Assembly: GCA_905182255.1 (NCBI GenBank)
Contig: CAJJAH010000001.1
Span: 1-64,000, forward strand
Reading direction: 5' to 3'
Source of the DNA: Cryomorphaceae bacterium BACL11 MAG-121001-bin54
GTDB taxonomy: Bacteria; Bacteroidota; Bacteroidia; Flavobacteriales; BACL11
DNA length: 64,000 nt
Every line of letters begins with the position of its first letter. Positions within the stretch are counted from its first letter, which is position 1. Under the pieces are notes generated by a model. That model saw only the letters and a list, made by a program, of their open reading frames with translations. It was not told where the DNA came from and made no database searches. Shown here piece after piece: positions 1 through 64,000 of the stretch. A program made the translations under genes and the position numbers.

Positions 1-1484
1 TCTGTAAACTAAAGTGTAATTTCTACCTTCCTTTTGTAAATTATACTGAAACTCAGGAGTTTCTTTATTTTTCAAATACTGATTAAAGAAATACGTTAAG
101 TCTGTTTCTGACTTTTTATTAATATAGTTAATAATTTGCTGCCCATCTACTGTCTTATATTTAAAATCATTAGCAATTCCTTTTATCATCTCAAACCACA
201 TCTCATCATCATCTATCAAACTCCTAAGTGTATGCAACATTAAAGAACCTTTATTATACATATCTGAACTTCCTTCTACATTTACATGATAAGGGCCAAT
301 AACAGGTTTATCATTCCTAACACTTTCTTTTTTACTATTTATATAACTCAACATTGCATCATATCCATACATACACTCTACATATAATACTTCAGAATAA
401 GTACAAAAACCTTCATGCACCCACATATCAGCAATATCATTAGTAGTGATGGAATTTCCCCACCACTCATGTCCACTTTCATGTATAATTATAAAATCAA
501 AATTTAGCTCATCAATAAAGCGAGTATTTCCATGATAACCTGGCAGATAATCATTTCCATAGGCAATTGCTGATTGATGCTCCATTCCTAAGTAAGGAGT
601 TTCAATTAGAGCATAACCATCATTCCAAAAGGGATATGCTCCAAAATATTTTTCAAAACATTCCATCATGGGTTTCACTTGCTTAAAATGTTCTTTAGCT
701 TTCACTAAATTATCACTTAATACATAGTAATCCATACGTAAAGTATCTTTTTTTGAAATATACAATTCAGAAAAATTTACGTAATCACCAATATTTAATG
801 TTACATTATAATTATTTATAGGATAAGAAACAAACCATTCACTAACATTTACGAAAGAGTTAAAATACTGATCCCATACTGTAGTATCTTTTCTTAAATC
901 ACCATTTGAAATTATTTTTGAAGGATACCGAGCTGAACAGGTAATACGCATACTATCTGGTTCATCAGATTGATGATCCTTACATGGCCACCAAACACTT
1001 GCCCCTAATCCTTGACAAGAAACCCCAATCCAAGGATTTCCATTATCATCCTTTTCCCAAGTAAAACCTCCATCCCATGGTGCATTTACAGCTTCCTTTG
1101 GATAACCACTGTACCAAATCTTTACATTTGCATGTTCTGATTTTTTAAGTACTCTTGGAAAGTCAATATAGACTGCATCAAACTCACGACTATACTCAAG
1201 TTCAATTCCTTCAAATTGGATAAGCAAAACTTCCATATTCAGTGCCAAGTCAATTTGCATCCTATCAAAATCTGAAACAACATTAAAATGAATAATGTTA
1301 TACGATTTTTCCAAAGATTTTTCCTGCTGATCAACCATTACAAATAAGTCATAAAAAGTTACATCATAACATGCCCTCATTAAAGAAAGATCTCCCCTTA
1401 AACTATCTTCACGACTAAATGGTTGAGAAATTGCTAGATAAAACACAGCAAAAAGTTAGCAAAAAAGAATATTAACTTTCTCAT
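1..1484 (-). CDS. M1 family metallopeptidase, partial, with one frame break
   Basis: Zinc aminopeptidase of the M1 (gluzincin) family; the C-terminus lies beyond the left edge. Translating the minus strand shows HESGHEWWGN at about 454-483 and, 18 residues after the second His, the third zinc ligand Glu in VHEGF: the HEXXH-x18-E signature. The N-terminal beta domain is also readable (for example the run around VWWPCKDH). The best start is ATG at 1484, giving a signal peptide beginning MRKLIFFFANF. That frame stops after 16 codons; adding one T to a T5 run (plus-strand A run at 1450-1454) joins it to the long frame that begins LAISQPFSRED. Probably secreted, periplasmic or surface. Family assignment is firm; the frame break is likely a homopolymer error. 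It lies 53 bases downstream of the next gene on this strand. Confidence 0.85.
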
Positions 1485-1537
1485 TGGAAATATTTAATTT
1501 GTAATACTATTTAGAAAGAGTAATATAGCAAGTAGAA

Positions 1538-2143
1538 CTAAAGGCATGTCGGCGGCAAACCAGGTATAAGATCTATTTCTCCTGAAAATGTTAAATTTAT
1601 GTATGCATCATTTTCAGATTCTACTTTTCCTGATCCAGCAATTTGAACTGGAATTGGAAATCCAAAACCAGCATCTATAGAGGCAGTTTGCTCAGCAACT
1701 AATATGTTACCAAAATTATCAATAGTGGCAGAGACCTGTGCATTCACCAATATATATAAACAATGTTTCTTCCTCAGTTAGACTTGTACATCAATAGATT
1801 CTGGTAATTGATCATTAAGTAAAACAACTTGACCTAAAATATCTATTTCTTCACAGTCTGGATCTATATCCCAAACTCCTAACACTAAGTCATAAGCATA
1901 TAAACAAGTGCTATCATCAGCAGTAGCAATATAAACATAATTTATTGCTAAATCGTCCATGCAGCCATAAATAAAAGAAACACAAGAACCATCATCAGAA
2001 TTTGCATATGGATTATACATTTGACGCTGACACCGGATTAGTGCATCCTGGCTGCGAACACATCTCCTCTTTTTTACAAGAAGAAACACAATAATAGATA
2101 CACCTATAAACAATACTAATGATACTTTTAACATACTTTTCAT
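1538..2143 (-). pseudogene. Secreted 'DDGSC' Cys-repeat protein, frame-disrupted
   Basis: One coding region read in pieces. The N-terminus MKSMLKVSLVLFIGVSIIVF is a membrane anchor or signal. Two copies follow of the repeat GC(T/M)(N/D)xxAxNY...A..DD(G/S)xC, seen in many secreted proteins of marine Bacteroidota: GCTNPVSA...NPYANSDDGSC, then GCMDDLAINY...ATADDSTC. A beta-rich tail follows, ending in IPGLPPTCL. The reading frame must change near 2070-2075 (T6 run), near 2020-2022, near 1778-1781 (in-frame TAA) and near 1747-1748. The changes compensate pairwise and sensible sequence resumes each time, so assembly error is as likely as gene decay. Function unknown. It has its own space after the rpmB terminator and precedes the M1 peptidase. 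Confidence 0.6.
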
Positions 2144-2170
2144 TCTGAATACAATTTAGTTATTAAATAA

Positions 2171-2201
2171 AAAAAGTTACCATCAAAGATAGCAACTTTT
2201 T
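2171..2201 (-). terminator. Rho-independent-like terminator after rpmB
   Basis: An 8-bp stem, AAAAAGTT paired with AACTTTTT, is extended by one C-G pair after a mismatch, with a loop of about 11 bases and T-rich flanks on both strands. It lies 22 bases past the rpmB stop, so it most likely ends the cinA/rpmB transcript. Confidence 0.55.
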
Positions 2202-2223
2202 TATTATTCAATATATTTTGTGA

Positions 2224-2463
2224 TTAAACTAGAATATTACCGTTTGCTTTAGCCTCAGCTAAAACAGCAGCAATTCCTTTTTTATCAATTGTTCTTAATG
2301 CATTTGCTGAAACTTTCAAAATAATTGTTTCACCAGTTTCAGGAATAAAAAACTTTTTCGTTTGTAAATTCGGGTAGAATTTTCTTTTTGTTCTATTCTT
2401 GGCGTGAGAAACATTATTCCCAACCATTACTTTCTTTCCTGTTATTTGACAAATTCTTGACAT
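2224..2463 (-). CDS. rpmB: 50S ribosomal protein L28
   Basis: Seventy-nine residues starting MSRICQITGKKVMVGNNVSH, the standard L28 opening, followed by the basic AKNRTKRKFYPN segment that contacts 23S rRNA and the conserved VSANALRTIDKKG region. Full length for bacterial L28; a component of the large subunit. A perfect TATATTTG box lies 21 bases upstream. In many flavobacteria rpmB is followed by rpmG (L33) and a DUF4295 gene; here a terminator and an unrelated secreted protein follow, so those genes must be elsewhere. Downstream of the cinA-like gene on the same strand, as usual for the phylum. Confidence 0.97.
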   Translation of the reverse strand: MSRICQITGKKVMVGNNVSHAKNRTKRKFYPNLQTKKFFIPETGETIILKVSANALRTIDKKGIAAVLAEAKANGNILV

Positions 2464-2483
2464 ATCTTCTTAATTTAGGGATG

Positions 2484-2491
2484 CAAATATA
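2484..2491 (-). promoter_or_regulatory. Bacteroidota -7 box upstream of rpmB
   Basis: The minus strand reads TATATTTG, an exact match to TAnnTTTG, ending 20 bases before the rpmB ATG. I see no clear -33 TTG at the usual distance, so this is a motif-based prediction only. Confidence 0.45.
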
Positions 2492-2519
2492 CAATCTAAT
2501 CTAAATAAATTAAAATTTA

Positions 2520-2993
2520 TCACTGTTTTTTTATCTCGGTCAAAAGCAAGCTCAAAGCACTTTCAGATGCTTGATTAGCAATAGATTGTCTGTTCCCTAA
2601 AAAAATAAACCTACTAACAGCTACATCAAATTTACTAGCAATAGCAATAAAAACAGTACCAATTGGATTTTTATTTGTTCCTCCAGTAGGGCCGGTATAT
2701 CCACTTGAAGCAATAGAAAAGTCTGTATTAAATTTTTCCAAGATGCTTTTAGCCATCTGGATAACAACTTCCGGACTTACATCAGTTTTTTCATTAATAA
2801 TTGATTGACTAACTTCTAGAAATTTTGTTTTAATTTCATTCTGATAAGCCACAATACCTCCTTTAAAATAAGAAGAACTACCTGAAAGGGCAGTTAATTT
2901 TGAAGCAATTATTCCAGAAGTACAACTCTCAGCAACTGATATACTTACTCCTTTTGCAATACATAATTGGTGTAAGCTGTTTAGAGATGACAT
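2520..2993 (-). CDS. CinA C-terminal domain / nicotinamide-nucleotide amidase (PncC-like)
   Basis: A stand-alone CinA C-terminal domain of 157 residues. The family deamidates nicotinamide mononucleotide to nicotinic acid mononucleotide in NAD salvage. Visible motifs: the catalytic Ser/Cys region VAESCTSGIIASKL near residues 19-32, FKGGIVAYQNEIK in the middle, and SSGYTGPTGGT near residues 96-106, corresponding to the SGIAGPGGG loop of typical members with some substitutions. No N-terminal MoCF-biosynthesis domain, so this is the short PncC form. It lies just downstream of the universal stress gene and 57 bases before rpmB on the same strand. Confidence 0.9.
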   Translation of the reverse strand: MSSLNSLHQLCIAKGVSISVAESCTSGIIASKLTALSGSSSYFKGGIVAYQNEIKTKFLEVSQSIINEKTDVSPEVVIQMAKSILEKFNTDFSIASSGYTGPTGGTNKNPIGTVFIAIASKFDVAVSRFIFLGNRQSIANQASESALSLLLTEIKKQ

Positions 2994-2996
2994 ATT

Positions 2997-3878
2997 TTAG
3001 AATGCAATAGTTGGCCCCGTCAAGTGCTTTTGTTCTTTCGGACGAATACTCATCACAGGAATTTCAGAATTATTAATAATATATCTAGCTGTTACGCTTA
3101 TGTTATTAGACAATGTTAGTTCTTCTTTTTTTGTCATTATCATAATTAAATCAGCATTGAAACTCTTTTCGTATTTAAAAATAAAATCACCTAAAGTTTG
3201 TTTTTTTTCACCTTCGACCAAATCAGCAGTACATTTAACTCCAGCATCTATAATGAATTTTTTCACTTGATTAATATTTTTAGATAGCTTTACTCTTACC
3301 TCTTGATTATCTCTAAGCACTACCGAAACTAACCTAATAGTTGCATCCCAATATCTAGCATATTCTAATGCATAAGTAACCTTTTCCTTTGTTTGTTTTT
3401 CTAAATCAAGTGGAAGAATAATATTCCTGCAACCTTCACCATGATACTTACCTTTGATCGTAATCACAGGACAATGTGCTAAACTTACCACACGCTCAGC
3501 ATTAGATCCCATTATTTTTTTAACCGAACCAGCCGAACCATCTGTTCCCATAACGATTAAGTCGGCAGAAATCATTTGAGCAACTTTATTAATTTGCCTA
3601 TATATTTTTCCTTTAGCTACCAAAGACTCAACATGAACACCATACTTCTCACCATACTCCTCACCAATTGCATGAAGCTTGTTATTTACCTTTAACTGAA
3701 GTTCATGACTTTTATCATCTAAAAACAAAGACTGCATCATGCTTTGCTCCTCAACTACTGAAAGCAAAACTACTTTTGATTTTTTAATTTTCGCTAAATT
3801 AAATGCTTGAACTAGAGCAATCATCGATTGTTCTGAGAAACCAATAGGAACTAATATTTTACTTGATGATATTGACAT
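2997..3878 (-). CDS. Universal stress protein, tandem UspA domains
   Basis: A cytoplasmic protein of 293 residues with two UspA-like alpha/beta domains (about 5-143 and 150-280). The first carries the ATP-binding pattern G-x2-G-x9-G-S, seen in MGTDGSAGSVKKIMGSNAERV. The second lacks the glycine loop (IMIMTKKEELTLSNNISVTA), so only one nucleotide site is expected. Tandem UspA proteins of this size are common in Bacteroidota and are induced in stress or stationary phase; the exact role cannot be inferred. Starts at ATG 3878, with a TAATTTTG box 22 bases upstream. The PncC-like gene follows by 3 bases, suggesting co-transcription. Confidence 0.93.
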   Translation of the reverse strand: MSISSSKILVPIGFSEQSMIALVQAFNLAKIKKSKVVLLSVVEEQSMMQSLFLDDKSHELQLKVNNKLHAIGEEYGEKYGVHVESLVAKGKIYRQINKVAQMISADLIVMGTDGSAGSVKKIMGSNAERVVSLAHCPVITIKGKYHGEGCRNIILPLDLEKQTKEKVTYALEYARYWDATIRLVSVVLRDNQEVRVKLSKNINQVKKFIIDAGVKCTADLVEGEKKQTLGDFIFKYEKSFNADLIMIMTKKEELTLSNNISVTARYIINNSEIPVMSIRPKEQKHLTGPTIAF

Positions 3879-3900
3879 ATTATTTATATTTTTGACAGTA

Positions 3901-3908
3901 CAAAATTA
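3901..3908 (-). promoter_or_regulatory. Bacteroidota -7 box upstream of the universal stress gene
   Basis: The minus strand reads TAATTTTG, an exact TAnnTTTG match, 22 bases before the ATG at 3878. The 39-base gap to the divergent nucleoside phosphorylase means both promoters overlap here. Confidence 0.4.
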
Positions 3909-3917
3909 CATATTTAT

Positions 3918-4781
3918 ATGCATATAATAGCAGATACAGAATTAATACTTACTTCAGAAAATAAAATTTACCATCTTAATTTAACTAAAGATGAAATTGC
4001 TGATACCATAATACTTGTTGGAGATCCAGATAGAGTAAAAATAATTTCAAATAAATTTGACAGCATTGAGCATAAGATAAAGAACAGAGAATTCATTACA
4101 CATACAGGAATTTTAAATGGAAAAAGAATTAGCGCAATAGCAACTGGAATTGGTCCTGACAATATTGATATAGTTGTTAATGAACTTGATGCATTAGTAA
4201 ATATTGATTTCAAAACACGAACCATAAATAAAAAAAAGAAAACCTTAGACCTTATTCGCCTAGGCACATCAGCAGCCTTACAGAAAGATATTGAAGTTAA
4301 CTCTTTACTAGTTACAATTTTTGGATTAGGATTTGATAATATTGCGCATTTTTATGAATCAGAGAAAGTAATTGAACATGAAATGAGTAATAAATTTAAG
4401 GAATATGCTAATTGGCCTAGAAACTTATCAAAACCCTATATTGTTAAAGCATCAGACAATCTGGTTTCACTTTTTCCTGATATAAAAAAAGGAATAACAG
4501 CAACTGCTCCAGGATTTTATGGTCCTCAAGGGAGAATATTAAGGCTTAATCCTCATATTACCAACCTAAATGAAAAAATGGAAAACTTTAGTTACAACAA
4601 GAATAAAATTACAAATTTTGAAATGGAAACTTCTGCTTTATATTATTTGGGACAATCACTCGGACATAATACTTTAACAATTTGTGCTATAATAGCTAAC
4701 CGAATTACAAAAGAGTACAGTAATAACTACAAAAAAATAGTTGAAGAAATGATAAATTTAACACTTAAAAGAATCTGCTAG
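3918..4781 (+). CDS. Nucleoside phosphorylase (uridine phosphorylase-like)
   Basis: PNP/UDP family (type I) phosphorylase of 287 residues, catalysing reversible phosphorolysis of a nucleoside to base and ribose-1-phosphate in salvage. Visible: the phosphate-binding VGDPDRV near residues 33-39, the THTGILNGK loop, ATGIGPDNIDIVVNELDAL near residues 75-93, and the nucleoside-binding NFEMETSALYYLG near the C-terminus. The Glu-Met-Glu triad is typical of the family. The opening, with HLNLTKDEIADT, matches Bacteroidota members annotated as uridine phosphorylase, but base specificity cannot be fixed from sequence. It ends convergently with the aquaporin gene, the two stops overlapping by 4 bases. 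Confidence 0.9.
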   Translation: MHIIADTELILTSENKIYHLNLTKDEIADTIILVGDPDRVKIISNKFDSIEHKIKNREFITHTGILNGKRISAIATGIGPDNIDIVVNELDALVNIDFKTRTINKKKKTLDLIRLGTSAALQKDIEVNSLLVTIFGLGFDNIAHFYESEKVIEHEMSNKFKEYANWPRNLSKPYIVKASDNLVSLFPDIKKGITATAPGFYGPQGRILRLNPHITNLNEKMENFSYNKNKITNFEMETSALYYLGQSLGHNTLTICAIIANRITKEYSNNYKKIVEEMINLTLKRIC

Positions 4782-5440
4782 CAGTTATCGCAACAATTGT
4801 TAGATTGTATTAGTTTACATAAGTATACTGCTAAAATTGAACCTAGAATTGTTGCTATAACATATAACCATAAATGAGTTAAGTCTCCTGAAAAAATCGC
4901 AGGAGCTATTGAGCGAGCTGGATTCATAGAAGCACCGCTAATTGGCCCTGCAAATGTAGCCTCAAAAGCGACTACTCCACCAACAGCTAGTGCAGCGGTA
5001 ATTCCCTTTTCTTTTGACCCAGTTGAAACATTTAAAATTACAAACATTAAAATAAAAGTTAAAATAAATTCCAACATAAATGACTGTATCCAGTCCTCTT
5101 TTAAAGGCAAAGTTTCCCCCATAGTATTTGACTCAGGAAAAATAAAATATAAGCTTGCTGATGCCAAAATTGCTCCTAACAACTGAAAAGAAATATAAGG
5201 TAAAATCTGGTTTTTTGGAAAGCGTTTTGCTATTGCAAAAGCAATCGTTACAGCTGGGTTAATATGTGCTCCTGATATATCACCAATTGCATATATCATA
5301 GCCATTACTACTAATCCAAATGAAAGACCAACCCCTAGATGACTTACTTCACCTCCAGTAATTTCGTTAATCATGATAGCGCCTGTGCCTACAAATACCA
5401 AAATGTAGGTTCCTAATAATTCTGCCCAATACTTTTTCAT
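4778..5440 (-). CDS. Aquaporin, MIP family
   Basis: Inner-membrane water/solute channel of 220 residues with six predicted helices and the two half-helix NPA motifs: GAHINPAVTIAFA near residues 57-69 and GASMNPARSIAPAI near 169-182. The Arg after the second NPA forms the selectivity filter. Size and motif spacing fit AqpZ-like water channels better than longer GlpF glycerol facilitators. The C-terminus ends in the Cys-rich tail SNNCCDNC, which is unusual. The ATG overlaps the stop of the upstream thioesterase gene (5437-5440), so the two are probably translated together. The stop overlaps that of the convergent phosphorylase. Confidence 0.94.
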   Translation of the reverse strand: MKKYWAELLGTYILVFVGTGAIMINEITGGEVSHLGVGLSFGLVVMAMIYAIGDISGAHINPAVTIAFAIAKRFPKNQILPYISFQLLGAILASASLYFIFPESNTMGETLPLKEDWIQSFMLEFILTFILMFVILNVSTGSKEKGITAALAVGGVVAFEATFAGPISGASMNPARSIAPAIFSGDLTHLWLYVIATILGSILAVYLCKLIQSNNCCDNC

Positions 5441-5844
5441 AATAATTTTTCTTTTAATTTACTCATAATAACTTTAGGTGCAGAGCAAGGCTTACCCGTT
5501 TTCTTATTTACAAAAACCAAAATAACTTCACCAATATTCAATAACTCTCTTTTTTCATTTAAAGTTTCATAATGAAAAGTAATTTTTGCTGACGGCAATT
5601 CTTTAATTGTTGTTTTTATAATAAGCTCATCATCATAAAAAGCCGGCTTCTTGTAATTAATTTTCATATTTACAACAGGAAGCACAAAGCCCATTGCTTC
5701 AATTTCTTTGTATGAAAGGCCTAAGGAACGCAAAAGCTCCACCCTTCCAACCTCATAATACTGAGCATAAACACCATAGTATACAAAACTCATTTGATCT
5801 GTTTCACCATACCTTACTCTAATTTTTGTTTCAAAAGAATACAT
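5437..5844 (-). CDS. Acyl-CoA thioesterase, 4HBT / YbgC family
   Basis: A single hot-dog-fold protein of 135 residues. The YbgC/4HBT signature RYGETDQMSFVYYGVYAQYYE near residues 10-30 includes the catalytic Asp followed by the Y-Y/H helix, and GLSYKEIEAMGFVLPVV follows as in this family. It probably hydrolyses short or medium acyl-CoA; the physiological substrate is unknown. In other bacteria YbgC sits with Tol-Pal genes; here it precedes and overlaps the aquaporin by 4 bases, so the context does not clarify the role. Confidence 0.92.
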   Translation of the reverse strand: MYSFETKIRVRYGETDQMSFVYYGVYAQYYEVGRVELLRSLGLSYKEIEAMGFVLPVVNMKINYKKPAFYDDELIIKTTIKELPSAKITFHYETLNEKRELLNIGEVILVFVNKKTGKPCSAPKVIMSKLKEKLL

Positions 5845-5891
5845 GCTGCAATAATACGTACAATATTTTTATTTCTTAATATTGTAGCCTT

Positions 5892-6602
5892 ATGAAATTA
5901 AAAAAATTCACTATACATTTAGCTCTACTTTTACTTTTCTCTTGCACTACAACCTACAATATACAATCATCCGACAGCAACATAACTGAGGTAAAAGCAA
6001 ATGCGGACTCGAGTATATTAGCTATAATAGCTCCTTACCAGAAAGGAATAGAATCAGAAATGAATGAGATTCTTACCTATTCAAAAATCAGATTAACAAA
6101 AAAAGGAGCTGAATCATTATTAGGAAATTTTGTTACTGATCTATGCCTAAACTATTCTGATGCACATTTGTGTGTAATGAATAACGGAGGACTAAGAACC
6201 TCAATAGATAAAGGGCCAATTAGTAGAAGAAAAATATACGAACTAATGCCTTTTGAAAATGAATTAGTAGTACTAGAACTAAATAAAGAAGATTACTTAG
6301 GACTCTTAGATTATATCTGTAAAAGAGGTGGAGAACCTTTTTCAGGTATCAATATAACTATGAATAAACAGGGGAATGTGATAAATAATACCTGGCCAGT
6401 GAATTTTGAAAACAATGAAAAAGTAAAAGTTCTTACATCCGATTATTTAGCAAATGGTGGAGATAAAATGAGCTTTTTTCAAAATAAAGAACAATATAAA
6501 TTAGGTTTAAAACTGAGAGATGCCATCATTGATCACTGTGAAAAAAATGATACTATCATTTCAAGACTTGACGGAAGGATAAAAGTAATTGATAATGAGT
6601 AA
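5892..6602 (+). CDS. 5'-nucleotidase C-terminal domain lipoprotein
   Basis: A lipoprotein (lipobox LLLFSC within the first 20 residues) of 236 residues consisting only of the 5'-nucleotidase C-terminal (substrate-binding) domain. Visible: MNNGGLRTSIDKGPISRRKIYEL with the NGG-x-R nucleotide-binding loop near residue 100, MPFENELVVLEL, and SDYLANGGDKMSFF near the end, where the aromatic stacks on the base in homologues. The catalytic metallophosphatase domain is the next gene, overlapping by 8 bases. Together they reconstitute a 5'-nucleotidase/UDP-sugar hydrolase, with the gene for the C-terminal domain placed first. Confidence 0.88.
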   Translation: MKLKKFTIHLALLLLFSCTTTYNIQSSDSNITEVKANADSSILAIIAPYQKGIESEMNEILTYSKIRLTKKGAESLLGNFVTDLCLNYSDAHLCVMNNGGLRTSIDKGPISRRKIYELMPFENELVVLELNKEDYLGLLDYICKRGGEPFSGINITMNKQGNVINNTWPVNFENNEKVKVLTSDYLANGGDKMSFFQNKEQYKLGLKLRDAIIDHCEKNDTIISRLDGRIKVIDNE

Positions 6603-7518
6603 TAGAAGAAACTTTATAAAACAAAGCGGATTAGGAGCTATTGGACTATCATTAATACCACAAATTTCCTTTGGTCAGAATAATGATACAAAACTTACTA
6701 TTTTACACACTAATGACATGCATAGCCATATACACCCATTTAAAAGCGGAAGGAACAAAGGTTTAGGTGGAATGGCACAAAGAGCAGCACTAATCAAACA
6801 AATAAGAAAACAAGAAAAACATGTTCTTTTATTAGATGCTGGAGATATTTTTCAAGGAACACCTTACTTTAATTTTTACGGAGGGGAGTTGGAGTTCAAG
6901 CTCATGAGTGAAATGAAATATGATGCAGTAACTTTAGGTAATCATGATTTTGATAATGGATTAGAAGGACTAAAAAAACAACTCCCTCATGCTAATTTTC
7001 CTTTTTTAATTTCAAACTATGATTTTTCAGACACCATATTAAAAAATACTTTTAAAGCATACAAAGTATTTCGAAAAGGAGATTTAAAAATAGGAGTATT
7101 TGGAATTGGTATTGAATTAGAAGGTCTAGTTCCCAAAAAATTATATAAAAATACTGTATATAAAAACCCTGTATCAACAGCAAATTATTATGCAAACATT
7201 TTAAAACAAAAAGAAAAGTGCGATTTAGTTATTTGCTTATCTCATTTAGGCTTCAAATACAAGGGAGAAAAGATATCAGACATAAAATTTGCAAGCCAAA
7301 CACGTGATATTGATTTAATTATAGGAGGACATACACATACCTTTCTGAAAAAGCCTGTCAAGCAACTTAACATAGATCAAAAAGAAGTACTAATAAACCA
7401 AGTTGGATGGGCAGGAATTAACATTGGCAAGATAGATTATCATTTTAGTCAAAATGATAGTTTAAAAAAAGTTTTTGGAAGATCAATATTTATTAAAAAT
7501 AGCTCCGAAAACGCATAA
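6595..7518 (+). CDS. 5'-nucleotidase metallophosphatase domain, Tat signal
   Basis: Calcineurin-like phosphoesterase domain of about 307 residues. All five metal-site blocks are visible: LHTNDMHSHIHP, LLDAGDIFQGTPY, TLGNHDFDNG, ICLSHLG and IGGHTHTFL. The N-terminus SNRRNFIKQSGLGAIGLSLIP is a twin-arginine signal, so it is exported folded. I chose ATG 6595; a TTG at 6589 would add only two residues. It overlaps the preceding C-terminal-domain gene by 8 bases. The missing C-terminal domain is supplied by that neighbour, so the active unit is probably a heterodimer in the periplasm or at the outer membrane. Confidence 0.9.
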   Translation: MSNRRNFIKQSGLGAIGLSLIPQISFGQNNDTKLTILHTNDMHSHIHPFKSGRNKGLGGMAQRAALIKQIRKQEKHVLLLDAGDIFQGTPYFNFYGGELEFKLMSEMKYDAVTLGNHDFDNGLEGLKKQLPHANFPFLISNYDFSDTILKNTFKAYKVFRKGDLKIGVFGIGIELEGLVPKKLYKNTVYKNPVSTANYYANILKQKEKCDLVICLSHLGFKYKGEKISDIKFASQTRDIDLIIGGHTHTFLKKPVKQLNIDQKEVLINQVGWAGINIGKIDYHFSQNDSLKKVFGRSIFIKNSSENA

Positions 7519-7703
7519 TAATATGACTTTTAAAAAGTTTTAAACAAAATCTCTTACCTGATAATGTCCCTCTGTAAAAAAAAATACAAAGTCAAGTGCA
7601 AATTTTCTTTTTTATTAACGATAAGTTCTTCATATTTGCTCAAATCAAAAAGTATAGACCAGAACTTAAAATGAATTACTAAAAGACAAATCAAGACCAC
7701 AAA
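7519..7703. other. dnaA upstream intergenic region
   Basis: A 185-base AT-rich gap before dnaA. It contains CATATTTG at 7631-7638, one base off TAnnTTTG, as a possible -7 box. By eye I find no TTATCCACA-type DnaA boxes and no iteron cluster, so I do not call an origin here. Confidence 0.4.
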
Positions 7704-9134
7704 ATGCAAGAAAAAAGTTATCAAGACGTTTGGAATAACTGCCTAACAATCATTAGAGACAATGTAACTGCACAAAACTTTAAGACCTGGTTCAAACCTA
7801 TCAAAGCAGTTGCACTTGAAGAAAAAACACTTACAATACAAGTTCCTAGTCAGTTTTGTTTTGAGTGGCTGGAAAAACATTATCTAACTCTAATGAAAAA
7901 AACAATTATGAGGGAAATAGGCAAAGATGCTAAGTTAGAGTATAACATCTTACTTGAAAATTCATCAGACAAAAAACCTTATATTTCTAAAGTACCAAGT
8001 AGTGGACAAGCCGATGTAAAAAATAACCCTATCAGTATACCAATGAGCATGAACAGCTCTTCTATTAGGAATCCTTTTATAATTCCTGGATTACAAAAAA
8101 TAAATATAAATCCACAATTAAATGAGTCATACACATTTGACGCCTATATTGAAGGTGAATGCAACCGCCTAGCACGTTCTGCAGGATTTGCTGTTTCACA
8201 AAACCCGGGAGGAACATCTTTTAATCCACTATTTATTTATGGATCAGGAGGACTTGGGAAAACTCACTTAGCTAACGCTATAGGTATTGAAGTGAAGAAT
8301 AACCACCCTGAAAAAATTGTATTATATGTTTCTGCTGACAAATTCTTAACACAATTTGTTGATGCAATTAAGGATAACAAGAGAAATGACTTTGTTCACT
8401 TCTACCAATCTATTGATGTCTTAATTATTGATGACGTACAATTCCTTTGCGGAAAAGAAAAAACACAAGATGTTTTCTTCCATATCTTCAATCACCTACA
8501 TCAAAACAAAAAACAGGTTATATTAACTTCTGACAAAGCTCCAGTTGATATTGTTGGGATGGAACAAAGATTATTATCTCGTTTTAAATGGGGGCTGTCA
8601 GCTGACTTACAGTCACCTGACCTAGAAACAAGATTAGCTATCTTAAAAAAGAAAATTAAAAAAGACGGCATTGACATCCCTTATGAAGTAGTAGAATACA
8701 TTGCATACTCAATCACTACAAACGTTAGAGAATTAGAAGGTGCATTAATTTCATTATTAGCCCAATCCTCTTTAAATAGAAAAGAAATTACAATTGATCT
8801 AGCTAAAAATATGCTTGATAAATTTGTTAAAAATACTGTAAGAGAAGTTTCTATTGATTATATTCAAAAAGTTGTTTGTGATTATTTTGATATTCCTATT
8901 GAAACTATGAAATCAAAAACTAGGAAAAGAGAAATTGTACAATGTCGTCAATTAGCAATGTATTTTTCTAAACAAATGACAAAAAACTCTTTAGCTATGA
9001 TTGGGAAACATTGTGGCAATAAAGACCACGCTACTGTACTACATGCGTGCAAGACAGTCAATAACTTAGCTGATACTGACAAGCGTTTCAAAGGATACAT
9101 TTCTGACATTGAGAAAAAGCTAACGCTTTCATAA
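7704..9134 (+). CDS. dnaA: Chromosomal replication initiator DnaA
   Basis: Full-length DnaA of 476 residues. Domain I (about 1-85) begins with a W-x5-I-type helix. After a linker, the AAA+ domain has Walker A GSGGLGKTHL, Walker B VLIIDDVQFL and VREL sensor elements. C-terminal domain IV ends with the DnaA-box-binding signature HCGNKDHATVLHACKTV. It binds DnaA boxes, melts the origin and recruits helicase. The phosphatase gene follows by 3 bases, as in many flavobacteria. No adjacent dnaN or recF; Bacteroidota often lack that linkage. Confidence 0.98.
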   Translation: MQEKSYQDVWNNCLTIIRDNVTAQNFKTWFKPIKAVALEEKTLTIQVPSQFCFEWLEKHYLTLMKKTIMREIGKDAKLEYNILLENSSDKKPYISKVPSSGQADVKNNPISIPMSMNSSSIRNPFIIPGLQKININPQLNESYTFDAYIEGECNRLARSAGFAVSQNPGGTSFNPLFIYGSGGLGKTHLANAIGIEVKNNHPEKIVLYVSADKFLTQFVDAIKDNKRNDFVHFYQSIDVLIIDDVQFLCGKEKTQDVFFHIFNHLHQNKKQVILTSDKAPVDIVGMEQRLLSRFKWGLSADLQSPDLETRLAILKKKIKKDGIDIPYEVVEYIAYSITTNVRELEGALISLLAQSSLNRKEITIDLAKNMLDKFVKNTVREVSIDYIQKVVCDYFDIPIETMKSKTRKREIVQCRQLAMYFSKQMTKNSLAMIGKHCGNKDHATVLHACKTVNNLADTDKRFKGYISDIEKKLTLS

Positions 9135-9137
9135 AAT

Positions 9138-9587
9138 ATGAAAATCCTAATGGTTTGTTTAGGAAATATTTGCCGTTCGCCACTTGCAGAAGGAATACTT
9201 TGGTCTAAAGGAAAACATCTTAATCTAGAAGTAGATTCTGCTGGAACAGCTGCATATCATATTGGAAAACAACCTGATATTCGATCCATTGAAATTGCCA
9301 ATAAATACACTATTGATTTAAATCAACAAAGAGCTAGGCAATTTTCAAGAGCAGATTTTGATAAATTTGACATTATCTATGCTATGGATACTAATAATTA
9401 CACTCACCTTATTAGCTTAGCTTCTAACGAAACAGAACGCAATAAAATAAGGATGATTTTGAATGAAATTAATCCAAATACTCATCAGTCAGTACCCGAC
9501 CCATATTATGGCGGAGAGAATGGCTTTCAAGAAGTATACAACATGCTTGACAAAGCATGTGAAAAAATAATACAAAACATTGAATAA
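9138..9587 (+). CDS. Low-molecular-weight protein-tyrosine phosphatase
   Basis: LMW-PTP fold, 149 residues, with the P-loop CLGNICRSP (C-x5-R-S) at residues 7-15 and the general-acid loop VPDPYYGG near residues 118-125. It dephosphorylates phosphotyrosine, in bacteria often on BY-kinases controlling polysaccharide export, but no kinase gene lies nearby. It is tied to dnaA (3-base gap) and overlaps the next gene by 8 bases, an arrangement typical of the flavobacterial dnaA locus rather than of capsule loci. Confidence 0.94.
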   Translation: MKILMVCLGNICRSPLAEGILWSKGKHLNLEVDSAGTAAYHIGKQPDIRSIEIANKYTIDLNQQRARQFSRADFDKFDIIYAMDTNNYTHLISLASNETERNKIRMILNEINPNTHQSVPDPYYGGENGFQEVYNMLDKACEKIIQNIE

Positions 9588-10284
9588 AGGAAAATTATAT
9601 CTAATACCAACAGTTTTAAGTGACGACTCACAAGAAGCCGTCTTACCTTCTATCATCACAAATTATATTAAAGAAATAAATATTTTTATTGTTGAAAACA
9701 TAAGAACTGCCAGAAGACATATCAAGAAAATTTACAGAGAAAAGGATATTGATAATACGACTTTTTATGCCTATGGAAAACATGATACACTTAGCTTAGA
9801 GGAAGATTTCCTACCTCATATTTTAAATGGAGAAAACGTCGGATTACTTTCAGAAGCTGGCTTACCCTGTATTGCTGATCCTGGTTCAAAAATTGTAGCA
9901 TATTCCCATGACTTTCAGATTGAGGTAGTACCTTTAGTTGGCCCATCCTCTATCCTACTTGCATTAATGAGTTCGGGGATGAGTGGGCAAAATTTTGCAT
10001 TCACAGGCTACCTGCCAATTGATAAAGGAGAGCGTAATAGAGCAATTCGTAACTTAGAAAGTTTGGCAAAAAAGACTGGACAAACTCAAATTTTTATGGA
10101 AACTCCTTATAGAAATAATCAATTATTAGATACTTTAAAAGCACAATGCAATAAGAAAACAAGATTATGTATTGCGGCAAATATTACTTCAAAAACTGAA
10201 TTTATTCAGACTAAAACTATTGAAGAATGGAAACAAACAAAAGTAGATATACACAAACAACCGTCTATATTTCTACTCTCTTAA
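9580..10284 (+). CDS. RsmI-like SAM-dependent methyltransferase (tetrapyrrole methylase fold)
   Basis: Tetrapyrrole-methylase-fold protein of 234 residues, shorter than RsmI (about 280), which 2'-O-methylates C1402 of 16S rRNA. Visible: GKLYLIPTVLSDD at the N-terminus, ENVGLLSEAGLPCIADPGS near residues 87-105 (the SAM-binding E-AG-P-ADPG motif of the family), VVPLVGPSSILLALMSSGMSG and the FTGYLP segment. Bacteroidota carry this short paralogue beside dnaA; whether it methylates C1402 or another site is not evident. The start is probably TTG at 9580, overlapping the phosphatase stop by 8 bases. Confidence 0.85.
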   Translation: MNKGKLYLIPTVLSDDSQEAVLPSIITNYIKEINIFIVENIRTARRHIKKIYREKDIDNTTFYAYGKHDTLSLEEDFLPHILNGENVGLLSEAGLPCIADPGSKIVAYSHDFQIEVVPLVGPSSILLALMSSGMSGQNFAFTGYLPIDKGERNRAIRNLESLAKKTGQTQIFMETPYRNNQLLDTLKAQCNKKTRLCIAANITSKTEFIQTKTIEEWKQTKVDIHKQPSIFLLS

Positions 10285-10326
10285 ACAAGAAATTTTATTA
10301 CCATATATTTAGCGTAAGTAATTTTC

Positions 10327-10334
10327 TATATTTG
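10327..10334 (+). promoter_or_regulatory. Bacteroidota -7 box directly before the FtsB-like gene
   Basis: TATATTTG, an exact TAnnTTTG match, ends 4 bases before the ATG at 10339. If transcription starts the usual few bases past the box, the mRNA would have almost no leader. Confidence 0.5.
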
Positions 10335-10338
10335 CCTA

Positions 10339-10656
10339 ATGGATAGAATTCAGCACATAATTAAAAAACTACCAAAACCTTTAAGAAATAAATATCTTAT
10401 TTTATTTTTATTATTCATTTTATGGATCGTTTTTATAGATGATTATAATTTAATTAATCAAAGTAAAATTAAGAATACAGTTGATGATTTAAAGATTCAA
10501 AAAGAATTCTATATTAAAGAAATCAAATCAGATAGCACTGAATTATATAAGTTGCAAAATGACCCTGCTGAGCAAGAAAGATTTGCAAGAGAAAAGTTTT
10601 TAATGAAAAAAGAAAATGAAGATATATTCATTATAAGAGAAAAAGAAAATGAATAA
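10339..10656 (+). CDS. Septum formation initiator family protein (FtsB/DivIC-like)
   Basis: A small bitopic membrane protein of 105 residues. Short cytoplasmic basic N-terminus, one transmembrane helix near 20-33 ([14 protein letters not shown]), then a charged coiled-coil segment (about 40-75) and the family motif region [26 protein letters not shown]. FtsB/DivIC proteins bridge FtsL and FtsQ/DivIB in the divisome. Placement immediately before methylmalonyl-CoA mutase (8-base overlap) is the usual flavobacterial order. Confidence 0.92.
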
Positions 10657-13654
10657 ATTATTTTCAGCATTTAATATTACAACAAAAAAGGAATGGATTG
10701 AGAAAATATCAACTGACCTTAAAGGAGCTGATTATAATGATAAATTAGTTTCAGACGACCAAGGAATTGAAATTTCTCCTATTTATCATGCTAATGACAA
10801 CACTCCTATTTTCAACAGTTCTTTTCCTGAAGACTGGGAATGCTATCAGCTTATTAATGCCAAAAATCCTAAAGAAGGAAATAAAAGAGCATTAGAAGCA
10901 CTACAAAATAATGTAAGTGGCTTATGCTTCACTAATCCAAACAACCTAGCAGTTTTACTAAAAGATATTGAAATAGAATACATCCGAATTGATTTTAAAG
11001 ATTATGATTCCGAATTCATAAACCAATGGGAGGAATACTCAAAAGGAAAAAATATAAGAGGTGCTTTTCACGGAATTGTAAACACTAATTTATTAAGTAC
11101 AATTTTTGGGGAAGGAAAATCAGCTAAAGAAGAGATTGCTAATGCTTTTGAAAAAGGGATTGCTAAGAAAAAAGATATCCAATTTCACTTTGAAATAAGT
11201 AGTAACTATTTTTTAGAGATTGCTAAACTTAAAGCATTTAGAATACTCTGGGAGCAAAAAACAGGCACTACTCCATTTATTTTCACCTCAAGTTCACTAA
11301 GTAATAAAGAACAAAAATATGCTTATAATAATATTCTTAGAAGTACTACAGAATGTATGTCTGCAATTTTTGGAGGAGCCGATGCAATTATGATTAACTC
11401 TTACAACCATAGCTTTGAAATGCCAACAGAATTTTCCGAAAGAATTGCACGAAATCAGCAGACTATACTTAGGCAAGAAAGTTATTTAGATAAAGTAAGT
11501 GACCCAACAAAAGGGGCATATTATATTGATTATTTAGTAAATGAATTATTAAAAGAATATAACTTAAAAAATACTAACAAAGAAGAAATTAACAACAAGC
11601 CAACTTGGATAAGCCCTGAACAAATTGAAATTAAAAGTCAATATACAAAACAAGATGTTAAAAAAGTTGAACACTTAGATTTTGTTGCTGGAATAGCACC
11701 AAGCTTAAGAGGTCCATATTCTACTATGTATGTTATGCGCCCTTGGACAATAAGGCAATATGCAGGATTTTCGACAGCAGAAGCATCTAACAAGTTTTAC
11801 AGAAAAAACTTAGCTGCTGGCCAAAAAGGACTTTCAGTAGCCTTTGATTTAGCTACTCACAGAGGATATGATTCCGATCATGAAAGAGTAGTTGGCGATG
11901 TTGGTATGGCGGGAGTTGCTATTGATTCTGTTGAGGATATGAAAATTCTATTCAATCAGATTCCACTAGATAAAATGTCTGTTTCAATGACTATGAATGG
12001 AGCCGTTTTACCCATTTTAGCCTTCTATATTGTAGCTGCTCAGGAACAGGGAGTATCCTTAGAAAAACTTTCAGGAACTATACAGAATGATATTCTAAAA
12101 GAATTTATGGTGCGTAACACCTATATCTATCCACCTCAACATTCTATGCGTATTATCTCGGATATTTTTGAGTACACTTCAAATAATATGCCAAAATATA
12201 ATAGTATTTCTATTTCAGGGTATCACATGCAGGAAGCGGGTGCTACAGCTGATATTGAATTAGCTTACACTCTAGCTGATGGATTAGAGTATATAAGAAC
12301 AGGAATTGCTTCAGGAATGGAAATTGATACGTTTGCACCAAGATTATCTTTCTTTTGGGGAATAGGAATGAATCACTTTATGGAAATTGCTAAAATGAGA
12401 GCTGCAAGAATGCTTTGGGCAAAAATGGTGAAAGAATTCAATCCAAAAAATCCGAAATCATTAGCCTTACGTACACATTGCCAAACTAGTGGCTGGAGCT
12501 TAACAGAACAAGATCCTTTTAATAATATTACCCGAACATGTATAGAGGCAATGGCAGCTGTAATGGGTGGAACACAAAGTTTACACACCAATGCTTTAGA
12601 TGAGGCCATTGCATTACCAACAGATTTTTCAGCAAAAATTGCTAGAGACACTCAAATATATTTGCAAAATGAAACAGGAATTTGCAAAACAGTTGATCCG
12701 TGGGGTGGCTCTTTCTATGTAGAAAAATTGACACAGGAGATAGCTGAAAAATCTTGGAAACACATTCAGGAGATAGAAGAACTTGGTGGTATGACAAAAG
12801 CAATTGAGACAGGAATTCCAAAGATGAGAATCGAACAAGCTGCTGCAAGAAAACAAGCAAGAATTGATAGTGGTAAGGATATTATTGTTGGTGTAAATAC
12901 GAATCGCCTATCCAAAGAAGATAAAGAGCTTGAAATATTGGAAGTTGACAATACTAGTGTTAGAAAATTACAAATTGAAAGGCTAAATAGCATAAAAGCA
13001 AGCAGAGATAGTGAAAAAGTAAAAGCATCCTTAAATGCACTTATTTTAGCTTGTAAAAACAATACAGGAAACGTATTGGAACTGGCAGTAACAGCAGCAA
13101 GAGAAAGAGCAACCCTAGGAGAAATATCGGATGCTATGGAAACAGTATTTGGGAGATATATTGCAAAAAATCAAACTATTTCAGGAGTATACAAAATGGA
13201 AATACAAAACAATGAGATCTTTAAAAAAGCCGTTACCTTGTCGGATGAGTTTGCAGTAAAGAAAGGAAGACGACCAAGAATTATGATTGCCAAAATGGGA
13301 CAGGATGGACACGATAGAGGAGCAAAAGTGATAGCAACTTCATTTGCAGACTTAGGTTTTGATGTTGATGTTGGCCCTCTTTTTCAAACCCCAAAGGAAG
13401 CAGCCAAACAAGCGGTTGAAAATGATGTTCATATTCTAGGAATATCCTCATTAGCAGCAGGACACAAAATATTAGTTCCTCAAGTAATTACAGCCCTAAA
13501 AGAATATGGTCGTGATGATATTTTAGTAATAGCAGGAGGTGTAATTCCTCAGCAAGATTATGATTACCTATACAATGCTGGAGTAAGTGGCGTGTTTGGC
13601 CCCGGTACAGTAATTGCAGAATCAGCAATAGATATTATAAATAAAATGATGTGA
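10649..13654 (+). CDS. Methylmalonyl-CoA mutase, MutA-like domain fused to MutB
   Basis: Single chain of 1001 residues. Residues 1 to about 305 resemble the small subunit MutA (for example [53 protein letters not shown]) but lack its C-terminal half. From about residue 310 a complete large subunit follows: [20 protein letters not shown], the TIM barrel, and a cobalamin domain with D886-x-H888-x-x-G891 (GQDGHDRG), whose His is the lower ligand of B12. It isomerises (R)-methylmalonyl-CoA and succinyl-CoA. Flavobacteria normally encode mutA and mutB separately at this position after the FtsB-like gene. No GTPase domain is present, so it is not IcmF. The reading frame through the junction is clean. 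Confidence 0.93.
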
Positions 13655-13683
13655 AAAAATTAAAAAAATGCTTACTGTAAAAT

Positions 13684-14055
13684 TTAATCAAACTTTTTCA
13701 ATTGAAATTTTTTAATTTTTGGTTTTGAAAAATTAAGACTTTGACAACAATTAGGTAAAGCATTATGAGCACTCTCGTTTGCCATTACATCATCAGCATT
13801 ATAACCAAGATTTGAAATAATTGCGCGTATATTTTCAACTGAGTTCTTTTTCGTTTTAAAAGTAACTGTTAAAACTTGACTTTCTAACTCCAAATTTACT
13901 GCAGTAACTCCTTTTGTAAACTGCATTTCTTCTTCAATCCTATCTTTACAACAATTAGCAACACATTCTGCTGAAGTTTTAATTTGTACTGTTTCTTTTT
14001 GGGCCCAAGCATTTATAGTTAAAATACTAAATACGGCAATGAATATTTTTTTCAT
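13684..14055 (-). CDS. Secreted heavy-metal-associated (HMA-like) domain protein
   Basis: A periplasmic protein of 123 residues: signal peptide (about 1-18, ending NAWAQ), then one ferredoxin-like HMA domain (about 22-95). The metal loop reads SAECVANCCKDRIEEEM, so the usual G-M-T-C-x2-C is replaced by C-x3-C-C. The domain ends with the HMA-typical IRAIISNLGYNAD, and a second Cys pair LPNCCQS follows at 101-107. Last gene of a four-gene minus-strand operon with a TonB receptor 19 bases upstream. Likely binds a soft metal such as copper; the metal cannot be assigned from sequence. Confidence 0.82.
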   Translation of the reverse strand: MKKIFIAVFSILTINAWAQKETVQIKTSAECVANCCKDRIEEEMQFTKGVTAVNLELESQVLTVTFKTKKNSVENIRAIISNLGYNADDVMANESAHNALPNCCQSLNFSKPKIKKFQLKKFD

Positions 14056-14074
14056 GTTATTATTTATTTAATTA

Positions 14075-16282
14075 TTATTTAATTTTAAATCTAAATCCTG
14101 CATATATCATTCGTCCATTTATTGGCGCATAAATTAATGACGCATCAAAAGCTGAAGAAGTTGGTTTTCTGGAATCCAATATCGGATTATCCTGAGTATA
14201 GCCTAGTAAATTCTCTCCCCCAACATACACATCAAATTTCCGGAATTTCTTAGTTATCTGAGCATTATACAAGTAAAATGGATCTGAAAAATCATCAGAA
14301 ACACCTACTTTAACAGGAATTAGATTATGATTAGGAACCCTACTCTCACCTACATAATTAGCCGTAACATCGAACATCCATTTATCAAAATTAGTAGCAT
14401 AAGCAAAATTTAATAATGCTCTATCTTTTGGAGTAAGCGGAGTTTCTTTAATTCCCTCATCATCATAGGTGCTCTTTACATCATTTACCTTATAAGCCAT
14501 CTTTACATCAAAACGGTCAAACAACTCATAAGCAAAATCCAATTGCATACTCGTTGCATAGGATTCTCCTTCTAAATTATAAAATGATAACTCATTTTGA
14601 TTTTCAATATCAACCACAATTTGATTTTCAAAATCAGTATGGTAAGCATCTGCATTAATTGTACCTTCTCTTCCAAAAAGATAAAAACAATACGTAATGT
14701 TCGCTCCATAATTCCAAGCAATTTCAGGTTTTAAATTACCAACTGAAATCTCTCTGTTGGATGCTAAAAAAGAAGCATTTTCAACGATTACATTAGCTAC
14801 ACGAAAAGCTTTTCCAGCTGAAAAACGAATTGCCATTTTTTCTGTTGGATTGTATTTCATATTCAACCTTGGTAAATAATTTATTTCTTCAGAATTATTG
14901 TAATAATCTGCACGTATTCCAGATGTAAGATTAAAACTTTCACCCCATTTGTAAGAATACTCTGAAAAAAATCCTGTCATCAAATCTACTCTTACGTTAT
15001 TCTTAAAATCAGTATCAATATTACCCGCAACACTCTCGGTATATCTATCAGCATAATAACTTGAACCATATTTCAATTTATGGTTAGTACTACCAATATA
15101 AGTTTGTCTGATAAGGTTAAAATAAGCACTTTCCTGCAAACCTTTATATTCATTCTCTCCAAAAATAGCTTTTTGATTATGCCTTCTGAAAGAAGTTTGC
15201 AAACCGGCACTTTTACCTGGATTGTTTGGCTGAATAGCTCCTGTTTTTGATGTAAATTCTAATAAGTCATTATGAATATTAACATCATAAGGATTAAGCG
15301 TATTTTCAATAGTTCCTCCTAACCTATCTTCAACTAAACCTCTTACTGTAAAACCAATGTGATAATTATTATCCTTATATTCCCATCTATTAAGCACATT
15401 GAATTGAGTTACTTTTGGAAGATCTAAGAACCCATCCTTATTATTATCAAGCTCTTTATCAAAATAATTAACATGTGTAAAAAGATTACTCTTCCAAGCT
15501 CCATATTTTTTAGCAAACAATAAATTATTTTCTAGCTTTCCATGACCATTAGTATAACCATTCCAAAATAATTTAGGAGCTGATTCTGGCTTATAATATT
15601 CTAAATTAATCTGCCCGGCAAAGGATTCAAAACCATTCACAACTGAACCACTACCCTTTATAATCTGAATTGACTCTATCCAAGTACCGGGCACATAACT
15701 TAGACCATAAGCTGAGGAAATTCCTCTTATTAATGGCATGTTTTCTTGGGTTATCTGAGTATAAGCTCCATCCAAACCTAACATTTGAATTTTCCTAGCT
15801 CCCGAAACAGCATCAGTAAAATTAACATCAACTGTAGCGTTAGTACTAAAACTTTCAGAAAGATTACAACAGGCAGCCTTTTCTAGCTCTCCAGCTGAAA
15901 GGGTTTGCATATTAATAGAGTTAACTGTAGAAAACTTAGTTGTATTGATCTTCCCCTTCACGTTTACCTCTTTCAGTTCAAGGGATGGAGTGAGGTATAT
16001 CTGCAGGTAAGTATTAGCCTCTATAAGCTGAGTATATTGTTGATAGCCCACAAAACTCACAACTATAGTTGCAGGAAATACAGTTGGCTCAACAATCGAA
16101 AAATCTCCATCTCGAAGTGTACCAGCACCAATCGTAGTACCTTGCCAGTACACATTAGCTCCAGGAATTGGAACTTCTGAACCATCCTTAACTATTTCAA
16201 CAACTTTTCCCTTCAGGTAATCTTGTGCTTTTGTGTCAATATTTGCAATAAGCACTATCGCAATAATTATTATTTTTTGCAT
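14075..16282 (-). CDS. TonB-dependent receptor with carboxypeptidase-regulatory-like domain
   Basis: Outer-membrane active transporter of 735 residues. In order: signal peptide (1-19), CarboxypepD-reg-like domain (about 22-107), plug domain (about 120-230; SGARKIQMLGLDGAYTQ and IESIQIIKGSGSVVNGFES are plug signatures) and a beta-barrel ending GRMIYAGFRFKIK. No SusD partner follows, so it is not a SusCD glycan system. It sits between a Cys-rich HYC_CC_PP-like gene and an HMA gene, which points to metal import or a metal chelate as substrate; that is inference. The plug begins with an unusual CCNLSES segment. Confidence 0.93.
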   Translation of the reverse strand: MQKIIIIAIVLIANIDTKAQDYLKGKVVEIVKDGSEVPIPGANVYWQGTTIGAGTLRDGDFSIVEPTVFPATIVVSFVGYQQYTQLIEANTYLQIYLTPSLELKEVNVKGKINTTKFSTVNSINMQTLSAGELEKAACCNLSESFSTNATVDVNFTDAVSGARKIQMLGLDGAYTQITQENMPLIRGISSAYGLSYVPGTWIESIQIIKGSGSVVNGFESFAGQINLEYYKPESAPKLFWNGYTNGHGKLENNLLFAKKYGAWKSNLFTHVNYFDKELDNNKDGFLDLPKVTQFNVLNRWEYKDNNYHIGFTVRGLVEDRLGGTIENTLNPYDVNIHNDLLEFTSKTGAIQPNNPGKSAGLQTSFRRHNQKAIFGENEYKGLQESAYFNLIRQTYIGSTNHKLKYGSSYYADRYTESVAGNIDTDFKNNVRVDLMTGFFSEYSYKWGESFNLTSGIRADYYNNSEEINYLPRLNMKYNPTEKMAIRFSAGKAFRVANVIVENASFLASNREISVGNLKPEIAWNYGANITYCFYLFGREGTINADAYHTDFENQIVVDIENQNELSFYNLEGESYATSMQLDFAYELFDRFDVKMAYKVNDVKSTYDDEGIKETPLTPKDRALLNFAYATNFDKWMFDVTANYVGESRVPNHNLIPVKVGVSDDFSDPFYLYNAQITKKFRKFDVYVGGENLLGYTQDNPILDSRKPTSSAFDASLIYAPINGRMIYAGFRFKIK

Positions 16283-16325
16283 TTTTAACGTATAAAATTA
16301 AAACTCTAGTCAACAAGAGTTAATT

Positions 16326-16784
16326 CTATAGTAAAAATGACTGTATTTGAGCTAAATAAGGTTTATTAAGTTTTGGTGGTGGAATACCACTAAAATAATT
16401 ATTAGCTTTTGCAAAATACGATTTACTTCCATAAGAGGTCAATGAAGAAAATAAACTATTTTTTTTTGATAAATCAAGATCAAAAACAGTTAATATAGTT
16501 TCAAAATCATAATGAATATTTTGAGTACTACTTGCGCAGGATTTATCGTTAGTTTCAGTGCAACATGATTTGTTCACAACAATCATACAACAAGATATTT
16601 TCTCTTGCTCATCATTACAAATCAGTTCATTTTCCTCACTGCAAGAAGGCACTTGAGTGCCTAAGTATACAGTTCCAGCTTCATCACATTTCATTTTGGA
16701 AATATTAATTCCCATTGAAACAGACAGTATAAATACTGCCATTACAATAGAAAAAACTACTTGAAATATTTCCTTCAACCTCAT
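16326..16784 (-). CDS. Cys-rich HYC_CC_PP-like family protein
   Basis: A membrane-anchored or exported protein of 152 residues. After a hydrophobic N-terminal segment (about 8-28) come a KMKCDEAGTVYLG segment, a Cys-rich stretch with vicinal pairs SCCM and SCCT, and a C-terminal SGIPPPKLNKPYL. This layout (hydrophobic helix, xxC, CC, PP) fits the small Bacteroidota family called HYC_CC_PP, often found next to TonB receptors and HMA proteins; here the first motif reads KMKC rather than HYC. Probably metal-responsive or metal-binding, biochemical role unknown. The start is 1 base from the stop of the upstream T9SS gene, so co-translation is likely. Confidence 0.7.
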   Translation of the reverse strand: MRLKEIFQVVFSIVMAVFILSVSMGINISKMKCDEAGTVYLGTQVPSCSEENELICNDEQEKISCCMIVVNKSCCTETNDKSCASSTQNIHYDFETILTVFDLDLSKKNSLFSSLTSYGSKSYFAKANNYFSGIPPPKLNKPYLAQIQSFLL

Positions 16785-16785
16785 G

Positions 16786-18813
16786 TTAATTTTTTATAAA
16801 TTTAGATTTAACACCATCTACATCAATAATATAAACTCCATTATTCAATATACTAACATCAATAGCGTTGGTATTATTGTTTGTTGATAATATTAATTTA
16901 CCATTCAAATCAAATACTGATACAAGATTAGCTTCTGAAGTAAAATTTATGACATTTGATACTGGATTAGGATATAAACGGTTTCCACTTATAACCAATT
17001 GGTTTTCCTTAATAGCGGCAATAATAGTGGAAGGTTCAATTTTCACAACCTTATTTAAAGTTGCATTAGCATACCAAAGCTTTCCATTAGGACCAATTAC
17101 AGCACCCATAATTCCAGGCTCATTGGTTTGTATTCTACCAATTTCAATTGCAGGAATAGTATTTACATCATAAAAAACAATATCACCATTACTATGGTCA
17201 GTAACCACTAACCTATTATCAATAATATCAATTCCTGCAGGCTGAATTAAACCTGTTATTACTACTTCCTCCCAATCAAAAGCATTCATCTTTTGGTATG
17301 AAGCTAGAACTTCTTGTTGTAAAAATGAAGAAGGTGCAGGAATAGCAGTTCCAGTTGTAATATTTAATCGCAACACTCTTTGGTTACCGCCATCAACAAA
17401 ATATAGCCACTTTTTATCTTCATCTAACACTAAATGATTAACAATATCTTGGTTAATAGCACTAAGCCCCATACCTTGATATCTTATTAATTCTCCATCA
17501 TCATGATCAGAATTTCCAGGACCATGATCCTCTGCAAAATCATAACGAACTACATCATTACTATAATCATCATAAACCCAAAAAATATTGTCTTTTTCAG
17601 AAGCAATTCCCATGGAGTATGGACTTGCATGTAACATATCTAAATGAGACCCATTAGTTCCAGGCCCTGCATCTTTAGCATAAATTAAAGGGTCTGAGGA
17701 CCATAATGTAGGACCCGTAAATTGATTTCCACCATGATTAGCATCTAAGACAGAAGTTGAAGTTGCAAAATTACCATTATCACTAAATGCAATTCCTGAA
17801 GGCAAAGACATAAAGTGCCATGCATTTCCATCTTGTTCCCAAAGTGAGTTCTGAGAAGATAATGCAGGATTTGTCACTTTTACCGTACTACCTCCTGAGT
17901 TTTCAGTTCCAGTATTTGTAATCCATAAGTCTCCATTAGGATGAAAATCTAAATCTCTAGGATGATCAATTTGATTACTAGCGTTTACTATAACATCATA
18001 TGTAAAAGTGTTATTAAGTGATGTGTAAGAAGGAATAATATTTGGAATAGGATCCTTTACATTAATTGTTTTTATTAAATTGTCATTAGATGGCACTGCA
18101 TCTACACCTTGCCCATTAATATTGGAAATCCATAACTCAACAGTATAAGTTCCAGTAGAAGATGGTGTCCATACTGTAGGATGAATAAAATCATATGATG
18201 TAAGAGCATAAATACTTAACCCAGATAGATTCTGATTAACAATAGCACCACCATTAATTGTGTAGCTAACGTCCATAGAATTAATAGTGTTAGATCCTAG
18301 ATTTTTAATTTTTGCTTCTAAATTAATGTTCCCCGCTAAAATATAAGATGGAGTTTTAATTTCCAGCATCGCCCCATCAATTGGAGCAGGAGGAACTACT
18401 GAGAAAGTAAATGTTTCATTAAATGAAGATGCAGAAAAATTGTACATAGGCCAAGAACCAATATTAGTAACAAAAGTAGCACCTCCATCACCATAACTAT
18501 CACGAGATATAATATCATAACTAGCACCATCTACTAAGCACCAAGGACCTTCAAAAATTACAGTATTATTAGCATAACCTCCAGAATTTACGTTGTTAGC
18601 ATTACAACCAACATTATTATTACCTCCAATAAAAAGTGAAGCAGAACTACCACAATTAGTACCTGTAGGGGCTAACTCCCAATAAACTTCAAACCCCCAA
18701 TTATCTGTACTTACATCAATGGTAACTTCAGTCTGCCCTGTAGGACATTGAGCAAAAGTAAAAAGGGATATCATTGATAATGCTAGAGTCAAATAGAATT
18801 TATTTATTTTCAT
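16786..18813 (-). CDS. T9SS type A sorting-domain protein with propeller-like repeats
   Basis: Secreted protein of about 675 residues. Signal peptide KINKFYLTLALSMISLFTFA, a CARDB-like Ig segment (around residues 160-260), an NHL/SMP30-like propeller region (DLDFHPNGDLWITNTG, LVVTDHSNGDIVFYD, GPNGKLWYANATLNKVVK), then a T9SS C-terminal domain beginning NRLYPNPVSNVINF and ending with GVYIIDVDGVKSKFIKN. The CTD targets it to the cell surface through type IX secretion. I place the start at ATG 18813, not 18843: a TATTTTTG box at 18830-18837 lies between them and the shorter form gives a standard signal. First gene of the putative metal operon; ligand unknown. Confidence 0.88.
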   Translation of the reverse strand: MKINKFYLTLALSMISLFTFAQCPTGQTEVTIDVSTDNWGFEVYWELAPTGTNCGSSASLFIGGNNNVGCNANNVNSGGYANNTVIFEGPWCLVDGASYDIISRDSYGDGGATFVTNIGSWPMYNFSASSFNETFTFSVVPPAPIDGAMLEIKTPSYILAGNINLEAKIKNLGSNTINSMDVSYTINGGAIVNQNLSGLSIYALTSYDFIHPTVWTPSSTGTYTVELWISNINGQGVDAVPSNDNLIKTINVKDPIPNIIPSYTSLNNTFTYDVIVNASNQIDHPRDLDFHPNGDLWITNTGTENSGGSTVKVTNPALSSQNSLWEQDGNAWHFMSLPSGIAFSDNGNFATSTSVLDANHGGNQFTGPTLWSSDPLIYAKDAGPGTNGSHLDMLHASPYSMGIASEKDNIFWVYDDYSNDVVRYDFAEDHGPGNSDHDDGELIRYQGMGLSAINQDIVNHLVLDEDKKWLYFVDGGNQRVLRLNITTGTAIPAPSSFLQQEVLASYQKMNAFDWEEVVITGLIQPAGIDIIDNRLVVTDHSNGDIVFYDVNTIPAIEIGRIQTNEPGIMGAVIGPNGKLWYANATLNKVVKIEPSTIIAAIKENQLVISGNRLYPNPVSNVINFTSEANLVSVFDLNGKLILSTNNNTNAIDVSILNNGVYIIDVDGVKSKFIKN

Positions 18814-18829
18814 ATATTTTAATTTTCTA

Positions 18830-18837
18830 CAAAAATA
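18830..18837 (-). promoter_or_regulatory. Bacteroidota -7 box for the T9SS/TonB operon
   Basis: The minus strand reads TATTTTTG, an exact TAnnTTTG match, 17 bases before the chosen ATG at 18813. It falls inside the longer alternative frame, which argues against the upstream start. Confidence 0.45.
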
Positions 18838-18886
18838 TAACAATATGCATCATATTTATCTTTTTTAAACAATAAAAAGTTAGCTC

Positions 18887-19495
18887 TTATTCGTTCATCT
18901 TATTAAATACTGAAAATAAAAAGCTCTGATACGTTCCAAATGGAGTTGGATGATCATATATAAAGGAACTTACTACACTAAAATTAACAGAGAAAAAAGC
19001 ATGCATTTCCTTCTTATCATAACTGCAAACCTCCAATCCACTACATTTACTTGGCCCATAATTTGAAAAAGTAGCTAAAATAAAATAACTATCAACAGCA
19101 GAATTCAATAATTCACGATAGTTTTCTTTATCTTTTTGTTTGGTTAAGAAATGAAACACTGCCCTATCGTGCCAAATAGCATATTCTTGCTTAGGAACAA
19201 ATTCAGTAATATCAGCAACTATCCATTTTACTTTTTCAGCTAACTTTCCTAATCGTTTTATGGCTCTATCAATTGCATTTTTGGAAATATCTAAAACTGT
19301 AATATTCGTATACCCTGATTCAAGTAAATTATCAACCAAAAATCCATCACCACCTCCAATATCAATAATTGCTTCCTGCTTATTTTTAGCAACTTGATTA
19401 ATTAATTCTAAAGAAGTTGTAGGGACTTTTTGAAACCAACTTACTTCTTGCATGCCTTTAGTTGCATATATATTTTCCCAATGCTCCTTACCCAT
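18887..19495 (-). CDS. Class I SAM-dependent methyltransferase
   Basis: Rossmann-fold methyltransferase of 202 residues. Motif I IDIGGGDGFLVDNLL near residues 44-58 binds SAM, the acidic end of strand 2 is VLDISKNAIDRA, and WIVADITEF follows. The opening GKEHWENIYATKGMQEVSWFQ resembles thiopurine/small-molecule methyltransferase-like proteins. Substrate unknown. It is the last gene of a tight operon with persulfide-dioxygenase-like and rhodanese genes (3-base gap), so a sulfur or thiol acceptor is a reasonable guess but not shown. Several Cys residues lie in the C-terminal half (SKCSGLEVCSYD). Confidence 0.87.
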   Translation of the reverse strand: MGKEHWENIYATKGMQEVSWFQKVPTTSLELINQVAKNKQEAIIDIGGGDGFLVDNLLESGYTNITVLDISKNAIDRAIKRLGKLAEKVKWIVADITEFVPKQEYAIWHDRAVFHFLTKQKDKENYRELLNSAVDSYFILATFSNYGPSKCSGLEVCSYDKKEMHAFFSVNFSVVSSFIYDHPTPFGTYQSFLFSVFNKMNE

Positions 19496-19498
19496 ATT

Positions 19499-20902
19499 TT
19501 ATAAAGTTGTAGGACAAATAAAATCAGTTAAAGGAATAGCTGTTTCTTTAATAGCACCAAAGCCTCCCTCAACATTAATGACGTTGTTAATTCCTTGTTT
19601 TTTTAGCAATGAACCAGCAATAACTGATCGATAACCTGCTGCACAGTGCACAAAGTTTTCATTTATTGTAGTAAATTTATCGTGCTGCTTATCCAAGTTA
19701 CCTAAAGGAGCCAACTGAGCACCGCTAATATGCTGACTATTGTATTCGCTAGCTTTACGTACATCAACAATATGAATAGCATTATTTTTCTTATAAATGC
19801 TTGCAAAATTTTCAGATGAAATAGATTGCATAGTGTCTAAGTCATTTACATCCCAAGCATTAATACCACCCTGCAAATGTCCAAGTATATTATCAAAACC
19901 AACACGTGATAATCGAGTAGCTGTTTCTTGTAACCTATCCTTATCACATACCAATAAAATTGATATATCAACAGTTTTAATAATAGCCCCTACCCAAGGA
20001 GCAAAACCTCCATCAATTCCAATAAAAATAGAATTTGGAATAAAACCTTTTACAAATTCTTTTTGATGACGAACATCTAAAATAATTGTATTTTTATTTG
20101 ATAAATTTTTTTTAAAATCCGATAAAGCAAGAGGCTTTAAAGCTCTTTTAATAACCATATCAACAGACGAAGGTCCTTGAATATTCAACCTAACATTTTC
20201 AGAAAAATAAGCTGGTGGAGGTAAAATCCCATCCAATAATTCATCTATAAACTCTTGCTTAGTCATATCAGAACGCAAAGCATAATTAGTCGCTTTCTCA
20301 TGCCCAATTGTTCCTACAGTTTCCATACTCATTTTTTTTCCACAAGCCGAACCAGCTCCATGCCCAGGATAAACAATTACATCATCAGATAATGAGATTA
20401 TTTTTGTTCTCAAGCTATCAAATAAATTTTCTGCTAAATCTTGCTTAGTTAGTTCTGAATTCTGTGCTAAATCAGGCCTACCTACATCTCCTAAAAATAA
20501 GGTGTCTCCTGTAAAAATAGCTTTATTTTCTCCTTGTTCATCACTTAATAAATAACAAGAACTTTCCATAGTGTGCCCTGGTGTATGCAAGACTTTAATG
20601 CTTATATTTCCTATTTCAAATATTTGATTATCTTTAGCAATAATAGCTTCAAAATCAGTTTTTGCTGTAGGCCCAAATACAATTTGAGCACCTGTTTGTT
20701 TTGCCAAGCTAAGATGTCCGCCCACAAAATCTGCATGAAAATGCGTTTCAAAAACATATTTAATTTTAGCTCCTCTTTCTGACGCCATTTCAATATATGA
20801 ATCCACTTCTCGTAAAGGATCAATTATAGCAGCCTGGCCATTACTTTCAATATAATAAGCACCCTGCGATAAACAATTCGTATAAATCTGTTGTACCTTC
20901 AT
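19499..20902 (-). CDS. MBL-fold hydrolase with two rhodanese domains (persulfide dioxygenase-like)
   Basis: About 467 residues. The N-terminal metallo-beta-lactamase domain resembles ETHE1/persulfide dioxygenase: THFHADFVGGH metal motif, LLHTPGHTMESSCYL-like segment, FTGDTLFLGDVGRPD, and YPGHGAGSACG. ETHE1-type enzymes oxidise glutathione persulfide; in this bacillithiol-type organism the thiol may differ. Two rhodanese domains follow: the first has VCDKDRLQET in the active-loop position (probably weak), the second has an intact HCAAGYRS loop. Start taken at ATG 20902 (KVQQIYTN...), directly after the upstream rhodanese stop; an upstream ATG at 20935 would overlap that gene. Probable role: sulfide/persulfide detoxification. 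Confidence 0.9.
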   Translation of the reverse strand: MKVQQIYTNCLSQGAYYIESNGQAAIIDPLREVDSYIEMASERGAKIKYVFETHFHADFVGGHLSLAKQTGAQIVFGPTAKTDFEAIIAKDNQIFEIGNISIKVLHTPGHTMESSCYLLSDEQGENKAIFTGDTLFLGDVGRPDLAQNSELTKQDLAENLFDSLRTKIISLSDDVIVYPGHGAGSACGKKMSMETVGTIGHEKATNYALRSDMTKQEFIDELLDGILPPPAYFSENVRLNIQGPSSVDMVIKRALKPLALSDFKKNLSNKNTIILDVRHQKEFVKGFIPNSIFIGIDGGFAPWVGAIIKTVDISILLVCDKDRLQETATRLSRVGFDNILGHLQGGINAWDVNDLDTMQSISSENFASIYKKNNAIHIVDVRKASEYNSQHISGAQLAPLGNLDKQHDKFTTINENFVHCAAGYRSVIAGSLLKKQGINNVINVEGGFGAIKETAIPLTDFICPTTL

Positions 20903-20904
20903 TT

Positions 20905-21180
20905 TTATTTTTTCTGGGAAGCAACCATTTCCCAACCTCCTCCATTATGCACATCATTACAACCCTGAGCTTGCAAAAAATCTGTAGCTTGACCACTTCT
21001 TCCTCCAGAAAGACAACATAAAACTAAAGGCTGCATTGCTTTTAACTCCATGATTCTATCAACTACTTCATTCAAAGGAATATTTATAGAACCATTTACA
21101 TTCCCTTCTAAAAATTCTGCTTCTGTTCTTACATCCACAATAGTGACCGCCTTGTCATTAATTAATTCTTGTATATTCAT
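20905..21180 (-). CDS. Single-domain rhodanese
   Basis: A stand-alone rhodanese of 91 residues. VDVRTEAEFLEGNVNGSINIPL is the CH2A motif and VLCCLSGGRSGQATDFL the active-site loop, with Cys followed by the anion-binding loop. The family carries persulfide sulfur between thiols. Cytoplasmic (no signal). Sits between the histidine kinase gene (1-base overlap) and the MBL-rhodanese gene (2-base gap), so it probably acts with the latter in reactive-sulfur metabolism. The extra Cys before the catalytic one is unusual. Confidence 0.93.
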   Translation of the reverse strand: MNIQELINDKAVTIVDVRTEAEFLEGNVNGSINIPLNEVVDRIMELKAMQPLVLCCLSGGRSGQATDFLQAQGCNDVHNGGGWEMVASQKK

Positions 21181-22421
21181 TATTTATTTTTAAAAATTAT
21201 TTTAAATTGATGTTCACTAATATAACTATAAGTAATTTTAAAAGTATATAACTCACAAATCCTCTGAACAATTGAAAGTCCTATACCTAGATTTTTTTTG
21301 CTATTCTCACTTCTAATAAATCTTTTAAATATGTCCTTTTCAGGGAATGAAAGTGGAGATCCACTATTAGAGAAAGTCAAAACATTATTACTTAAGTGAA
21401 CACGCAGAACACCTCCACGTGCATTATGTATAATAGAATTTTTAATTAGGTTAATAATTAAAGTTTCAGCCAAATAAGGGTTCATGTAAATATGAGTAAT
21501 CTCAAACAAATCTATTTCTAACTTCAAATCTTTTTCTTTAATTGGAACATCAAAAATTTGTAATTTTTCTTTAATTAAATCATTTAAGGAAAAGGTGGCT
21601 TCTTGAGTATAAAAACGATTATCTATTTTAGTGAGAAAAATAAGTGCCTGATTTATTTTTGATAATCTATTAGTCGTTTCCAAAAGTAGAGCTAATTGCT
21701 CCATCTGTTCTTTAGAAAGATTTTCGCCTTGCATTAGCTCATCTGCTTTAGAACTTATAATTGCTAGAGGAGTTTGTAATTCATGAGATACATTTTCAGT
21801 ATATTCCTTCTGTGCTTCAAAATCATTATAAATTTGTGTAGCCATTTTTTCAAACACTTCATTTAGTTTTTTTATTTCCTGAACTTCAGCTGCTTCAAGT
21901 GATAAAGATTGAATTTTACTAAGCTCAAAATCTTCTAACTTACGGATAGTACTATAAAAAACACTAAGTGCACTTTTGATAGAATGCCTATTTACAAAAA
22001 ACATAATTAAAAAAAATAACATAGCAAAACCAACATTCATAATTACTATTTTTTTAATTAGTAAATCACTGTGACTTTGGTTTTTCAAAATACTTATAAT
22101 GTAATATTGTTCGTTAACCAAATAAGAAAATGTTAGTTTTCGATAAAGTATGTACGAATTATTTACAATTAGAACAGTGTCTGAAAAGGAATATCCTATA
22201 TCCTTGTCAGTGATTTGAATAAACACTAATTTTGACTTTAAGTCATTAAGTTTATTTTTATCAGCATTAAAAAAAAACTCTTTTTTTTCTTGTAACAGTC
22301 GTTTCTGAAGATCCTCGGCAATAATGTTACGTACTGAAAAATACATAGCTACACTTCCAAGAAGAAAGAAAATAACTGAAGCTGAGATAAAATTAAGTGA
22401 AGTTTTAGTTAATAATTTCAT
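21180..22421 (-). CDS. Sensor histidine kinase
   Basis: Two-component kinase of 413 residues. Transmembrane helices near residues 10-30 and 123-143 bracket a periplasmic sensor loop of about 90 residues. A linker leads to the HisKA domain with phosphoacceptor H213 in VSHELQTPLAI, then HATPase: N-box NLIKNSIIHNARGG, a degenerate G1-like FSNSGSPLS, and G2 NLGIGLSIVQRI. No classical PAS domain is seen. Overlaps the response regulator by 4 bases and the rhodanese by 1 base. The periplasmic ligand is unknown, but the operon suggests a sulfur or redox signal. Confidence 0.95.
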   Translation of the reverse strand: MKLLTKTSLNFISASVIFFLLGSVAMYFSVRNIIAEDLQKRLLQEKKEFFFNADKNKLNDLKSKLVFIQITDKDIGYSFSDTVLIVNNSYILYRKLTFSYLVNEQYYIISILKNQSHSDLLIKKIVIMNVGFAMLFFLIMFFVNRHSIKSALSVFYSTIRKLEDFELSKIQSLSLEAAEVQEIKKLNEVFEKMATQIYNDFEAQKEYTENVSHELQTPLAIISSKADELMQGENLSKEQMEQLALLLETTNRLSKINQALIFLTKIDNRFYTQEATFSLNDLIKEKLQIFDVPIKEKDLKLEIDLFEITHIYMNPYLAETLIINLIKNSIIHNARGGVLRVHLSNNVLTFSNSGSPLSFPEKDIFKRFIRSENSKKNLGIGLSIVQRICELYTFKITYSYISEHQFKIIFKNK

Positions 22422-23107
22422 TCTAAAGTAAATTTATAACCTACTCCATAAATATTTTTGATATAGTCATTGCCTCCATTATTTGCAATTTTCTTTTTTA
22501 AATTTTTAATGTGCGTATAAACTACATCATCACTAAAACCATAATCATCATAGCTAGATGACATAAACTCCCCTAAAGTAGTTTTAGAAATCACTCTGTT
22601 AGGGTTGGAAAAAAAATATAAAAGCAAACCAAACTCTTTTCCTGTCAGCTCTACCATTTCGCCATGAATCATTGTGCGCATTTCTTCAGGAAATAAAGTT
22701 ATTTCATTAATAGTTAACTGCCTATTTTCTTCTAAGTTCAATCTTCTTATGACTGACTTTAAACGAGCATTCAATTCTGAAAAAAAGAAGGGCTTAGTTA
22801 AATAATCATCCGCTCCTAATTCTAAGCCTTGTACTTTATTTTCCAAAGCATCTTTTGCAGAAACAATAATCAAGCCAATTTCAATTTTAGTATTTTTTAT
22901 TTCTTTTATCAAGGACATCCCATCCCCATCAGGCAAACCTAAATCTAAAAGTACGGCAGTAAATTTTTCTTGTTTTAATAACTTTCTAGCCGATTTTAAA
23001 TTTTTAGCATGAAAGGGTGAAAACCCATTCTTTGATAAAGAAGAAATAGTTGATCTAGCTAATTCCAATTCATCCTCAACTAATAATATATTATGTTTTT
23101 TAAGCAT
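22418..23107 (-). CDS. Response regulator, OmpR/PhoB family
   Basis: DNA-binding regulator of 229 residues. Receiver domain (about 5-118): acidic pair near 11-12, phosphoacceptor D55 in AVLLDLGLPDGDG, and the conserved Lys in DYLTKPFFFSEL. A winged-helix trans_reg_C domain follows (about 130-225; ELTGKEFGLLLYFFSN, DVVYTHIKNLKKKIA, IKNIYGVGYKFTLE). Partner of the overlapping histidine kinase. Because it lies in the same operon as the sulfur-handling genes it probably controls that operon. Confidence 0.96.
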   Translation of the reverse strand: MLKKHNILLVEDELELARSTISSLSKNGFSPFHAKNLKSARKLLKQEKFTAVLLDLGLPDGDGMSLIKEIKNTKIEIGLIIVSAKDALENKVQGLELGADDYLTKPFFFSELNARLKSVIRRLNLEENRQLTINEITLFPEEMRTMIHGEMVELTGKEFGLLLYFFSNPNRVISKTTLGEFMSSSYDDYGFSDDVVYTHIKNLKKKIANNGGNDYIKNIYGVGYKFTLE

Positions 23108-23543
23108 TGCGAAACATGTTCATAGAAATTGAAATAAAAATAAGTACAAAGGATAGACCGAAATACAAGAAGTTTTTTTTAAACTTCTTCATATCATCTT
23201 TTAAATTTTTAGCATATACTAATCCTAAATGACCAAATATTATAGCAAATAACATAAGTATGGCATGCTCAACTGCCCAAAAACGAGCTGAAAAATACGC
23301 ATTAGCATTTGCCTGAGTTATTAGGAACTCTAATTTATTAATGTAAATTGCATATAGCAAAACTCCTAAAATAAGTTCTAAATACAAAAAAATAACTGCA
23401 ATAATTGGCAACTTTATGTCTTGAAATACAGAAAAATTAACTTTCCCGAATAACCCAAATACAGAACGCATTACTATATAAACCGATAATAAAATTAGTA
23501 AAATACTAATAACAATATGTGAAATAAGGATAGCCGAATACAT
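23100..23543 (-). CDS. Four-helix membrane protein, cytochrome-b-like family
   Basis: Integral membrane protein of 147 residues with four predicted helices (about 5-30, 47-68, 88-110, 123-142). The size, and the His residues in helix 1 (ISHIVISILL) and helix 3 (VEHAILMLFAIIFGHLG), match a Bacteroidota family loosely annotated as cytochrome b; whether haem is bound cannot be decided. It overlaps the response regulator start by 8 bases and opens the six-gene operon, so it may provide a membrane sensing or redox component. Confidence 0.65.
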   Translation of the reverse strand: MYSAILISHIVISILLILLSVYIVMRSVFGLFGKVNFSVFQDIKLPIIAVIFLYLELILGVLLYAIYINKLEFLITQANANAYFSARFWAVEHAILMLFAIIFGHLGLVYAKNLKDDMKKFKKNFLYFGLSFVLIFISISMNMFRNA

Positions 23544-23576
23544 AATGTAAAAATACGAAAGAAAATGGTTATTTAA

Positions 23577-23807
23577 TTATTCAACCAAAAAGCCTTTGTG
23601 AGGCTTTAAAGTTTGCCGTAAGGTATCTACCAACTCTTTTTGAACAATCATAAAAGCTATTGAAGTAAATTCTGTTTGCTTTTCTGTCCCAAACTCCATA
23701 ACATCAACTTTCTCTATCTCACAAAAATATTTTAAATGTAGAACGTGATGTTCAGCAATTTTTAATGACCCTTCACCACTAAAAGTCCATACCAATTTAG
23801 CTTTCAT
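23577..23807 (-). CDS. Conserved small protein of unknown function
   Basis: Seventy-six residues, soluble, no signal and no recognisable domain. Contains a central IAEHHVLHLKYFCEIEKVDVMEFG stretch with clustered His/Cys and ends with LRQTLKPHKGFLVE. Its ATG lies 14 bases after the stop of rocD on the same strand, suggesting co-transcription. The coding potential looks real (plausible amphipathic pattern, base use like its neighbours), but I cannot assign a function. Confidence 0.6.
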   Translation of the reverse strand: MKAKLVWTFSGEGSLKIAEHHVLHLKYFCEIEKVDVMEFGTEKQTEFTSIAFMIVQKELVDTLRQTLKPHKGFLVE

Positions 23808-23820
23808 ACAATATATATTT

Positions 23821-25032
23821 TTAAAAAGAAAGAATGGTTTTCTTAATGATACGGATACATATCATTAATTGCTCTTCAGTAATTACCAAAGGAGGGGCAA
23901 AACGAATGATATTTCCATGAGTTGGTTTTGCCAATAACCCGTTATCTCTTAATTTTAAACATACATCCCATGCTTCTTTTCCATTTTTAGGCTTTATCAC
24001 AATAGCATTAAGTAAACCTTTACCTCTCACTAGAGTTATCATGTCGTTATTAAAATCTCGGAGTTCTCTTCTAAATATTTTTCCTAATCGATATGCATTT
24101 TCAGCAAGTTTTTCATCCAAAACCACTTCAAGTGCAGCCTGAGCTACCTTACAAGCAAGAGGATTCCCTCCAAAAGTAGATCCGTGCTCTCCAGGCTGAA
24201 TACAAAGCATAATTTCATCATCTGCTAATACAGCAGATACTGGGAAAACTCCCCCAGAAATAGCTTTACCAAGAATTAACAAATCTGGGCGGGCATCTTC
24301 ATAGTCACAGGCGAGCATCTTACCTGTACGGGCAATACCAGTTTGAACTTCATCAGCAATAAATAAAACATTATATTTATCACACAATTTCCTAACACCC
24401 TGCAGATATCCTTCATCAGGTACAACTACTCCAGCTTCACCTTGAATTGGTTCAACCATAAAAGCGCAAACATTAAAATCTTTAAGTTCAGTTTCTAGGG
24501 CTTCAAGATCGTTATATGGAATTAAATCATATCCAGGCATAAAAGGACCAAAACCTTCGTAAGAAGAAGGATCGTCAGAACTAGAAATTGCAGCAAGTGT
24601 TCTCCCCCAAAAATTTCCTTTAGCAAAAATAATTCTAGCTTTATTTTTTTCAATTCCCTTTTTTATATAACCCCATTTTCGAGCTAATTTATTAGCAGTC
24701 TCACCTCCTTCAACTCCAGTATTCATAGGTAAAACCTTATCATAGCCAAAAAGTTTTGTTACAAATTCTTCATACTTTCCTAATACATCATTATGGAATG
24801 CTCTAGAAGTAAGCGTTAAAGTATCAGCTTGTTCTTTAAGTGCTTCTACAATTTTTGGATGGCAATGACCCTGGTTTACTGCTGAGTAAGAAGAAAGAAA
24901 ATCATAATATTTTTTACCCTCTACATCCCATACAAAAACACCTTCTCCCTTTGCCAAAACGACTGGAAGTGGGTGATAATTGTGTGCTCCATACTTATCT
25001 TCTAATTCTATATATTCTGCTGATGTTTTCAT
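23821..25032 (-). CDS. rocD: Ornithine--oxo-acid transaminase
   Basis: Class III PLP aminotransferase of 403 residues. Converts ornithine and 2-oxoglutarate to glutamate-5-semialdehyde and glutamate, linking arginine and proline metabolism. Diagnostic: the N-terminal [16 protein letters not shown] typical of ornithine aminotransferase, [34 protein letters not shown] and the PLP-lysine loop [11 protein letters not shown]. Full length. A divergent promoter region (25033-25094) separates it from rlmD; a TATATTTG box faces rocD at 25053-25060. Confidence 0.96.
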
Positions 25033-25052
25033 TTATTAAATTTTAGGAAGTG

Positions 25053-25060
25053 CAAATATA
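25053..25060 (-). promoter_or_regulatory. Bacteroidota -7 box for rocD
   Basis: Minus-strand TATATTTG, an exact TAnnTTTG match, 20 bases before the rocD ATG at 25032. Confidence 0.45.
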
Positions 25061-25082
25061 GTAGAATTAATTAGTAAATCTC

Positions 25083-25090
25083 TACTTTTG
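25083..25090 (+). promoter_or_regulatory. Bacteroidota -7 box immediately before rlmD
   Basis: TACTTTTG, an exact TAnnTTTG match, ends 4 bases before the rlmD ATG at 25095, which implies a leaderless or nearly leaderless transcript. Confidence 0.5.
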
Positions 25091-25094
25091 CCGA

Positions 25095-26507
25095 ATGGGA
25101 AGACAAAAAAGAAGAGAGCCTATTTTAATAGAAAATATTGAAATAATTGATACTGCGAACAAAGGGAAATCAGTAGCTAAACATGATGGGATAGCAATTT
25201 TTGTTCAAGGTGGTGTACCAGGGGATATTTGTGATATTACAGTTTTTAAAAGAAGAAAGAAATTTTGGGAAGCTCGAATTGAAAAAATCCATACCTATTC
25301 AAAAAGAAGAACAAATCCTAAATGCGAACATTTTGGCACTTGTGGAGGATGCAAGTGGCAAAATATGAAATATGAATCTCAGCTAGAATTCAAACAAAAT
25401 GAGGTATTAAACAACCTTAAAAGAATTGGAGGAATTGAACTACCTCTCTACTCGGAAATATTAGGAAGTGATGAAGAATATTTTTACAGAAATAAAATGG
25501 AATTTACTTTTTCCAACAAAAGGTGGTTAACCATAGAGGAAGTGCAATCAGAATCAGAAATTAAAGATAAAGATGCCCTTGGATTTCATGTTCCTGGAAT
25601 GTTCGATAAAGTAATTAATCTTAACAATTGTCACCTACAAAAAAACCCTTCTAATGCTATTCGTCTATCGGTAAAGCAATTTGCTGATAAAAACAAACTA
25701 ACTTATTTTGACATTAGAAACCAACTAGGGTTATTAAGAAACTTAATGGTCAGGACCTCATCCACTAATGATTTGATGGTATTAGTTCAATTCTATGAAA
25801 ATAATAAAAAGAATATTAACCTATTGATGGAACACCTCAAAATCTCTTTCCCAGAAATTACTTCATTGCTTTATATTGTAAACCAAAAAGCAAATAACAC
25901 AATGTACGATCAAGATGTTATTTGCTATAAAGGAGAGGATTATATTATGGAGGAAATGGATGGATTACATTTTAAAATTGGAGCAAAATCATTTTTCCAA
26001 ACAAATAGCGAACAAGCAAAAATATTGTACCGTAAAACAAAAGAACTTGCCCAAATCGATGAAAATGATGTAGTGTACGATCTGTATACAGGAACAGGAA
26101 CCATTGCACAATATGTGGCAAAATCATCCAAAAAAGTAGTAGGGATAGATTCTGTTGAAGAAGGAATAAAAGCAGCTTACGAAAATGCTGAACGCAATAA
26201 CATTAAAAACTGTACTTTCTACACTGGTGACATGAAAGAAATTTTTACAGATGAATTTATTACAAAGAATGGAATACCTAATGTGATAATTACTGATCCT
26301 CCAAGAGATGGGATGCACAAAAAAGTTGTAGAACAAATCCTAAAGATTGGCGCTAAACGAATTGTATATGTAAGTTGTAATTCTGCCACTCAAGCACGTG
26401 ACTTAGCATTAATGGATGAAAAATATAAAGTCATTAATATTCAACCAGTTGATATGTTCCCTCAAACTCATCATGTTGAAAATATTGTAGTATTGGAATT
26501 AAAATAA
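25095..26507 (+). CDS. rlmD: 23S rRNA (uracil(1939)-C5)-methyltransferase
   Basis: RlmD/TrmA-type enzyme of 470 residues. N-terminal TRAM domain (about 5-68), then a [4Fe-4S] Cys cluster region with CEHFGTCGGCKW near residues 77-88, a central RNA-binding domain and a C-terminal SAM domain with DLYTGTGTIAQYVA, TDPPRDGMHKKV and the catalytic VSCNSATQARDLALM loop. Ends with the family-typical DMFPQTHHVENIVVLEL. It methylates U1939 (or U747-type sites) of 23S rRNA with SAM. Bacteroidota often have a single RlmD-like enzyme, so exact site choice is uncertain. Confidence 0.93.
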   Translation: MGRQKRREPILIENIEIIDTANKGKSVAKHDGIAIFVQGGVPGDICDITVFKRRKKFWEARIEKIHTYSKRRTNPKCEHFGTCGGCKWQNMKYESQLEFKQNEVLNNLKRIGGIELPLYSEILGSDEEYFYRNKMEFTFSNKRWLTIEEVQSESEIKDKDALGFHVPGMFDKVINLNNCHLQKNPSNAIRLSVKQFADKNKLTYFDIRNQLGLLRNLMVRTSSTNDLMVLVQFYENNKKNINLLMEHLKISFPEITSLLYIVNQKANNTMYDQDVICYKGEDYIMEEMDGLHFKIGAKSFFQTNSEQAKILYRKTKELAQIDENDVVYDLYTGTGTIAQYVAKSSKKVVGIDSVEEGIKAAYENAERNNIKNCTFYTGDMKEIFTDEFITKNGIPNVIITDPPRDGMHKKVVEQILKIGAKRIVYVSCNSATQARDLALMDEKYKVINIQPVDMFPQTHHVENIVVLELK

Positions 26508-26546
26508 TATATATATCTAATTACTAATTTTTTCTATATTTACAAA

Positions 26547-26879
26547 ATGAGATTATCATTAACCATTGCAACTATTTTGATCACAACTCATATTTCTGCC
26601 CAAAAAGTATATTCAGTAGAATATGCAAGCCAGGCAGATGTTAAAGTATTTGTTGTCGGATATGAAAGCCAATCAGATTTAAGTGTATTTAAGTTGGATT
26701 ATTCTTCTCAAGCAGGAAAGAATGATGGAAAATGGTTTTTTGTAGAGTATTCTTCGCAGGCTGATAAGAAAATTTTTTTTACAGAATATGCTAGCCAGGC
26801 AGATATCCTGATTTATTTTACAGAGTATGCTAGCCAAGCCAAATGGAAAAAGAAAGAAAAAATACATCTCTTTTATTAA
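26547..26879 (+). CDS. Secreted six-repeat 'YxSQA' protein, DUF6150 family
   Basis: A protein of 110 residues: signal peptide about 1-19 (ending HISAQ), then six tandem copies of a short beta-strand unit: YASQAD, YESQSD, YSSQAG, YSSQAD, YASQAD, YASQAK. Spacing is 13, 13, 16, 13 and 13 residues; the third unit carries a 3-residue insert (GKNDGKW). Between the motifs lie alternating hydrophobic residues (KVFVVG, SVFKLD, KIFFTE, LIYFTE), which suggests a small beta-solenoid or sheet. Matches DUF6150 of Bacteroidota; function unknown. It shares a transcript-like spacing with a 39-residue membrane peptide whose ATG begins right after its stop. Confidence 0.8.
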   Translation: MRLSLTIATILITTHISAQKVYSVEYASQADVKVFVVGYESQSDLSVFKLDYSSQAGKNDGKWFFVEYSSQADKKIFFTEYASQADILIYFTEYASQAKWKKKEKIHLFY

Positions 26880-26999
26880 ATGAAAGATATTTGGGGGAAA
26901 TTAAAAGAACTGTATGATCAGAATCCAACTCTCTTTGGAATTTTATTATTTATTGATTTAACAATACTCTATTTCATTACACAATATATTATTTCATAA
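26880..26999 (+). CDS. 39-residue single-span membrane peptide
   Basis: A short reading frame, ATG directly after the DUF6150 stop and TAA overlapping the next ATG (TAATG). The product has an acidic/basic N-terminus MKDIWGKLKELYDQNPT and one hydrophobic helix LFGILLFIDLTILYFITQY. The exact packing between two genes and the clean membrane-helix composition support translation. No family recognised. It could be translationally coupled to the downstream YciO-like gene. Confidence 0.55.
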   Translation: MKDIWGKLKELYDQNPTLFGILLFIDLTILYFITQYIIS

Positions 27000-27619
27000 T
27001 GTTTTTACGTATATACTCTGAAAATCCAAACCATAAGGAAATAAAAAAAGTAGTAGATTGCCTTAAAAATGGAGGTGTCATTATTTACCCAACTGATACA
27101 GTTTACGGAATTGGTTGCGATGTAAATAATAAAAAAGCTATGGAAAGAGTATGCCGCATAAAAGGTTTAGATATAAAAAAACATAACCTTTCCTTTGTTT
27201 GTTATGACTTAAGCCATATCGCAGCATTCACTACTCAATTATCGACCTCAACTTACAAGTTGATGAAAAAAACATTACCTGGTCCCTACACCTTTATTTT
27301 AAAAGCTAACAGCTCAATTCCTAAGCTATTCAAAAACTCAAAAAAAGAAATTGGAATTCGTATCCCTGACAACAATATAACAAGGGAAATTGTAAAGGAA
27401 TTAGGCAATCCAATAGCGACTACATCAGTAAAAGACAAAGATATGTTAATTGAATACAGTACTGATCCTGAATTAATTTACGAACATTTTAACAAATTAG
27501 TAGATATTGTAATTGATGGAGGTTATGGAGATGCAATTCCATCTACAATTATAGATTGTACAAATAATAATCCTGAAATAATTCGCGAAGGAAAGGGAGA
27601 TATTATTCCATTTCTTTAA
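26999..27619 (+). CDS. L-threonylcarbamoyladenylate synthase family protein (YciO/TsaC-like)
   Basis: YrdC/Sua5-domain protein of 206 residues, no C-terminal Sua5 extension. The YrdC core is visible: GGVIIYPTDTVYGIGCDV near residues 27-44, KKHNLSFVCYDLSHIA, LPGPYTFILKA, IGIRIPDNNITREIV and PIATTSV. TsaC makes threonylcarbamoyl-AMP for the t6A modification of tRNA; the KK-x-NLSF and DLS segments are closer to the YciO branch, whose activity is weaker or different. Its 3' end overlaps the convergent coaE by 17 bases. Confidence 0.88.
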   Translation: MFLRIYSENPNHKEIKKVVDCLKNGGVIIYPTDTVYGIGCDVNNKKAMERVCRIKGLDIKKHNLSFVCYDLSHIAAFTTQLSTSTYKLMKKTLPGPYTFILKANSSIPKLFKNSKKEIGIRIPDNNITREIVKELGNPIATTSVKDKDMLIEYSTDPELIYEHFNKLVDIVIDGGYGDAIPSTIIDCTNNNPEIIREGKGDIIPFL

Positions 27620-28178
27620 TAAAATTTACAAGTTGTGGAAGTAATAATTTTTCTTCATTATTTATAATAACAAAATCTGCTAACTCTTCTTTTTGAACTT
27701 GATACATTTGTTTTTTCATTCTATTTTTTATATCCTCATGTGAGCAACCATCCCGCTCCTTTAACCTTGCAATTCTCAAACTTTCAGGAGCACTTACACA
27801 AATAACTGCATCTAAGCCTAAATGAGAATCTGATTCAAACAATATAGCAGATTCTTTAATAACCATTAAGGTTGATTTCACATTACACCAATCCTCAAAT
27901 TTTTGCTTAACTATTGGGTGAACCAAAGCGTTTAACTTTGCTAAAGCAGTATTATTCTTAAATACAATTTTTGCTAAAGCTTCATTTTGAAGAACTCCTT
28001 TTAAATACATATTTTCTCCGAAAGCTAGTTTTACAGCATCCTTTAAATTTACATCTTCAACCATACATATTTTCGCCTGTTCATCTGCATTAAAAACAGG
28101 AATACCCATTTGTTTAAAAATCTTACTTACATAAGTTTTTCCAACTCCTATCCCTCCAGTTAATCCTATTTTTTTCAT
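27603..28178 (-). CDS. coaE: Dephospho-CoA kinase
   Basis: P-loop kinase of 191 residues catalysing the last step of CoA synthesis. P-loop GLTGGIGVGKTYVSK at residues 5-19; the substrate/lid residues include FNADEQAK, LVHPIVKQKFEDW and the RLKERDGCSHEDIKNRMKKQM lid. Full length. The ATG overlaps the bshA stop by 4 bases, so the two are co-translated; the two products are not metabolically linked except through thiol chemistry (CoA and bacillithiol). Confidence 0.95.
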   Translation of the reverse strand: MKKIGLTGGIGVGKTYVSKIFKQMGIPVFNADEQAKICMVEDVNLKDAVKLAFGENMYLKGVLQNEALAKIVFKNNTALAKLNALVHPIVKQKFEDWCNVKSTLMVIKESAILFESDSHLGLDAVICVSAPESLRIARLKERDGCSHEDIKNRMKKQMYQVQKEELADFVIINNEEKLLLPQLVNFIKEME

Positions 28179-29326
28179 TTTTTTATATCGAAAGAAAGAT
28201 CTTGATAAACAGCCTCATACTGAGGAAGTATATTTGGCAAATCAAAAGTTTTAGCGTGCGCTAAAGCATTATTTTTAAATTCATTCAACTTGTCAGTATC
28301 TTTTAATAGGTGAATAGTATCATTTGCCATTTTATTTAAATCACCTACATCAGATAAATAACCTGTTTTCTTATCAATATTAACTTCTGTCAACCCTCCA
28401 CTGTTAGTAGATATTACAGCCACTTTACTTGCCATTGCTTCAAGGGCAACCAATCCAAAACTTTCAGTTTCAGAAGGTAACACAAATATATCTGCTATAG
28501 AAAGCATTTTTTCAATACCCTTTAATTTTCCTAAGAATTTTACTTGTCTATCGATTCCTAATTTTCGGCATAATTGCTCTGCTTTTAATCGTTCCGGACC
28601 ATCTCCAATCATTAATAATTTTGATGAAACATGTGAATTTACTTTTTCGAAAATCTTTACAACATCTTGCACTCTTTTAACTCTTCTAAAATTAGAGATA
28701 TGCACTAGAATTGCTTCTTCATTTTTTGCAAATTTATTTCGCAATGATTTATTACAATCTTGGTTATACAAACCCATATCAATAAAATTAGGAATCGTTT
28801 TTATTTCATTCTTAATATTGAAGTTTTTTAAGGTTTCATCTTTTAAATCTTCAGAAACAGCTGTAACAGCATCTGACTGATTGATAGCATATTCGATTAC
28901 AGGTTTAAATGATTTATCTTTACCCAAAAGTGTTATATCTGTTCCATGTAAAGTAGTAACAATAGGAATATGAATACCATAAGTTGCTAGTATTTGTTTA
29001 GCATTTACAGCTGCAGAAGCATGAGGTATTGCATAGTGTACATGTAATATATTTAGTTTCTCATGTAAGGCTACATCAACTAATTTACTTGTAAGGTTTA
29101 GCTCATAAGGAGTATATTCAAACAATGGATAATCAGGTACATTTACCTGATGAAAATATATGTTTTCAGAATACAAATCCAATCGAAATGGCTGATCATA
29201 AGAAATAAAATGGACTTCATGACCTTTATCAGCTAGAGCAATACCTAACTCAGTAGCCACAACCCCGCTACCCCCATAAGTAGGATAACAAACAATTCCT
29301 ATTTTTAAATGTCTAGTCATTAACAC
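28175..29326 (-). CDS. bshA: N-acetyl-alpha-D-glucosaminyl L-malate synthase (bacillithiol synthesis)
   Basis: GT4-family retaining glycosyltransferase of 383 residues. It joins UDP-GlcNAc and L-malate in the first step of bacillithiol synthesis. The BshA opening KIGIVCYPTYGGSGVVATEL is present, as are VHYAIPHASAA, TTLHGTDITLLG, the nucleotide site around LVHISNFRRVKRV, and the ESFGLVALEAMASKVAVIST donor-binding loop. The start may be the internal ATG at 29320. The gene overlaps the GH3 gene stop by 14 bases and coaE by 4. Shows the organism probably uses bacillithiol; bshB and bshC are not in the window. Confidence 0.95.
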   Translation of the reverse strand: MLMTRHLKIGIVCYPTYGGSGVVATELGIALADKGHEVHFISYDQPFRLDLYSENIYFHQVNVPDYPLFEYTPYELNLTSKLVDVALHEKLNILHVHYAIPHASAAVNAKQILATYGIHIPIVTTLHGTDITLLGKDKSFKPVIEYAINQSDAVTAVSEDLKDETLKNFNIKNEIKTIPNFIDMGLYNQDCNKSLRNKFAKNEEAILVHISNFRRVKRVQDVVKIFEKVNSHVSSKLLMIGDGPERLKAEQLCRKLGIDRQVKFLGKLKGIEKMLSIADIFVLPSETESFGLVALEAMASKVAVISTNSGGLTEVNIDKKTGYLSDVGDLNKMANDTIHLLKDTDKLNEFKNNALAHAKTFDLPNILPQYEAVYQDLSFDIKK

Positions 29327-32252
29327 TTTTAAAAATTACATCCATAATATTGGTACGCACATCCATAGTTAATAGTTTTTTATTTGTTGCATCAGGATGA
29401 ATTCTATTGGATAAAAATACATAAACAATTTGAGTTTTTGGATCGGCCCAAACTAATGTTCCTGTAAAACCTGAATGACCAAAACCTTCCTGACTTGCAT
29501 TTTCACTTGCAGGACCACCTTTTTGATCAGATAAAGTAGCCTTATCAAAACCAGCTCCTCTCCTATTTTCATTTTTAGGAAATTGACATTTTGTAAATTC
29601 CCTTACTACTTCTTGCGACAAGTATCTTTCGCCAGCATATTCTCCATTTTGCAAATACATCTGCATCAATTTTGCCAAATCATTAGCATTGGAAAAAAGC
29701 CCTGCATGACCACCTGTACCTCCTTGCATAGCTGCTCCCATATCATGCACATAACCTTTTAACAACTGACTCCTAAACAAAAAATCATCCTCAGTTGGTA
29801 CTATTCTTTCTTCTCCAACCCTAACTAAAGGCAAATAACCTAAGTTCTCCATTCCTAATTTAGTGTAGAATTCATCAGCAGCAATAGAATTAATAGCTTT
29901 TCCATACTTACTCTCAATGATTTGTTTTAACAAATAATAACCCAAGTCTGAATAACGATATTCTTTCTTCTCTAATAATTCAGAAGCTATAATTTGCTCA
30001 ATTATACTGTCAGGATATGAATAATGAAGATAAGTATTATCTGCAACTTTAATAGAGAATTCTTTACTAAACACTTTACTATAAAGCGTATCTCTTAATT
30101 GCATTAATCCTGAAATAGAATCCTTAACTAAAGTTTGCTGGTAAAAAGGAATCCAAGGATAAAGCCCTGATTGGTGTGCTAAAATTTCACGAATAATTAA
30201 ATGTTCCTTATTAGTTGAATCTAATTCCAAATATTTTCCTAATTCATCATCTAAATTCAAATTTCCATCATCCACCATTTGCATTAAAAGCGGTACAGTA
30301 CTTGCAATTTTAGTAATAGATGCAATGTCATATACATCAGAGTTCTTAACCGCTATTTTTTCATCATAAGTATGAAAGCCATAGGATTTGTTAAAGAATA
30401 TTTCACCGTCTTTTGCTATAAGAATCTGACAACCAGGAATTGCTTTTTGAGCAATAGCATTTTCAGCAATACTATCTACTTTGTAAAGCAATTCAGTATT
30501 AAATCCTATTTCTTCAGCACTTACATAAGACATCCTTAATGCATTGGTATTTATGCCTGAATTTATCTCAAAATGCTTAGTAGTTACCGGAATTTTACCG
30601 CTCATTCCTATTCCTCCAAAAATTGCTTGCGCAACTTGTTCTTGTGCAATCTTTGAGTTTTGATAGCCTAACAAAAGGGCATCAAAATTATTAGTAAATA
30701 AAAAAGAGTTTAAACTATAGGGATTCGCAAAAATTGGAACTACTACTTTAGACTGCATAGCAATTGATTGCATAAGAATATCTGCTTTTCTATCGATTTC
30801 ATAGGATTTCCAAGCATTAGCGTTGGATTTATGTACACTAACTATTACTAAATTATATTTTGATAATTTATTCAATAAAACTGCCTGCTGACTTATAGTC
30901 GCTTTTTCAGCAATTGTAAAATAAGTAATTGAAGCATAATTACTTAACATAGTATGAAAATTATTGGCTTGCTCTCCAATACTTACTGAAGCAATCCTTA
31001 ACGTATCCAAGCGCTTTAAAGGCAATAAATCATCATAATTTTGCAATAATGTTATTGAAGATTTTACTAATTTTTTATCTAGCAAATTAGTTTCAATAGT
31101 AATAATATCATCTGCTATTTTACTAACATCTAAAGCCTTATAATTATCCAAGCCCATCCATTTTTTTGCCATTAATATTTTATGGCACCTAGAATCAATT
31201 TCAGCTTGTGAGATTTTATTTTGCTTAATTGCTTTCTTTATTTCCTCAATTGCTTTGGGTACATTTTCAGCAAAAAGCAACACATCATTTCCAGCTAGTA
31301 ATGCTTTTACATCTACCTCTCCCGGTTCATAAAACTGACTTACTCCTTTCATATTTAATGCATCAGTAATTGTAAGACCAGTAAAGCCAATTTCCTTTTT
31401 CAGCAATCCAGTCACAACCTTAGGAGATAAGGAGACTGATAAATTTTTAGTATCATCCAAAGCAGGGATATTAAGATGAGCCACCATAACAGAACCCAAA
31501 CCGTTATTAATTAATTTTTTAAAAGGAACTAACTCAACTTCTTCCAAGCGATACTTTAGATTATTAACGACCGGTAAGGTTTTATGCGAATCAGCATCCG
31601 TGTCTCCATGACCAGGAAAATGTTTAGCACAAGCCAATACATGATTATCTTGCATTCCCTGCATGTAATCTATGCCCATTCGCGCCACTTTATCAGGATT
31701 TTCACCAAAGGAACGATTATTAATAATTGGATTTTTAGGATTAGAATTTACATCCACAACAGGAGCAAAATTAATATGAATTCCTAAAAGTTTACATTGT
31801 CGAGCCACTTCTACTCCCATATCATAAATCAAAGTAGTATCCTCAATTGCTCCAAGAGTCATTTGCCAAGGAAAACGCAAAGCAGAATCTAGGCGCATAG
31901 CTACTCCCCACTCAGCATCAATAGCAATCATCAATGGGACTTTAGAATGTTTCTGTAAATAATTTGTAAAATTAGCTTGTCTCAACGGACCGCCCTGCAA
32001 AAACATCACACCTCCAATTTTATAAGTCTTAACCAACTCTGTAATTTGCTGTTTATGCAATTCATCTTTATTGGAATAAGCTGCAACCATAAAAAGCTGT
32101 GCAATACGCTCATCCTGAGAAAGAGTAGCTATTACACTGTCGGCCCACTGAGTAGAATCACTTAAAAAAACAGCTTTGTTTTGTGCCTGTAAAACATTAG
32201 AAATACTAACTAGAATAGTAGTGAAAATAAATAGAAATAATATTTTTCTCAT
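29313..32252 (-). CDS. GH3 beta-N-acetylhexosaminidase fused to a serine beta-lactamase-like domain
   Basis: Secreted two-domain enzyme of 979 residues. Signal peptide (1-23), then GH3 domain (about 30-380) with NNRSFGENP and the NagZ-type KHFPGHGDTDADSHKTLP catalytic loop, whose Asp-His pair acts as acid/base, and the nucleophile region LTITDALNMKGV. A GH3 C-terminal-type domain follows (to about 575), then a class C beta-lactamase/serine hydrolase domain with the S-x-x-K SITKIAST, a YSDLGYYLL tyrosine motif and GGHAGLFS. Probably peptidoglycan or N-acetylhexosaminide turnover in the periplasm. The fusion is recurrent in Bacteroidota. Confidence 0.93.
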   Translation of the reverse strand: MRKILFLFIFTTILVSISNVLQAQNKAVFLSDSTQWADSVIATLSQDERIAQLFMVAAYSNKDELHKQQITELVKTYKIGGVMFLQGGPLRQANFTNYLQKHSKVPLMIAIDAEWGVAMRLDSALRFPWQMTLGAIEDTTLIYDMGVEVARQCKLLGIHINFAPVVDVNSNPKNPIINNRSFGENPDKVARMGIDYMQGMQDNHVLACAKHFPGHGDTDADSHKTLPVVNNLKYRLEEVELVPFKKLINNGLGSVMVAHLNIPALDDTKNLSVSLSPKVVTGLLKKEIGFTGLTITDALNMKGVSQFYEPGEVDVKALLAGNDVLLFAENVPKAIEEIKKAIKQNKISQAEIDSRCHKILMAKKWMGLDNYKALDVSKIADDIITIETNLLDKKLVKSSITLLQNYDDLLPLKRLDTLRIASVSIGEQANNFHTMLSNYASITYFTIAEKATISQQAVLLNKLSKYNLVIVSVHKSNANAWKSYEIDRKADILMQSIAMQSKVVVPIFANPYSLNSFLFTNNFDALLLGYQNSKIAQEQVAQAIFGGIGMSGKIPVTTKHFEINSGINTNALRMSYVSAEEIGFNTELLYKVDSIAENAIAQKAIPGCQILIAKDGEIFFNKSYGFHTYDEKIAVKNSDVYDIASITKIASTVPLLMQMVDDGNLNLDDELGKYLELDSTNKEHLIIREILAHQSGLYPWIPFYQQTLVKDSISGLMQLRDTLYSKVFSKEFSIKVADNTYLHYSYPDSIIEQIIASELLEKKEYRYSDLGYYLLKQIIESKYGKAINSIAADEFYTKLGMENLGYLPLVRVGEERIVPTEDDFLFRSQLLKGYVHDMGAAMQGGTGGHAGLFSNANDLAKLMQMYLQNGEYAGERYLSQEVVREFTKCQFPKNENRRGAGFDKATLSDQKGGPASENASQEGFGHSGFTGTLVWADPKTQIVYVFLSNRIHPDATNKKLLTMDVRTNIMDVIFKSVND

Positions 32253-32358
32253 AGCTGGTAAAATTAAAAATTGTTTGTGATTTTTGAAACAAATAGCAAT
32301 TTGAAAATCAATACTTATTAACCAAAATTATTAAAACCTTTTTCTTTATTTTCGCAGT

Positions 32359-32598
32359 ATGCAAGCGCCCAGACTTCCTTCTTTTTTCAAAGCACCTAAT
32401 GCAAAATATTTTTCATTTAAACCAAGGTATTACAATGAGAGTAAAGAAAGAAAAGAACAGCTATTAAATGATGAAAAATCTCCTTTAAAATTCAAAAGGA
32501 AAAATTTAAAATCTCCTCCACAAAAAGCAAGAAAATTTAAGATTCTGTTTCTGATTATTATTTTATCTTTGCTAGCCTATAAATTAATAATCACTTAA
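32359..32598 (+). CDS. Small conserved membrane-anchored protein upstream of mutL
   Basis: Seventy-nine residues: basic cytoplasmic N-terminus with the FSFKPRYYNES motif near residues 19-29, and a C-terminal transmembrane helix (about 57-76, ILFLIIILSLLAYKLII). A family of similar small proteins sits directly upstream of mutL in flavobacteria, sometimes misnamed riboflavin synthase subunit beta; nothing here resembles riboflavin synthase. Function unknown. It lies 13 bases before the mutL start and is probably co-transcribed. Confidence 0.72.
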   Translation: MQAPRLPSFFKAPNAKYFSFKPRYYNESKERKEQLLNDEKSPLKFKRKNLKSPPQKARKFKILFLIIILSLLAYKLIIT

Positions 32599-32611
32599 GC
32601 CAAAAAAAACA

Positions 32612-34351
32612 TTGGATATTATACAATTATTACCTAACCATGTGGCTAACCAAATTGCTGCTGGAGAAGTCATCCAAAGACCTGCTTCTGCTGTAAAAGA
32701 AATGCTTGAAAATGCATTGGATGCTGGAGGAAGTGAAATAAAACTGTATGTAAAAGATGCTGGTAAAACATTACTTCAAGTAATAGATAACGGATCTGGA
32801 ATGAGCGAAACAGATGTGCGTATGTGTTTTGAACGACACGCTACCTCAAAAATAAAAAGTGCAGATGATTTATTTGCGATACAAACTATGGGATTTAGAG
32901 GAGAGGCAATGGCCTCAATTGCTGCAATAGCACATGTTGAAGTAAATACAAAATTAACCAATAATGAATTAGGATCTCATTTAGTGATTGAAGGAAGTAA
33001 AATAATAAAACATACTGATTGTGCAACAGCAAATGGAACTTCAATAAAGGTAAAGAACTTATTTTATAATGTTCCCGCAAGACGTAATTTCTTGAAATCA
33101 GATACTGTAGAAATGCGTCATATTACAGAAGAATTTACAAGAATTGCCTTAGCAAATCCAGAAATAAAAATGCATCTTTTTCACAATAACAATGAAATTT
33201 TTCATCTTGCAAAAGGTAACTTTAGGAAGAGAATAGTAAATATTATTGGAGGGAAAAAAAATGAAACATTAGTACCAATTGAAGAAGAAACTTCATTGGT
33301 AAAATTAAATGGATTTATAGGAAAGCCAGAATCGGCTAAAAGAACTAGAGGAGAACAATACTTTTTCGTTAATGGTAGGTTTATTAAAAATCAATACTTA
33401 CATCATGCAGTTAGTAAAGCTTTTGAAAATTTAGTTCCAGGAAATTATTTTCCTTCATACTTTATTAATATTCAAATAAACCCCACACTAATTGATATTA
33501 ATATTCACCCGACAAAAACAGAAATAAAGTTTGAGGATGAACAAGCAATTTACGCCATTATGAGGGCCTGTGTAAAACGATCATTAGGTAAGTATAATAT
33601 ATCTCCTACTTTGGATTTTTCTCAAGAAATTTCCTTAGATATTAGCCAAAGCATGAACAAAGCAACAATAAAAGAGCCTCAGATAAAAGTAGATAGTTCA
33701 TATAATCCATTTGGGAAAGCTGATGATTTCAGAATTGATGAGCAATACATTTCACAAGAAATACAAGTTAAAACTCCATTTGAAGTAGAAAACAATACTA
33801 GTGATGTTATGCAAATTGGGAATAAATACATTGCTTTTACTAAAGAGGAAGGCATAGTTTTATTGCACCAACGTAGAGCACATAAGCGCATTTTATTTGA
33901 ATATTTTAGTGCTGTTCTTTCCAAAAATAAGGGACAATCTCAGCAACTATTATTTCCAAAAGAAATACTCCTTAACAAGAATGATATAACTATCATCAAG
34001 CAATTGAAAGGAGATTTATTAGCCGTAGGATTTTCATTTGAAATACGAGAAAATGACAGCATAGCTATACTTGGAATACCTACTGAATGCCAAGAAGAAA
34101 ATTTGCAGTTTGTAATAGAAAGTTTAATAGAACAACACAAGAATAATGAACAACTACAAACTGCCCAACATAATGGCCTAGCTATAAGCCTAGCCATAAG
34201 CCTAGCCATAAGCGAACAGAAGAAACTCAGTACTCAAGAAATGCTTTCTTTAAAAACTGAATTATTAAAATGCAGTACCCCAAGTATATGCCCCTTAGGA
34301 AAAACTACCTTAATTAATTTACAAACTAACGAATTAGAAAAATATTTTTAA
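32612..34351 (+). CDS. mutL: DNA mismatch repair protein MutL
   Basis: MutL of 579 residues. The GHKL ATPase is intact: ENALDAGGSEIKL, VIDNGSGM, GFRGEAMASIAAIA, and NGTSIKVKNLFYNVPAR. A transducer domain follows to about 330. The C-terminal dimerisation domain carries HQRRAHKRILFEYF where endonuclease MutLs have DQHA-x2-E-x4-E, so the metal-binding motif is degenerate. A triplicated ISLA unit (residues about 522-534) comes from a 12-bp tandem repeat at 34177-34212. Start is TTG at 32612: protein homology begins at DIIQLLPNHVANQIAAGEV, and no in-frame ATG lies upstream before a stop. Confidence 0.96.
   Translation: MDIIQLLPNHVANQIAAGEVIQRPASAVKEMLENALDAGGSEIKLYVKDAGKTLLQVIDNGSGMSETDVRMCFERHATSKIKSADDLFAIQTMGFRGEAMASIAAIAHVEVNTKLTNNELGSHLVIEGSKIIKHTDCATANGTSIKVKNLFYNVPARRNFLKSDTVEMRHITEEFTRIALANPEIKMHLFHNNNEIFHLAKGNFRKRIVNIIGGKKNETLVPIEEETSLVKLNGFIGKPESAKRTRGEQYFFVNGRFIKNQYLHHAVSKAFENLVPGNYFPSYFINIQINPTLIDINIHPTKTEIKFEDEQAIYAIMRACVKRSLGKYNISPTLDFSQEISLDISQSMNKATIKEPQIKVDSSYNPFGKADDFRIDEQYISQEIQVKTPFEVENNTSDVMQIGNKYIAFTKEEGIVLLHQRRAHKRILFEYFSAVLSKNKGQSQQLLFPKEILLNKNDITIIKQLKGDLLAVGFSFEIRENDSIAILGIPTECQEENLQFVIESLIEQHKNNEQLQTAQHNGLAISLAISLAISEQKKLSTQEMLSLKTELLKCSTPSICPLGKTTLINLQTNELEKYF
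34177..34212 (+). repeat. Three tandem 12-bp units inside mutL
   Basis: CCTAGCTATAAG followed by two perfect copies of CCTAGCCATAAG. Being a multiple of three, unit gain or loss keeps the reading frame and adds or removes the tetrapeptide L-A-I-S. The repeat lies in the C-terminal domain of MutL. Confidence 0.9.
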
Positions 34352-34352
34352 C

Positions 34353-35066
34353 ATGTACAGACCATCTAGTTTTAGCCAATTACCCGAAATAGTTAAAAAT
34401 TTACTCATCATTAATGGTTTGTTTTTTTTAGCAACCATTTCCTTAGAAAGTTACGGAATAAACTTCACAAAATGGTTTGCTCTCCATCAGTTTCAATCAC
34501 CTGATTTTATGCCACATCAGTTGATCACCCATTTTTTTATGCATGGAAATTTCACCCATTTATTGTTTAACATGTTTGCACTTTGGATGTTTGGCAAAAT
34601 ATTAGAAAATGTATGGGGAGGAAAACGATTCCTAACCTATTACATGATAACAGGAATTGGGGCAGCCTTTGTTCATTTGGCTGTTAGTCAATATCAAATT
34701 ATAGAATTAGCAAATGGTTTTCCTGAACTTATGGAGCTGGCAAAAAATGGCCGTTATAATCCTGGGAATGTAAATTCTTTAAGGCTAACACAGTTAGTAT
34801 CTACTCCAACTGTAGGAGCTTCAGGTGCGGTATTTGGCATTCTATTGGCATTTGGAATGCTTTTTCCCAACACTCTACTTTATATTTATTTTGCGATTCC
34901 AGTAAAAGCAAAATACTTTGTTATCATTTATGGAATAATGGAATTATATGCAGGAATAAGCAATAATCCTGCCGATAATGTAGCACACTTTGCTCATTTG
35001 GGAGGAATGCTATTTGGCTTTATTTTATTAAAATATTGGCAGAAAAATAATACTCAATTTTATTAA
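34353..35066 (+). CDS. Rhomboid family intramembrane serine protease (first copy)
   Basis: Polytopic membrane protease of 237 residues with about six helices. The family signatures are present: HGNFTHLLFNMFALWMFGKI (loop 1/TM2), the catalytic Ser in VGASGAVFGILLA near residues 155-167, and the catalytic His in HFAHLGGMLFGFI near the C-terminus. It cleaves transmembrane segments of client proteins; clients unknown. Begins 1 base after the mutL stop and overlaps the second rhomboid by 1 base, forming a mutL-rhomboid-rhomboid-EEP transcript. Confidence 0.94.
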   Translation: MYRPSSFSQLPEIVKNLLIINGLFFLATISLESYGINFTKWFALHQFQSPDFMPHQLITHFFMHGNFTHLLFNMFALWMFGKILENVWGGKRFLTYYMITGIGAAFVHLAVSQYQIIELANGFPELMELAKNGRYNPGNVNSLRLTQLVSTPTVGASGAVFGILLAFGMLFPNTLLYIYFAIPVKAKYFVIIYGIMELYAGISNNPADNVAHFAHLGGMLFGFILLKYWQKNNTQFY

Positions 35067-35944
35067 TGGATAGTATTCTAAATAACCTGAAAAAAGAGTT
35101 TAAACAAGGAACAATCTTGAATAAACTCATCTATTTAAATGTTGGTGTATTTTTACTCTTCAGTATTTTAGGTGTATTCTCCTTTATGTTTCAGTTTAAT
35201 TTATCGCCTATTTTAAACCAACTTTATTTACCTGCTGAAAACAGCAAATTACTTAGTCAACCTTGGGCATTTATCACTTATATGTTTTTCCACAATGGCT
35301 TTTTACATTTGCTGTTTAATATGGTTTGGTTACATTTTGCAGGAAAAATATTTTTACAATACTTAAGCCCTAAACAACTACTCAGCACCTACATACTAGG
35401 TGGAATTTCTGGAGGACTAATCTTTATTATTGCCTATAACTATATTCCTGCTTTAGCGATTTACACCCAAAACGCGCAAGCTTTGGGAGCATCAGCTGCA
35501 GTGCTTGCTATTATGGTAGCCATTGCCACTTACACGCCAAACTATAGCGTTCGTTTTCCTTTTATAGGAATTGTTAAATTGAAACACATAGCTACTTTTA
35601 GTGTTATGCTAGATTTATTAAGTATTCCAAAAGGAAATGCAGGAGGACATATTGCACATTTAGGAGGAGCTTTATTTGGATACCTTTATATTAAGCAATT
35701 TCAAAAAGGGAATGATTTTTCAATAGGATTTACAAATTGGATAAATAATTTATCCAATTTATTTAAACCCAAAAGTAAACTCAAAACTGTATACAAAAGA
35801 AAAAAAACAGATACACAATTCAATACTGAAAAGTCAGCACAGCAAATAGCAGTAGATATAGTTTTAGAGAAAATATCAAAATCAGGTTATGAAAGCTTAA
35901 GCAAAGAAGAAAAGGCCACTTTATTTAGTGCTAGTAAAAAATAA
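35066..35944 (+). CDS. Rhomboid family intramembrane serine protease (second copy)
   Basis: A protein of 292 residues. N-terminal amphipathic segment, six-helix rhomboid core, and a basic cytoplasmic C-terminal tail of about 70 residues (after about 220, KLKTVYKRKKTDTQ...). Conserved FFHNGFLHLLFNMVWLHFAGKI, Ser in LGASAAVLAIM, and His in GGHIAHLGGALFGYLYI. The Ser motif reads G-A-S-A rather than G-x-S-G; the serine is retained. Paralogue of the upstream gene with low identity, so the pair is an old, not recent, duplication. Confidence 0.93.
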   Translation: MDSILNNLKKEFKQGTILNKLIYLNVGVFLLFSILGVFSFMFQFNLSPILNQLYLPAENSKLLSQPWAFITYMFFHNGFLHLLFNMVWLHFAGKIFLQYLSPKQLLSTYILGGISGGLIFIIAYNYIPALAIYTQNAQALGASAAVLAIMVAIATYTPNYSVRFPFIGIVKLKHIATFSVMLDLLSIPKGNAGGHIAHLGGALFGYLYIKQFQKGNDFSIGFTNWINNLSNLFKPKSKLKTVYKRKKTDTQFNTEKSAQQIAVDIVLEKISKSGYESLSKEEKATLFSASKK

Positions 35945-35945
35945 A

Positions 35946-36995
35946 ATGAAAGGACTTTCACTCATTAACAAACTTCTTTATCTAACAAATTCCATTTGTT
36001 TACTATTGTTACTTCTTTCCTATTTATCTCCTTATATAAGTCCAACATTTTTTTGGCCTATTTCCTTTTTTGGCTTGCTATTTCCTATTTTTTACATTGT
36101 AAATATTTTATTTCTTATTTATTGGATAATTGGTTTTAAAAAACAAATTTGGGTAAATATTATCATATTGCTAATCGGTATACAATACATAGGTTTGTTT
36201 TTTGGCACTAAGCCCAAAACAACTGAAAATACTGATAGCATTAAAGTACTTTCCTATAATGTACGTCTTTTCAATCGCTACGGATGGATAGCAAAACCTG
36301 ATATAAAATCAGAAATAGTAGCGTTTTTAAAAACTGAAAAAGCAGACATACTTTGCATACAAGAATTTTACACCCCAGATAAAATTCCAACTTTAAATTA
36401 TGCGCATAAACACATAGGCTTACAAAGCAAAAAAGATCAATGGCATATGGCTATCTACAGTAACTTCCCTCAAATAAAGAAATCAACTGTAAGTATAAAA
36501 GGAGAGCGCATGAACAATACTTGTATTTATTCCGATCTTAGTGTAGGTTTTGATACAATAAGAGTTTACAATGTTCATTTGGCCTCTAATTGGTTTAAGA
36601 ATAGTGATTATTCATTTTTACAAAATCCTAAAAAAGAAACTTTGAAGAAAGGCATAAATGGGATAGTTGAAAGAATGAAAAGTAGCTATAAGAAACGAGC
36701 TGAAGAAGCCCAAGCAATTAAGGAGCATATACAAAATTCCCCATACCCTATTATTTTGTGTGGAGATTTTAATGACACTCCACTTTCATATGCTTACTAT
36801 ACAATTAGTAAAAATCTAAAAGATGCTTTTAAAGAGTCAGGAAAAGGAATTGGACAAAGTTTTGTAAAAATACCAACCTTACGCATTGATTATATTTTGC
36901 ATAATGAGAGATTCAAAAGCTATAATTACATGAAGCATAAACAAAAACTTTCAGACCATTATGCTATTAGTTGTGAAGTGGATATTAATAATTAA
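35946..36995 (+). CDS. Membrane-anchored endonuclease/exonuclease/phosphatase family protein
   Basis: About 349 residues. Three N-terminal hydrophobic helices (about 8-90) anchor an EEP domain. Visible: VLSYNVRLFNR, ILCIQEFY with the metal-binding Glu, LCGDFNDTPLSYAYY with the D-x-N pair, RIDYILHN and SDHYAISCEV with the catalytic Asp-His. EEP proteins hydrolyse phosphodiesters (nucleic acid, phospholipid or phosphoinositide); substrate unknown. I use ATG 35946, just after the rhomboid stop, rather than the earlier ATG 35928 inside it. Its stop abuts that of the convergent ybbR-like gene. Confidence 0.9.
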   Translation: MKGLSLINKLLYLTNSICLLLLLLSYLSPYISPTFFWPISFFGLLFPIFYIVNILFLIYWIIGFKKQIWVNIIILLIGIQYIGLFFGTKPKTTENTDSIKVLSYNVRLFNRYGWIAKPDIKSEIVAFLKTEKADILCIQEFYTPDKIPTLNYAHKHIGLQSKKDQWHMAIYSNFPQIKKSTVSIKGERMNNTCIYSDLSVGFDTIRVYNVHLASNWFKNSDYSFLQNPKKETLKKGINGIVERMKSSYKKRAEEAQAIKEHIQNSPYPIILCGDFNDTPLSYAYYTISKNLKDAFKESGKGIGQSFVKIPTLRIDYILHNERFKSYNYMKHKQKLSDHYAISCEVDINN

Positions 36996-37979
36996 TTACT
37001 CCCTAATCAGTAAAAACTCTAACTTCGAAGGATAAACCCTTTGTAATTGAACAAAGGAAGGCAAACTCTCTACCTCAACATCTAAGGTTGAATTTTCGGA
37101 AGAAATCAGAGAAGCATCTACATTTAATTTTAAAAAATCAGTTTGTAGCATACTGTATTTATCCTTAGGAGCCCTAAGAGTAACTTGCACTAAATCAGGA
37201 AATAATTTAATAGTATATCCCTTTTTAAGATTATTTACTTGTACCTTGTATTCAATAAGCTGTTCAACAAAAGACTCCACTTCAATTACAACCTCAATAT
37301 TTATTAATTTTGATTGTACCTGTTCAGGAATAATTAGCGACACGTTACTAGATTTTTTTTCACTAACTTCATTCAATAATAGCTCTTCTGTATCAATAAA
37401 TTCTATAGTATCCAATATCTGTTTTTCACCATAAATCATGATGCTATCAGGAATTAAAATAATTGGCTTGGCCAACCACATTTCAGGCTTCAAACTAATA
37501 GATTGATTAAGTTTAATTGCCACTTTCTTTTTTGCTTTATCATTAACAAAAATAGATAACCTTTCAGGACTTACATCAAGTAGTTCCATAGAAGTAGAAA
37601 TAATTTCAATCACTGCTTGTCGCTTAGAATTCATTATCCAAAATACTTCAATACCATTTTTATTGGGCTTTGTATTTGCATTATCAATATTCAAAACTAG
37701 TTTAGAAAAATTAAACATATTATAAAATAAAATTGAAAATCCTGGTGCTTTTACTCTAACCTCAACAAAATCAGTAACAGGAAATAATACTAATTTATCA
37801 GCAGGAAAATTACTATAAGTAAGTGGTACTTTTAAGCTTGTTTCATGTTGCTTAGACAACATACTCAAAAACCAGAAAGAGAAAGAAATAAAAATAAAAA
37901 AAGCGTAAGTACTTAATTTTTTATTTTTTGAAGCTGACTTTAAAAAACTACTTGTTCTGTTTTTTAAGCGCCCAATCAT
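36996..37979 (-). CDS. YbbR/CdaR-like domain protein
   Basis: A single-pass protein of 327 residues: short basic cytoplasmic N-terminus, one transmembrane helix (about 23-42, YAFFIFISFSFWFLSML), then extracytoplasmic YbbR repeats (for example VPLTYSNFPADKL..., VEVRVKAPGF..., VQVTLRAPKDKY). In Firmicutes CdaR regulates the diadenylate cyclase CdaA; in Bacteroidota the gene lies beside yajC and coaE rather than a cyclase, and its role is unknown. Two bases separate it from yajC. Confidence 0.82.
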   Translation of the reverse strand: MIGRLKNRTSSFLKSASKNKKLSTYAFFIFISFSFWFLSMLSKQHETSLKVPLTYSNFPADKLVLFPVTDFVEVRVKAPGFSILFYNMFNFSKLVLNIDNANTKPNKNGIEVFWIMNSKRQAVIEIISTSMELLDVSPERLSIFVNDKAKKKVAIKLNQSISLKPEMWLAKPIILIPDSIMIYGEKQILDTIEFIDTEELLLNEVSEKKSSNVSLIIPEQVQSKLINIEVVIEVESFVEQLIEYKVQVNNLKKGYTIKLFPDLVQVTLRAPKDKYSMLQTDFLKLNVDASLISSENSTLDVEVESLPSFVQLQRVYPSKLEFLLIRE

Positions 37980-37981
37980 TA

Positions 37982-38278
37982 TTATTTTTCTATACCTGAC
38001 TCTCCCGTCATTGAAACAGCAGTTTTAGATACTTTTAACTTTGTACCACCATGAACTTCTATAACAACAGCATCTTCCTTTACATCAGTAACTTTACCAT
38101 AGATACCCCCAATAGTTACTACTGAATCTCCAGTTTTAAGTGCTGAACGGTACTCACGCTCTTTCTTTTGCTTTTTTATTTGAGGACGAATCATAAAAAA
38201 ATACATAACGGCAAATATCAAACCGAACATAATTAATGAAGAAGTTCCTGTTCCTGCTGCTGATTGTAATAATATCAT
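37982..38278 (-). CDS. yajC: Preprotein translocase subunit YajC
   Basis: Small inner-membrane protein of 98 residues. One N-terminal helix (IMFGLIFAVMYFFMIRP) followed by the conserved QIKKQKKEREYRSALKTGDSVVTIGGIYGKV domain. YajC joins SecDF in an accessory Sec complex and binds AcrB in enterics; secDF is not in the window. Tight spacing (2 bases each side) with the YbbR-like and DUF1573 genes indicates one transcript, the usual Bacteroidota arrangement with nusB. Confidence 0.95.
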   Translation of the reverse strand: MILLQSAAGTGTSSLIMFGLIFAVMYFFMIRPQIKKQKKEREYRSALKTGDSVVTIGGIYGKVTDVKEDAVVIEVHGGTKLKVSKTAVSMTGESGIEK

Positions 38279-38280
38279 AC

Positions 38281-38736
38281 TTATTTTTTTTGAGGAACAA
38301 TTACATTCCCATTTATAGTTATCACTTTAGTATTTGGTATTGAATTAGTTACTAAAGTAACGGTTTTATTTTGCTTTCCTGATTTCCCTGTACTATTGAA
38401 AGTAACTTTAATTACAGCTTCTTCCCCTTCTGAAATTGGACTTTTAGGCCATTCAGGTACTGTACAACCACAACTTCCCTTCGCAGCGGTAATTATAAGA
38501 TCGGCATCACCAGAATTTTTTAAAATAAACTCATGAGTAACTGATTCTCCTTGATGAATTTCACCGAAATCGAAGCTAGTTTCGAGCATTTCAATATAAG
38601 GAGTAGATACTTTTACAGCATTTCTATTGGCTGTAAGCGGGCTATTCACTAGCTCAGGAGTTATTATTTTTTTATCTGATGATGATCCACAATAAATTAA
38701 GCTTAATGATACTAATAATGTGATTAAATATTTCAT
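38281..38736 (-). CDS. DUF1573 domain lipoprotein
   Basis: A protein of 151 residues. The leader ends in lipobox LIYC, giving a lipoprotein. The DUF1573 Ig-like domain (about 50-145) has the defining DFGEIHQGESVTHEFILKNSG, the SCGCTVPEWP motif and the VTFNSTGKSGKQNK segment. Domain of the ASPM/SPD-2/Hydin type, probably a structural or scaffolding surface domain. Function unknown; conserved gene order ahead of yajC is typical for flavobacteria. Confidence 0.92.
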   Translation of the reverse strand: MKYLITLLVSLSLIYCGSSSDKKIITPELVNSPLTANRNAVKVSTPYIEMLETSFDFGEIHQGESVTHEFILKNSGDADLIITAAKGSCGCTVPEWPKSPISEGEEAVIKVTFNSTGKSGKQNKTVTLVTNSIPNTKVITINGNVIVPQKK

Positions 38737-38765
38737 TTTATATTTTGTTACAAAAATAATATTTT

Positions 38766-39695
38766 TTAAACTAAACCTCTACCTATTTTTTTAATTTTTC
38801 CTTCTCTAGTGTAGGTTTTAACAACATTATCCAACAAGCCATTCACAAACAGTTTACTTTTTGCTGCACCATAATATTTTGAAATTTCAATATATTCGTT
38901 CATTGAAACTTTTACTGGCAAATCTTCCATAGAAAAAATTTCAGCAAAAGACATTTTTAAGAACAATTGATCCATAATTGCGATACGATCTAGTTCCCAG
39001 TTTTTTGAGAATTTTACAATTATATTCTCATATTCTTTGTTGTTATTTATTGTATTGCGGAATAATTTTAATGCAAACTTTTCATCCGAATCATCTTTAA
39101 AGACTGAAATAGGATTAATAATTTTATTTAACTTAATCTGCCCCATGATAATAGTAGCCACGAATGGCAAGTCATCAGTCCAATAAATACTTTTTTCTTC
39201 TAAAATATGATGAACTAATTCATTATTAAGTATAATTTCATTTAAGGAATTTACAATAAATCTTTGATCGACATCAATTCCTTTTTCTTCAGAAGAAATA
39301 TATTTAGTATATAATTCTGATTTAAACAATTCTGAAAATAACTTTCTTACAACATCATGGTCATTCTTCAACCAAATACCTGAAACTCTACTTACTTTAT
39401 GCATTAAAGCATTATCTTCACGGATTAGTGCAATAATTTCATTTTCAACAAATCTTCTATTAGGATTCAAATCCTTAGCAGATGGTAAGTGTTTTTTCTT
39501 ACTTTGTTCATAGAAATTATCAGCATGTTTTACCAACTCAATCAATAAAGAAATAACTACTAAATTAAGATCTGCAACTTCATTAATCTGTTTAAGCATT
39601 GCTCGTTCAGCAACTGGCATATTATCCTCCTTTATTGTAAAGTACGAATACAAAGATTGCATTACTTTTATTCTGATATGTCTTCTACTTAGCAT
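38766..39695 (-). CDS. nusB: Transcription antitermination factor NusB
   Basis: A protein of 309 residues, about twice the length of E. coli NusB; long NusB proteins are usual in Bacteroidota. The N-terminal part begins RRHIRIKVMQSLYSYF, and the C-terminal helical NusB domain has FSKNWELDRIAIMDQLFLKMSFAEI, ...VKVSMNEYIEISKYYG and SKLFVNGLLDNVVK, the family signature. NusB with S10 supports rRNA antitermination. The start overlaps the 3' end of the dehydrogenase gene by 7 bases. Confidence 0.95.
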   Translation of the reverse strand: MLSRRHIRIKVMQSLYSYFTIKEDNMPVAERAMLKQINEVADLNLVVISLLIELVKHADNFYEQSKKKHLPSAKDLNPNRRFVENEIIALIREDNALMHKVSRVSGIWLKNDHDVVRKLFSELFKSELYTKYISSEEKGIDVDQRFIVNSLNEIILNNELVHHILEEKSIYWTDDLPFVATIIMGQIKLNKIINPISVFKDDSDEKFALKLFRNTINNNKEYENIIVKFSKNWELDRIAIMDQLFLKMSFAEIFSMEDLPVKVSMNEYIEISKYYGAAKSKLFVNGLLDNVVKTYTREGKIKKIGRGLV

Positions 39696-40786
39696 CTTAA
39701 ATTACGTATTTTTTTATCATTAATTCTCTGCTCTGCTATCTCCAAAGCAGCAGCATTAGTTGTTATACTATCTAGTTCTGCCTTCTTTAATATTTCTAAA
39801 GTTGTATCATAAATAGCTCTTGTTTGGTTGATAGCATGTTCTCTATCATATCCATTAATTTCAGAATAAACATTAATTAAACCCCCTGCGTTAATTAAAA
39901 AATCAGGAGCATAAACAATTCCTTTGTCTGTACATAATTGCCCGTCTCTTATCTCATCTGCTAGCTGATTATTAGCTGCACCAGCTATTATTTCACATTT
40001 TAATCTCCTAATCGTATCAGGATTGACTGTTGCACCTAGAGCACATGGAGCGTAAATATCTATATCCAAATCATAAATAGAATCTCCCATTACAATTTTA
40101 GATCCATAATCGTTTGCAAGCTCAGCTAATCGTGTTTCATTAATATCATTTATTATTACTTTTGCACCATCATCAGTCAAATGCTTTACTAAGTTTTCTC
40201 CTACATGTCCAATTCCTTGGACAAGCACTGTTTTACCATCTAAATTATCACTTCCCCATTTATACTTTGCAGATGCCTTCATTCCCATAAACACACCAAA
40301 AGCAGTAACTGGAGAAGGATCACCACTACCCCCTAAGCTTTCAGGGATTCCTGTTACATGCTTAGTTTCCATGCGCACATATTCCATATCTTTTGTATTC
40401 ATTCCAACATCCTCAGCGGTAATATATTTACCGCCTAAGCTATCGACATATTGACCAAATTTTCGCATTAAAGCTTCTGTTTTTTGAGTGTTAGCATCTC
40501 CAATAATAACTGCTTTTCCTCCTCCTAATTCTAGACCAGAAATAGCAGCTTTAAACGACATGCCTCTTGATAAACGCAATACATCTTGAATAGCATCTTC
40601 TTCACTTGCATAATCCCACATTCGCGTACCACCAAGAGCTGGTCCCAAGGTTGTATCGTGAATAGCAATAATTGCTTTTAATCCTGTTTCTTTATCATTG
40701 CAGAAAATAACTTGCTCATGCCCCATTAAAGTCATTTCACTCATCACTAATCCTTCTTTTTTAACTTTTATTTCGGAAAATACCAT
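39689..40786 (-). CDS. Glu/Leu/Phe/Val dehydrogenase (leucine dehydrogenase-like)
   Basis: Amino-acid dehydrogenase of up to 365 residues, catalysing NAD-dependent oxidative deamination of a branched-chain or aromatic amino acid to the 2-oxo acid. Substrate domain motifs GPALGGTRMWDYAS and the catalytic-Lys segment SFKAAISGLELGGGKAVI; dinucleotide-binding VLVQGIGHVGENLVKHL. Size and motifs suit leucine dehydrogenase; preference cannot be proved. Start may be 40786 or the internal ATG at 40744. Divergent from the ABC exporter across a 133-base region. Confidence 0.93.
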   Translation of the reverse strand: MVFSEIKVKKEGLVMSEMTLMGHEQVIFCNDKETGLKAIIAIHDTTLGPALGGTRMWDYASEEDAIQDVLRLSRGMSFKAAISGLELGGGKAVIIGDANTQKTEALMRKFGQYVDSLGGKYITAEDVGMNTKDMEYVRMETKHVTGIPESLGGSGDPSPVTAFGVFMGMKASAKYKWGSDNLDGKTVLVQGIGHVGENLVKHLTDDGAKVIINDINETRLAELANDYGSKIVMGDSIYDLDIDIYAPCALGATVNPDTIRRLKCEIIAGAANNQLADEIRDGQLCTDKGIVYAPDFLINAGGLINVYSEINGYDREHAINQTRAIYDTTLEILKKAELDSITTNAAALEIAEQRINDKKIRNLRC

Positions 40787-40862
40787 TACTTTCTCTTGTA
40801 TTAAATTATATTATTTAATCAGATAAATCTACTTTAAAAATTAATTTCTTCTTATTTTTAAA

Positions 40863-40890
40863 TTGGACGCGAATTTACTTATTATTTTTG
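40863..40890 (+). promoter_or_regulatory. Bacteroidota-type promoter for the ABC exporter
   Basis: A -33 TTG at 40863-40865 is followed, after 17 bases, by an exact -7 TATTTTTG at 40883-40890, and the ATG lies 30 bases further. The two-part spacing makes this the clearest promoter in the window. Confidence 0.55.
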
Positions 40891-40919
40891 GCTTTTTAAA
40901 TAAAGTAACCTAACAATTA

Positions 40920-42665
40920 ATGAAACACTTATTTTACCTCAATAAATTCTTTTGGAAATATCGGATATTATTAGCAATAGGTACTGTTTTTATTATCATA
41001 GCCAACTTGTTTGCTTTATATCCTGCTGAATTTGTAAGAAAAGCCTTTGACGCTGTAATTCTCAGTATGAATACCGGAAACACTTCAAGCACTAGTAAAA
41101 TACTTGTTAAATATGGCAGCTTAATTGTTTTGTTTGCTGTACTAAAAGGAGTTTTTATGTATTGCATGAGACAGACAATTATTGTTATATCAAGGAAAAT
41201 AGAATATGATTTAAAGAATGAGATATATCAACAATATCAAGCTTTGAGCATCTCTTTTTATAAAAAAAATAAGACTGGTGATTTAATGAACAGAATATCA
41301 GAAGATGTAAGTAGAGTGCGTATGTATTTAGGGCCTGCTCTAATGTATGCTATAAATATATTTATTTTATTTTTTCTAGTGATTAGCAAAATGCTTACCA
41401 TAAGTACTACTTTAACATTTTATGTGCTTTTTCCTTTGCCTATTCTTGCTATTTCAGTTTATTTTGTAAGTAATACCATGAATAAAAGAAGTGAAAAGGT
41501 CCAAGCACAGCTCTCTGATATTACTGCTGTTGCTCAAGAAACTTTTTCAGGAATCAAAATCATTAAGTCTTTTAGTAATGAATACAATGCCTTAGAGGTA
41601 TTTATGAATAGCTGTAAAAGCTACACTAAGCGACAACTAGAACTTGTAAAAATAGAAGCATTATTTTTTCCACTGATAATTTCTATGATAGGAGTTAGTA
41701 GTGTTCTAACTGTTTACATTGGAGGGATAGAAAGCTTTAAAGGTAACATTAGCACAGGAAATATTGCTGAATTTATTATTTATGTAAACATGTTAGCTTG
41801 GCCAGTCGCTTCAATTGGCTGGATCACTTCATTAGTACAAAGAGCAGCAGCCTCACAAGAAAGAATAAATGACTTTCTGCTTCTTACTTCAGACGTTGAG
41901 AATAAAATAACAAAACACACTCCCATTTCAGGAGATATCATATTCAATGATGTGAATTTAAGATATACTGACACTAATATTCAAGCTATAAAAAACCTAA
42001 GTTTTACACTAAAAGAAGGGGAAACCCTTGGTATTTTCGGTAAAACAGGAAGTGGAAAATCAACTATTGCAAACCTAGTTTGCAGACTGTACGATACCAC
42101 AACTGGAAGCGTAAGCTTTGGAAATACTAACATTAAAAATTTAAATCTAAATAGTTTAAGAAGAGCCATTGGGTACATCCCTCAGGATGGTTATTTATTT
42201 TCAGGAACAATAAGAGAAAATATAGCTTTTTCAAGTGATACTATTGACAACCACAAGACAATTGAATCCGCTAAAAAAGCAGATATTTTGGATGAAATAA
42301 ATGATTTTAAAGATGGGATGGACACTATAATTGGCGAAAGAGGCGTGCAACTTTCAGGTGGACAAAGACAAAGACTTGCTATTGCAAGAACATTTTATAA
42401 AAACCCCAAACTTTATATTTTTGATGACTGCCTTTCAGCAATTGATGCAACTAAGGAACAAAGAATTTTAAACCAATTAAGATTAGAAAGTAAAGACAGA
42501 AGCAGTATCATTATTTCACACAGAATATCTACATTAAAAGAAGCTGATAAAATTATAGTGCTGGATAATGGAAAGATTATAGAAACCGGATCTCACAATG
42601 AATTACTTAATGATAAAGGGTTTTATTACAAGATTTATCAAATACAGGCAAATAAAGAATCGTAA
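40920..42665 (+). CDS. ABC transporter, fused permease and ATPase (exporter type)
   Basis: Half-transporter of 581 residues: six-helix transmembrane domain (about 15-310) then an ATPase domain with Walker A GIFGKTGSGKST, Q-loop GYIPQDGYLF, signature LSGGQRQRLAIARTF, Walker B LYIFDDCLSAID and H-loop IIISHRIST. The Walker B catalytic position is Asp rather than Glu (IFDD), a feature shared with MdlB/YheH-like exporters and sometimes associated with asymmetric heterodimers; here no partner gene is adjacent. Substrate (lipid, drug or peptide) unknown. Confidence 0.94.
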   Translation: MKHLFYLNKFFWKYRILLAIGTVFIIIANLFALYPAEFVRKAFDAVILSMNTGNTSSTSKILVKYGSLIVLFAVLKGVFMYCMRQTIIVISRKIEYDLKNEIYQQYQALSISFYKKNKTGDLMNRISEDVSRVRMYLGPALMYAINIFILFFLVISKMLTISTTLTFYVLFPLPILAISVYFVSNTMNKRSEKVQAQLSDITAVAQETFSGIKIIKSFSNEYNALEVFMNSCKSYTKRQLELVKIEALFFPLIISMIGVSSVLTVYIGGIESFKGNISTGNIAEFIIYVNMLAWPVASIGWITSLVQRAAASQERINDFLLLTSDVENKITKHTPISGDIIFNDVNLRYTDTNIQAIKNLSFTLKEGETLGIFGKTGSGKSTIANLVCRLYDTTTGSVSFGNTNIKNLNLNSLRRAIGYIPQDGYLFSGTIRENIAFSSDTIDNHKTIESAKKADILDEINDFKDGMDTIIGERGVQLSGGQRQRLAIARTFYKNPKLYIFDDCLSAIDATKEQRILNQLRLESKDRSSIIISHRISTLKEADKIIVLDNGKIIETGSHNELLNDKGFYYKIYQIQANKES

Positions 42666-42679
42666 TTAATATATTTTAA

Positions 42680-42687
42680 TATATTTG
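42680..42687 (+). promoter_or_regulatory. Bacteroidota -7 box before the Pur-alpha-like gene
   Basis: TATATTTG, an exact TAnnTTTG match, with the ATG at 42705, 17 bases downstream. Confidence 0.45.
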
Positions 42688-42704
42688 GTTCTTAAAAATT
42701 ACAG

Positions 42705-43073
42705 ATGGCTGAAAACAGAGATATTGAAGAAATTTTTTCAAAAACGGTTCGTGCAGGTAGAAGAACTTATTTTTTTGACGTAAGATCTACAAGAGCAGAT
42801 GATTACTATATGACCATTACTGAAAGTAAACGTGATTTTAATGAAGATGGAACCCCTTTTTACAAGAAACATAAAATCTATTTGTACAAGGAAGATTTTA
42901 CAAAGTTTAAAGAAGCTTTAGATGAAGTAAGCAATTATGTAATTAAAGAAAAGGGAGAAGAAATAATTAAAAACGTAGAATTAAAAGAGAATAAAATTTC
43001 TCTTGATACATCAGAAGAAAAAACAAACTCAGATTTTACTGAAATCAATTTTGATGATCTAGGAAAGGAATAA
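42705..43073 (+). CDS. Pur-alpha-like DNA/RNA-binding protein (DUF3276)
   Basis: A protein of 122 residues. The PUR repeat appears in the N-terminal two thirds: IFSKTVRAGRRTYFFDVRST, ADDYYMTITESKRDF and IYLYKEDFTKFKEAL. The acidic Lys/Glu-rich tail is probably disordered. Bacteroidota proteins of this family (DUF3276) bind single-stranded nucleic acid in vitro; cellular role unknown. The gene stands alone upstream of a possible terminator and parA. Confidence 0.92.
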   Translation: MAENRDIEEIFSKTVRAGRRTYFFDVRSTRADDYYMTITESKRDFNEDGTPFYKKHKIYLYKEDFTKFKEALDEVSNYVIKEKGEEIIKNVELKENKISLDTSEEKTNSDFTEINFDDLGKE

Positions 43074-43093
43074 TCCAAAACGCAAAAGAAATG

Positions 43094-43123
43094 AAGCTCC
43101 AGTAATTTATTTTATTAGAGCTT
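43094..43123 (+). terminator. Weak hairpin after the Pur-alpha-like gene
   Basis: AAGCTC pairs with GAGCTT, with an inner TAAT/ATTA stack and a bulge, 20 bases past the stop. There is no long T run, so termination efficiency is doubtful. The rest of the 166-base gap to parA holds nothing else I can name. Confidence 0.3.
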
Positions 43124-43239
43124 TATTATACTTAAATTTTCTTAACAACTCACCAATTTTGTTGATAATTAGAGCTAAGAATAAGATAGCTATTTATCAC
43201 TAGTACACTACTTTTATACCCGTAAACACAAAAACAACA

Positions 43240-44025
43240 ATGGGAAGAATAATTGCAATTGCAAACCAAAAAGGTGGTGTTGGAAAAACTACTACAGCCA
43301 TGAATTTAGCAGGATGCTTAGGAGTACTAGAAAAAAAAGTACTCTTAATTGATGCTGACCCTCAAGCTAATGCTAGCTCAGGATTAGGTCATAATTGTAA
43401 GGAAATAGAAAAAGGAATATATGAATGTTTAACAGGTAAAACGACCGCAAAAGAAACTATAGTAGAGACCAAAAGTCCTAATTTGGACTTACTACCTGCT
43501 AATATTGACTTAGTGGGTGCCGAGCTTGACTTAGTAAACCTAGAAGAAAGAGAATATCGTTTAAAAAAAGTATTAGCACCTATACGTGATGACTATGATT
43601 ATCTTATTATTGACTGCGCACCTTCATTAGGACTTCTTACATTAAATGCACTTGCAGCTTCCGATTCTGTAATTATACCTATACAATGCGAATATTTCGC
43701 TTTAGAAGGCCTAGGTAAATTACTAAATACTGTGAAAATTATTCAACAAAGGTTAAACAATGAATTAATTATTGAAGGACTACTACTTACCATGTACGAT
43801 ACTCGTTTACGACTGTCTAATCAAGTGGTTGAAGAAGTAAAAACACATTTCCAAGAAATGGTATTTAAAACTATAATTCACAGGAATGTTCGCCTTGGCG
43901 AGTCTCCATCTTACGGAGAAACCATAGTTATACATGATGCTTCAAGCAAGGGTGCAATTAACTACTTAAATCTAGCAAATGAATTATTAAAAAAATTAGA
44001 AATATTTAGTGTAGAAACAGAATAA
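43240..44025 (+). CDS. parA: ParA family chromosome-partitioning ATPase
   Basis: Deviant Walker-type ATPase of 261 residues (Soj/ParA). P-loop NQKGGVGKTTTAMNLAG at residues 9-25, LLIDADPQANASSGLG, LIIDCAPSLGLLTLNAL and QCEYFALEGLGKL. It forms an ATP-dependent gradient on DNA that moves the ParB-bound origin region. One base separates it from parB. I did not find a parS site by eye in the flanking sequence. Confidence 0.97.
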   Translation: MGRIIAIANQKGGVGKTTTAMNLAGCLGVLEKKVLLIDADPQANASSGLGHNCKEIEKGIYECLTGKTTAKETIVETKSPNLDLLPANIDLVGAELDLVNLEEREYRLKKVLAPIRDDYDYLIIDCAPSLGLLTLNALAASDSVIIPIQCEYFALEGLGKLLNTVKIIQQRLNNELIIEGLLLTMYDTRLRLSNQVVEEVKTHFQEMVFKTIIHRNVRLGESPSYGETIVIHDASSKGAINYLNLANELLKKLEIFSVETE

Positions 44026-44026
44026 A

Positions 44027-44932
44027 ATGACAAAAAAAAGAGGTTCATTAGGAAGAGGTTTATCAGCCATTTTAGGAAATACTAGCATTGTAACAACAGC
44101 TGAAAAAAAACAACAAAACACAAATGTTTTAAGTAAAAAAAATGAAATTTTACTTAAAGAAATAGAAACAAATCCTTTTCAGCCAAGAACAGAATTTAAC
44201 CTGGAAAAACTACATGAACTCGCTTTATCTATTGAGCAACTAGGTATTATACAACCTATAACAGTTCGAAAACTAAAGGAAAATAAGTATCAACTTATTT
44301 CTGGCGAAAGGAGATTTAGAGCTTCAAAGATAGCAGGTTTGGATAAAATACCTGCTTTTGTGCGTATTGCTAATGACAAAGAAATGCTTGAAATGGCTCT
44401 GGTTGAAAACATACAAAGAGAAAACCTTAACCCTATTGAAATTGCACTGAGCTATCAAAGACTTATTGAGGAAGTAAAACTTACTCAAGAACAGTGTAGT
44501 GAAAGAGTAGGGAAAAATAGAACAACCGTAACCAACTCTTTACGCCTTTTAAAACTTCCTTCTGAAATACAAAAAGGATTGAGTGATGGCAAAATCAGTA
44601 CAGGACATGCGAGAGCCTTAATTACTATAAAAAACAAAGTGAATCAAATTAATATATTTAATGATATAATATTAAATGGTTATTCTGTTCGTGATGTGGA
44701 GCAACTAGTAAAGGATTTTGCAGATAGTGATTACAAACGTACTTCCAAAAACAAATCAACAAACTCACCTCAACCACTAACTTTTCAGAATCAAAAAATG
44801 GTTCATGACTTGTCACGTAACTTAGAAAAGGAAATAGAATTGAAAAGAAATAAAAAAGGAAAAGGAAAACTGATTATTCATTTTAACAATGATGAAGATT
44901 TAGCCAAAATTTTTGAAACAATCAACAAATAG
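44027..44932 (+). CDS. parB: ParB/Spo0J chromosome-partitioning protein
   Basis: Centromere-binding protein of 301 residues. N-terminal basic GSLGRGLSAILG, CTPase/ParB-N domain with NPFQPRTEF, SIEQLGIIQPITVRKL and GERRFRASKIAGLDKIPAFVR, the ENIQRENLNPIEIA arginine-patch region, and an HTH (ERVGKNRTTVTNSLRLLKLP). Loads on parS and slides as a CTP-dependent clamp. Followed, with a 20-base overlap, by the DUF5683 gene. Confidence 0.97.
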   Translation: MTKKRGSLGRGLSAILGNTSIVTTAEKKQQNTNVLSKKNEILLKEIETNPFQPRTEFNLEKLHELALSIEQLGIIQPITVRKLKENKYQLISGERRFRASKIAGLDKIPAFVRIANDKEMLEMALVENIQRENLNPIEIALSYQRLIEEVKLTQEQCSERVGKNRTTVTNSLRLLKLPSEIQKGLSDGKISTGHARALITIKNKVNQINIFNDIILNGYSVRDVEQLVKDFADSDYKRTSKNKSTNSPQPLTFQNQKMVHDLSRNLEKEIELKRNKKGKGKLIIHFNNDEDLAKIFETINK

Positions 44933-45437
44933 TTTGTTTGTAATTAAATACATATTAATTAGTTTATTTTTAATACTTACAGAAACTTGTAAAGCCCAAG
45001 AATCCTTGGTTAAAATTCCTAAACAAGCAGGAATCTATTCCGCGATTATTCCTGGTGCTGGGCAAGTGTACACAAAAAAATATTGGAAAGTACCCATCAT
45101 CTATGCAGGGCTTATTACCTCCGCTTATTATTTTAAGGAAAACCATGATTTATATAACTTGTATAAAGAAACTTATTTAAATAGGATTGATGATAACAAT
45201 ACTGATAATTTGGATTATAGTAATACTGACCTAATTACTTTAACAGATTTTTACAGAAGAAACCGTGAAGTTTCTGCATTGCTTTTCACTCTAACTTATA
45301 TATTAAATATTGTTGATGCCTCAGTAAGTGCACATTTATTTGATTATGATGTTACTGAGGATATTTCCTTACACTTCCAACCCATCTATATGGCAAAAGA
45401 AAATGCTAATGGTTTATCCTTATCAATAAAATTGTAA
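44913..45437 (+). CDS. DUF5683 membrane protein
   Basis: About 174 residues. Signal or anchor segment at 10-28, then the DUF5683 core: PKQAGIYSAIIPGAGQVYTKKYWKVPIIYAGL, two further hydrophobic helices, and a NRDR-like segment (RRNREVSALLFTLTYILNIVDASVSAHLFDYDV). Always placed between parB and dapB in flavobacteria; function unknown. No ATG fits the 5' end: the start is a TTG at 44913 (inside parB) or 44934, so translation is probably coupled to parB. Confidence 0.88.
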   Translation: MKQSTNSLFVIKYILISLFLILTETCKAQESLVKIPKQAGIYSAIIPGAGQVYTKKYWKVPIIYAGLITSAYYFKENHDLYNLYKETYLNRIDDNNTDNLDYSNTDLITLTDFYRRNREVSALLFTLTYILNIVDASVSAHLFDYDVTEDISLHFQPIYMAKENANGLSLSIKL

Positions 45438-45446
45438 ATTTGCCCC

Positions 45447-46115
45447 ATGAAGATTGCAATACTAGGAAATGGAAGAATGGGCAAGCGAATTAGCGAACTA
45501 GCAATAGAAAGAGGCTTTACAATTGTCTGTAATTCATCATCAGAAAAACCAGCCACCACCCTAAACTTAAGCAATGCTGATGTAGCGATTGATTTTAGTA
45601 CTCCAACGACAGCATTTGAAAACATTAGCCATGCAATAAACAGAGGCATTCCTGTTGTTTCAGGAACGACAGGTTGGCTCAAAAATCTAGCTGAAATTGA
45701 GGATTTATGCAAAGCAAAAAAAGGTGCTTTTCTATATGCATCTAACTTTAGTTTAGGAATGAATATCTTTTTTGAAATCAATAAAAATTTAGCAAAGCTG
45801 ATGAAAAACCAAAAATATGAAAGTGGTTTGCATGAAATTCATCATACTAAAAAATTAGATTCTCCTAGTGGGACAGCTAAAAAATTAGGAAAACAAATGG
45901 ATAGTATTTTAGAAAATCACACTCCAATTACTAGCGAAAGAATTGGAAATGTTTCAGGAACACACATCATAAACTACATTAGTAAAGTTGATGAAATAGA
46001 AATAAGACATAGAGCTAAAAACCGTGACGGATTTGCAATAGGAGCTCTCATTGCAGGTATGTGGATAATTGGTAAGCAAGGGATTTTCAGTATGCAAGAT
46101 GTGTTAGCACAATAA
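45447..46115 (+). CDS. dapB: 4-hydroxy-tetrahydrodipicolinate reductase
   Basis: A protein of 222 residues, short relative to the usual 235-270. NAD(P)-binding ILGNGRMGKRISELA at residues 4-18, the catalytic loop EIHHTKKLDSPSGTAKKL near 130-147, and ASNFSLGMNIF. It reduces the dihydrodipicolinate precursor in lysine and diaminopimelate synthesis. Starts 9 bases after the DUF5683 stop; followed by lepB, a characteristic flavobacterial order. Confidence 0.96.
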   Translation: MKIAILGNGRMGKRISELAIERGFTIVCNSSSEKPATTLNLSNADVAIDFSTPTTAFENISHAINRGIPVVSGTTGWLKNLAEIEDLCKAKKGAFLYASNFSLGMNIFFEINKNLAKLMKNQKYESGLHEIHHTKKLDSPSGTAKKLGKQMDSILENHTPITSERIGNVSGTHIINYISKVDEIEIRHRAKNRDGFAIGALIAGMWIIGKQGIFSMQDVLAQ

Positions 46116-46140
46116 AAAAATAAAAATCGTTATATAGAAT

Positions 46141-47403
46141 ATGAAAAAAATAAAAGAAGTATTAGGAAAATTCTTTACTATTGTAGCCTTTATAATATTT
46201 ACCATTGCATGGTCAATATTTGTTTATGTATTGGAAGGGGAATGGTTATACTTCATTCCTTTAATTGTGGGTGATTTTTTGTTTTGGGAAACCTTTAATT
46301 ATAAGTTCTGGAAGAAAAGAGAAAAAAAACCTAAAAAGAAAAAATCGGAAGTAAGGAGTTGGATAGATGCCATTGGTTTTGCAGTAATTGCTGCTACAAT
46401 ACTTAGAACTTTCCTCATTGAAGCTTATACTATTCCTACTTCATCCATGGAAAAATCCATGCTAATTGGTGATTTCCTATTTGTAAGTAAAGTTGCTTAT
46501 GGTCCTAGAGTACCTATGACACCTATTGCTTTTCCTTTGGTACACCACACCATGCCAATAGGAAATGGAAAATCGTATACTGAAGCTGTAAAACTACCAT
46601 ACCACAGAATGAAAGGTTTGGGTGAAATTGAAAGAAATGATTGTGTAGTGTTCAATTGGCCTGCCGAAACTTTAGGAAGACCAGTTGACAAGAAAGAAAA
46701 CTATGTAAAAAGATGTGTGGGAATACCCGGGGATAAAATTGAACTTATCGATGCTCAGCTAATGGTAAATAATGCACCACAAGAAGAGTCAGATGGAATG
46801 AAAAAGCAATGGCATTATAATGTCAGCACCAAAGGAACTGGCTTAAATCCAAATATATTATATGAAAAATACGATATTACTGAAGGAGGGTACGGTCGTA
46901 ACAAAAACGAATACAACCTCACCCTAACAAATGAAAGTCGTGATGCTATACAAAGTTTTACAAATGTTAATTCTGTAAAAAGACAATTTGAAAAAGCTGG
47001 CAATTATGCTGAATATATTTTCCCACATGACAAAAACTACAAATGGAATAACGATAATTTTGGTCCTATTACTGTACCTGCAGCAGGTGAAACTGTAAGC
47101 ATAACAACTAAAAATCTATCAATTTACAAGGATATAATTGAGCGTTACGAAAACAATAAATTAGAAGTTGTAGATGGTGAAATTTATATTAATGATAAAG
47201 TAGCTACTAATTATACTTTTGCTATGGATTACTTCTGGATGATGGGTGACAACAGACATAACTCTGCTGATAGTCGTTTTTGGGGATTTGTTCCTGAAAA
47301 CCATATTGTAGGGAAGGCTCTTTTTGTGTGGATGAGCTGGGATAAAAATGCTAAAGGACTTAAAAAAATAAGATGGAACCGACTATTTAGTAGTGTTAAA
47401 TAA
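46141..47403 (+). CDS. lepB: Signal peptidase I
   Basis: A protein of 420 residues with N-terminal helices (about 10-55 and 77-95). Catalytic Ser in PTSSMEKSMLIGDFLFVSK near residues 100-118, catalytic Lys region NYVKRCVGIPGDKIEL, and the C-terminal box D/E MMGDNRHNSADSRFWGFVP. The large insert between boxes D and E (about 215-345) is typical of Bacteroidota LepB. Cleaves signal peptides of Sec-exported proteins. Overlaps the WbqC-like gene by 11 bases. Confidence 0.96.
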   Translation: MKKIKEVLGKFFTIVAFIIFTIAWSIFVYVLEGEWLYFIPLIVGDFLFWETFNYKFWKKREKKPKKKKSEVRSWIDAIGFAVIAATILRTFLIEAYTIPTSSMEKSMLIGDFLFVSKVAYGPRVPMTPIAFPLVHHTMPIGNGKSYTEAVKLPYHRMKGLGEIERNDCVVFNWPAETLGRPVDKKENYVKRCVGIPGDKIELIDAQLMVNNAPQEESDGMKKQWHYNVSTKGTGLNPNILYEKYDITEGGYGRNKNEYNLTLTNESRDAIQSFTNVNSVKRQFEKAGNYAEYIFPHDKNYKWNNDNFGPITVPAAGETVSITTKNLSIYKDIIERYENNKLEVVDGEIYINDKVATNYTFAMDYFWMMGDNRHNSADSRFWGFVPENHIVGKALFVWMSWDKNAKGLKKIRWNRLFSSVK

Positions 47404-48004
47404 TCCACTTTTACCAACTGCTTACCTTGCCCCTATTTCCTATTACGCAATTTTTTTGCAAAACGCAAATTGTAGTATTGAACTACATGAACATTTTATA
47501 AAACAAAGCATCCGTAACAGATGTGATATTTATGGAGCTAATGGAAAATTACGCCTTAGCATTCCAAAAGAAAGAAAAGGCAGTAGCAAAAGAATTATTG
47601 AAAAGCTTAAAATTTGTTACAAATATGACTGGCAAAAGCAACACTGGTATGCAATAGAATCCGCTTACAACTCCTCCCCTTTTTTTGAATATTACAAAGA
47701 TGAGCTAAAACCTTTCTTTGAAGAAAAAGAAGAATATCTTGTAAACTTTAACAGCAAGTTACAAAACATAATAATTAGCATGTTAAAAGAGGAAAATACT
47801 ATAAAAAATACGACTGAATACTTGCATAAAGGAAATTTTTTGGATCTAAGAAATTATACTTGGGAACTCAAAAAACAAAAAGAATATGATCAAGTATTTA
47901 TGGAAAAGAAAGGTTTTATTTCTAACCTTTCTATTTTGGATTTACTATTTAATATAGGCCCTGAAAGTGCGGATTACTTACATAATATAGACCTTGTTAT
48001 TTAG
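47393..48004 (+). CDS. WbqC family protein
   Basis: A protein of 203 residues matching the WbqC-like family (LLPTAYLAPISYYAIFLQNANC at the N-terminus, ELHEHFIKQSIRNRCDIYGANG, and LSIPKERKGSS). Family members are found in polysaccharide clusters and conserved next to lepB in Bacteroidota; enzymatic activity is not established. The start is GTG at 47393 overlapping the end of lepB, consistent with coupling. Confidence 0.9.
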   Translation: MLNNPLLPTAYLAPISYYAIFLQNANCSIELHEHFIKQSIRNRCDIYGANGKLRLSIPKERKGSSKRIIEKLKICYKYDWQKQHWYAIESAYNSSPFFEYYKDELKPFFEEKEEYLVNFNSKLQNIIISMLKEENTIKNTTEYLHKGNFLDLRNYTWELKKQKEYDQVFMEKKGFISNLSILDLLFNIGPESADYLHNIDLVI

Positions 48005-48065
48005 CTATACCTTATTTGGGATAAATAAGTCTATCACCTAACTACTCATATCTAATATCAATTTT

Positions 48066-48073
48066 CTATTTTT
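48066..48073 (+). promoter_or_regulatory. Bacteroidota -7 box before the acyl-CoA carboxylase gene
   Basis: TATTTTTG, an exact TAnnTTTG match, 16 bases before the chosen ATG at 48090. Confidence 0.45.
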
Positions 48074-48089
48074 GACAAAATTTTATAAA

Positions 48090-49721
48090 ATGGCAAACTT
48101 AGATTACAACAAGAATGATGATAAGATGAGGTTACTCATCTCAGAGATGAGAAGAAAACATGCTATAGTTTCATTAGGTGGAGGAAAACAAAAAATTGAC
48201 AAGCAACATTCTAAAGGGAAGCTTACTGCAAGAGAGCGAATTGATTACCTAAAAGATATAGATGCCAAATTTTTAGAAATTGGTGCTTTTGTTGGAGAAG
48301 GAATGTATTTAGAGTATGGAGGTTGCCCTTCAGGTGGTGTGGTGGCCGGAATCACTTATGTTAAAGATAGACAATGCATTGTTGTTGCTAATGATGCCAC
48401 TGTAAAAGCAGGAGCTTGGTTTCCTATTACAGCCAAAAAGAATTTGCGTTTACAAGAAATTGCAATGGAAAACAGATTACCAATTATTTATTTGGTTGAT
48501 AGTGCCGGAGTATTCTTGCCTATGCAAGATGAAATTTTTCCTGACAAAGAACACTTTGGAAGAATGTTCCGAAATAATGCTCGTATGAGTTCAATGGGAA
48601 TTACTCAGATTTCTGCTATTATGGGTGCCTGTGTTGCAGGAGGTGCTTACTTACCTATAATGAGTGATGAAGCCTTAATTGTAGATAAAACAGGAAGTAT
48701 ATTCTTAGCAGGGAGTTACCTTGTAAAAGCCGCTATTGGCGAGAGTATTGATAACGAAACTTTAGGTGGAGCTACAACTCATTGCGAAATTTCAGGAGTT
48801 ACAGATTATAAGGCTAAGGACGATAAAGATGCTCTGGATAAAATCCGAAATATAATGGATAAAATTGGCGATACTGAAAAGGCAGGTTTTAATAGAATAA
48901 AAGGTGTTGATCCTAAGCAAGATCAAAAAGAAATTTATGGAATTCTTCCAAGAGAAAGATCAAAACCTTACAATATGAAGGATATTATTGCCCGTCTAGT
49001 GGATAATTCCGATTTTGAAGAATATAAAGAAGGATATGGACAAACTATAATTTGCGGATATGCTAGAATGGATGGATGGGCAGTAGGTATTGTTGCCAAT
49101 CAAAGAGAAATGATAAAAACCAAAAAAGGAGAAATACAGTTTGGTGGTGTTATCTATTCCGATTCAGCAGACAAATCAGCTCGTTTTATTGCCAATTGCA
49201 ACCAAAAGAAAATACCATTGGTATTTTTACAGGATGTTACTGGTTTTATGGTGGGGTCACGCTCCGAACATGGTGGTATTATTAAAGATGGCGCCAAAAT
49301 GGTAAATGCTATGGCTAATTCTGTAGTACCAAAATTTACCATTATTATTGGCAACTCCTATGGTGCAGGAAACTATGCCATGTGTGGTAAGGCTTACGAC
49401 CCAAGATTAATTGTAAGTTGGCCAACAGCTCAAATGGCCGTTATGGGTGGTGCACAAGCTGCTAAGGTTTTATTACAAATTGAAAAAGCTTCCATAAAAG
49501 CTAAAGGAGAAGAAATGGATAGAAAATCTGAACAGATACTTTTAAAAACCATTACCGAGAAATATGATTCACAAACCTCTCCTTACTATGGCGCTTCTCG
49601 ACTTTGGATAGATGCTATTATTGATCCATTGGAAACTCGTAAAGTAATTTCTATGGGAATTGAAGCAGCTAATAACTCTCCTGTAAAAGAGGTTTATAAT
49701 CCTGGAGTTATTCAGAGTTAA
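48090..49721 (+). CDS. Acyl-CoA carboxylase beta subunit (carboxyltransferase)
   Basis: Biotin-dependent carboxyltransferase of about 543 residues, with N- and C-terminal crotonase-like domains. Visible: GKLTARERIDYL, the acyl-CoA site GGVVAGITYV and GACVAGGAYLP (oxyanion loop), and the C-terminal biotin site GAGNYAMCGKAYDP. The family covers propionyl-, methylcrotonyl- and geranyl-CoA carboxylases; the alpha (biotin carboxylase) subunit is not adjacent. Likely propionyl-CoA carboxylase or methylcrotonyl-CoA carboxylase; the former would feed the methylmalonyl-CoA mutase in this window, but substrate is not proved. I start at ATG 48090; an upstream ATG at 48072 overlaps the promoter box. Confidence 0.92.
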   Translation: MANLDYNKNDDKMRLLISEMRRKHAIVSLGGGKQKIDKQHSKGKLTARERIDYLKDIDAKFLEIGAFVGEGMYLEYGGCPSGGVVAGITYVKDRQCIVVANDATVKAGAWFPITAKKNLRLQEIAMENRLPIIYLVDSAGVFLPMQDEIFPDKEHFGRMFRNNARMSSMGITQISAIMGACVAGGAYLPIMSDEALIVDKTGSIFLAGSYLVKAAIGESIDNETLGGATTHCEISGVTDYKAKDDKDALDKIRNIMDKIGDTEKAGFNRIKGVDPKQDQKEIYGILPRERSKPYNMKDIIARLVDNSDFEEYKEGYGQTIICGYARMDGWAVGIVANQREMIKTKKGEIQFGGVIYSDSADKSARFIANCNQKKIPLVFLQDVTGFMVGSRSEHGGIIKDGAKMVNAMANSVVPKFTIIIGNSYGAGNYAMCGKAYDPRLIVSWPTAQMAVMGGAQAAKVLLQIEKASIKAKGEEMDRKSEQILLKTITEKYDSQTSPYYGASRLWIDAIIDPLETRKVISMGIEAANNSPVKEVYNPGVIQS

Positions 49722-49738
49722 AATAAAAAATCATTAAC

Positions 49739-49746
49739 TATATTTG
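49739..49746 (+). promoter_or_regulatory. Bacteroidota -7 box before thrS
   Basis: TATATTTG, an exact TAnnTTTG match, with the thrS ATG at 49766, 19 bases downstream. It probably drives thrS-infC-rpmI-rplT. Confidence 0.5.
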
Positions 49747-49765
49747 CAAACACTAAAATAAACGA

Positions 49766-51709
49766 ATGATTAATATCACTCTTCCTGATGGAAGTATAAA
49801 ACAAGTAGAAGGTGGAACTTCCCCAATGGATATTGCTATGAGTATTTCTGAAGGACTAGCTCGAAATGTACTATCGGCTAGTGTAAATGGAGAAGTTTGG
49901 GATGCAAACCGATCTATCAATACAGATTCTACGCTTACCCTTCATACTTGGAACGATAAACAGGGGAAGATGAGTTTTTGGCATTCATCTGCACACATTA
50001 TGGCTGAAGCATTAGAAACACTTTACCCTGGAGTTAAATTAGGTATTGGCCCTGCAATTGATAATGGTTTTTACTATGATATTGATTTAGGTGATCAAGT
50101 TCTTTCATCAGATGAACTGCCAAAAATTGAGCAAAAAATGAAAGAGTTAGTTTCTCTGAAAATGTCATTTGAAAGAAAAGATGTTTCAAAAAAAGAAGCT
50201 ATTGCCTACTTTACCGAAAAAGGAGATGAGTACAAATTAGAATTATTAGAAGGGCTGGAAGATGGAAGTATTACTTTCTATACACAAGGTAATTTTACCG
50301 ATTTATGTAGAGGACCGCATATCCCATCTACCGGAAAAATAAAAGCAATTAAATTATTAAATATCGCAGGAGCATACTGGAGAGGAGATGAAAACCGTAA
50401 GCAACTTACCCGTATTTATGGCGTATCATTCCCTAAGCAAAAAGACCTTACTGCTCACCTTGAAATGTTAGAGGAAGCAAAAAAGCGTGACCACCGAAAA
50501 CTAGGTAAGGAAATGGAATTGTTTACTTTTTCCCAAAAAGTAGGGCAAGGTTTACCTTTATGGTTACCAAAAGGAGCTCAACTCCGTGAAAAATTAGAAA
50601 ATTTTCTTAAAAAAGCACAAACAAAAGCAGGTTATTTGCCTGTAATCACACCACATATTGGCCATAAGGATTTATATGTTTGTTCAGGGCATTACGAAAA
50701 GTATGGAGAGGATTCTTTTCAACCTATAAAAACTCCTAATGAAGGAGAGGAGTTTTTCCTAAAACCTATGAACTGCCCTCACCATTGTGAGATTTACAAA
50801 GCAAAACAATATTCTTACCGTGACTTACCTGTTCGTTTTGCAGAATTTGGTACTGTTTATCGTTACGAGCAATCAGGAGAACTACATGGATTAACTAGAG
50901 TTAGAGGGTTTACTCAAGATGACGCTCATTTATTTGTTCGTCCTGACCAAGTTAAACAAGAATTCATGTCGGTAATTGACTTGGTATTATATGTTTTCAA
51001 AGCCTTAGGATTTGAAGATTTTAAAGCTCAAATCTCTTTGCGCGACCCAGAAAATAAAATAAAATACATTGGTTCGGATGAAAATTGGGAAAAAGCAGAA
51101 TCATCCATTATTGAAGCAGCTGCTGAGAAAGGATTAGAAACAGTTATAGAATATGGTGAAGCCGCATTTTATGGCCCTAAGCTGGACTTTATGGTCAAAG
51201 ATGCTTTAGGTAGAGAGTGGCAATTAGGAACTATTCAAGTAGATTACAATTTACCAGAGCGTTTTGAACTAGAATATACAGGTGCAGACAACCAAAAACA
51301 TAGGCCAGTAATGATTCACAGAGCTCCATTCGGCTCTATGGAACGATTTGTTGCTGTATTAATCGAGCATTGTGGAGGTAATTTTCCCCTTTGGCTAGCA
51401 CCTGACCAATACATCATATTACCTATCAGCGAGAAATATCATGATTATGCCGAAAAAGTATCCCAATTATTAAAAAATTACGATATTTGCGGCCCGATTG
51501 ACCATAGGGCTGAAACTACCGGAAGAAAGATTAGAGATGCAGAAGTTTCAAAGATCCCTTACATCATTATAGTTGGCGAAAGAGAAGAAAATGATGGAAC
51601 TGTCTCGGTTCGTAAACATGGAGGTGAAGATTTAGGAAGCATTTCGGTTGATGGATTAGTAACAAGAATAACAGAAGAAATAGATAATTTAATAACTTTT
51701 AATAACTAA
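49766..51709 (+). CDS. thrS: Threonine--tRNA ligase
   Basis: Class II synthetase of 647 residues. TGS domain (about 1-62), editing domain with [11 protein letters not shown] (H-x3-H), the catalytic core with motif 2 [28 protein letters not shown] and zinc ligands (MNCPHH...), motif 3 [18 protein letters not shown], and C-terminal anticodon-binding domain. Full length. Charges tRNA-Thr and clears mischarged serine. First gene of the translation operon; infC begins 12 bases after its stop. Confidence 0.98.
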
Positions 51710-51721
51710 AACGGTAACGCA

Positions 51722-52270
51722 ATCGCAAAAAAGAGACCATTCAGAGGTAGAGTAATAGAGAAAAAACTACACCGAACTAACAGAGAAATAACAGCCGCAT
51801 TCGTAAGAATGGTAGGTGAAGGAGGCGAACCAAATATTGTTTCGCTTGATGAGGCACTTAAAATTGCCAGAAACCTTAACTTAGATTTAGTAGAGATATC
51901 TCCGAAAGCTGAACCACCAGTTTGTAAAATAATAGATTACAAGAAGTTTATTTACGACCAGAAGAAGAAGCAAAAAGCAATCAAAAGTAAAGCACAAAAG
52001 GTTGTTATTAAAGAGTTAAGGTTTGGACCAAATACTGGAGAACATGATTTTGATTTTAAATTAAAACATGCAAAAAGTTTTTTAGATGATGGAGCAAAAG
52101 TAAAAGCATTTGTATTCTTTAGAGGTAGATCAATCATCTTTAAAGACAAAGGACAAATCTTGCTTTTAAGACTAGCACAAGCGCTAGAGGATATAGGTGT
52201 AGTTGAAACCATGCCAAAGCTTGATGGAAAAAAAATGATAATGATAATAGCACCAAAAAAGAAGAAATAA
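51722..52270 (+). CDS. infC: Translation initiation factor IF-3, apparent AUC start
   Basis: IF-3 of about 182 residues. The N-terminal RPFRGRVIEKKLHRTNREI aligns with the family opening and is encoded upstream of the first ATG (51809). Reading back from that ATG, the frame is open to the thrS stop at 51707-51709; the only near-cognate initiator there is ATC at 51722, giving (M)AKKRPFRGR. The linker GGEPNIVSLDEALKIARNLNLDLVEISPKAEPPVCKIIDY and the C-domain KELRFGPNTGEHDF are intact. IF-3 genes commonly use AUU; the rare AUC would keep the same autoregulation through initiator discrimination. Confidence 0.93.
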   Translation: MAKKRPFRGRVIEKKLHRTNREITAAFVRMVGEGGEPNIVSLDEALKIARNLNLDLVEISPKAEPPVCKIIDYKKFIYDQKKKQKAIKSKAQKVVIKELRFGPNTGEHDFDFKLKHAKSFLDDGAKVKAFVFFRGRSIIFKDKGQILLLRLAQALEDIGVVETMPKLDGKKMIMIIAPKKKK

Positions 52271-52284
52271 AATAAAGAAAAACA

Positions 52285-52479
52285 ATGCCAAAAATGAAAA
52301 CAAAGGCTGGAGCCAAGAAAAGATTCAAACTTACTGGTTCTGGTAAACTAAAAAGAAAGCATGCGTTTAAGTCACACATCTTAACTAAGAAAGAGACTAA
52401 ACAAAAGCACAACTTAACTAAAACAGGATTTGTATCAAAAGCTGATACAAAAAGTGTCAAGCTTCAGTTAGGTATCTAA
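52285..52479 (+). CDS. rpmI: 50S ribosomal protein L35
   Basis: Sixty-four residues beginning [20 protein letters not shown], with [20 protein letters not shown]; full-length L35. Lies 14 bases after infC and 86 bases before rplT, the conserved infC-rpmI-rplT order in which L20 controls expression in other bacteria. The C-terminus is slightly shorter than in many L35 proteins. Confidence 0.97.
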
Positions 52480-52565
52480 CAAAACAAATTAGGTTATTAA
52501 CCAGGTATATAGTTCAAACAAGGGCACAAAATTAAAAGCCACTATACACCAAAAAAAATTAAACT

Positions 52566-52910
52566 ATGCCAAGATCGGTCAATTCAGTAGCTGCAAAAGC
52601 TAGAAGAGGTAAAATTTTAAAAGCTGCCAAAGGATACTTTGGGAGAAGAAAAAACGTACATACAGTAGCAAAGAATGCTGTAGAAAAAGGAATGCAATAT
52701 GCATACCGTGATAGAAAAAATAAGAAAAGAACTTTCCGTGCATTATGGATTGCGAGAATTAATGCAGGAACAAGATTACATGGAATGTCTTACTCCCAGT
52801 TTATGGGTAAAATTCATGCTAACGGAATTGAGCTAAACAGAAAAGTTTTAGCTGATTTAGCAATGAATCATCCAGAGGCTTTCAAAGCAGTTTTAGATAA
52901 AATAAAATAA
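52566..52910 (+). CDS. rplT: 50S ribosomal protein L20
   Basis: A protein of 114 residues, the usual length for L20, with a long basic N-terminal helix ([18 protein letters not shown]) and the signature [20 protein letters not shown] and LWIARINAG. Early-assembly protein that binds 23S rRNA and can repress its own operon. The 86-base gap before it may hold a regulatory structure but I see no clear mimic of the 23S site. Followed by a strong terminator. Confidence 0.98.
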
Positions 52911-52934
52911 ATTTTTTAGTTGGTGCTAAAAAAG

Positions 52935-52962
52935 AAAAGGCGAACATTTGTTCGCCTTTTTT
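52935..52962 (+). terminator. Rho-independent terminator after rplT
   Basis: A perfect 12-bp stem, AAAAGGCGAACA with TGTTCGCCTTTT, closed by a tiny loop and followed by T6. It lies 25 bases past the rplT stop and may also serve the convergent yqeY-like gene. Confidence 0.8.
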
Positions 52963-53006
52963 ATTATCTCTATTTTTTAAAACCTACTTATTATCTCAAA
53001 ATCTAA

Positions 53007-53453
53007 TTAGGAAAGTTCCTCTTTTACTAATTTAGAAATTAGCGAACCATCTGCCTTCCCATTCAATCTTCCCATTAAAGGTCCCATGCATTTTCCCATA
53101 TCAGCAGGTGATGATGCTCCAACCTTTGCAATCACTTCTTTAACAATCTTTCTCACTTCCTCCTCTCCCATCTGAGATGGCAAGTAAGGCTCAAGGTAAG
53201 CTAATTGATTTACTTCATCAATTACCAAGTCAGGTCTGTTTTGCTCTTCAAAAATTGTAGCAGAATCTTTTCTTTGCTTTACTAACTTAGCAATTAGCTT
53301 CAAAGAAACTTCATCAGAAACTGTTGCACTTCCATCCTTAGTTGCTTCTAACATGATAGCCGACTTTACCGCTCTAAGAGCAGCTAGTTTATCTACATTT
53401 CTGGATTTCATAGCATCTTTTATATCGCTTGTAATTTGGTCTTGTACGCTCAT
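53007..53453 (-). CDS. GatB/YqeY domain protein
   Basis: A protein of 148 residues with the YqeY helical fold: QITSDIKDAMKSRNVDKLAALRAVKSAIM, QRKDSATIFEEQNRPDL and the GKCMGPLMGRLNGKADGSLISKLV end. Related to the tail domain of GatB (Glu/Asp-tRNA amidotransferase), so an RNA-binding role is suspected. The start overlaps the TPR gene stop by 1 base. Often found with recA/TPR genes in Bacteroidota. Confidence 0.93.
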   Translation of the reverse strand: MSVQDQITSDIKDAMKSRNVDKLAALRAVKSAIMLEATKDGSATVSDEVSLKLIAKLVKQRKDSATIFEEQNRPDLVIDEVNQLAYLEPYLPSQMGEEEVRKIVKEVIAKVGASSPADMGKCMGPLMGRLNGKADGSLISKLVKEELS

Positions 53454-54475
53454 TATTTGTTATATTTTTTGTTTTTTAATTGCAATTGCTCTAAAGCTTC
53501 CACAGCAAAAGTATATTCAGGATTAATCTCTATTGCTCGTTTATAATCTATTTCCGCTTGCTTTATATTTCCTAAAGTTTCAAAACAATTTCCTCTGGAA
53601 TAATAGGCCTCAAAAAATTCAGAATTAGAATAAATAGCATCTGCAAAATTGTTAGAAGCTACATCAAAAAGCCCTAACTCCATGTGGATGAAACCAATAT
53701 TATAATGTCCGCTACTGTGGGTGAAATTAACTTTATGCAAATCGGCATAAGCCTCCAAGGCAGCATTCCAATCCATAATACTTTGATAAAATAAAGCCTT
53801 ATTATAAAGAGTCATCTCATCAGTAGAATCCAATTGCAAAGCATTATTATAATACAATACTGCGCTAGTATCTCCCTTAATATGAAAAATTTGTCCTAAC
53901 TGAACAAATCCTTCCTTAAACTCAGGATCAACATTTATAGAATTTCTAAAACAATTAATAGCATTATCATCTTGCCCTAATTGCTTAAAAGCATAGCCCA
54001 TTAACATATGAGTTTTTGCTTGGTTGTAGTCAATTTTTAATGAGGTATTAAAATAGTCAATAGCTTCTTTATATTTTGCATAAGCCAACATCAACTCTCC
54101 TAATAAGGCTTGAGGCCTTTGATCTTTATCATCTAACTCTATGGCTTTAGTTAAGTGGTTTTTCACTAATGAAGGATACTTTCCATTAGCATTGGGCCTT
54201 TTTGAAAGTTCAAAATAAATTTCAGCTACTGAATAATGAAAATCAGAATTTAGAGAGTCAATCTGCACACATTGATTTAAATCAAAAAGAGCAGATTCTA
54301 AATTATTAAGTTCCTTATTATAGTTAGCTCTATCTAATAATAAAATAGTATTACTTGGGTCATTTTGAATTGCTTCAGAAAGTAAAACAATTTCTGATTT
54401 TTCAGTAATATCTTTTTTACCCCCTGAACAAGCACACAATAAAAGAACCGAAAAAAATGCAATTTTATGCACCAT
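53453..54475 (-). CDS. TPR-repeat lipoprotein
   Basis: A protein of 340 residues: lipobox CAC after a short leader (LLLCACSGG), then roughly nine tetratricopeptide repeats (examples: TKAIELDDKDQRPQALLGEL, AINCFRNSINVDPEFKEGFV, YSNSEFFEAYYSRGNC, YKRAIEINPEYTFAVEALEQL). Outer-membrane or periplasmic scaffold; in Bacteroidota such lipoproteins support assembly or gliding complexes, but nothing here assigns this one. Located 6 bases after recA on the same strand. Confidence 0.9.
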   Translation of the reverse strand: MVHKIAFFSVLLLCACSGGKKDITEKSEIVLLSEAIQNDPSNTILLLDRANYNKELNNLESALFDLNQCVQIDSLNSDFHYSVAEIYFELSKRPNANGKYPSLVKNHLTKAIELDDKDQRPQALLGELMLAYAKYKEAIDYFNTSLKIDYNQAKTHMLMGYAFKQLGQDDNAINCFRNSINVDPEFKEGFVQLGQIFHIKGDTSAVLYYNNALQLDSTDEMTLYNKALFYQSIMDWNAALEAYADLHKVNFTHSSGHYNIGFIHMELGLFDVASNNFADAIYSNSEFFEAYYSRGNCFETLGNIKQAEIDYKRAIEINPEYTFAVEALEQLQLKNKKYNK

Positions 54476-54481
54476 CAGTAT

Positions 54482-55483
54482 TTATTCTTGAGTTAATGCT
54501 TCTTTAATTTTTATTTCAATTTCCTGAGCAAGCTCTGGGTTATCAGCAATCATTTGTTTTACAGCATCACGACCCTGCCCTAGCTTTGTATCACCATAAC
54601 TAAACCAAGAACCTGATTTATTAACAACATCTAAGTCTACTGCCTTATCCAACACCTCTCCAGAACGTGAAATCCCTTCACCAAACATAATGTCAAATTC
54701 AACTTTTCTAAAAGGTGGAGCGACTTTATTCTTTACAACTTTCACTCTAGTTCTGTTACCAATAATATCTTCACCATTCTTAATAGCACCAATTCTTCTA
54801 ATATCTAAACGAATTGAAGAATAAAACTTAAGAGCGTTACCTCCAGTAGTTGTTTCTGGATTTCCAAACATAACACCAATCTTCATTCTAATCTGGTTAA
54901 TAAATATAACTGTACATTGTGTTTTACTAATTGTAGCGGTAAGCTTTCTAAGTGCTTGAGACATTAAACGAGCATGAAGTCCCATTTTGGAATCACCCAT
55001 TTCTCCTTCAATTTCTGATTTTGGTGTAAGTGCAGCGACTGAATCAATCACTACTAAATCTACCGCTCCAGAACTAATTAAATGATCAGCAATCTCTAAC
55101 GCTTGCTCACCATTATCCGGCTGAGAAATATAAAGGTTATCAACATCAACACCCAAATTTTTAGCATATGCAGCATCAAAAGCATGTTCAGCATCAATAA
55201 AAGCAGCTATTCCACCTTGCTTTTGTACTTCAGCAATTGCATGGATTGTTAAAGTTGTTTTTCCTGAAGATTCAGGGCCATAAATTTCAATTACTCTTCC
55301 TCTAGGATAACCACCTATACCAAGAGCTAAATCCAACCCAATTGAACCAGTTGGTATTGCTTCAATATCTTCAACTACCCTATCACCTAACTTCATTACT
55401 ACCCCTTTTCCGTAAGATTTTTCTAACTTACCTAAAGTAAGTTCTAATGCTTTTAATTTTGCGCTTTGGTCTTTTTTACTCAT
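54482..55483 (-). CDS. recA: Recombinase RecA
   Basis: About 333 residues. Walker [11 protein letters not shown] near residues 60-69, MAW region [11 protein letters not shown]1 [23 protein letters not shown], and [20 protein letters not shown]. Forms ATP-dependent filaments on single-stranded DNA for strand exchange and SOS induction. I take ATG 55483 ([14 protein letters not shown]); the frame is open further upstream to 55522 but that extension has no homology. No lexA nearby. Confidence 0.98.
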
Positions 55484-55548
55484 ATCAATAATTTTATACA
55501 AATTAGAGGAATTATCTAACAAACATCAAAAAAAGGAAGGTAGTTTTA

Positions 55549-56194
55549 TTAACAAATTTGCTTTTTTGAGAAATACTTGCAAATAGATGTAATACTACAT
55601 CTTTTGCACTCAGGGCTTCTTGCTTTGCAAAGGTATCTTCCGTGCAATATCAACCAATGGTGCGCAATATTTAATTTCTCTTTTGGGAAAGTTTTTAATA
55701 ATTGTAATTCCGCTTGCAAAGGATTTTTAGCATTAGTGGTAAGACCAATTCTATCGGCAACTCTAAACACATGAGTATCCACCGGCATAGCTGGAATATC
55801 AAAATAAACCGAACCTACTACATTAGCAGTCTTCCTACCTACGCCAGGTAATTTTTGTAAATCTTCAATATTTGATGGAATTTGAGCATTAAAATCTTTT
55901 ATTAACATTTTTGCCATTCCTGACAAATGCTTTGCTTTATTTCTTGGGTAAGTACAAGATTTAATCAAATCAAAAATTGCATCTATTGAGGATTCAGCCA
56001 TAATTTCTGGTGTTGGCATCTCTCTAAATAAATCCTTAGTGATTATATTAACGCGCTTGTCCGTGCATTGTGCTGAAAGTAATACAGCAACAGTTAGTTC
56101 AAAAACATTCGTATAGTCAAGTTCTGTTTTTGCTTCAGGCATATGCTCAGAAAAATGAGCTATAAAGAACTTGTGTTCTCTCTTTTTTATTCAC
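55549..56194 (-). CDS. nth: Endonuclease III, 5' end frame-disrupted
   Basis: DNA glycosylase/AP lyase of about 215 residues if complete. HhH motif LPGVGRKTANVVGS, catalytic Lys within VLLSAQCTDKRVN-to-HhH region and Asp in MPVDTHVFRVADRIGL, and the [4Fe-4S] loop CKARSPECKRCSITSIC. The uninterrupted frame begins only at ATG 56142, omitting a conserved N-terminal helix. That helix (KREHKFFIAHFSEHMPEAK...) is readable upstream in frame but has no initiator; removing one base from the T6 run at 56183-56188 joins it to GTG 56194. So the true gene probably starts at 56194 with an indel artefact. Removes oxidised pyrimidines. Confidence 0.92.
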
Positions 56195-56212
56195 AAAACA
56201 AAAATAAAAAAT

Positions 56213-56236
56213 AAAAGAGGCCTCTCGATCTCTTTT
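56213..56236 (-). terminator. Hairpin after the 67-residue protein gene
   Basis: The minus strand shows a 7-bp stem, AAAAGAG with CTCTTTT, a 10-base loop and a short T run, 16 bases past the stop at 56252. Confidence 0.45.
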
Positions 56237-56251
56237 ACTAACCAAAACCAC

Positions 56252-56455
56252 CTAGTTCAACGAAATTAGAATTTTATCTTTAGACTTTGTCCTAATTGCT
56301 TTCACTGAACTTGCGTACGCAAGAATAGTATCTGTAGTTTCTTTTTTGGGTCCAATCTGACTTTCAGAAAGGATGCTGTGTACCGATTTGTCAAATAAAG
56401 TATATTCCTCTCTTAACAGACGGTTCCACATTTTTAAAGTAGATTTTTTGCTCAT
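56252..56455 (-). CDS. Small protein of unknown function downstream of sigma factor
   Basis: Sixty-seven residues, soluble, basic N-terminus SKKSTLKMWNRLLREEYTLF and a C-terminal half ending KSKDKILISLN. No family recognised. It lies about 75 bases downstream of the sigma-factor stop on the same strand and precedes its own hairpin, so co-expression with the sigma factor is possible. Too few features to predict whether it could be an anti-sigma protein; it has no transmembrane segment. Confidence 0.55.
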   Translation of the reverse strand: MSKKSTLKMWNRLLREEYTLFDKSVHSILSESQIGPKKETTDTILAYASSVKAIRTKSKDKILISLN

Positions 56456-56529
56456 ATAGTATTTTTTTTAATTTCATTACACACTAAAATGAACGCAATA
56501 CCCTACTTTATATTATCTAAACTTAAATT

Positions 56530-57118
56530 TTATTTCACTTGCAAATCAATATGCTGCTTTTCGGCTAACTTTCTAAGATTGATTAAGGCATAACGCATCC
56601 TACCTAAAGCTGTATTAATACTTGAATTCGGTTAAATCTGAAATTTCCTTAAATGATAAATCTTCAAAATATCTCATCTTTAACACTTCTTTCTGATCAT
56701 TAGGCAACTGCTCAATCAATATCTTTAAATCGGAATGCACTTGTGTTTGCATCATTATTTCCTCCTGATTTTTACTTCCATCATCTATCACATCAAAAAT
56801 ATCAAATTCTGAAGTCGGTCTTATCTTTCTCATTTTTGACTCCTTTCTGAAATGATCAATCACTAAATTATGAGAGATACGCATCATCCAAGGCAAAAAC
56901 TTACCTTCCTCATTGTACTTTCCTTTTTGTAAGGAGTTAATCACTTTAATAAAGGTATCCTGAAAGATATCTTCAGTAATATCACGATTTTTAACTTTAG
57001 ACATAATAAAGGCAAATACTCTGCTTTTATGTCTACTTAATAAAACCTCAAATGATTTATTATCACCATTTAAAAAATTTTGTACTAATACTTTATCTGA
57101 GAAATTGTCTAACAACAT
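56530..57118 (-). CDS. RNA polymerase sigma-70 family (ECF-like), 3' frame break
   Basis: About 195 residues. Sigma region 2: LLDNFSDKVLVQNFLNGDNKSFEVL, DITEDIFQDTFIKV and FLPWMMRISHNLVIDHFRKE. Region 4: IEQLPNDQKEVLKMRYFEDLSFKEISDLT. The frame stops early at 56615 (…TEFKY). A one-base deletion near 56625-56628 restores the rest of the helix-turn-helix, NTALGRMRYALINLRKLAEK, ending at 56530, which completes region 4. ECF-like group without a visible anti-sigma gene. Divergent from uvrA. Confidence 0.86.
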
Positions 57119-57246
57119 ATACTTTTTTTTAGTTAATAAGAATTTAAAAGTAAATGTGTGACTATAGGCGATTATATTGTTAATTAATTGAGCTTAATAT
57201 TCGTCAAATTTAGTAAAACAATTTTAAATATCCAAATCTTATTTCT

Positions 57247-57254
57247 TAGCTTTG
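57247..57254 (+). promoter_or_regulatory. Bacteroidota -7 box before uvrA
   Basis: TAGCTTTG, an exact TAnnTTTG match, 18 bases before the uvrA ATG at 57273. The 154-base divergent gap also serves the sigma-factor gene. Confidence 0.45.
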
Positions 57255-57272
57255 CAAATTGTGTAAAATTAG

Positions 57273-60049
57273 ATGACTAAAAAACAAATAAGTAGTTCCG
57301 ATAATATTGTGATTAGAGGCGCACGCGTGCACAACCTTAAAAACATCTCAATTAACCTCCCAAAAGACAAGCTAATTGTTATTTCTGGAGTATCAGGTAG
57401 TGGTAAATCGTCATTAGCCTTTGACACTTTGTTTGCTGAAGGGCAAAGACGCTACATTGAAAGCTCTATCTTCATATGCCCGTCAATTCCTTGGAAAATT
57501 ACAGAAACCAGATGTAGATGAGATACTTGGAATTTGCCCTGCAATTGCTATTGAACAGAAAACAACTACCAATAATCCTAGGTCAACCATTGGTACAAGT
57601 ACCGAAATATACGATTATCTGAAACTCCTGTTTGCTAGAGTGGGGAAAACAATTTCACCAATTTCAGGAGAACAAGTAAAACGCCAACAAGTAAGCGATG
57701 TTGTTGACTTTATTACAAAACAGAAAAGAGAAGAAACGGTAATTATATCCGCTAACTATAATGGGGAGAGAAAACAGCAGCATTCTTGCTAGCTTTAAGG
57801 CAACAAGGTTTCTCTCGTATAATATATCAAGGACAAGTAACGAAAATAAAAGACTTACTTAAGAATGAAACAAAGGTATCAAATAGTAATATACAAGTTG
57901 TAATTGATCGTATAATTATTAATGACACAGATATTGAAGCTAGAATTGCTGATTCTGTACAAACTGCCTTTTTTGAAGGAAATGGAGAATGTAATATTTT
58001 AATCCAATCAAAAAAATTACCATTTCTCTAATAAATTTGAATTGGACGGAATACAATTTGAAAAACCAACCACTCATTTTTTTGCATTCAATAATCCTTA
58101 TGGAGCTTGTCGTAAGTGCGAAGGTTTTGGATCCATTCTTGGCATTGACAAAAAGAAAGTAATAATTAATGAGAAACTTATCTGTTTATCAAGGTGTTGT
58201 ATGCTGTTGGGGTGGTGAAAAGCTAAGTAAATGGAAAGAACGATTTATTATTCGTTCCTCAAAATTTGATTTCCCAGTACACAGACCATACAATGAGCTA
58301 ACAGAGGAAGAAAAAGATATCCTTTGGGACGGAAAAGGAAAGTGTAAAGGAATACATCAGTTTTTCCAGAAATTAGAAAGCCAAAAATATAAAATACAAA
58401 ACAGAGTTCTTATTGCTAGATATAGAGGAAAAACAAATTGTGATGAATGTGATGGATCCCGTTTAAGAAAAGACGCTCTATATGTAAAAGTTTCAGGAAA
58501 AAGTATAGCTGATATTATAAAGATGAATATTGAACAAGCACTTTTATTCTTCAAAGGCATAAAGCTAGATACTAATGATCATAAAGTTAGTCAGAGACTA
58601 ACACAAGAAATCACAAGCAGATTACACTATTTAAATGAAGTGGGACTGAGCTATCTTACATTAGATAGGAAATCAAATACGTTATCAGGTGGAGAGTCTC
58701 AAAGAATTAATCTTGCTACTTCTATTGGAAGCTCATTAGTAGGCGCCATGTATATATTAGATGAACCAAGTATTGGATTACATTCCAAGGATACTGAACG
58801 ACTTATCAAAATATTGAAAGAACTAAGAGATATTGGCAATACAGTTATAGTTGTTGAGCATGATGAAGAAATAATGGAACAGGCTGACCAAATTATTGAT
58901 ATTGGCCCTAAAGCAGGAATTCATGGTGGAGAGATTATTTTCCAAGGAAAATTAAAAGATATTTATAAAGAGAGAAAAAGCTTAACCACTCAATATCTTG
59001 CTGGAAAATTAGAAATTGCTGTTCCTAAGAAAAGAAGAAGAAATAAAGACAGTATTATTATTGATGGAATTAAGAAACACAACCTAAAAAATATAAGTAT
59101 TAAGTTTCCTTTAAACGGACTCACTTTAATTACTGGGATGAGTGGTTCAGGAAAATCTACATTAGTAAGAGATGTATTAAAACCAGCTTTAAATACACAC
59201 TTTGGAAATTTTAGCAAAAAAAATAAGAATTACGAAAATATAAGCATCAATACAAAAAACCTAACTAAATTGGAGTTTATTGACCAAAACCCTATTGGAA
59301 AATCGTCAAGATCTAACCCTGCAACTTACATAAAAGTATATGATGATATTAGAAAACTTTTTGCTAGACAACCTTTAGCTGAAAATAGAAAATACAAAAT
59401 AGGGTTCTTCTCTTTTAACGTTGAAGGTGGTAGATGTGAACAATGTAAAGGGGAAGGAGAAACAACTGTAGAAATGCAGTTTATGGCAGATGTGCATTTA
59501 GAATGTGAACACTGTAAAGGTAAGCGTTTTAAAAAAGAAATATTAGAGATAAAAGTTGGAGATAAAAATATATCGGATATCTTAAACTTATCCGTTTATG
59601 AAGCTATTGAGTTTTTTGAAAGCAATAATGAAACAAGTATTGCACGAAAATTAAAGCCCTTACAAGATGTTGGATTGAACTATATAAAACTTGGGCAATC
59701 CTCCAATACATTAAGTGGTGGTGAAGCGCAAAGAATAAAATTAGCTTCATTTTTAGGCAAAGGAAATACGCCTGAAAAAACATTATTTATCTTTGATGAA
59801 CCAACTACAGGTTTACATTTTCATGATATAAATAAACTTCTTAATTCCTTTTATGCACTTATTGATAAAGGCCATTCAATAGTTTGCATTGAACATAATT
59901 TGGATGTAATAAAATGTGCTGATTGGATAATTGATCTCGGTCCTGAAGGGGGTGACAAAGGAGGGGATATTATATTTGAAGGAACACCTGAAGAAATTGT
60001 AAACTGTAAAGAATCAATTACTGGACAGTTTCTTAAAAAGAAACTTTAA
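57273..60049 (+). pseudogene. uvrA: Excinuclease ABC subunit UvrA, frame-disrupted
   Basis: A UvrA of about 925 residues whose frame changes four times: near 57461-57468 (ESS then [10 protein letters not shown]), near 57763-57766 (G4 run; resumes AAFLLALRQQGFSRI), within the A7 run at 58010-58016 (resumes YHFSNKFELDGIQFEKP), and near 58174-58181 (INEKL then SVYQGVVCCWGGEKL). From 58169 to 60049 the frame is clean. Both ABC modules are recognisable: Walker [16 protein letters not shown] and GMSGSGKSTLVRDV, signatures LSGGESQRI and LSGGEAQRI, and zinc-finger pairs CRKCEGFG, CDECDGSR, CEQCKGEG and CEHCKG. UvrA recognises bulky DNA lesions with UvrB. Likely sequencing error; if real, nucleotide excision repair would be lost. 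Confidence 0.9.
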
Positions 60050-60062
60050 TTCTTTATTATGT

Positions 60063-60098
60063 AAAAGAAAGGCCGAGTATATACTCGACCTTTCTTTT
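60063..60098. terminator. Bidirectional terminator between uvrA and the secreted-protein operon
   Basis: A long hairpin: AAAAGAAAGG then CGAGTA pairs with TACTCG then CCTTTCTTTT, with one C/A mismatch and a two-base loop (TA). It is A-rich on one flank and T-rich on the other, so it can stop both uvrA (+) and the minus-strand operon. Confidence 0.8.
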
Positions 60099-60124
60099 AA
60101 TTTTAATATTATTTAAAGGTTACA

Positions 60125-60679
60125 CTAATATCCAAAAACATATCCGACACCAATCTGTATAGAAGAGTTTCTTATACTGGCATCCTGAATCATATCTGTA
60201 AAGGCTAATCCATATCTCAAGTCAAGATGTAACAAATCATTAATATTATATATTGCTCCAAAATTGGATCCAAATTCAATTCTATTAAATTGATCCCATT
60301 CAGTAATACTTTCATCATCTGATGTTCCACTTGAAAGATAACCTAAGTAAGGACCTATAGATATGGCAAACTCATCATTAATATGAAAAAGACCATTAAC
60401 ACCTAAATCAAGGTAATTTACCAAAACTGACCCATCCCCACCATCTTCTTTCGCTCCTTTTTGATGAAAGAGAATCTCAGGCATCCATTCAATATTTCCT
60501 TCTCCAAGCTTCATAAAAGCACCAAAAAAGAAACCAGTTCTTGAAACAGAGTTTAAATCGTCTGAGTCAGCACCTACAAAGTCAGTAATTGCAGCTCCTC
60601 CTTTTAACCCAAATGATTGCGCAGATATATTTGAGACTAAAAAGAAAGAAAGTACTATTATTATATATTTTTTCATCAT
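60125..60679 (-). CDS. Outer-membrane beta-barrel protein (PorT/OMP_b-brl_2-like)
   Basis: A protein of 184 residues. Signal peptide (about 1-20, ending NISAQ), then an eight-stranded barrel: SFGLKGGAAITDFVG at the start is the standard opening of this Bacteroidota family, followed by alternating hydrophobic strands (FFFGAFMKLG, IEWMPEILFHQ, DLGVNGLFHI, FAISIGPYLGYL, RIEFGSNFGAIYNI, LDLRYGLAFTDM) and the C-terminal SIQIGVGYVFGY ending in an aromatic. Last gene of the operon beginning beyond the right edge, 12 bases after the LpoB/CsgG-like gene. Function unknown. Confidence 0.88.
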   Translation of the reverse strand: MMKKYIIIVLSFFLVSNISAQSFGLKGGAAITDFVGADSDDLNSVSRTGFFFGAFMKLGEGNIEWMPEILFHQKGAKEDGGDGSVLVNYLDLGVNGLFHINDEFAISIGPYLGYLSSGTSDDESITEWDQFNRIEFGSNFGAIYNINDLLHLDLRYGLAFTDMIQDASIRNSSIQIGVGYVFGY

Positions 60680-60691
60680 ATTATTTTAAAC

Positions 60692-61783
60692 TTAATCCAT
60701 ATTAATCCAATTGATATTAGTTGGCTGCTGGTTTTCACCAAAAGCAACTCCAACATCTCTTACAGCTTTTATAGCTTGTTTTTCAAGTTCAACATTATCA
60801 CTTTGTACTTTAACCTTGAAGTCCCACTCTCTATCCTCATCAGCTTTAAGCTTAGCCTTAATCTCATTACCTAATGCCATTGCTTCTTTATAACATTTTG
60901 AATCAGAAGCAACTTCACCCAACCATCTTCCTGCATCTCTTGAATTACCAGAAGACCAAGCACCTTTTGCTTTACCTAATGCAACAGCGCACCTATGATC
61001 TTCAATCTCTTTTAATAATGATTGTGCATCAGAATAACAACTAACATCTGGCAAAATTCCTGCCAAATAACTAGCGGCTAAATCATAATCATCTTTTGCT
61101 TTTGCAGCTCTTGCATCAGCAATATTCTGCATACACTCATTTTCCATCTTTAGCTTAAAAATAGTAACAGCGACATCCTTACCTTTAATATAACAATCTT
61201 TACAAACATCAGGTATAGACATAACTGTATAAATAGCCTCATCAAATTCCTTCCTTCCAGCTAATGACTCAGCATCTTTTAATATGAAATCGCATTGTGA
61301 ATTATAATATTCAACAATTTTATCTTTACCATCTTGAATAAAAGTTTTAACTTCTGGTCGCTTGTAATTAAGCATCTTTAAAGCACCAACATATGCTTTA
61401 GTTGGATTTTTCCCAACACCTTTTAATGGAATTGTAGTTGATGAGAAAATTGTTTGAGTAACATTATCTGCAATATAAAGTGTTATATCCAAATTATAAG
61501 CATGCATAGGTGGTGCAGTAGCTGTAATATCCTGACTCATAATTGATACATGAGGATACATAATAAATCTATTACCAGCACTAGCCATTCCATTCTTACT
61601 AGCAATCTGACCCATTTTATTTAATAATATTCTCTCAGCAGCTAAAGGCATATCAGGTATACTACCTACAACAGGAGCTATTGCTATTCTAGCTACATCA
61701 TCCGATTTTCCTAAATTATTTTGAGCTTTTACACTAAAGCATACAAAGAATAAAGCAACAAGTATTGATTTAATAATTTTCAT
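60692..61783 (-). CDS. Secreted LpoB/CsgG-like protein with a Cys-spaced helical C-terminal region
   Basis: A protein of 363 residues with a signal peptide (about 1-20, ending SVKAQ). The N-terminal half (about 28-155: RIAIAPVV..., AERILLNKMGQIA, FIMYPHVSIMSQDITATAPP, LDITLYIADNV, STTIPLKGVG) resembles the CsgG/LpoB-type alpha-beta domain. The C-terminal half is helical with regularly spaced Cys (DVCKDCYIKG, NECMQNIADARAA, VSCYSDAQSLL, HRCAVALGKAKG, KCYKEAMALG), suggesting TPR-like hairpins, perhaps cross-linked. No lipobox is visible. In the operon it follows the DUF6175 gene by 24 bases. The domain match is my own reading, not a profile result. Confidence 0.65.
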   Translation of the reverse strand: MKIIKSILVALFFVCFSVKAQNNLGKSDDVARIAIAPVVGSIPDMPLAAERILLNKMGQIASKNGMASAGNRFIMYPHVSIMSQDITATAPPMHAYNLDITLYIADNVTQTIFSSTTIPLKGVGKNPTKAYVGALKMLNYKRPEVKTFIQDGKDKIVEYYNSQCDFILKDAESLAGRKEFDEAIYTVMSIPDVCKDCYIKGKDVAVTIFKLKMENECMQNIADARAAKAKDDYDLAASYLAGILPDVSCYSDAQSLLKEIEDHRCAVALGKAKGAWSSGNSRDAGRWLGEVASDSKCYKEAMALGNEIKAKLKADEDREWDFKVKVQSDNVELEKQAIKAVRDVGVAFGENQQPTNINWINMD

Positions 61784-61807
61784 ATTTATTTATTTTTATT
61801 TTTTATT

Positions 61808-62764
61808 TTATTTATGACCTATCCATAAAGTAAGCTGACCTAAACCCTCATTTTCTGCCTTAGCTTCCAAGCCTATTTCTTTTAGTTTATCGCGTAAGTC
61901 TTTACCTAATCTTCTTACATCATAAGCTCTTTCTCTACCTTTAGAATTTACGTAAAATAAAGGAATTCTAACCTGCTCAAAAAGCATCATATTTTCTGTA
62001 GCATCAGTAAGATTAAATACTCCATTTACTGTCAAGTCTGACATCCAGTCTTCTATTGATATACCTAACTCATCATCACCATAATCTTCAGTTTCCAAAT
62101 CTTCTCCCCAATCATCCCATACCTTTACACGAACAACAACTTCTCTTCCATTTATAAACATGTCGTCAAAATAAGACATTAAAGTAGAATTAAAATTATC
62201 AAGATGTGCCAAAACAGCTTCTTGCATTAATTCTGGAGTTGATCCAGAAGAAGGCTCTCCATTCCCAGTAGCAGTAGCGACCTGTTTATCTGTATAAGCA
62301 TCAAGTCCTTGTAAAGTAAACTGAATAGAAGATTTAGGACCTTTCTTGTTTACATTGTAAGTGATCTGCATCCAAATATCAGCTTTAGCAACTTTTTTTA
62401 ATTCATCAGTAGGACTTGAGCTAACGCTTCCTCCAGTTTTAGATGACATACGCATATTATCATCAGCAGCTTGTTTCTCCAAAGTTTTTAATGCACTTTC
62501 TAGGTTTTTTAAAGGAAAACCTCTTTCTCCCATCATTCCATTTATTTGAGCGATTACTTGAAGTAAAGTAGGATCAGATTGCACGGCTTTTTTATAATCA
62601 GGGATACGTACTATTGTTCCTTGATTATTAAACTCTTGCATAAATCCATTTTGATTACACCAAACATCACTAGGCACAATCATGATTGTCGGTTTTTTTG
62701 CTTTCTGCGCAAGCGCTGCAAAACTAAATAATGCTATAAATATAGCTAAAGTAATTTTTTTCAT
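61808..62764 (-). CDS. DUF6175 family secreted protein
   Basis: A protein of 318 residues. Signal peptide (about 1-19, ending AALAQ), then KPTIMIVPSDVWCNQNGFM, the opening typical of DUF6175, an ADIWMQITYNVNKKGPKSSIQFTL segment, a repeated acidic stretch (VWDDWGEDLETEDYGDDELG), and RIPLFYVNSKGRERAYDVRRLGKDLRDKL near the C-terminus. Family function unknown; members co-occur with CsgG/LpoB-like genes in Bacteroidota. Separated by 4 bases from the upstream small paralogue. Confidence 0.75.
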   Translation of the reverse strand: MKKITLAIFIALFSFAALAQKAKKPTIMIVPSDVWCNQNGFMQEFNNQGTIVRIPDYKKAVQSDPTLLQVIAQINGMMGERGFPLKNLESALKTLEKQAADDNMRMSSKTGGSVSSSPTDELKKVAKADIWMQITYNVNKKGPKSSIQFTLQGLDAYTDKQVATATGNGEPSSGSTPELMQEAVLAHLDNFNSTLMSYFDDMFINGREVVVRVKVWDDWGEDLETEDYGDDELGISIEDWMSDLTVNGVFNLTDATENMMLFEQVRIPLFYVNSKGRERAYDVRRLGKDLRDKLKEIGLEAKAENEGLGQLTLWIGHK

Positions 62765-62768
62765 TGTT

Positions 62769-63245
62769 TTATTGTTTTAATATATTATCTGTGATTAATT
62801 TTTGTCTAATTTCCTCAACTTTTACACGTACTTTAATGCCATAAGAGGTTTGTTTTCTTGATTTCTTCAATGATTTGGGAGATTTCTCAATAGAAATATA
62901 ATCCTTGTAATCAGAATTAAAAAAAGAATACACGTAACTCTTGTATTTTGTAGAAGCATTAACTTCTATGATTAATGGGCGCATCTGACATCCTTTATTT
63001 ATACCTTTAAATAAAATATCGTTAAGTACATTACGTTTTGCCTGGTCAATTGCTTCAGATTTACTACTTCCCTTTCCCCATGCTTGTAAAATAAAACTAC
63101 CATCCAATTTATCCTCTAAACATTCTGTTTCAACACCATAGTAGCTTGCTGTTTTCTTTTGTTTATTGAAAACCTGTCCAAAAACAGGAACGGAAACTAA
63201 AGTTATGATAGCTAGAATTGTGATTTTATTTATAATTTTTTTCAT
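62769..63245 (-). CDS. Secreted LPP20-like small protein (paralogue 2)
   Basis: A protein of 158 residues: signal peptide (about 1-23), then SFILQAWGKGSSKSEAIDQAKRNVLNDILFKGIN with a helix containing the A-x-x-x-AKRN-x-x-x-DILFKG pattern, a Cys pair (GCQM), and a basic C-terminal helix (VRVKVEEIRQKLI). The same arrangement recurs in the next gene upstream, AIEAAKRNAVHGIIFKG...GGRC. The motif recalls the LPP20/lipoprotein-type helix found with CsgG systems, but no lipobox is seen. Eleven bases separate the two. Confidence 0.68.
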   Translation of the reverse strand: MKKIINKITILAIITLVSVPVFGQVFNKQKKTASYYGVETECLEDKLDGSFILQAWGKGSSKSEAIDQAKRNVLNDILFKGINKGCQMRPLIIEVNASTKYKSYVYSFFNSDYKDYISIEKSPKSLKKSRKQTSYGIKVRVKVEEIRQKLITDNILKQ

Positions 63246-63256
63246 AATTTAAATAT

Positions 63257-63778
63257 TTAGAATCTTGATCCCAAGCCTTTAATAATACCAGCAGCCTCTA
63301 AATCTTTTCTTAATAAAGATACGTTAACCGATACGTTTACTCCAACTTTAAATTCCTTTTTACTAACTTTAGTTACATCTCCAGCTTCAATAGCTCCATC
63401 TGTAGATGCTACAACAAATTTAGAGTACTTACCTCCGTTTGCAAAGAAATCTTTAAAGAAATCAGCTTTTTCTTGTTCTAAATTTGCACTTCTAGCAAGA
63501 GCAGGTTTATTAACGCATCTTCCTCCAGAAATACCTTTAAAGATAATCCCATGAACAGCATTTCTTTTTGCTGCTTCAATCGCAACTTTAGGTTTTTTTG
63601 AATATGAAAATACTTTAATTGCATAAGTACCTTGCTTCCCTTCACCAATACACTCAATTTCATACCTAAAATTATGAGTGTCTTTTTTTGATTTTTTCTT
63701 ACTAAACATCTGAGCACTTGAAGAGAAAGATGCAATTAGTAATACTGCCACTAATATTGATTTTATTTTTGTTTTCAT
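63257..63778 (-). CDS. Secreted LPP20-like small protein (paralogue 1)
   Basis: A protein of 173 residues. Signal peptide (about 1-22, ending SFSSSAQ), basic KKKSKKD segment, then YAIKVFSYSKKPKVAIEAAKRNAVHGIIFKGISGGRCVNKPAL, the same core as the neighbouring paralogue, and a C-terminal VNVSVNVSLLRKDLEAAGIIKGLG. A hydrophobic interface and a conserved FKG-turn suggest packing against the CsgG/LpoB-like neighbour; this is inference. The partial gene upstream lies 16 bases away. Confidence 0.68.
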   Translation of the reverse strand: MKTKIKSILVAVLLIASFSSSAQMFSKKKSKKDTHNFRYEIECIGEGKQGTYAIKVFSYSKKPKVAIEAAKRNAVHGIIFKGISGGRCVNKPALARSANLEQEKADFFKDFFANGGKYSKFVVASTDGAIEAGDVTKVSKKEFKVGVNVSVNVSLLRKDLEAAGIIKGLGSRF

Positions 63779-63794
63779 AGTTTGTTTTTTTAAA

Positions 63795-64000
63795 TTATTT
63801 TTTTTGTCTGATTAATAAGCCTGCATAATACTTCTTTTTACAACCTTTGAAATGAGTAGCCTGAATTTTTATTTCACCTTCAATTACTGGAGGATCAGAT
63901 GCATAAAATTGATTATCCCAAATATTTTTTTTGTCAATTTTTATAGTACCAATTGACTTATACTCTGTTAGACCTTCTTTATTTACAAACTGTTCAAGAA
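63795..64000 (-). CDS. Partial protein, upstream end of the operon
   Basis: The right edge cuts this minus-strand gene; 68 C-terminal residues remain, beginning LEQFVNKEGLTEYKSIGTI. It ends QATHFKGCKKKYYAGLLIRQ plus two lysines, with a single Cys and an alternating hydrophobic pattern. No family is recognisable from the fragment. Its stop lies 16 bases from the next ATG on the same strand, so it belongs to the same transcript as the five downstream secreted-protein genes. Confidence 0.6.
   Translation of the reverse strand, partial: LEQFVNKEGLTEYKSIGTIKIDKKNIWDNQFYASDPPVIEGEIKIQATHFKGCKKKYYAGLLIRQKK

Follow-up and report, generated by a model that had tools for sequence, protein, structure and literature searches.

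Gene organization of the locus

The window, by which we mean the whole stretch of 64,000 nucleotides analysed here, belongs to a host genome that is 53% complete and comprises 1.04 Mb on 7 contigs. Its minus strand carries, at 13684-18813, four open reading frames that we call PROP, HYC, TBDR and HMA and that are separated by intergenic gaps of 1, 43 and 19 bases. The original prediction, four genes on one strand with gaps of about 1-43 bases, is thereby confirmed, and the co-oriented block is real; it is not, however, a free-standing four-gene unit, since PROP, HYC, TBDR and HMA are the last four genes of a 12-gene same-strand run (13684-25032). The converging gene beyond the HMA end of this run encodes what we take to be a methylmalonyl-CoA mutase. 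Within the 12-gene run we found no efflux pump, and hence no CusA. The block contains the following features, in the order of their reading:

18830..18837, minus strand: TAnnTTTG promoter-like box, TATTTTTG, 24 bases upstream of the PROP ATG
16786..18813, minus strand: PROP, T9SS-secreted protein with a predicted NHL/SGL-like propeller region (about residues 262-597) and a C-terminal sorting tail
16326..16784, minus strand: HYC, Cys-rich, HYC_CC_PP-like exported protein (NF047658 and alignment)
14075..16282, minus strand: TBDR, TonB-dependent receptor with a CarboxypepD_reg-like domain, plug and barrel (PF00593, PF13715 and PF07715, all over cut-off)
15866..15871, minus strand: conserved Cys138-Cys139 codons of TBDR, in the motif KAACCNLSESF at the plug start
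13684..14055, minus strand: HMA, exported protein with a single HMA domain (PF00403) and a C-terminal CC
13948..13965, minus strand: putative metal loop C-V-A-N-C-C of HMA, by alignment CxxxCC in place of CxxC

The start of PROP is likely the ATG at 18813 rather than the listed TTG at 18843, because the latter would place the promoter-like box within the open reading frame. In the window's genus, the genes neighbouring the trio of HYC, TBDR and HMA include those for a rhodanese and a metallo-hydrolase, a sulfur-type block that precedes the trio. We considered this rhodanese block as a part of the module and rejected it; many trio loci of the family lack it, so that it is probably a later arrival.

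Promoter-like box and transcription unit

The single TAnnTTTG box that had been predicted upstream of the block was found at 18830-18837. A single box of this kind is little proof, as the window contains 52 and 62 matches on its two strands; it is, at the same time, the only TAnnTTTG within 150 bases upstream of any of the seven genes checked. A comparison set up after the box had been noticed covered 14 loci with a methyltransferase gene upstream, which are related and hence do not represent independent events. In 13 of the 14, the window included, the box lies no more than 110 bases from the first gene of the block, and it precedes whichever gene heads the block, i.e., PROP, or HYC where PROP is missing. 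Upstream of other genes of the same run (three upstream genes and those trio genes that do not head the block) it occurs in just 2 of 66 cases. The fourteenth locus, L022, was scored as a miss because its box sits farther upstream, before a 42-codon remnant of the PROP tail. This conserved placement suggests that the block probably possesses a promoter of its own and that PROP is located between this promoter of the trio and HYC; it also supports the original prediction of one transcription unit, and the four neighbouring genes most likely form one operon.

HYC, TBDR and HMA across Bacteroidota

The description of HYC as a Cys-rich, HYC_CC_PP-like protein is consistent with our results, as it scores 25.5 bits against NF047658, just under the cut-off of 28 that defines membership, and keeps the CC and PPP motifs in the alignment, with KMKC replacing HYC. 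Its homolog in genome G049 (locus L070), which is 55% identical, reaches 28.1 bits, and HYC_CC_PP homologs over the cut-off precede the same receptor family in L081, L085, L099 and L070. A HYC paralog precedes genes for T9SS-tailed multicopper oxidases in L024 and L031 (the L024 oxidase matches CueO with 372 bits, under the cut-off of 525).

Both the plug (PF07715, 33.6 bits) and the barrel (PF00593, 91.9 bits) identify TBDR as a TonB receptor, and its score of 50.6 bits against SusC/RagA TIGR04056 is far under the cut-off of 368.25. The vicinal cysteines of this receptor had been regarded as an unusual segment before the plug. Cys138-Cys139 are indeed present, but the alignment to a solved receptor places them where the plug motif begins, a part that in TonB receptors faces the periplasm. 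They are also not unusual, and we dropped them as a peculiarity of this locus; being invariant in all 18 aligned relatives and present in 33 of 40 phylum-wide loci, they are a signature of the receptor family. A search of the TBDR sequence for the copper-site motifs of OprC, CxxxM and HxM, gave no match. The structure model of TBDR has a mean pLDDT of 60.2 with a poor plug region, and in Foldseek it matched many TonB receptors, Cir first and OprC second, with such similar scores that the fold match picks no ligand.

HMA scores 31.5 bits against PF00403 (cut-off 24.8), which makes it a member of this domain family, and its loop CVANCC corresponds to the C-x3-C-C arrangement that had been noted; against MerP TIGR02052 it reaches 33.7 bits, below the cut-off of 92.55. 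The 53%-complete genome has no further HMA match, and no HMA-bearing CopA was seen in it. The loop reads CxxxCC or CxxxxCC in 12 of the 16 family loci, the window among them, that have an HMA partner, and CxxC in the remaining 4. CxxC is also the form in each of the 21 HMA partners found phylum-wide and in 7 of 8 loci of the order, the eighth of which gave no loop. Hence, judged by these alignments, the extra loop cysteine is a change that arose within the window's family.

The receptor is present in 42 of 52 family genomes (1e-80), and a match was found in 48 of 148 phylum genomes (1e-90), at 55 places. For the neighbour counts 40 of these places were taken, leaving out the window, L047, L048 and 12 low-scoring places (at most 385 bits; six of them second copies), 15 in all. 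The CC motif is carried by the 33 best-scoring of the 40 loci, which is partly expected because CC receptors were the source of the search profile; the counts of HYC and HMA neighbours are not to be expected on this ground. An HYC-like gene, defined as a short Cys-rich same-strand upstream ORF with CC, recognized by a local profile or by a near-end PP, accompanies the receptor in 26 of the 33 CC loci and an HMA gene in 21; either is found in 28, both in 19 and neither in 5. The seven receptor loci without the CC motif have no HYC-like or HMA neighbour (0/7). Moreover, HMA is fused to the N-terminus of the receptor in L044, L048, L087, L093 and L104 (three from the phylum-wide set and two from the order), as a double HMA in L048 and L104, and in L081 HYC and the receptor are separated by the gene for an HMA-MauE membrane protein. 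In the annotation of plasmids from Parabacteroides distasonis and Bernardetia a small hypothetical protein is followed by the receptor and then by an HMA protein, and on a Haliscomenobacter plasmid no annotated HMA adjoins the receptor and CusA/CzcA lies downstream, past a second receptor. Going by this distribution, the trio HYC-TBDR-HMA is of old standing in Bacteroidota. The gene fusions are strong evidence that HMA partners the receptor, from which we infer that the two work together on the periplasmic side; in the same way, they speak for the soft-metal role that had been proposed for receptor and HMA.

PROP within the family

Of the label "T9SS-targeted propeller", the first half is well founded, since the sorting tail of PROP scores 43.0 bits against PF18962 (cut-off 27) and 37.2 bits against TIGR04183, i.e., PROP carries a type A cargo domain. 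The propeller half, in contrast, has weak sequence matches, with 20.2 bits for NHL (cut-off 20) and 21.0 bits for SGL (cut-off 26.3), and an AlphaFold2 model from six sequences has a mean pLDDT of 36.8. SprA_N, as a marker of the host T9SS, was not found in the window's 53%-complete genome and was found in 7 of 9 other genomes of the genus that were searched.

Full-length PROP occurs in 9 of the 52 family genomes, namely G049, G045, G046 and six of the 14 genomes that make up the window's genus here; the copy in G010 is cut at a contig end. As to the search for the same gene order elsewhere, which had been recommended, PROP precedes HYC with a gap of 1 base in five genomes besides the window (G003, G005, G007, G008 and G049). 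G049 represents another genus and retains this 1-base junction although its HYC has diverged to the identity given above. In G045 and G046 PROP is not linked to the trio; it is flanked there by genes for an FAD oxidase and a Cons_hypoth698 protein (identified by domain scan in G046, where a dipeptidyl peptidase is a further neighbour). Thus, the propeller protein is, as had been remarked, the unexpected member of the module, but not an obligatory one. In G022 a different T9SS protein takes the place of PROP, 1 base before HYC, and its last 62 residues are 61% identical to the PROP tail. G011 has a 42-codon PROP remnant, and a six-codon stretch in G024 may be a PROP scar. Given the linkage in G049, the substitute in G022 and the possible scar in G024, the presence of a secreted T9SS gene at the head of the block probably predates the genus, with later loss or replacement.

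The His/Met motifs HFM, GSHLDMxHxSPxxMGI and HxxGxxDHxDG of PROP are kept even in a 45%-identical homolog from G048, and these conserved residues would fit a metal site or an active site. The G048 homolog does not adjoin the trio. Among other T9SS proteins, those of 254-262 residues appear thioredoxin-like by motif reading, and the one that was scanned (L025) showed a T9SS tail only; L024:5101-5730, which we considered as cupredoxin-like, was rejected when the domain scan likewise showed a T9SS tail only.

Distant PROP relatives and copper genes

With a profile of the propeller region, matches were obtained in 13 of the 296 genomes drawn from the order and in 12 of the 395 drawn from the phylum, the window being in both. 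We inspected the contexts of 12 relatives outside the family, three from the order and nine of the 11 non-window phylum matches (all but G296 and G177). Three of the 12 (G569, G464 and G192), which come from three other families and show other gene orders, lie with HYC_CC_PP genes, and two of these (G569 and G192) are in CusA-type efflux runs. The G569 relative (41% over 690 columns) shares its run with one AhpC/ResA-like and one BNR-like T9SS protein, HYC_CC_PP (76 bits), a TolC-like protein, CusA/CzcA (766 bits vs. 701), an RND adaptor (129 vs. 95) and, as a weak match, an HMA-AraC gene; on its other side are a truncated MbnH-like di-heme fragment, found in this one locus, and a Csp1-like four-helix protein (39.6 vs. 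100; DUF326 33 vs. 20.4). In G464 the next same-strand gene upstream of the relative (42% over 687) is HYC_CC_PP (58 bits). The G192 propeller protein (36% over 385 residues) belongs to a same-strand run with HYC_CC_PP (42 bits), CusA (1102 bits), a cupredoxin (67.6 vs. 27), a weakly matched outer-membrane efflux subunit and an RND adaptor (126 bits vs. a family cut-off of 95; closest to CusB, 139 vs. 390).

In the other nine contexts, where few neighbours were scanned, no metal genes were recognised. Several PROP relatives adjoin nuoJ/nuoK-like genes (one confirmed by domain scan), which suggests that the propeller domain also has other uses. Since HYC_CC_PP genes are uncommon in a genome, we judge, by estimate rather than by computation, that linkage in three of 12 cases is unlikely to be due to chance, and the relatives beside HYC_CC_PP, two of them in CusA-type runs, point to copper. 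The copper genes found beside PROP relatives are of efflux and storage type, not of import type.

Discussion

Our preferred reading, which we consider somewhat more probable than the opposite, is that the four genes are transcribed together and serve to take up and handle a soft metal, most likely copper. This reading is drawn from the sequences, namely from the co-orientation of the genes, the position of the promoter, the linkage, the HMA-receptor fusions and the occurrence of PROP relatives beside HYC or copper genes. The identity of the metal, the direction of import, the roles of PROP and HYC and the thiol relay are what we infer beyond these. Under such a scheme, PROP at the cell surface would bind copper, shift its redox state or present it, and the TonB receptor would carry the metal or a metal complex over the outer membrane. 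The plug CC and the periplasmic HMA could then hand the metal on via thiol exchange, while the Cys-rich HYC might buffer it in the envelope. Several observations count against the import reading: PROP is missing from most trio loci and unlinked in G045 and G046, five of the 33 CC loci have neither HYC nor HMA, TBDR lacks the OprC motifs, nine of the 12 outside contexts showed no recognised metal genes among the few neighbours scanned, and the copper genes beside PROP relatives are of efflux and storage type. A more detailed version, which we regard as tentative and on balance rather doubtful, is that a T9SS-secreted PROP, possibly copper-binding or oxidatively modified in the manner of MopE/CorA, feeds the receptor, that the plug CC passes Cu(I) to a docked or fused HMA with a tri-Cys loop, that the propeller-HYC pair serves also in the CusA-type loci of other families, and that T9SS partners are swapped at the operon head.

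The main alternative, unlikely in our estimation but to be taken seriously, is a copper-tolerance module, in which PROP, HYC and HMA would bind or oxidise excess envelope copper and the receptor would import a compound or chelator needed under stress. The CusA-type runs of G569 and G192 with their Csp1-like or cupredoxin genes, the T9SS multicopper oxidase behind the HYC paralog in L024 and L031, and the CusA/CzcA gene past the second receptor on the Haliscomenobacter plasmid all favour tolerance, yet TonB receptors are importers, fusions of HMA to the receptor exist, and the window's run has no efflux pump, nor does its incomplete genome show an HMA-bearing CopA. That the trio imports the metal while PROP is an independent T9SS cargo that settled behind the trio's promoter seems to us improbable. 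The small number of family genomes with PROP, the remnant in G011, the other T9SS gene found in G022, whose tail is related, and the unlinked copies in G045 and G046 would be expected on such a reading; against it stand the 1-base junction retained in G049 and the association of three of the 12 outside relatives with HYC_CC_PP in other gene orders and families. Finally, we find it very unlikely that a soft metal other than copper (mercury, silver or cadmium), or else a thiol or sulfur compound, is the ligand. HMA scores against MerP, below the cut-off, as well as against copper chaperones, and the sulfur-type block precedes the trio in the window's genus; nevertheless, that block, probably a later arrival, is missing from many trio loci of the family, and the metal-specific neighbours that we found are copper or copper/silver genes.

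The preferred reading, copper uptake and handling, can be set beside several known systems. TonB copper receptors are already known (OprC, CrtA and MbnT; PMC12914433), and an OprC-like one is reported from Bizionia argentinensis (PMC11213822). The predicted barrel of TBDR resembles OprC among many other TonB receptors; unlike OprC, TBDR lacks CxxxM/HxM and has instead the CC at the plug start together with HYC and HMA partners, so that by sequence it appears to belong to a CC-marked group distinct from OprC. The CrtA/BfrG family, with TonB-dependent copper import and reported mostly in beta- and gamma-Proteobacteria, is similar by its description, and the term HMA does not occur in the text of that paper (PMC12914433). 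MopE and CorA are surface copper-binding proteins with di-heme peroxidase partners and are proposed to act in copper acquisition (PMC3912023, PMC3423442). Their likeness to PROP would be one of arrangement, a secreted protein and, in G569, a di-heme-type partner fragment; the PROP profile searched against solved chains (E up to 1) gave two T9SS-tail matches only, and neither MopE nor CorA. Cus-type copper/silver efflux loci share with our case the PROP relatives and HYC_CC_PP of G569 and G192, whereas the window's run has a TonB receptor and HMA in place of CusA. Like MerP and CopZ, the block's HMA is a small protein with a single HMA domain, but it falls below the cut-offs of both and differs in its CxxxCC loop and C-terminal CC.

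In the literature that we found, the passage of copper over the outer membrane of Bacteroidota is poorly described. Our search found nothing in print on the HYC_CC_PP family or on the HYC-TBDR-HMA trio, and nothing joining type IX secretion with copper and TonB, or TonB receptors with MerP/mercury in Bacteroidetes. Receptors with the CC signature and a fused or adjacent HMA are a direct candidate for copper uptake in Bacteroidota. The recurrence of the propeller beside HYC_CC_PP or copper genes in several families would make a role of T9SS cargo in metal handling testable. The HYC_CC_PP proteins of NF047658, with which the window's HYC has CC and PP in common while differing in its KMKC and its score slightly under the cut-off, would likewise gain a functional setting.

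Genes Upstream of the Trio

Upstream of the trio (the Cys-rich HYC_CC_PP-like protein HYC, the TonB receptor and the HMA protein), the window's genus and nearby genera carry a rhodanese block, placed between HYC and a gene that we read as rocD-like; the block is missing from many genomes of the window's family. Among its two-component genes is a sensor kinase that scores 343 bits for PorY, a family of T9SS regulators with a cut-off of 350.

Upstream features of the window
18887-23807 (-), block of rhodanese, metallo-hydrolase-rhodanese, methyltransferase and two-component genes
21180-22421 (-), sensor kinase
22418-23107 (-), adjoining OmpR-type regulator

The same-strand run of the window holds a T9SS cargo gene as well as a PorY-like sensor kinase. 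Between the methyltransferase and HYC, locus L022 retains a 42-codon remnant of the tail of PROP, the T9SS-tailed propeller-like protein (2394-2595).

T9SS-Tailed and Metal-Related Proteins in Related Loci

Downstream of the trio, seven genomes encode a protein of 254-262 residues with a T9SS-like tail, whose CxxC stretch may, as read from sequence, be thioredoxin-like. Immediately 5' of the receptor in L116, L118 and L119, a motif test found a T9SS-like tail on a protein of ~270 residues; these receptors are related and lack the CC motif, the Cys pair at the plug start.

Features of related loci (coordinates within each locus)
254-262-residue protein with T9SS-like tail: L025, 5719-6483; L026, 9688-10470; L027, 11981-12766; L028, 5638-6426; L032, 6047-6832; L033, 5803-6588; L070, 8878-9657
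L024, 2765-8942, and L031, 2436-8178: run headed by an HYC paralog, with a T9SS-tailed multicopper oxidase
L081, 4276-5055: HMA-MauE membrane protein between HYC and receptor
L158, 739-10829: CusA-type run of HYC_CC_PP, efflux subunits, cupredoxin and propeller protein

The L024 run additionally contains cytochrome c and DUF5777 genes. The HMA-MauE protein of L081 is a candidate inner-membrane partner. The CusA-type run comes from another Bacteroidota family than the window's, and the T9SS-like tail domain of its propeller protein sits internally, not C-terminally. Propeller-domain proteins of ~950-970 residues (L145, L146, L149-L152) adjoin genes that by appearance are nuoJ/nuoK-like, one such neighbor, in L149, being confirmed as NuoK.

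Follow-up and report, generated by a model that had tools for sequence, protein, structure and literature searches.

Organization of the locus

At the right end of the window, by which we mean the whole stretch of 64,000 nucleotides that was analysed, lies a minus-strand operon of which five genes are complete and a sixth is represented by its 3' end. The genes, labelled A to F, and the associated terminator are as follows:

63795-64000, minus strand: 3' end of gene A, coding for a secreted protein with the predicted fold of the FlgT middle and C-terminal domains; the full gene runs beyond the window
63795-65126 of the same contig (G000:C1:63795-65126, equivalent to L017:7795-9126), minus strand: gene A in full, 443 aa
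63257-63778, minus strand: gene B, 173-aa small secreted protein
62769-63245, minus strand: gene C, 158-aa paralogue of B (BLASTP)
61808-62764, minus strand: gene D, 318-aa DUF6175 protein (Pfam)
60692-61783, minus strand: gene E, 363-aa protein with a CsgG-type alpha/beta domain and a BamD-like TPR half (structure model)
60125-60679, minus strand: gene F, 184-aa outer-membrane beta-barrel (OMP_b-brl, Pfam), an optional member
60062-60099, minus strand: intrinsic terminator hairpin with a 17-bp stem, common to the operon and a convergent uvrA-like gene

The intergenic gaps from A to F are 16, 11, 4, 24 and 12 bases, and the terminator hairpin has a folding energy of -24.4 kcal/mol as compared with -8.2 in shuffled sequences (z -6.6); the six minus-strand genes with gaps of 4-24 bases and a strong terminator, described in an earlier note made from the letters of the window, are confirmed in their coordinates. 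A hydropathy check finds a hydrophobic N-terminal export signal on every product from A to F, in agreement with the signal peptides which that note had assigned to the five complete products, and the sequence past position 64000 shows the first gene to be complete, with a secreted 443-aa product. A ruvX-like gene is located 139 bases upstream of gene A.

The convergent uvrA-like gene (57273-60049, plus strand) has its first ~900 bases split into several frames with the remainder intact (open reading frames at 57273-57521, 57421-57792, 57786-58031, 58042-58218 and 58169-60049), reflecting either sequencing indels or a decaying gene.

Conservation and distribution of the gene set

A search with DUF6175 alone in named genomes recovered at least 497 relatives, and 80 loci were kept; these represent Cellulophaga, Aquimarina, Aequorivita, Flavobacterium, Psychroserpens, Bacteroidales, Prevotellaceae and many uncultured Bacteroidota. 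Genes A and B are adjacent to each other and ahead of D in 78 of these 80 DUF6175-fetched loci, D and E are adjacent in 79 of them, and the loci without one or other pairing are contig ends or variants; the median gaps within the A-B and D-E loci are 16-19 bases, and C adjoins B in 33/79 loci. The neighborhood of the DUF6175 gene and the small paralogues, whose conservation the earlier note had proposed checking, is thus one in which the genes travel together, and by computation the A-B-(C)-D-E genes are one inherited module. In loci from other families (L019, L047-L049, L051-L053 and L055) the place of A is taken by a CsgG/LpoB-family protein of ~275-315 aa, and the partner of DUF6175 in the deepest branches is an LPP20-domain protein.

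A barrel is a recurrent but optional neighbor of the operon: F-type barrels adjoin it in five loci, in seven E is directly followed by a member of another family of small secreted proteins that look barrel-like by eye, and overall small barrels or barrel-like proteins sit beside E in about ten. The product of gene F does match OMP_b-brl in Pfam, in line with its earlier reading as a barrel, but the set does not regularly include it. The flanks differ by lineage, and among the loci examined the recurring flanking genes offer no functional hint beyond lineage-specific ones.

The distribution of DUF6175 is patchy, with carriers forming 13/296 genomes of the phylum sample and 16/395 genomes of the order, and none of the other 13 genomes in the window's genus carries it. 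Of the 395 genomes of the order, 15 encode full-length E and seven an A-type protein, all of them within the 16 D carriers (hypergeometric P 3e-26 and 4e-11 respectively, both overstated because related genomes are not independent). The sole E outside the D carriers is a 50-position remnant with two stop codons (G311:C13:11086-11235), an apparent case of module decay in that lineage.

Several loci depart from the common arrangement. Two Flavobacteriales genomes contain a second, divergent A-B-C set directly after E (L088:7814-9589 and downstream, and L097:10010-12824), consisting of a 589-591-aa A-like protein and two small B/C proteins, with no second D or E. In Flavobacterium amnicola the operon is preceded by an F-like barrel and an additional A-like gene of 543 aa (L084:3339-5706), and L107 and L114 have two A-like genes each. 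The whole operon is also present on short contigs labelled Proteobacteria (L057, whose DUF6175 protein is 85% identical) and Cellvibrionales (L076), and both are probably Bacteroidota contigs placed in the wrong bin.

Domain structure of the D and E proteins

Two fused chains were modelled, D+E from the window and A+B from the nearest relative (L057, whose A is 79% identical to that of the window). The fusions exploit a shared reading frame, with the TAA between the genes read as glycine to give one chain, and the alignments, of 22 and 18 rows, were read likewise; the linkers are artificial, and we claim no contact between the joined proteins. Mean pLDDT values are 75.9 and 74.4, and pTM values are 0.40 and 0.59. 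Composite sequence profiles have no credible direct match in the PDB, and matches of profile A4 to ribosomal eL14 (E 0.002) were judged to be chance.

The product of gene D is a full-length DUF6175 protein (PF19672; 366.7 bits against a cut-off of 23, spanning profile positions 1-293 of 293), as the earlier note had it. The Pfam entry gives no function, and the open literature searched, subscription papers being outside that search, has no mention of DUF6175 and no function described for this combination of genes, as the earlier note had supposed. In the model, D has a CsgG/PelC/TolB-N fold at residues 22-204 and a second alpha/beta domain at ~207-315. D matches CsgG (6lqh) with Z 11.2 over 136 residues, and residues 23-196 superpose on a subunit of the PelC dodecamer (Z 10.4, 2.5 A over 109 residues); DUF330, HpaA, FlgT and TolB are further structural matches. 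At the level of profiles, D matches the CsgG/LpoB-like first-gene family of related operons at 95.5%.

The first domain of E matches the Caulobacter lipoprotein 4kwy (Z 9.1) and, by profiles, the C-terminal domain of the LPP20-domain protein that accompanies DUF6175 in the deep branches (94.8%). Its second half superposes on BamD (Z 10.8, 2.5 A over 102), a comparison in which helical repeats score high easily. Computation therefore places a CsgG/PelC/TolB-N-type domain in each of D and E, with an added TPR half in E. In E, cysteines C164, C197, C217 and C297 are retained by 93% of 29 relatives. Structure prediction, which the earlier note had suggested for the CsgG/LpoB relation, does find the CsgG fold.

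Gene A has the FlgT middle and C-terminal layout

Most of gene A lies outside the window, and its relation to FlgT was not part of the earlier note. The best Foldseek matches of the A+B model are FlgT (3w1e, E 1.8e-6) and a chain of the LPHT ring (8z5n, E 1.9e-6), with the next match at 0.037. VIA comparison of A with FlgT structures gives Z scores of 8.8 and 8.2, which at 8-9 are modest and come with an rmsd of 11 A across two domains. The match spans model residues 25-438 and corresponds to the FlgT middle (CsgG/TolB-N-like) and C-terminal domains; it starts just past the signal peptide in the model (residue 25-26) and at residue 95-119 of FlgT, such that A is without the N-terminal SHS2 domain of FlgT.

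The first genes of related operons give sequence evidence in the same direction. When that family is compared by sequence with the PDB, FlgT is the top match (E 0.0014), followed by CsgG (0.0027), and Pfam finds LpoB in 9/9 of these genes (best E 7.3e-10), CsgG in 8/9 and FlgT_C in 3/9 (best 2.1e-4). The window's own A has no match to Pfam LpoB (PF13036), and the profile link between the A family and the CsgG/LpoB first-gene family is weak (55%). Structure prediction, profiles and Pfam together assign the layout of the FlgT middle and C-terminal domains to A, or to the CsgG/LpoB-family protein that replaces it. To our knowledge, FlgT-type proteins are known only from flagellar motors. In the open literature searched, FlgT and Bacteroidetes are mentioned together in one paper, which deals with another subject.

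The small proteins B and C

BLASTP aligns B with C at E 8.7e-11, making them paralogues, and both contain the core A-x3-AKRN-x4-I(I/L)FKG that the earlier note had picked out. Their designation there as LPP20-like was dropped, as it finds no support in either Pfam, where LPP20 (PF02169) is not listed among matches with E up to 10 for 45 members, or the comparison of the B/C and LPP20 profiles (6%). Iterated HMMs joined DUF6175 to the B/C family, and we treat this merger as an iteration artefact because profile comparison gives it no support. The predicted order of elements in B, as modelled within the A+B fusion, is strand-strand-helix-insert-strand-strand-helix, and is compatible with an SHS2 fold of the FlgP type, in which a helix packs on a three-stranded sheet. 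In FlgP, an insert between the helix and the second strand of the SHS2 fold is linked to ring formation (PMC12222027). A lipobox is present in 16 of 33 C copies and in none of the window's own proteins, its C copy included; because half of the copies carry it, many of them are likely to be anchored to the outer membrane by a lipid.

A candidate outer-membrane-anchored ring

Fold assignments and gene linkage support the earlier view of an envelope complex with CsgG/LpoB-type parts. We propose that A-B-(C)-D-E are parts of a single non-flagellar periplasmic ring or scaffold, anchored at the outer membrane and built from CsgG/FlgT-type domains, and give this reading a probability of about 45%; the folds and linkage are computed, and we infer oligomerisation, anchoring and client. 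A, D and E would oligomerise into a ring through their CsgG/FlgT-type domains, and lipidated B/C copies would anchor the assembly at the outer membrane's inner leaflet. The TPR arm of E could dock a client, either a peptidoglycan enzyme or an outer-membrane barrel, F for instance. The ring might then work as does the Vibrio H-ring (FlgO/FlgP/FlgT) or PelC, around another envelope structure. FlgH, the flagellar L-ring protein, is found in 1/18 operon-carrying genomes (the window's own genome being only 53% complete) and is detected in three control genomes. We therefore rejected a flagellar origin for the operon, and if the H-ring comparison holds, the ring serves something non-flagellar in the 17/18 hosts without FlgH. 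Against the ring reading, a shared fold shows no function, TolB-N having the fold without a known ring, and no recurrent flanking gene, client or phenotype points to it. The missing FlgT N-domain of A, the modest VIA scores and the lack of a lipobox in the window's own proteins also count against it.

Rather doubtful is an extension of this proposal in which FlgT is split in a non-flagellar relative of the H-ring, with its middle and C-terminal domains in A and the SHS2-like part in B/C, and the whole, extended by DUF6175 and the TPR subunit, would be a widespread outer-membrane ring machine of Bacteroidota for a trans-envelope structure.

Among the alternatives, the LpoB matches in all nine related-operon first genes and the TPR half of E, which could be a binding arm, would suit a set of LpoB-like outer-membrane activators that reach through the peptidoglycan and switch on cell-wall synthases. 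We consider this unlikely: four or five proteins exceed what LpoB/LpoA need, no penicillin-binding protein recurs in the flanks, and the LpoB and CsgG models score alike, so the match is at the level of fold. The superposition of D on PelC suggests instead a PelC-like accessory role in polysaccharide or glycan export, with a ring that would guide the polymer to an outer-membrane pore. A TPR protein beside a barrel recalls PelB, and roughly ten loci have barrels or barrel-like proteins by E; yet the operon is without a barrel at most loci and the flanks have no recurring glycosyltransferase or exporter gene, making such a role improbable.

The earlier note had also considered a secretion pore with chaperones. 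CsgG ranks high among the structural matches of D, but a CsgG-like pore with periplasmic helpers is very improbable, as none of A, D and E shows CsgG-type membrane hairpins: in the predicted models of D and E short turns join the strands where these would sit, and the insert of A is an Ala-rich amphipathic helical hairpin whose best 19-residue hydropathy is <= 1.4; a pore formed through it was rejected, since it is not membrane-spanning by hydropathy. CsgF is absent from 12/18 hosts; in the other six it lies outside the operon and always accompanies a full-length CsgG. The chaperone idea finds no support. We give the least credence to an envelope-stress sensor coupled to two-component regulators, also raised earlier, as kinase- or regulator-like genes do adjoin L021, L052 and L055, from three different families, but only about six of ~95 loci have such neighbors, the other flanks are varied and unrelated, and no sensor or signalling domain is found in the gene set.

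The ring reading and the assignments beneath it tie DUF6175 to fixed partners and to ring-forming folds, both proposed here. With partners and fold assigned, DUF6175 is now testable in culturable Flavobacteriaceae (Cellulophaga, Aquimarina, Aequorivita and Flavobacterium).

Comparison with known systems

The operon has no meaningful PADLOC match as a defence system. It resembles the CsgG curli channel in the alpha/beta periplasmic fold of D and E and in the Pfam CsgG match of the first gene in related operons, and differs from it in that no membrane hairpins are seen in A, D and E and several hosts have the true csgG as a gene apart from the operon. A curli assignment was rejected, CsgF and full CsgG being separate genes where present, and neither CsgE, CsgF, CsgA nor another Csg partner family is found among the operon proteins. 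Likeness to the PelC, TolB N-domain, GNA1162 and DUF330 lipoproteins lies in the superposition of D on PelC and of E on 4kwy; unlike these, D has a second domain and E a BamD-like TPR half, and no pel or tol genes are seen nearby.

The Vibrio H-ring consists of the outer-membrane lipoproteins FlgO and FlgP and the periplasmic FlgT, and helps the flagellum to cross the outer membrane (PMC7990780). The operon differs from it in that 17/18 hosts tested are without a flagellum as judged by FlgH, A lacks the FlgT N-domain, no sequence match ties B/C to LPP20/FlgP, and no H-ring counterpart is known for either the TPR protein E or D with its two domains. Like the H-ring, it has the FlgT middle and C-terminal domains, in A, and several secreted partners with small lipoproteins, on the outer-membrane side of the periplasm. 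That the layout of FlgT, or of its close structural relatives, is found in bacteria mostly without flagella is relevant to the origin of flagellar accessory rings.
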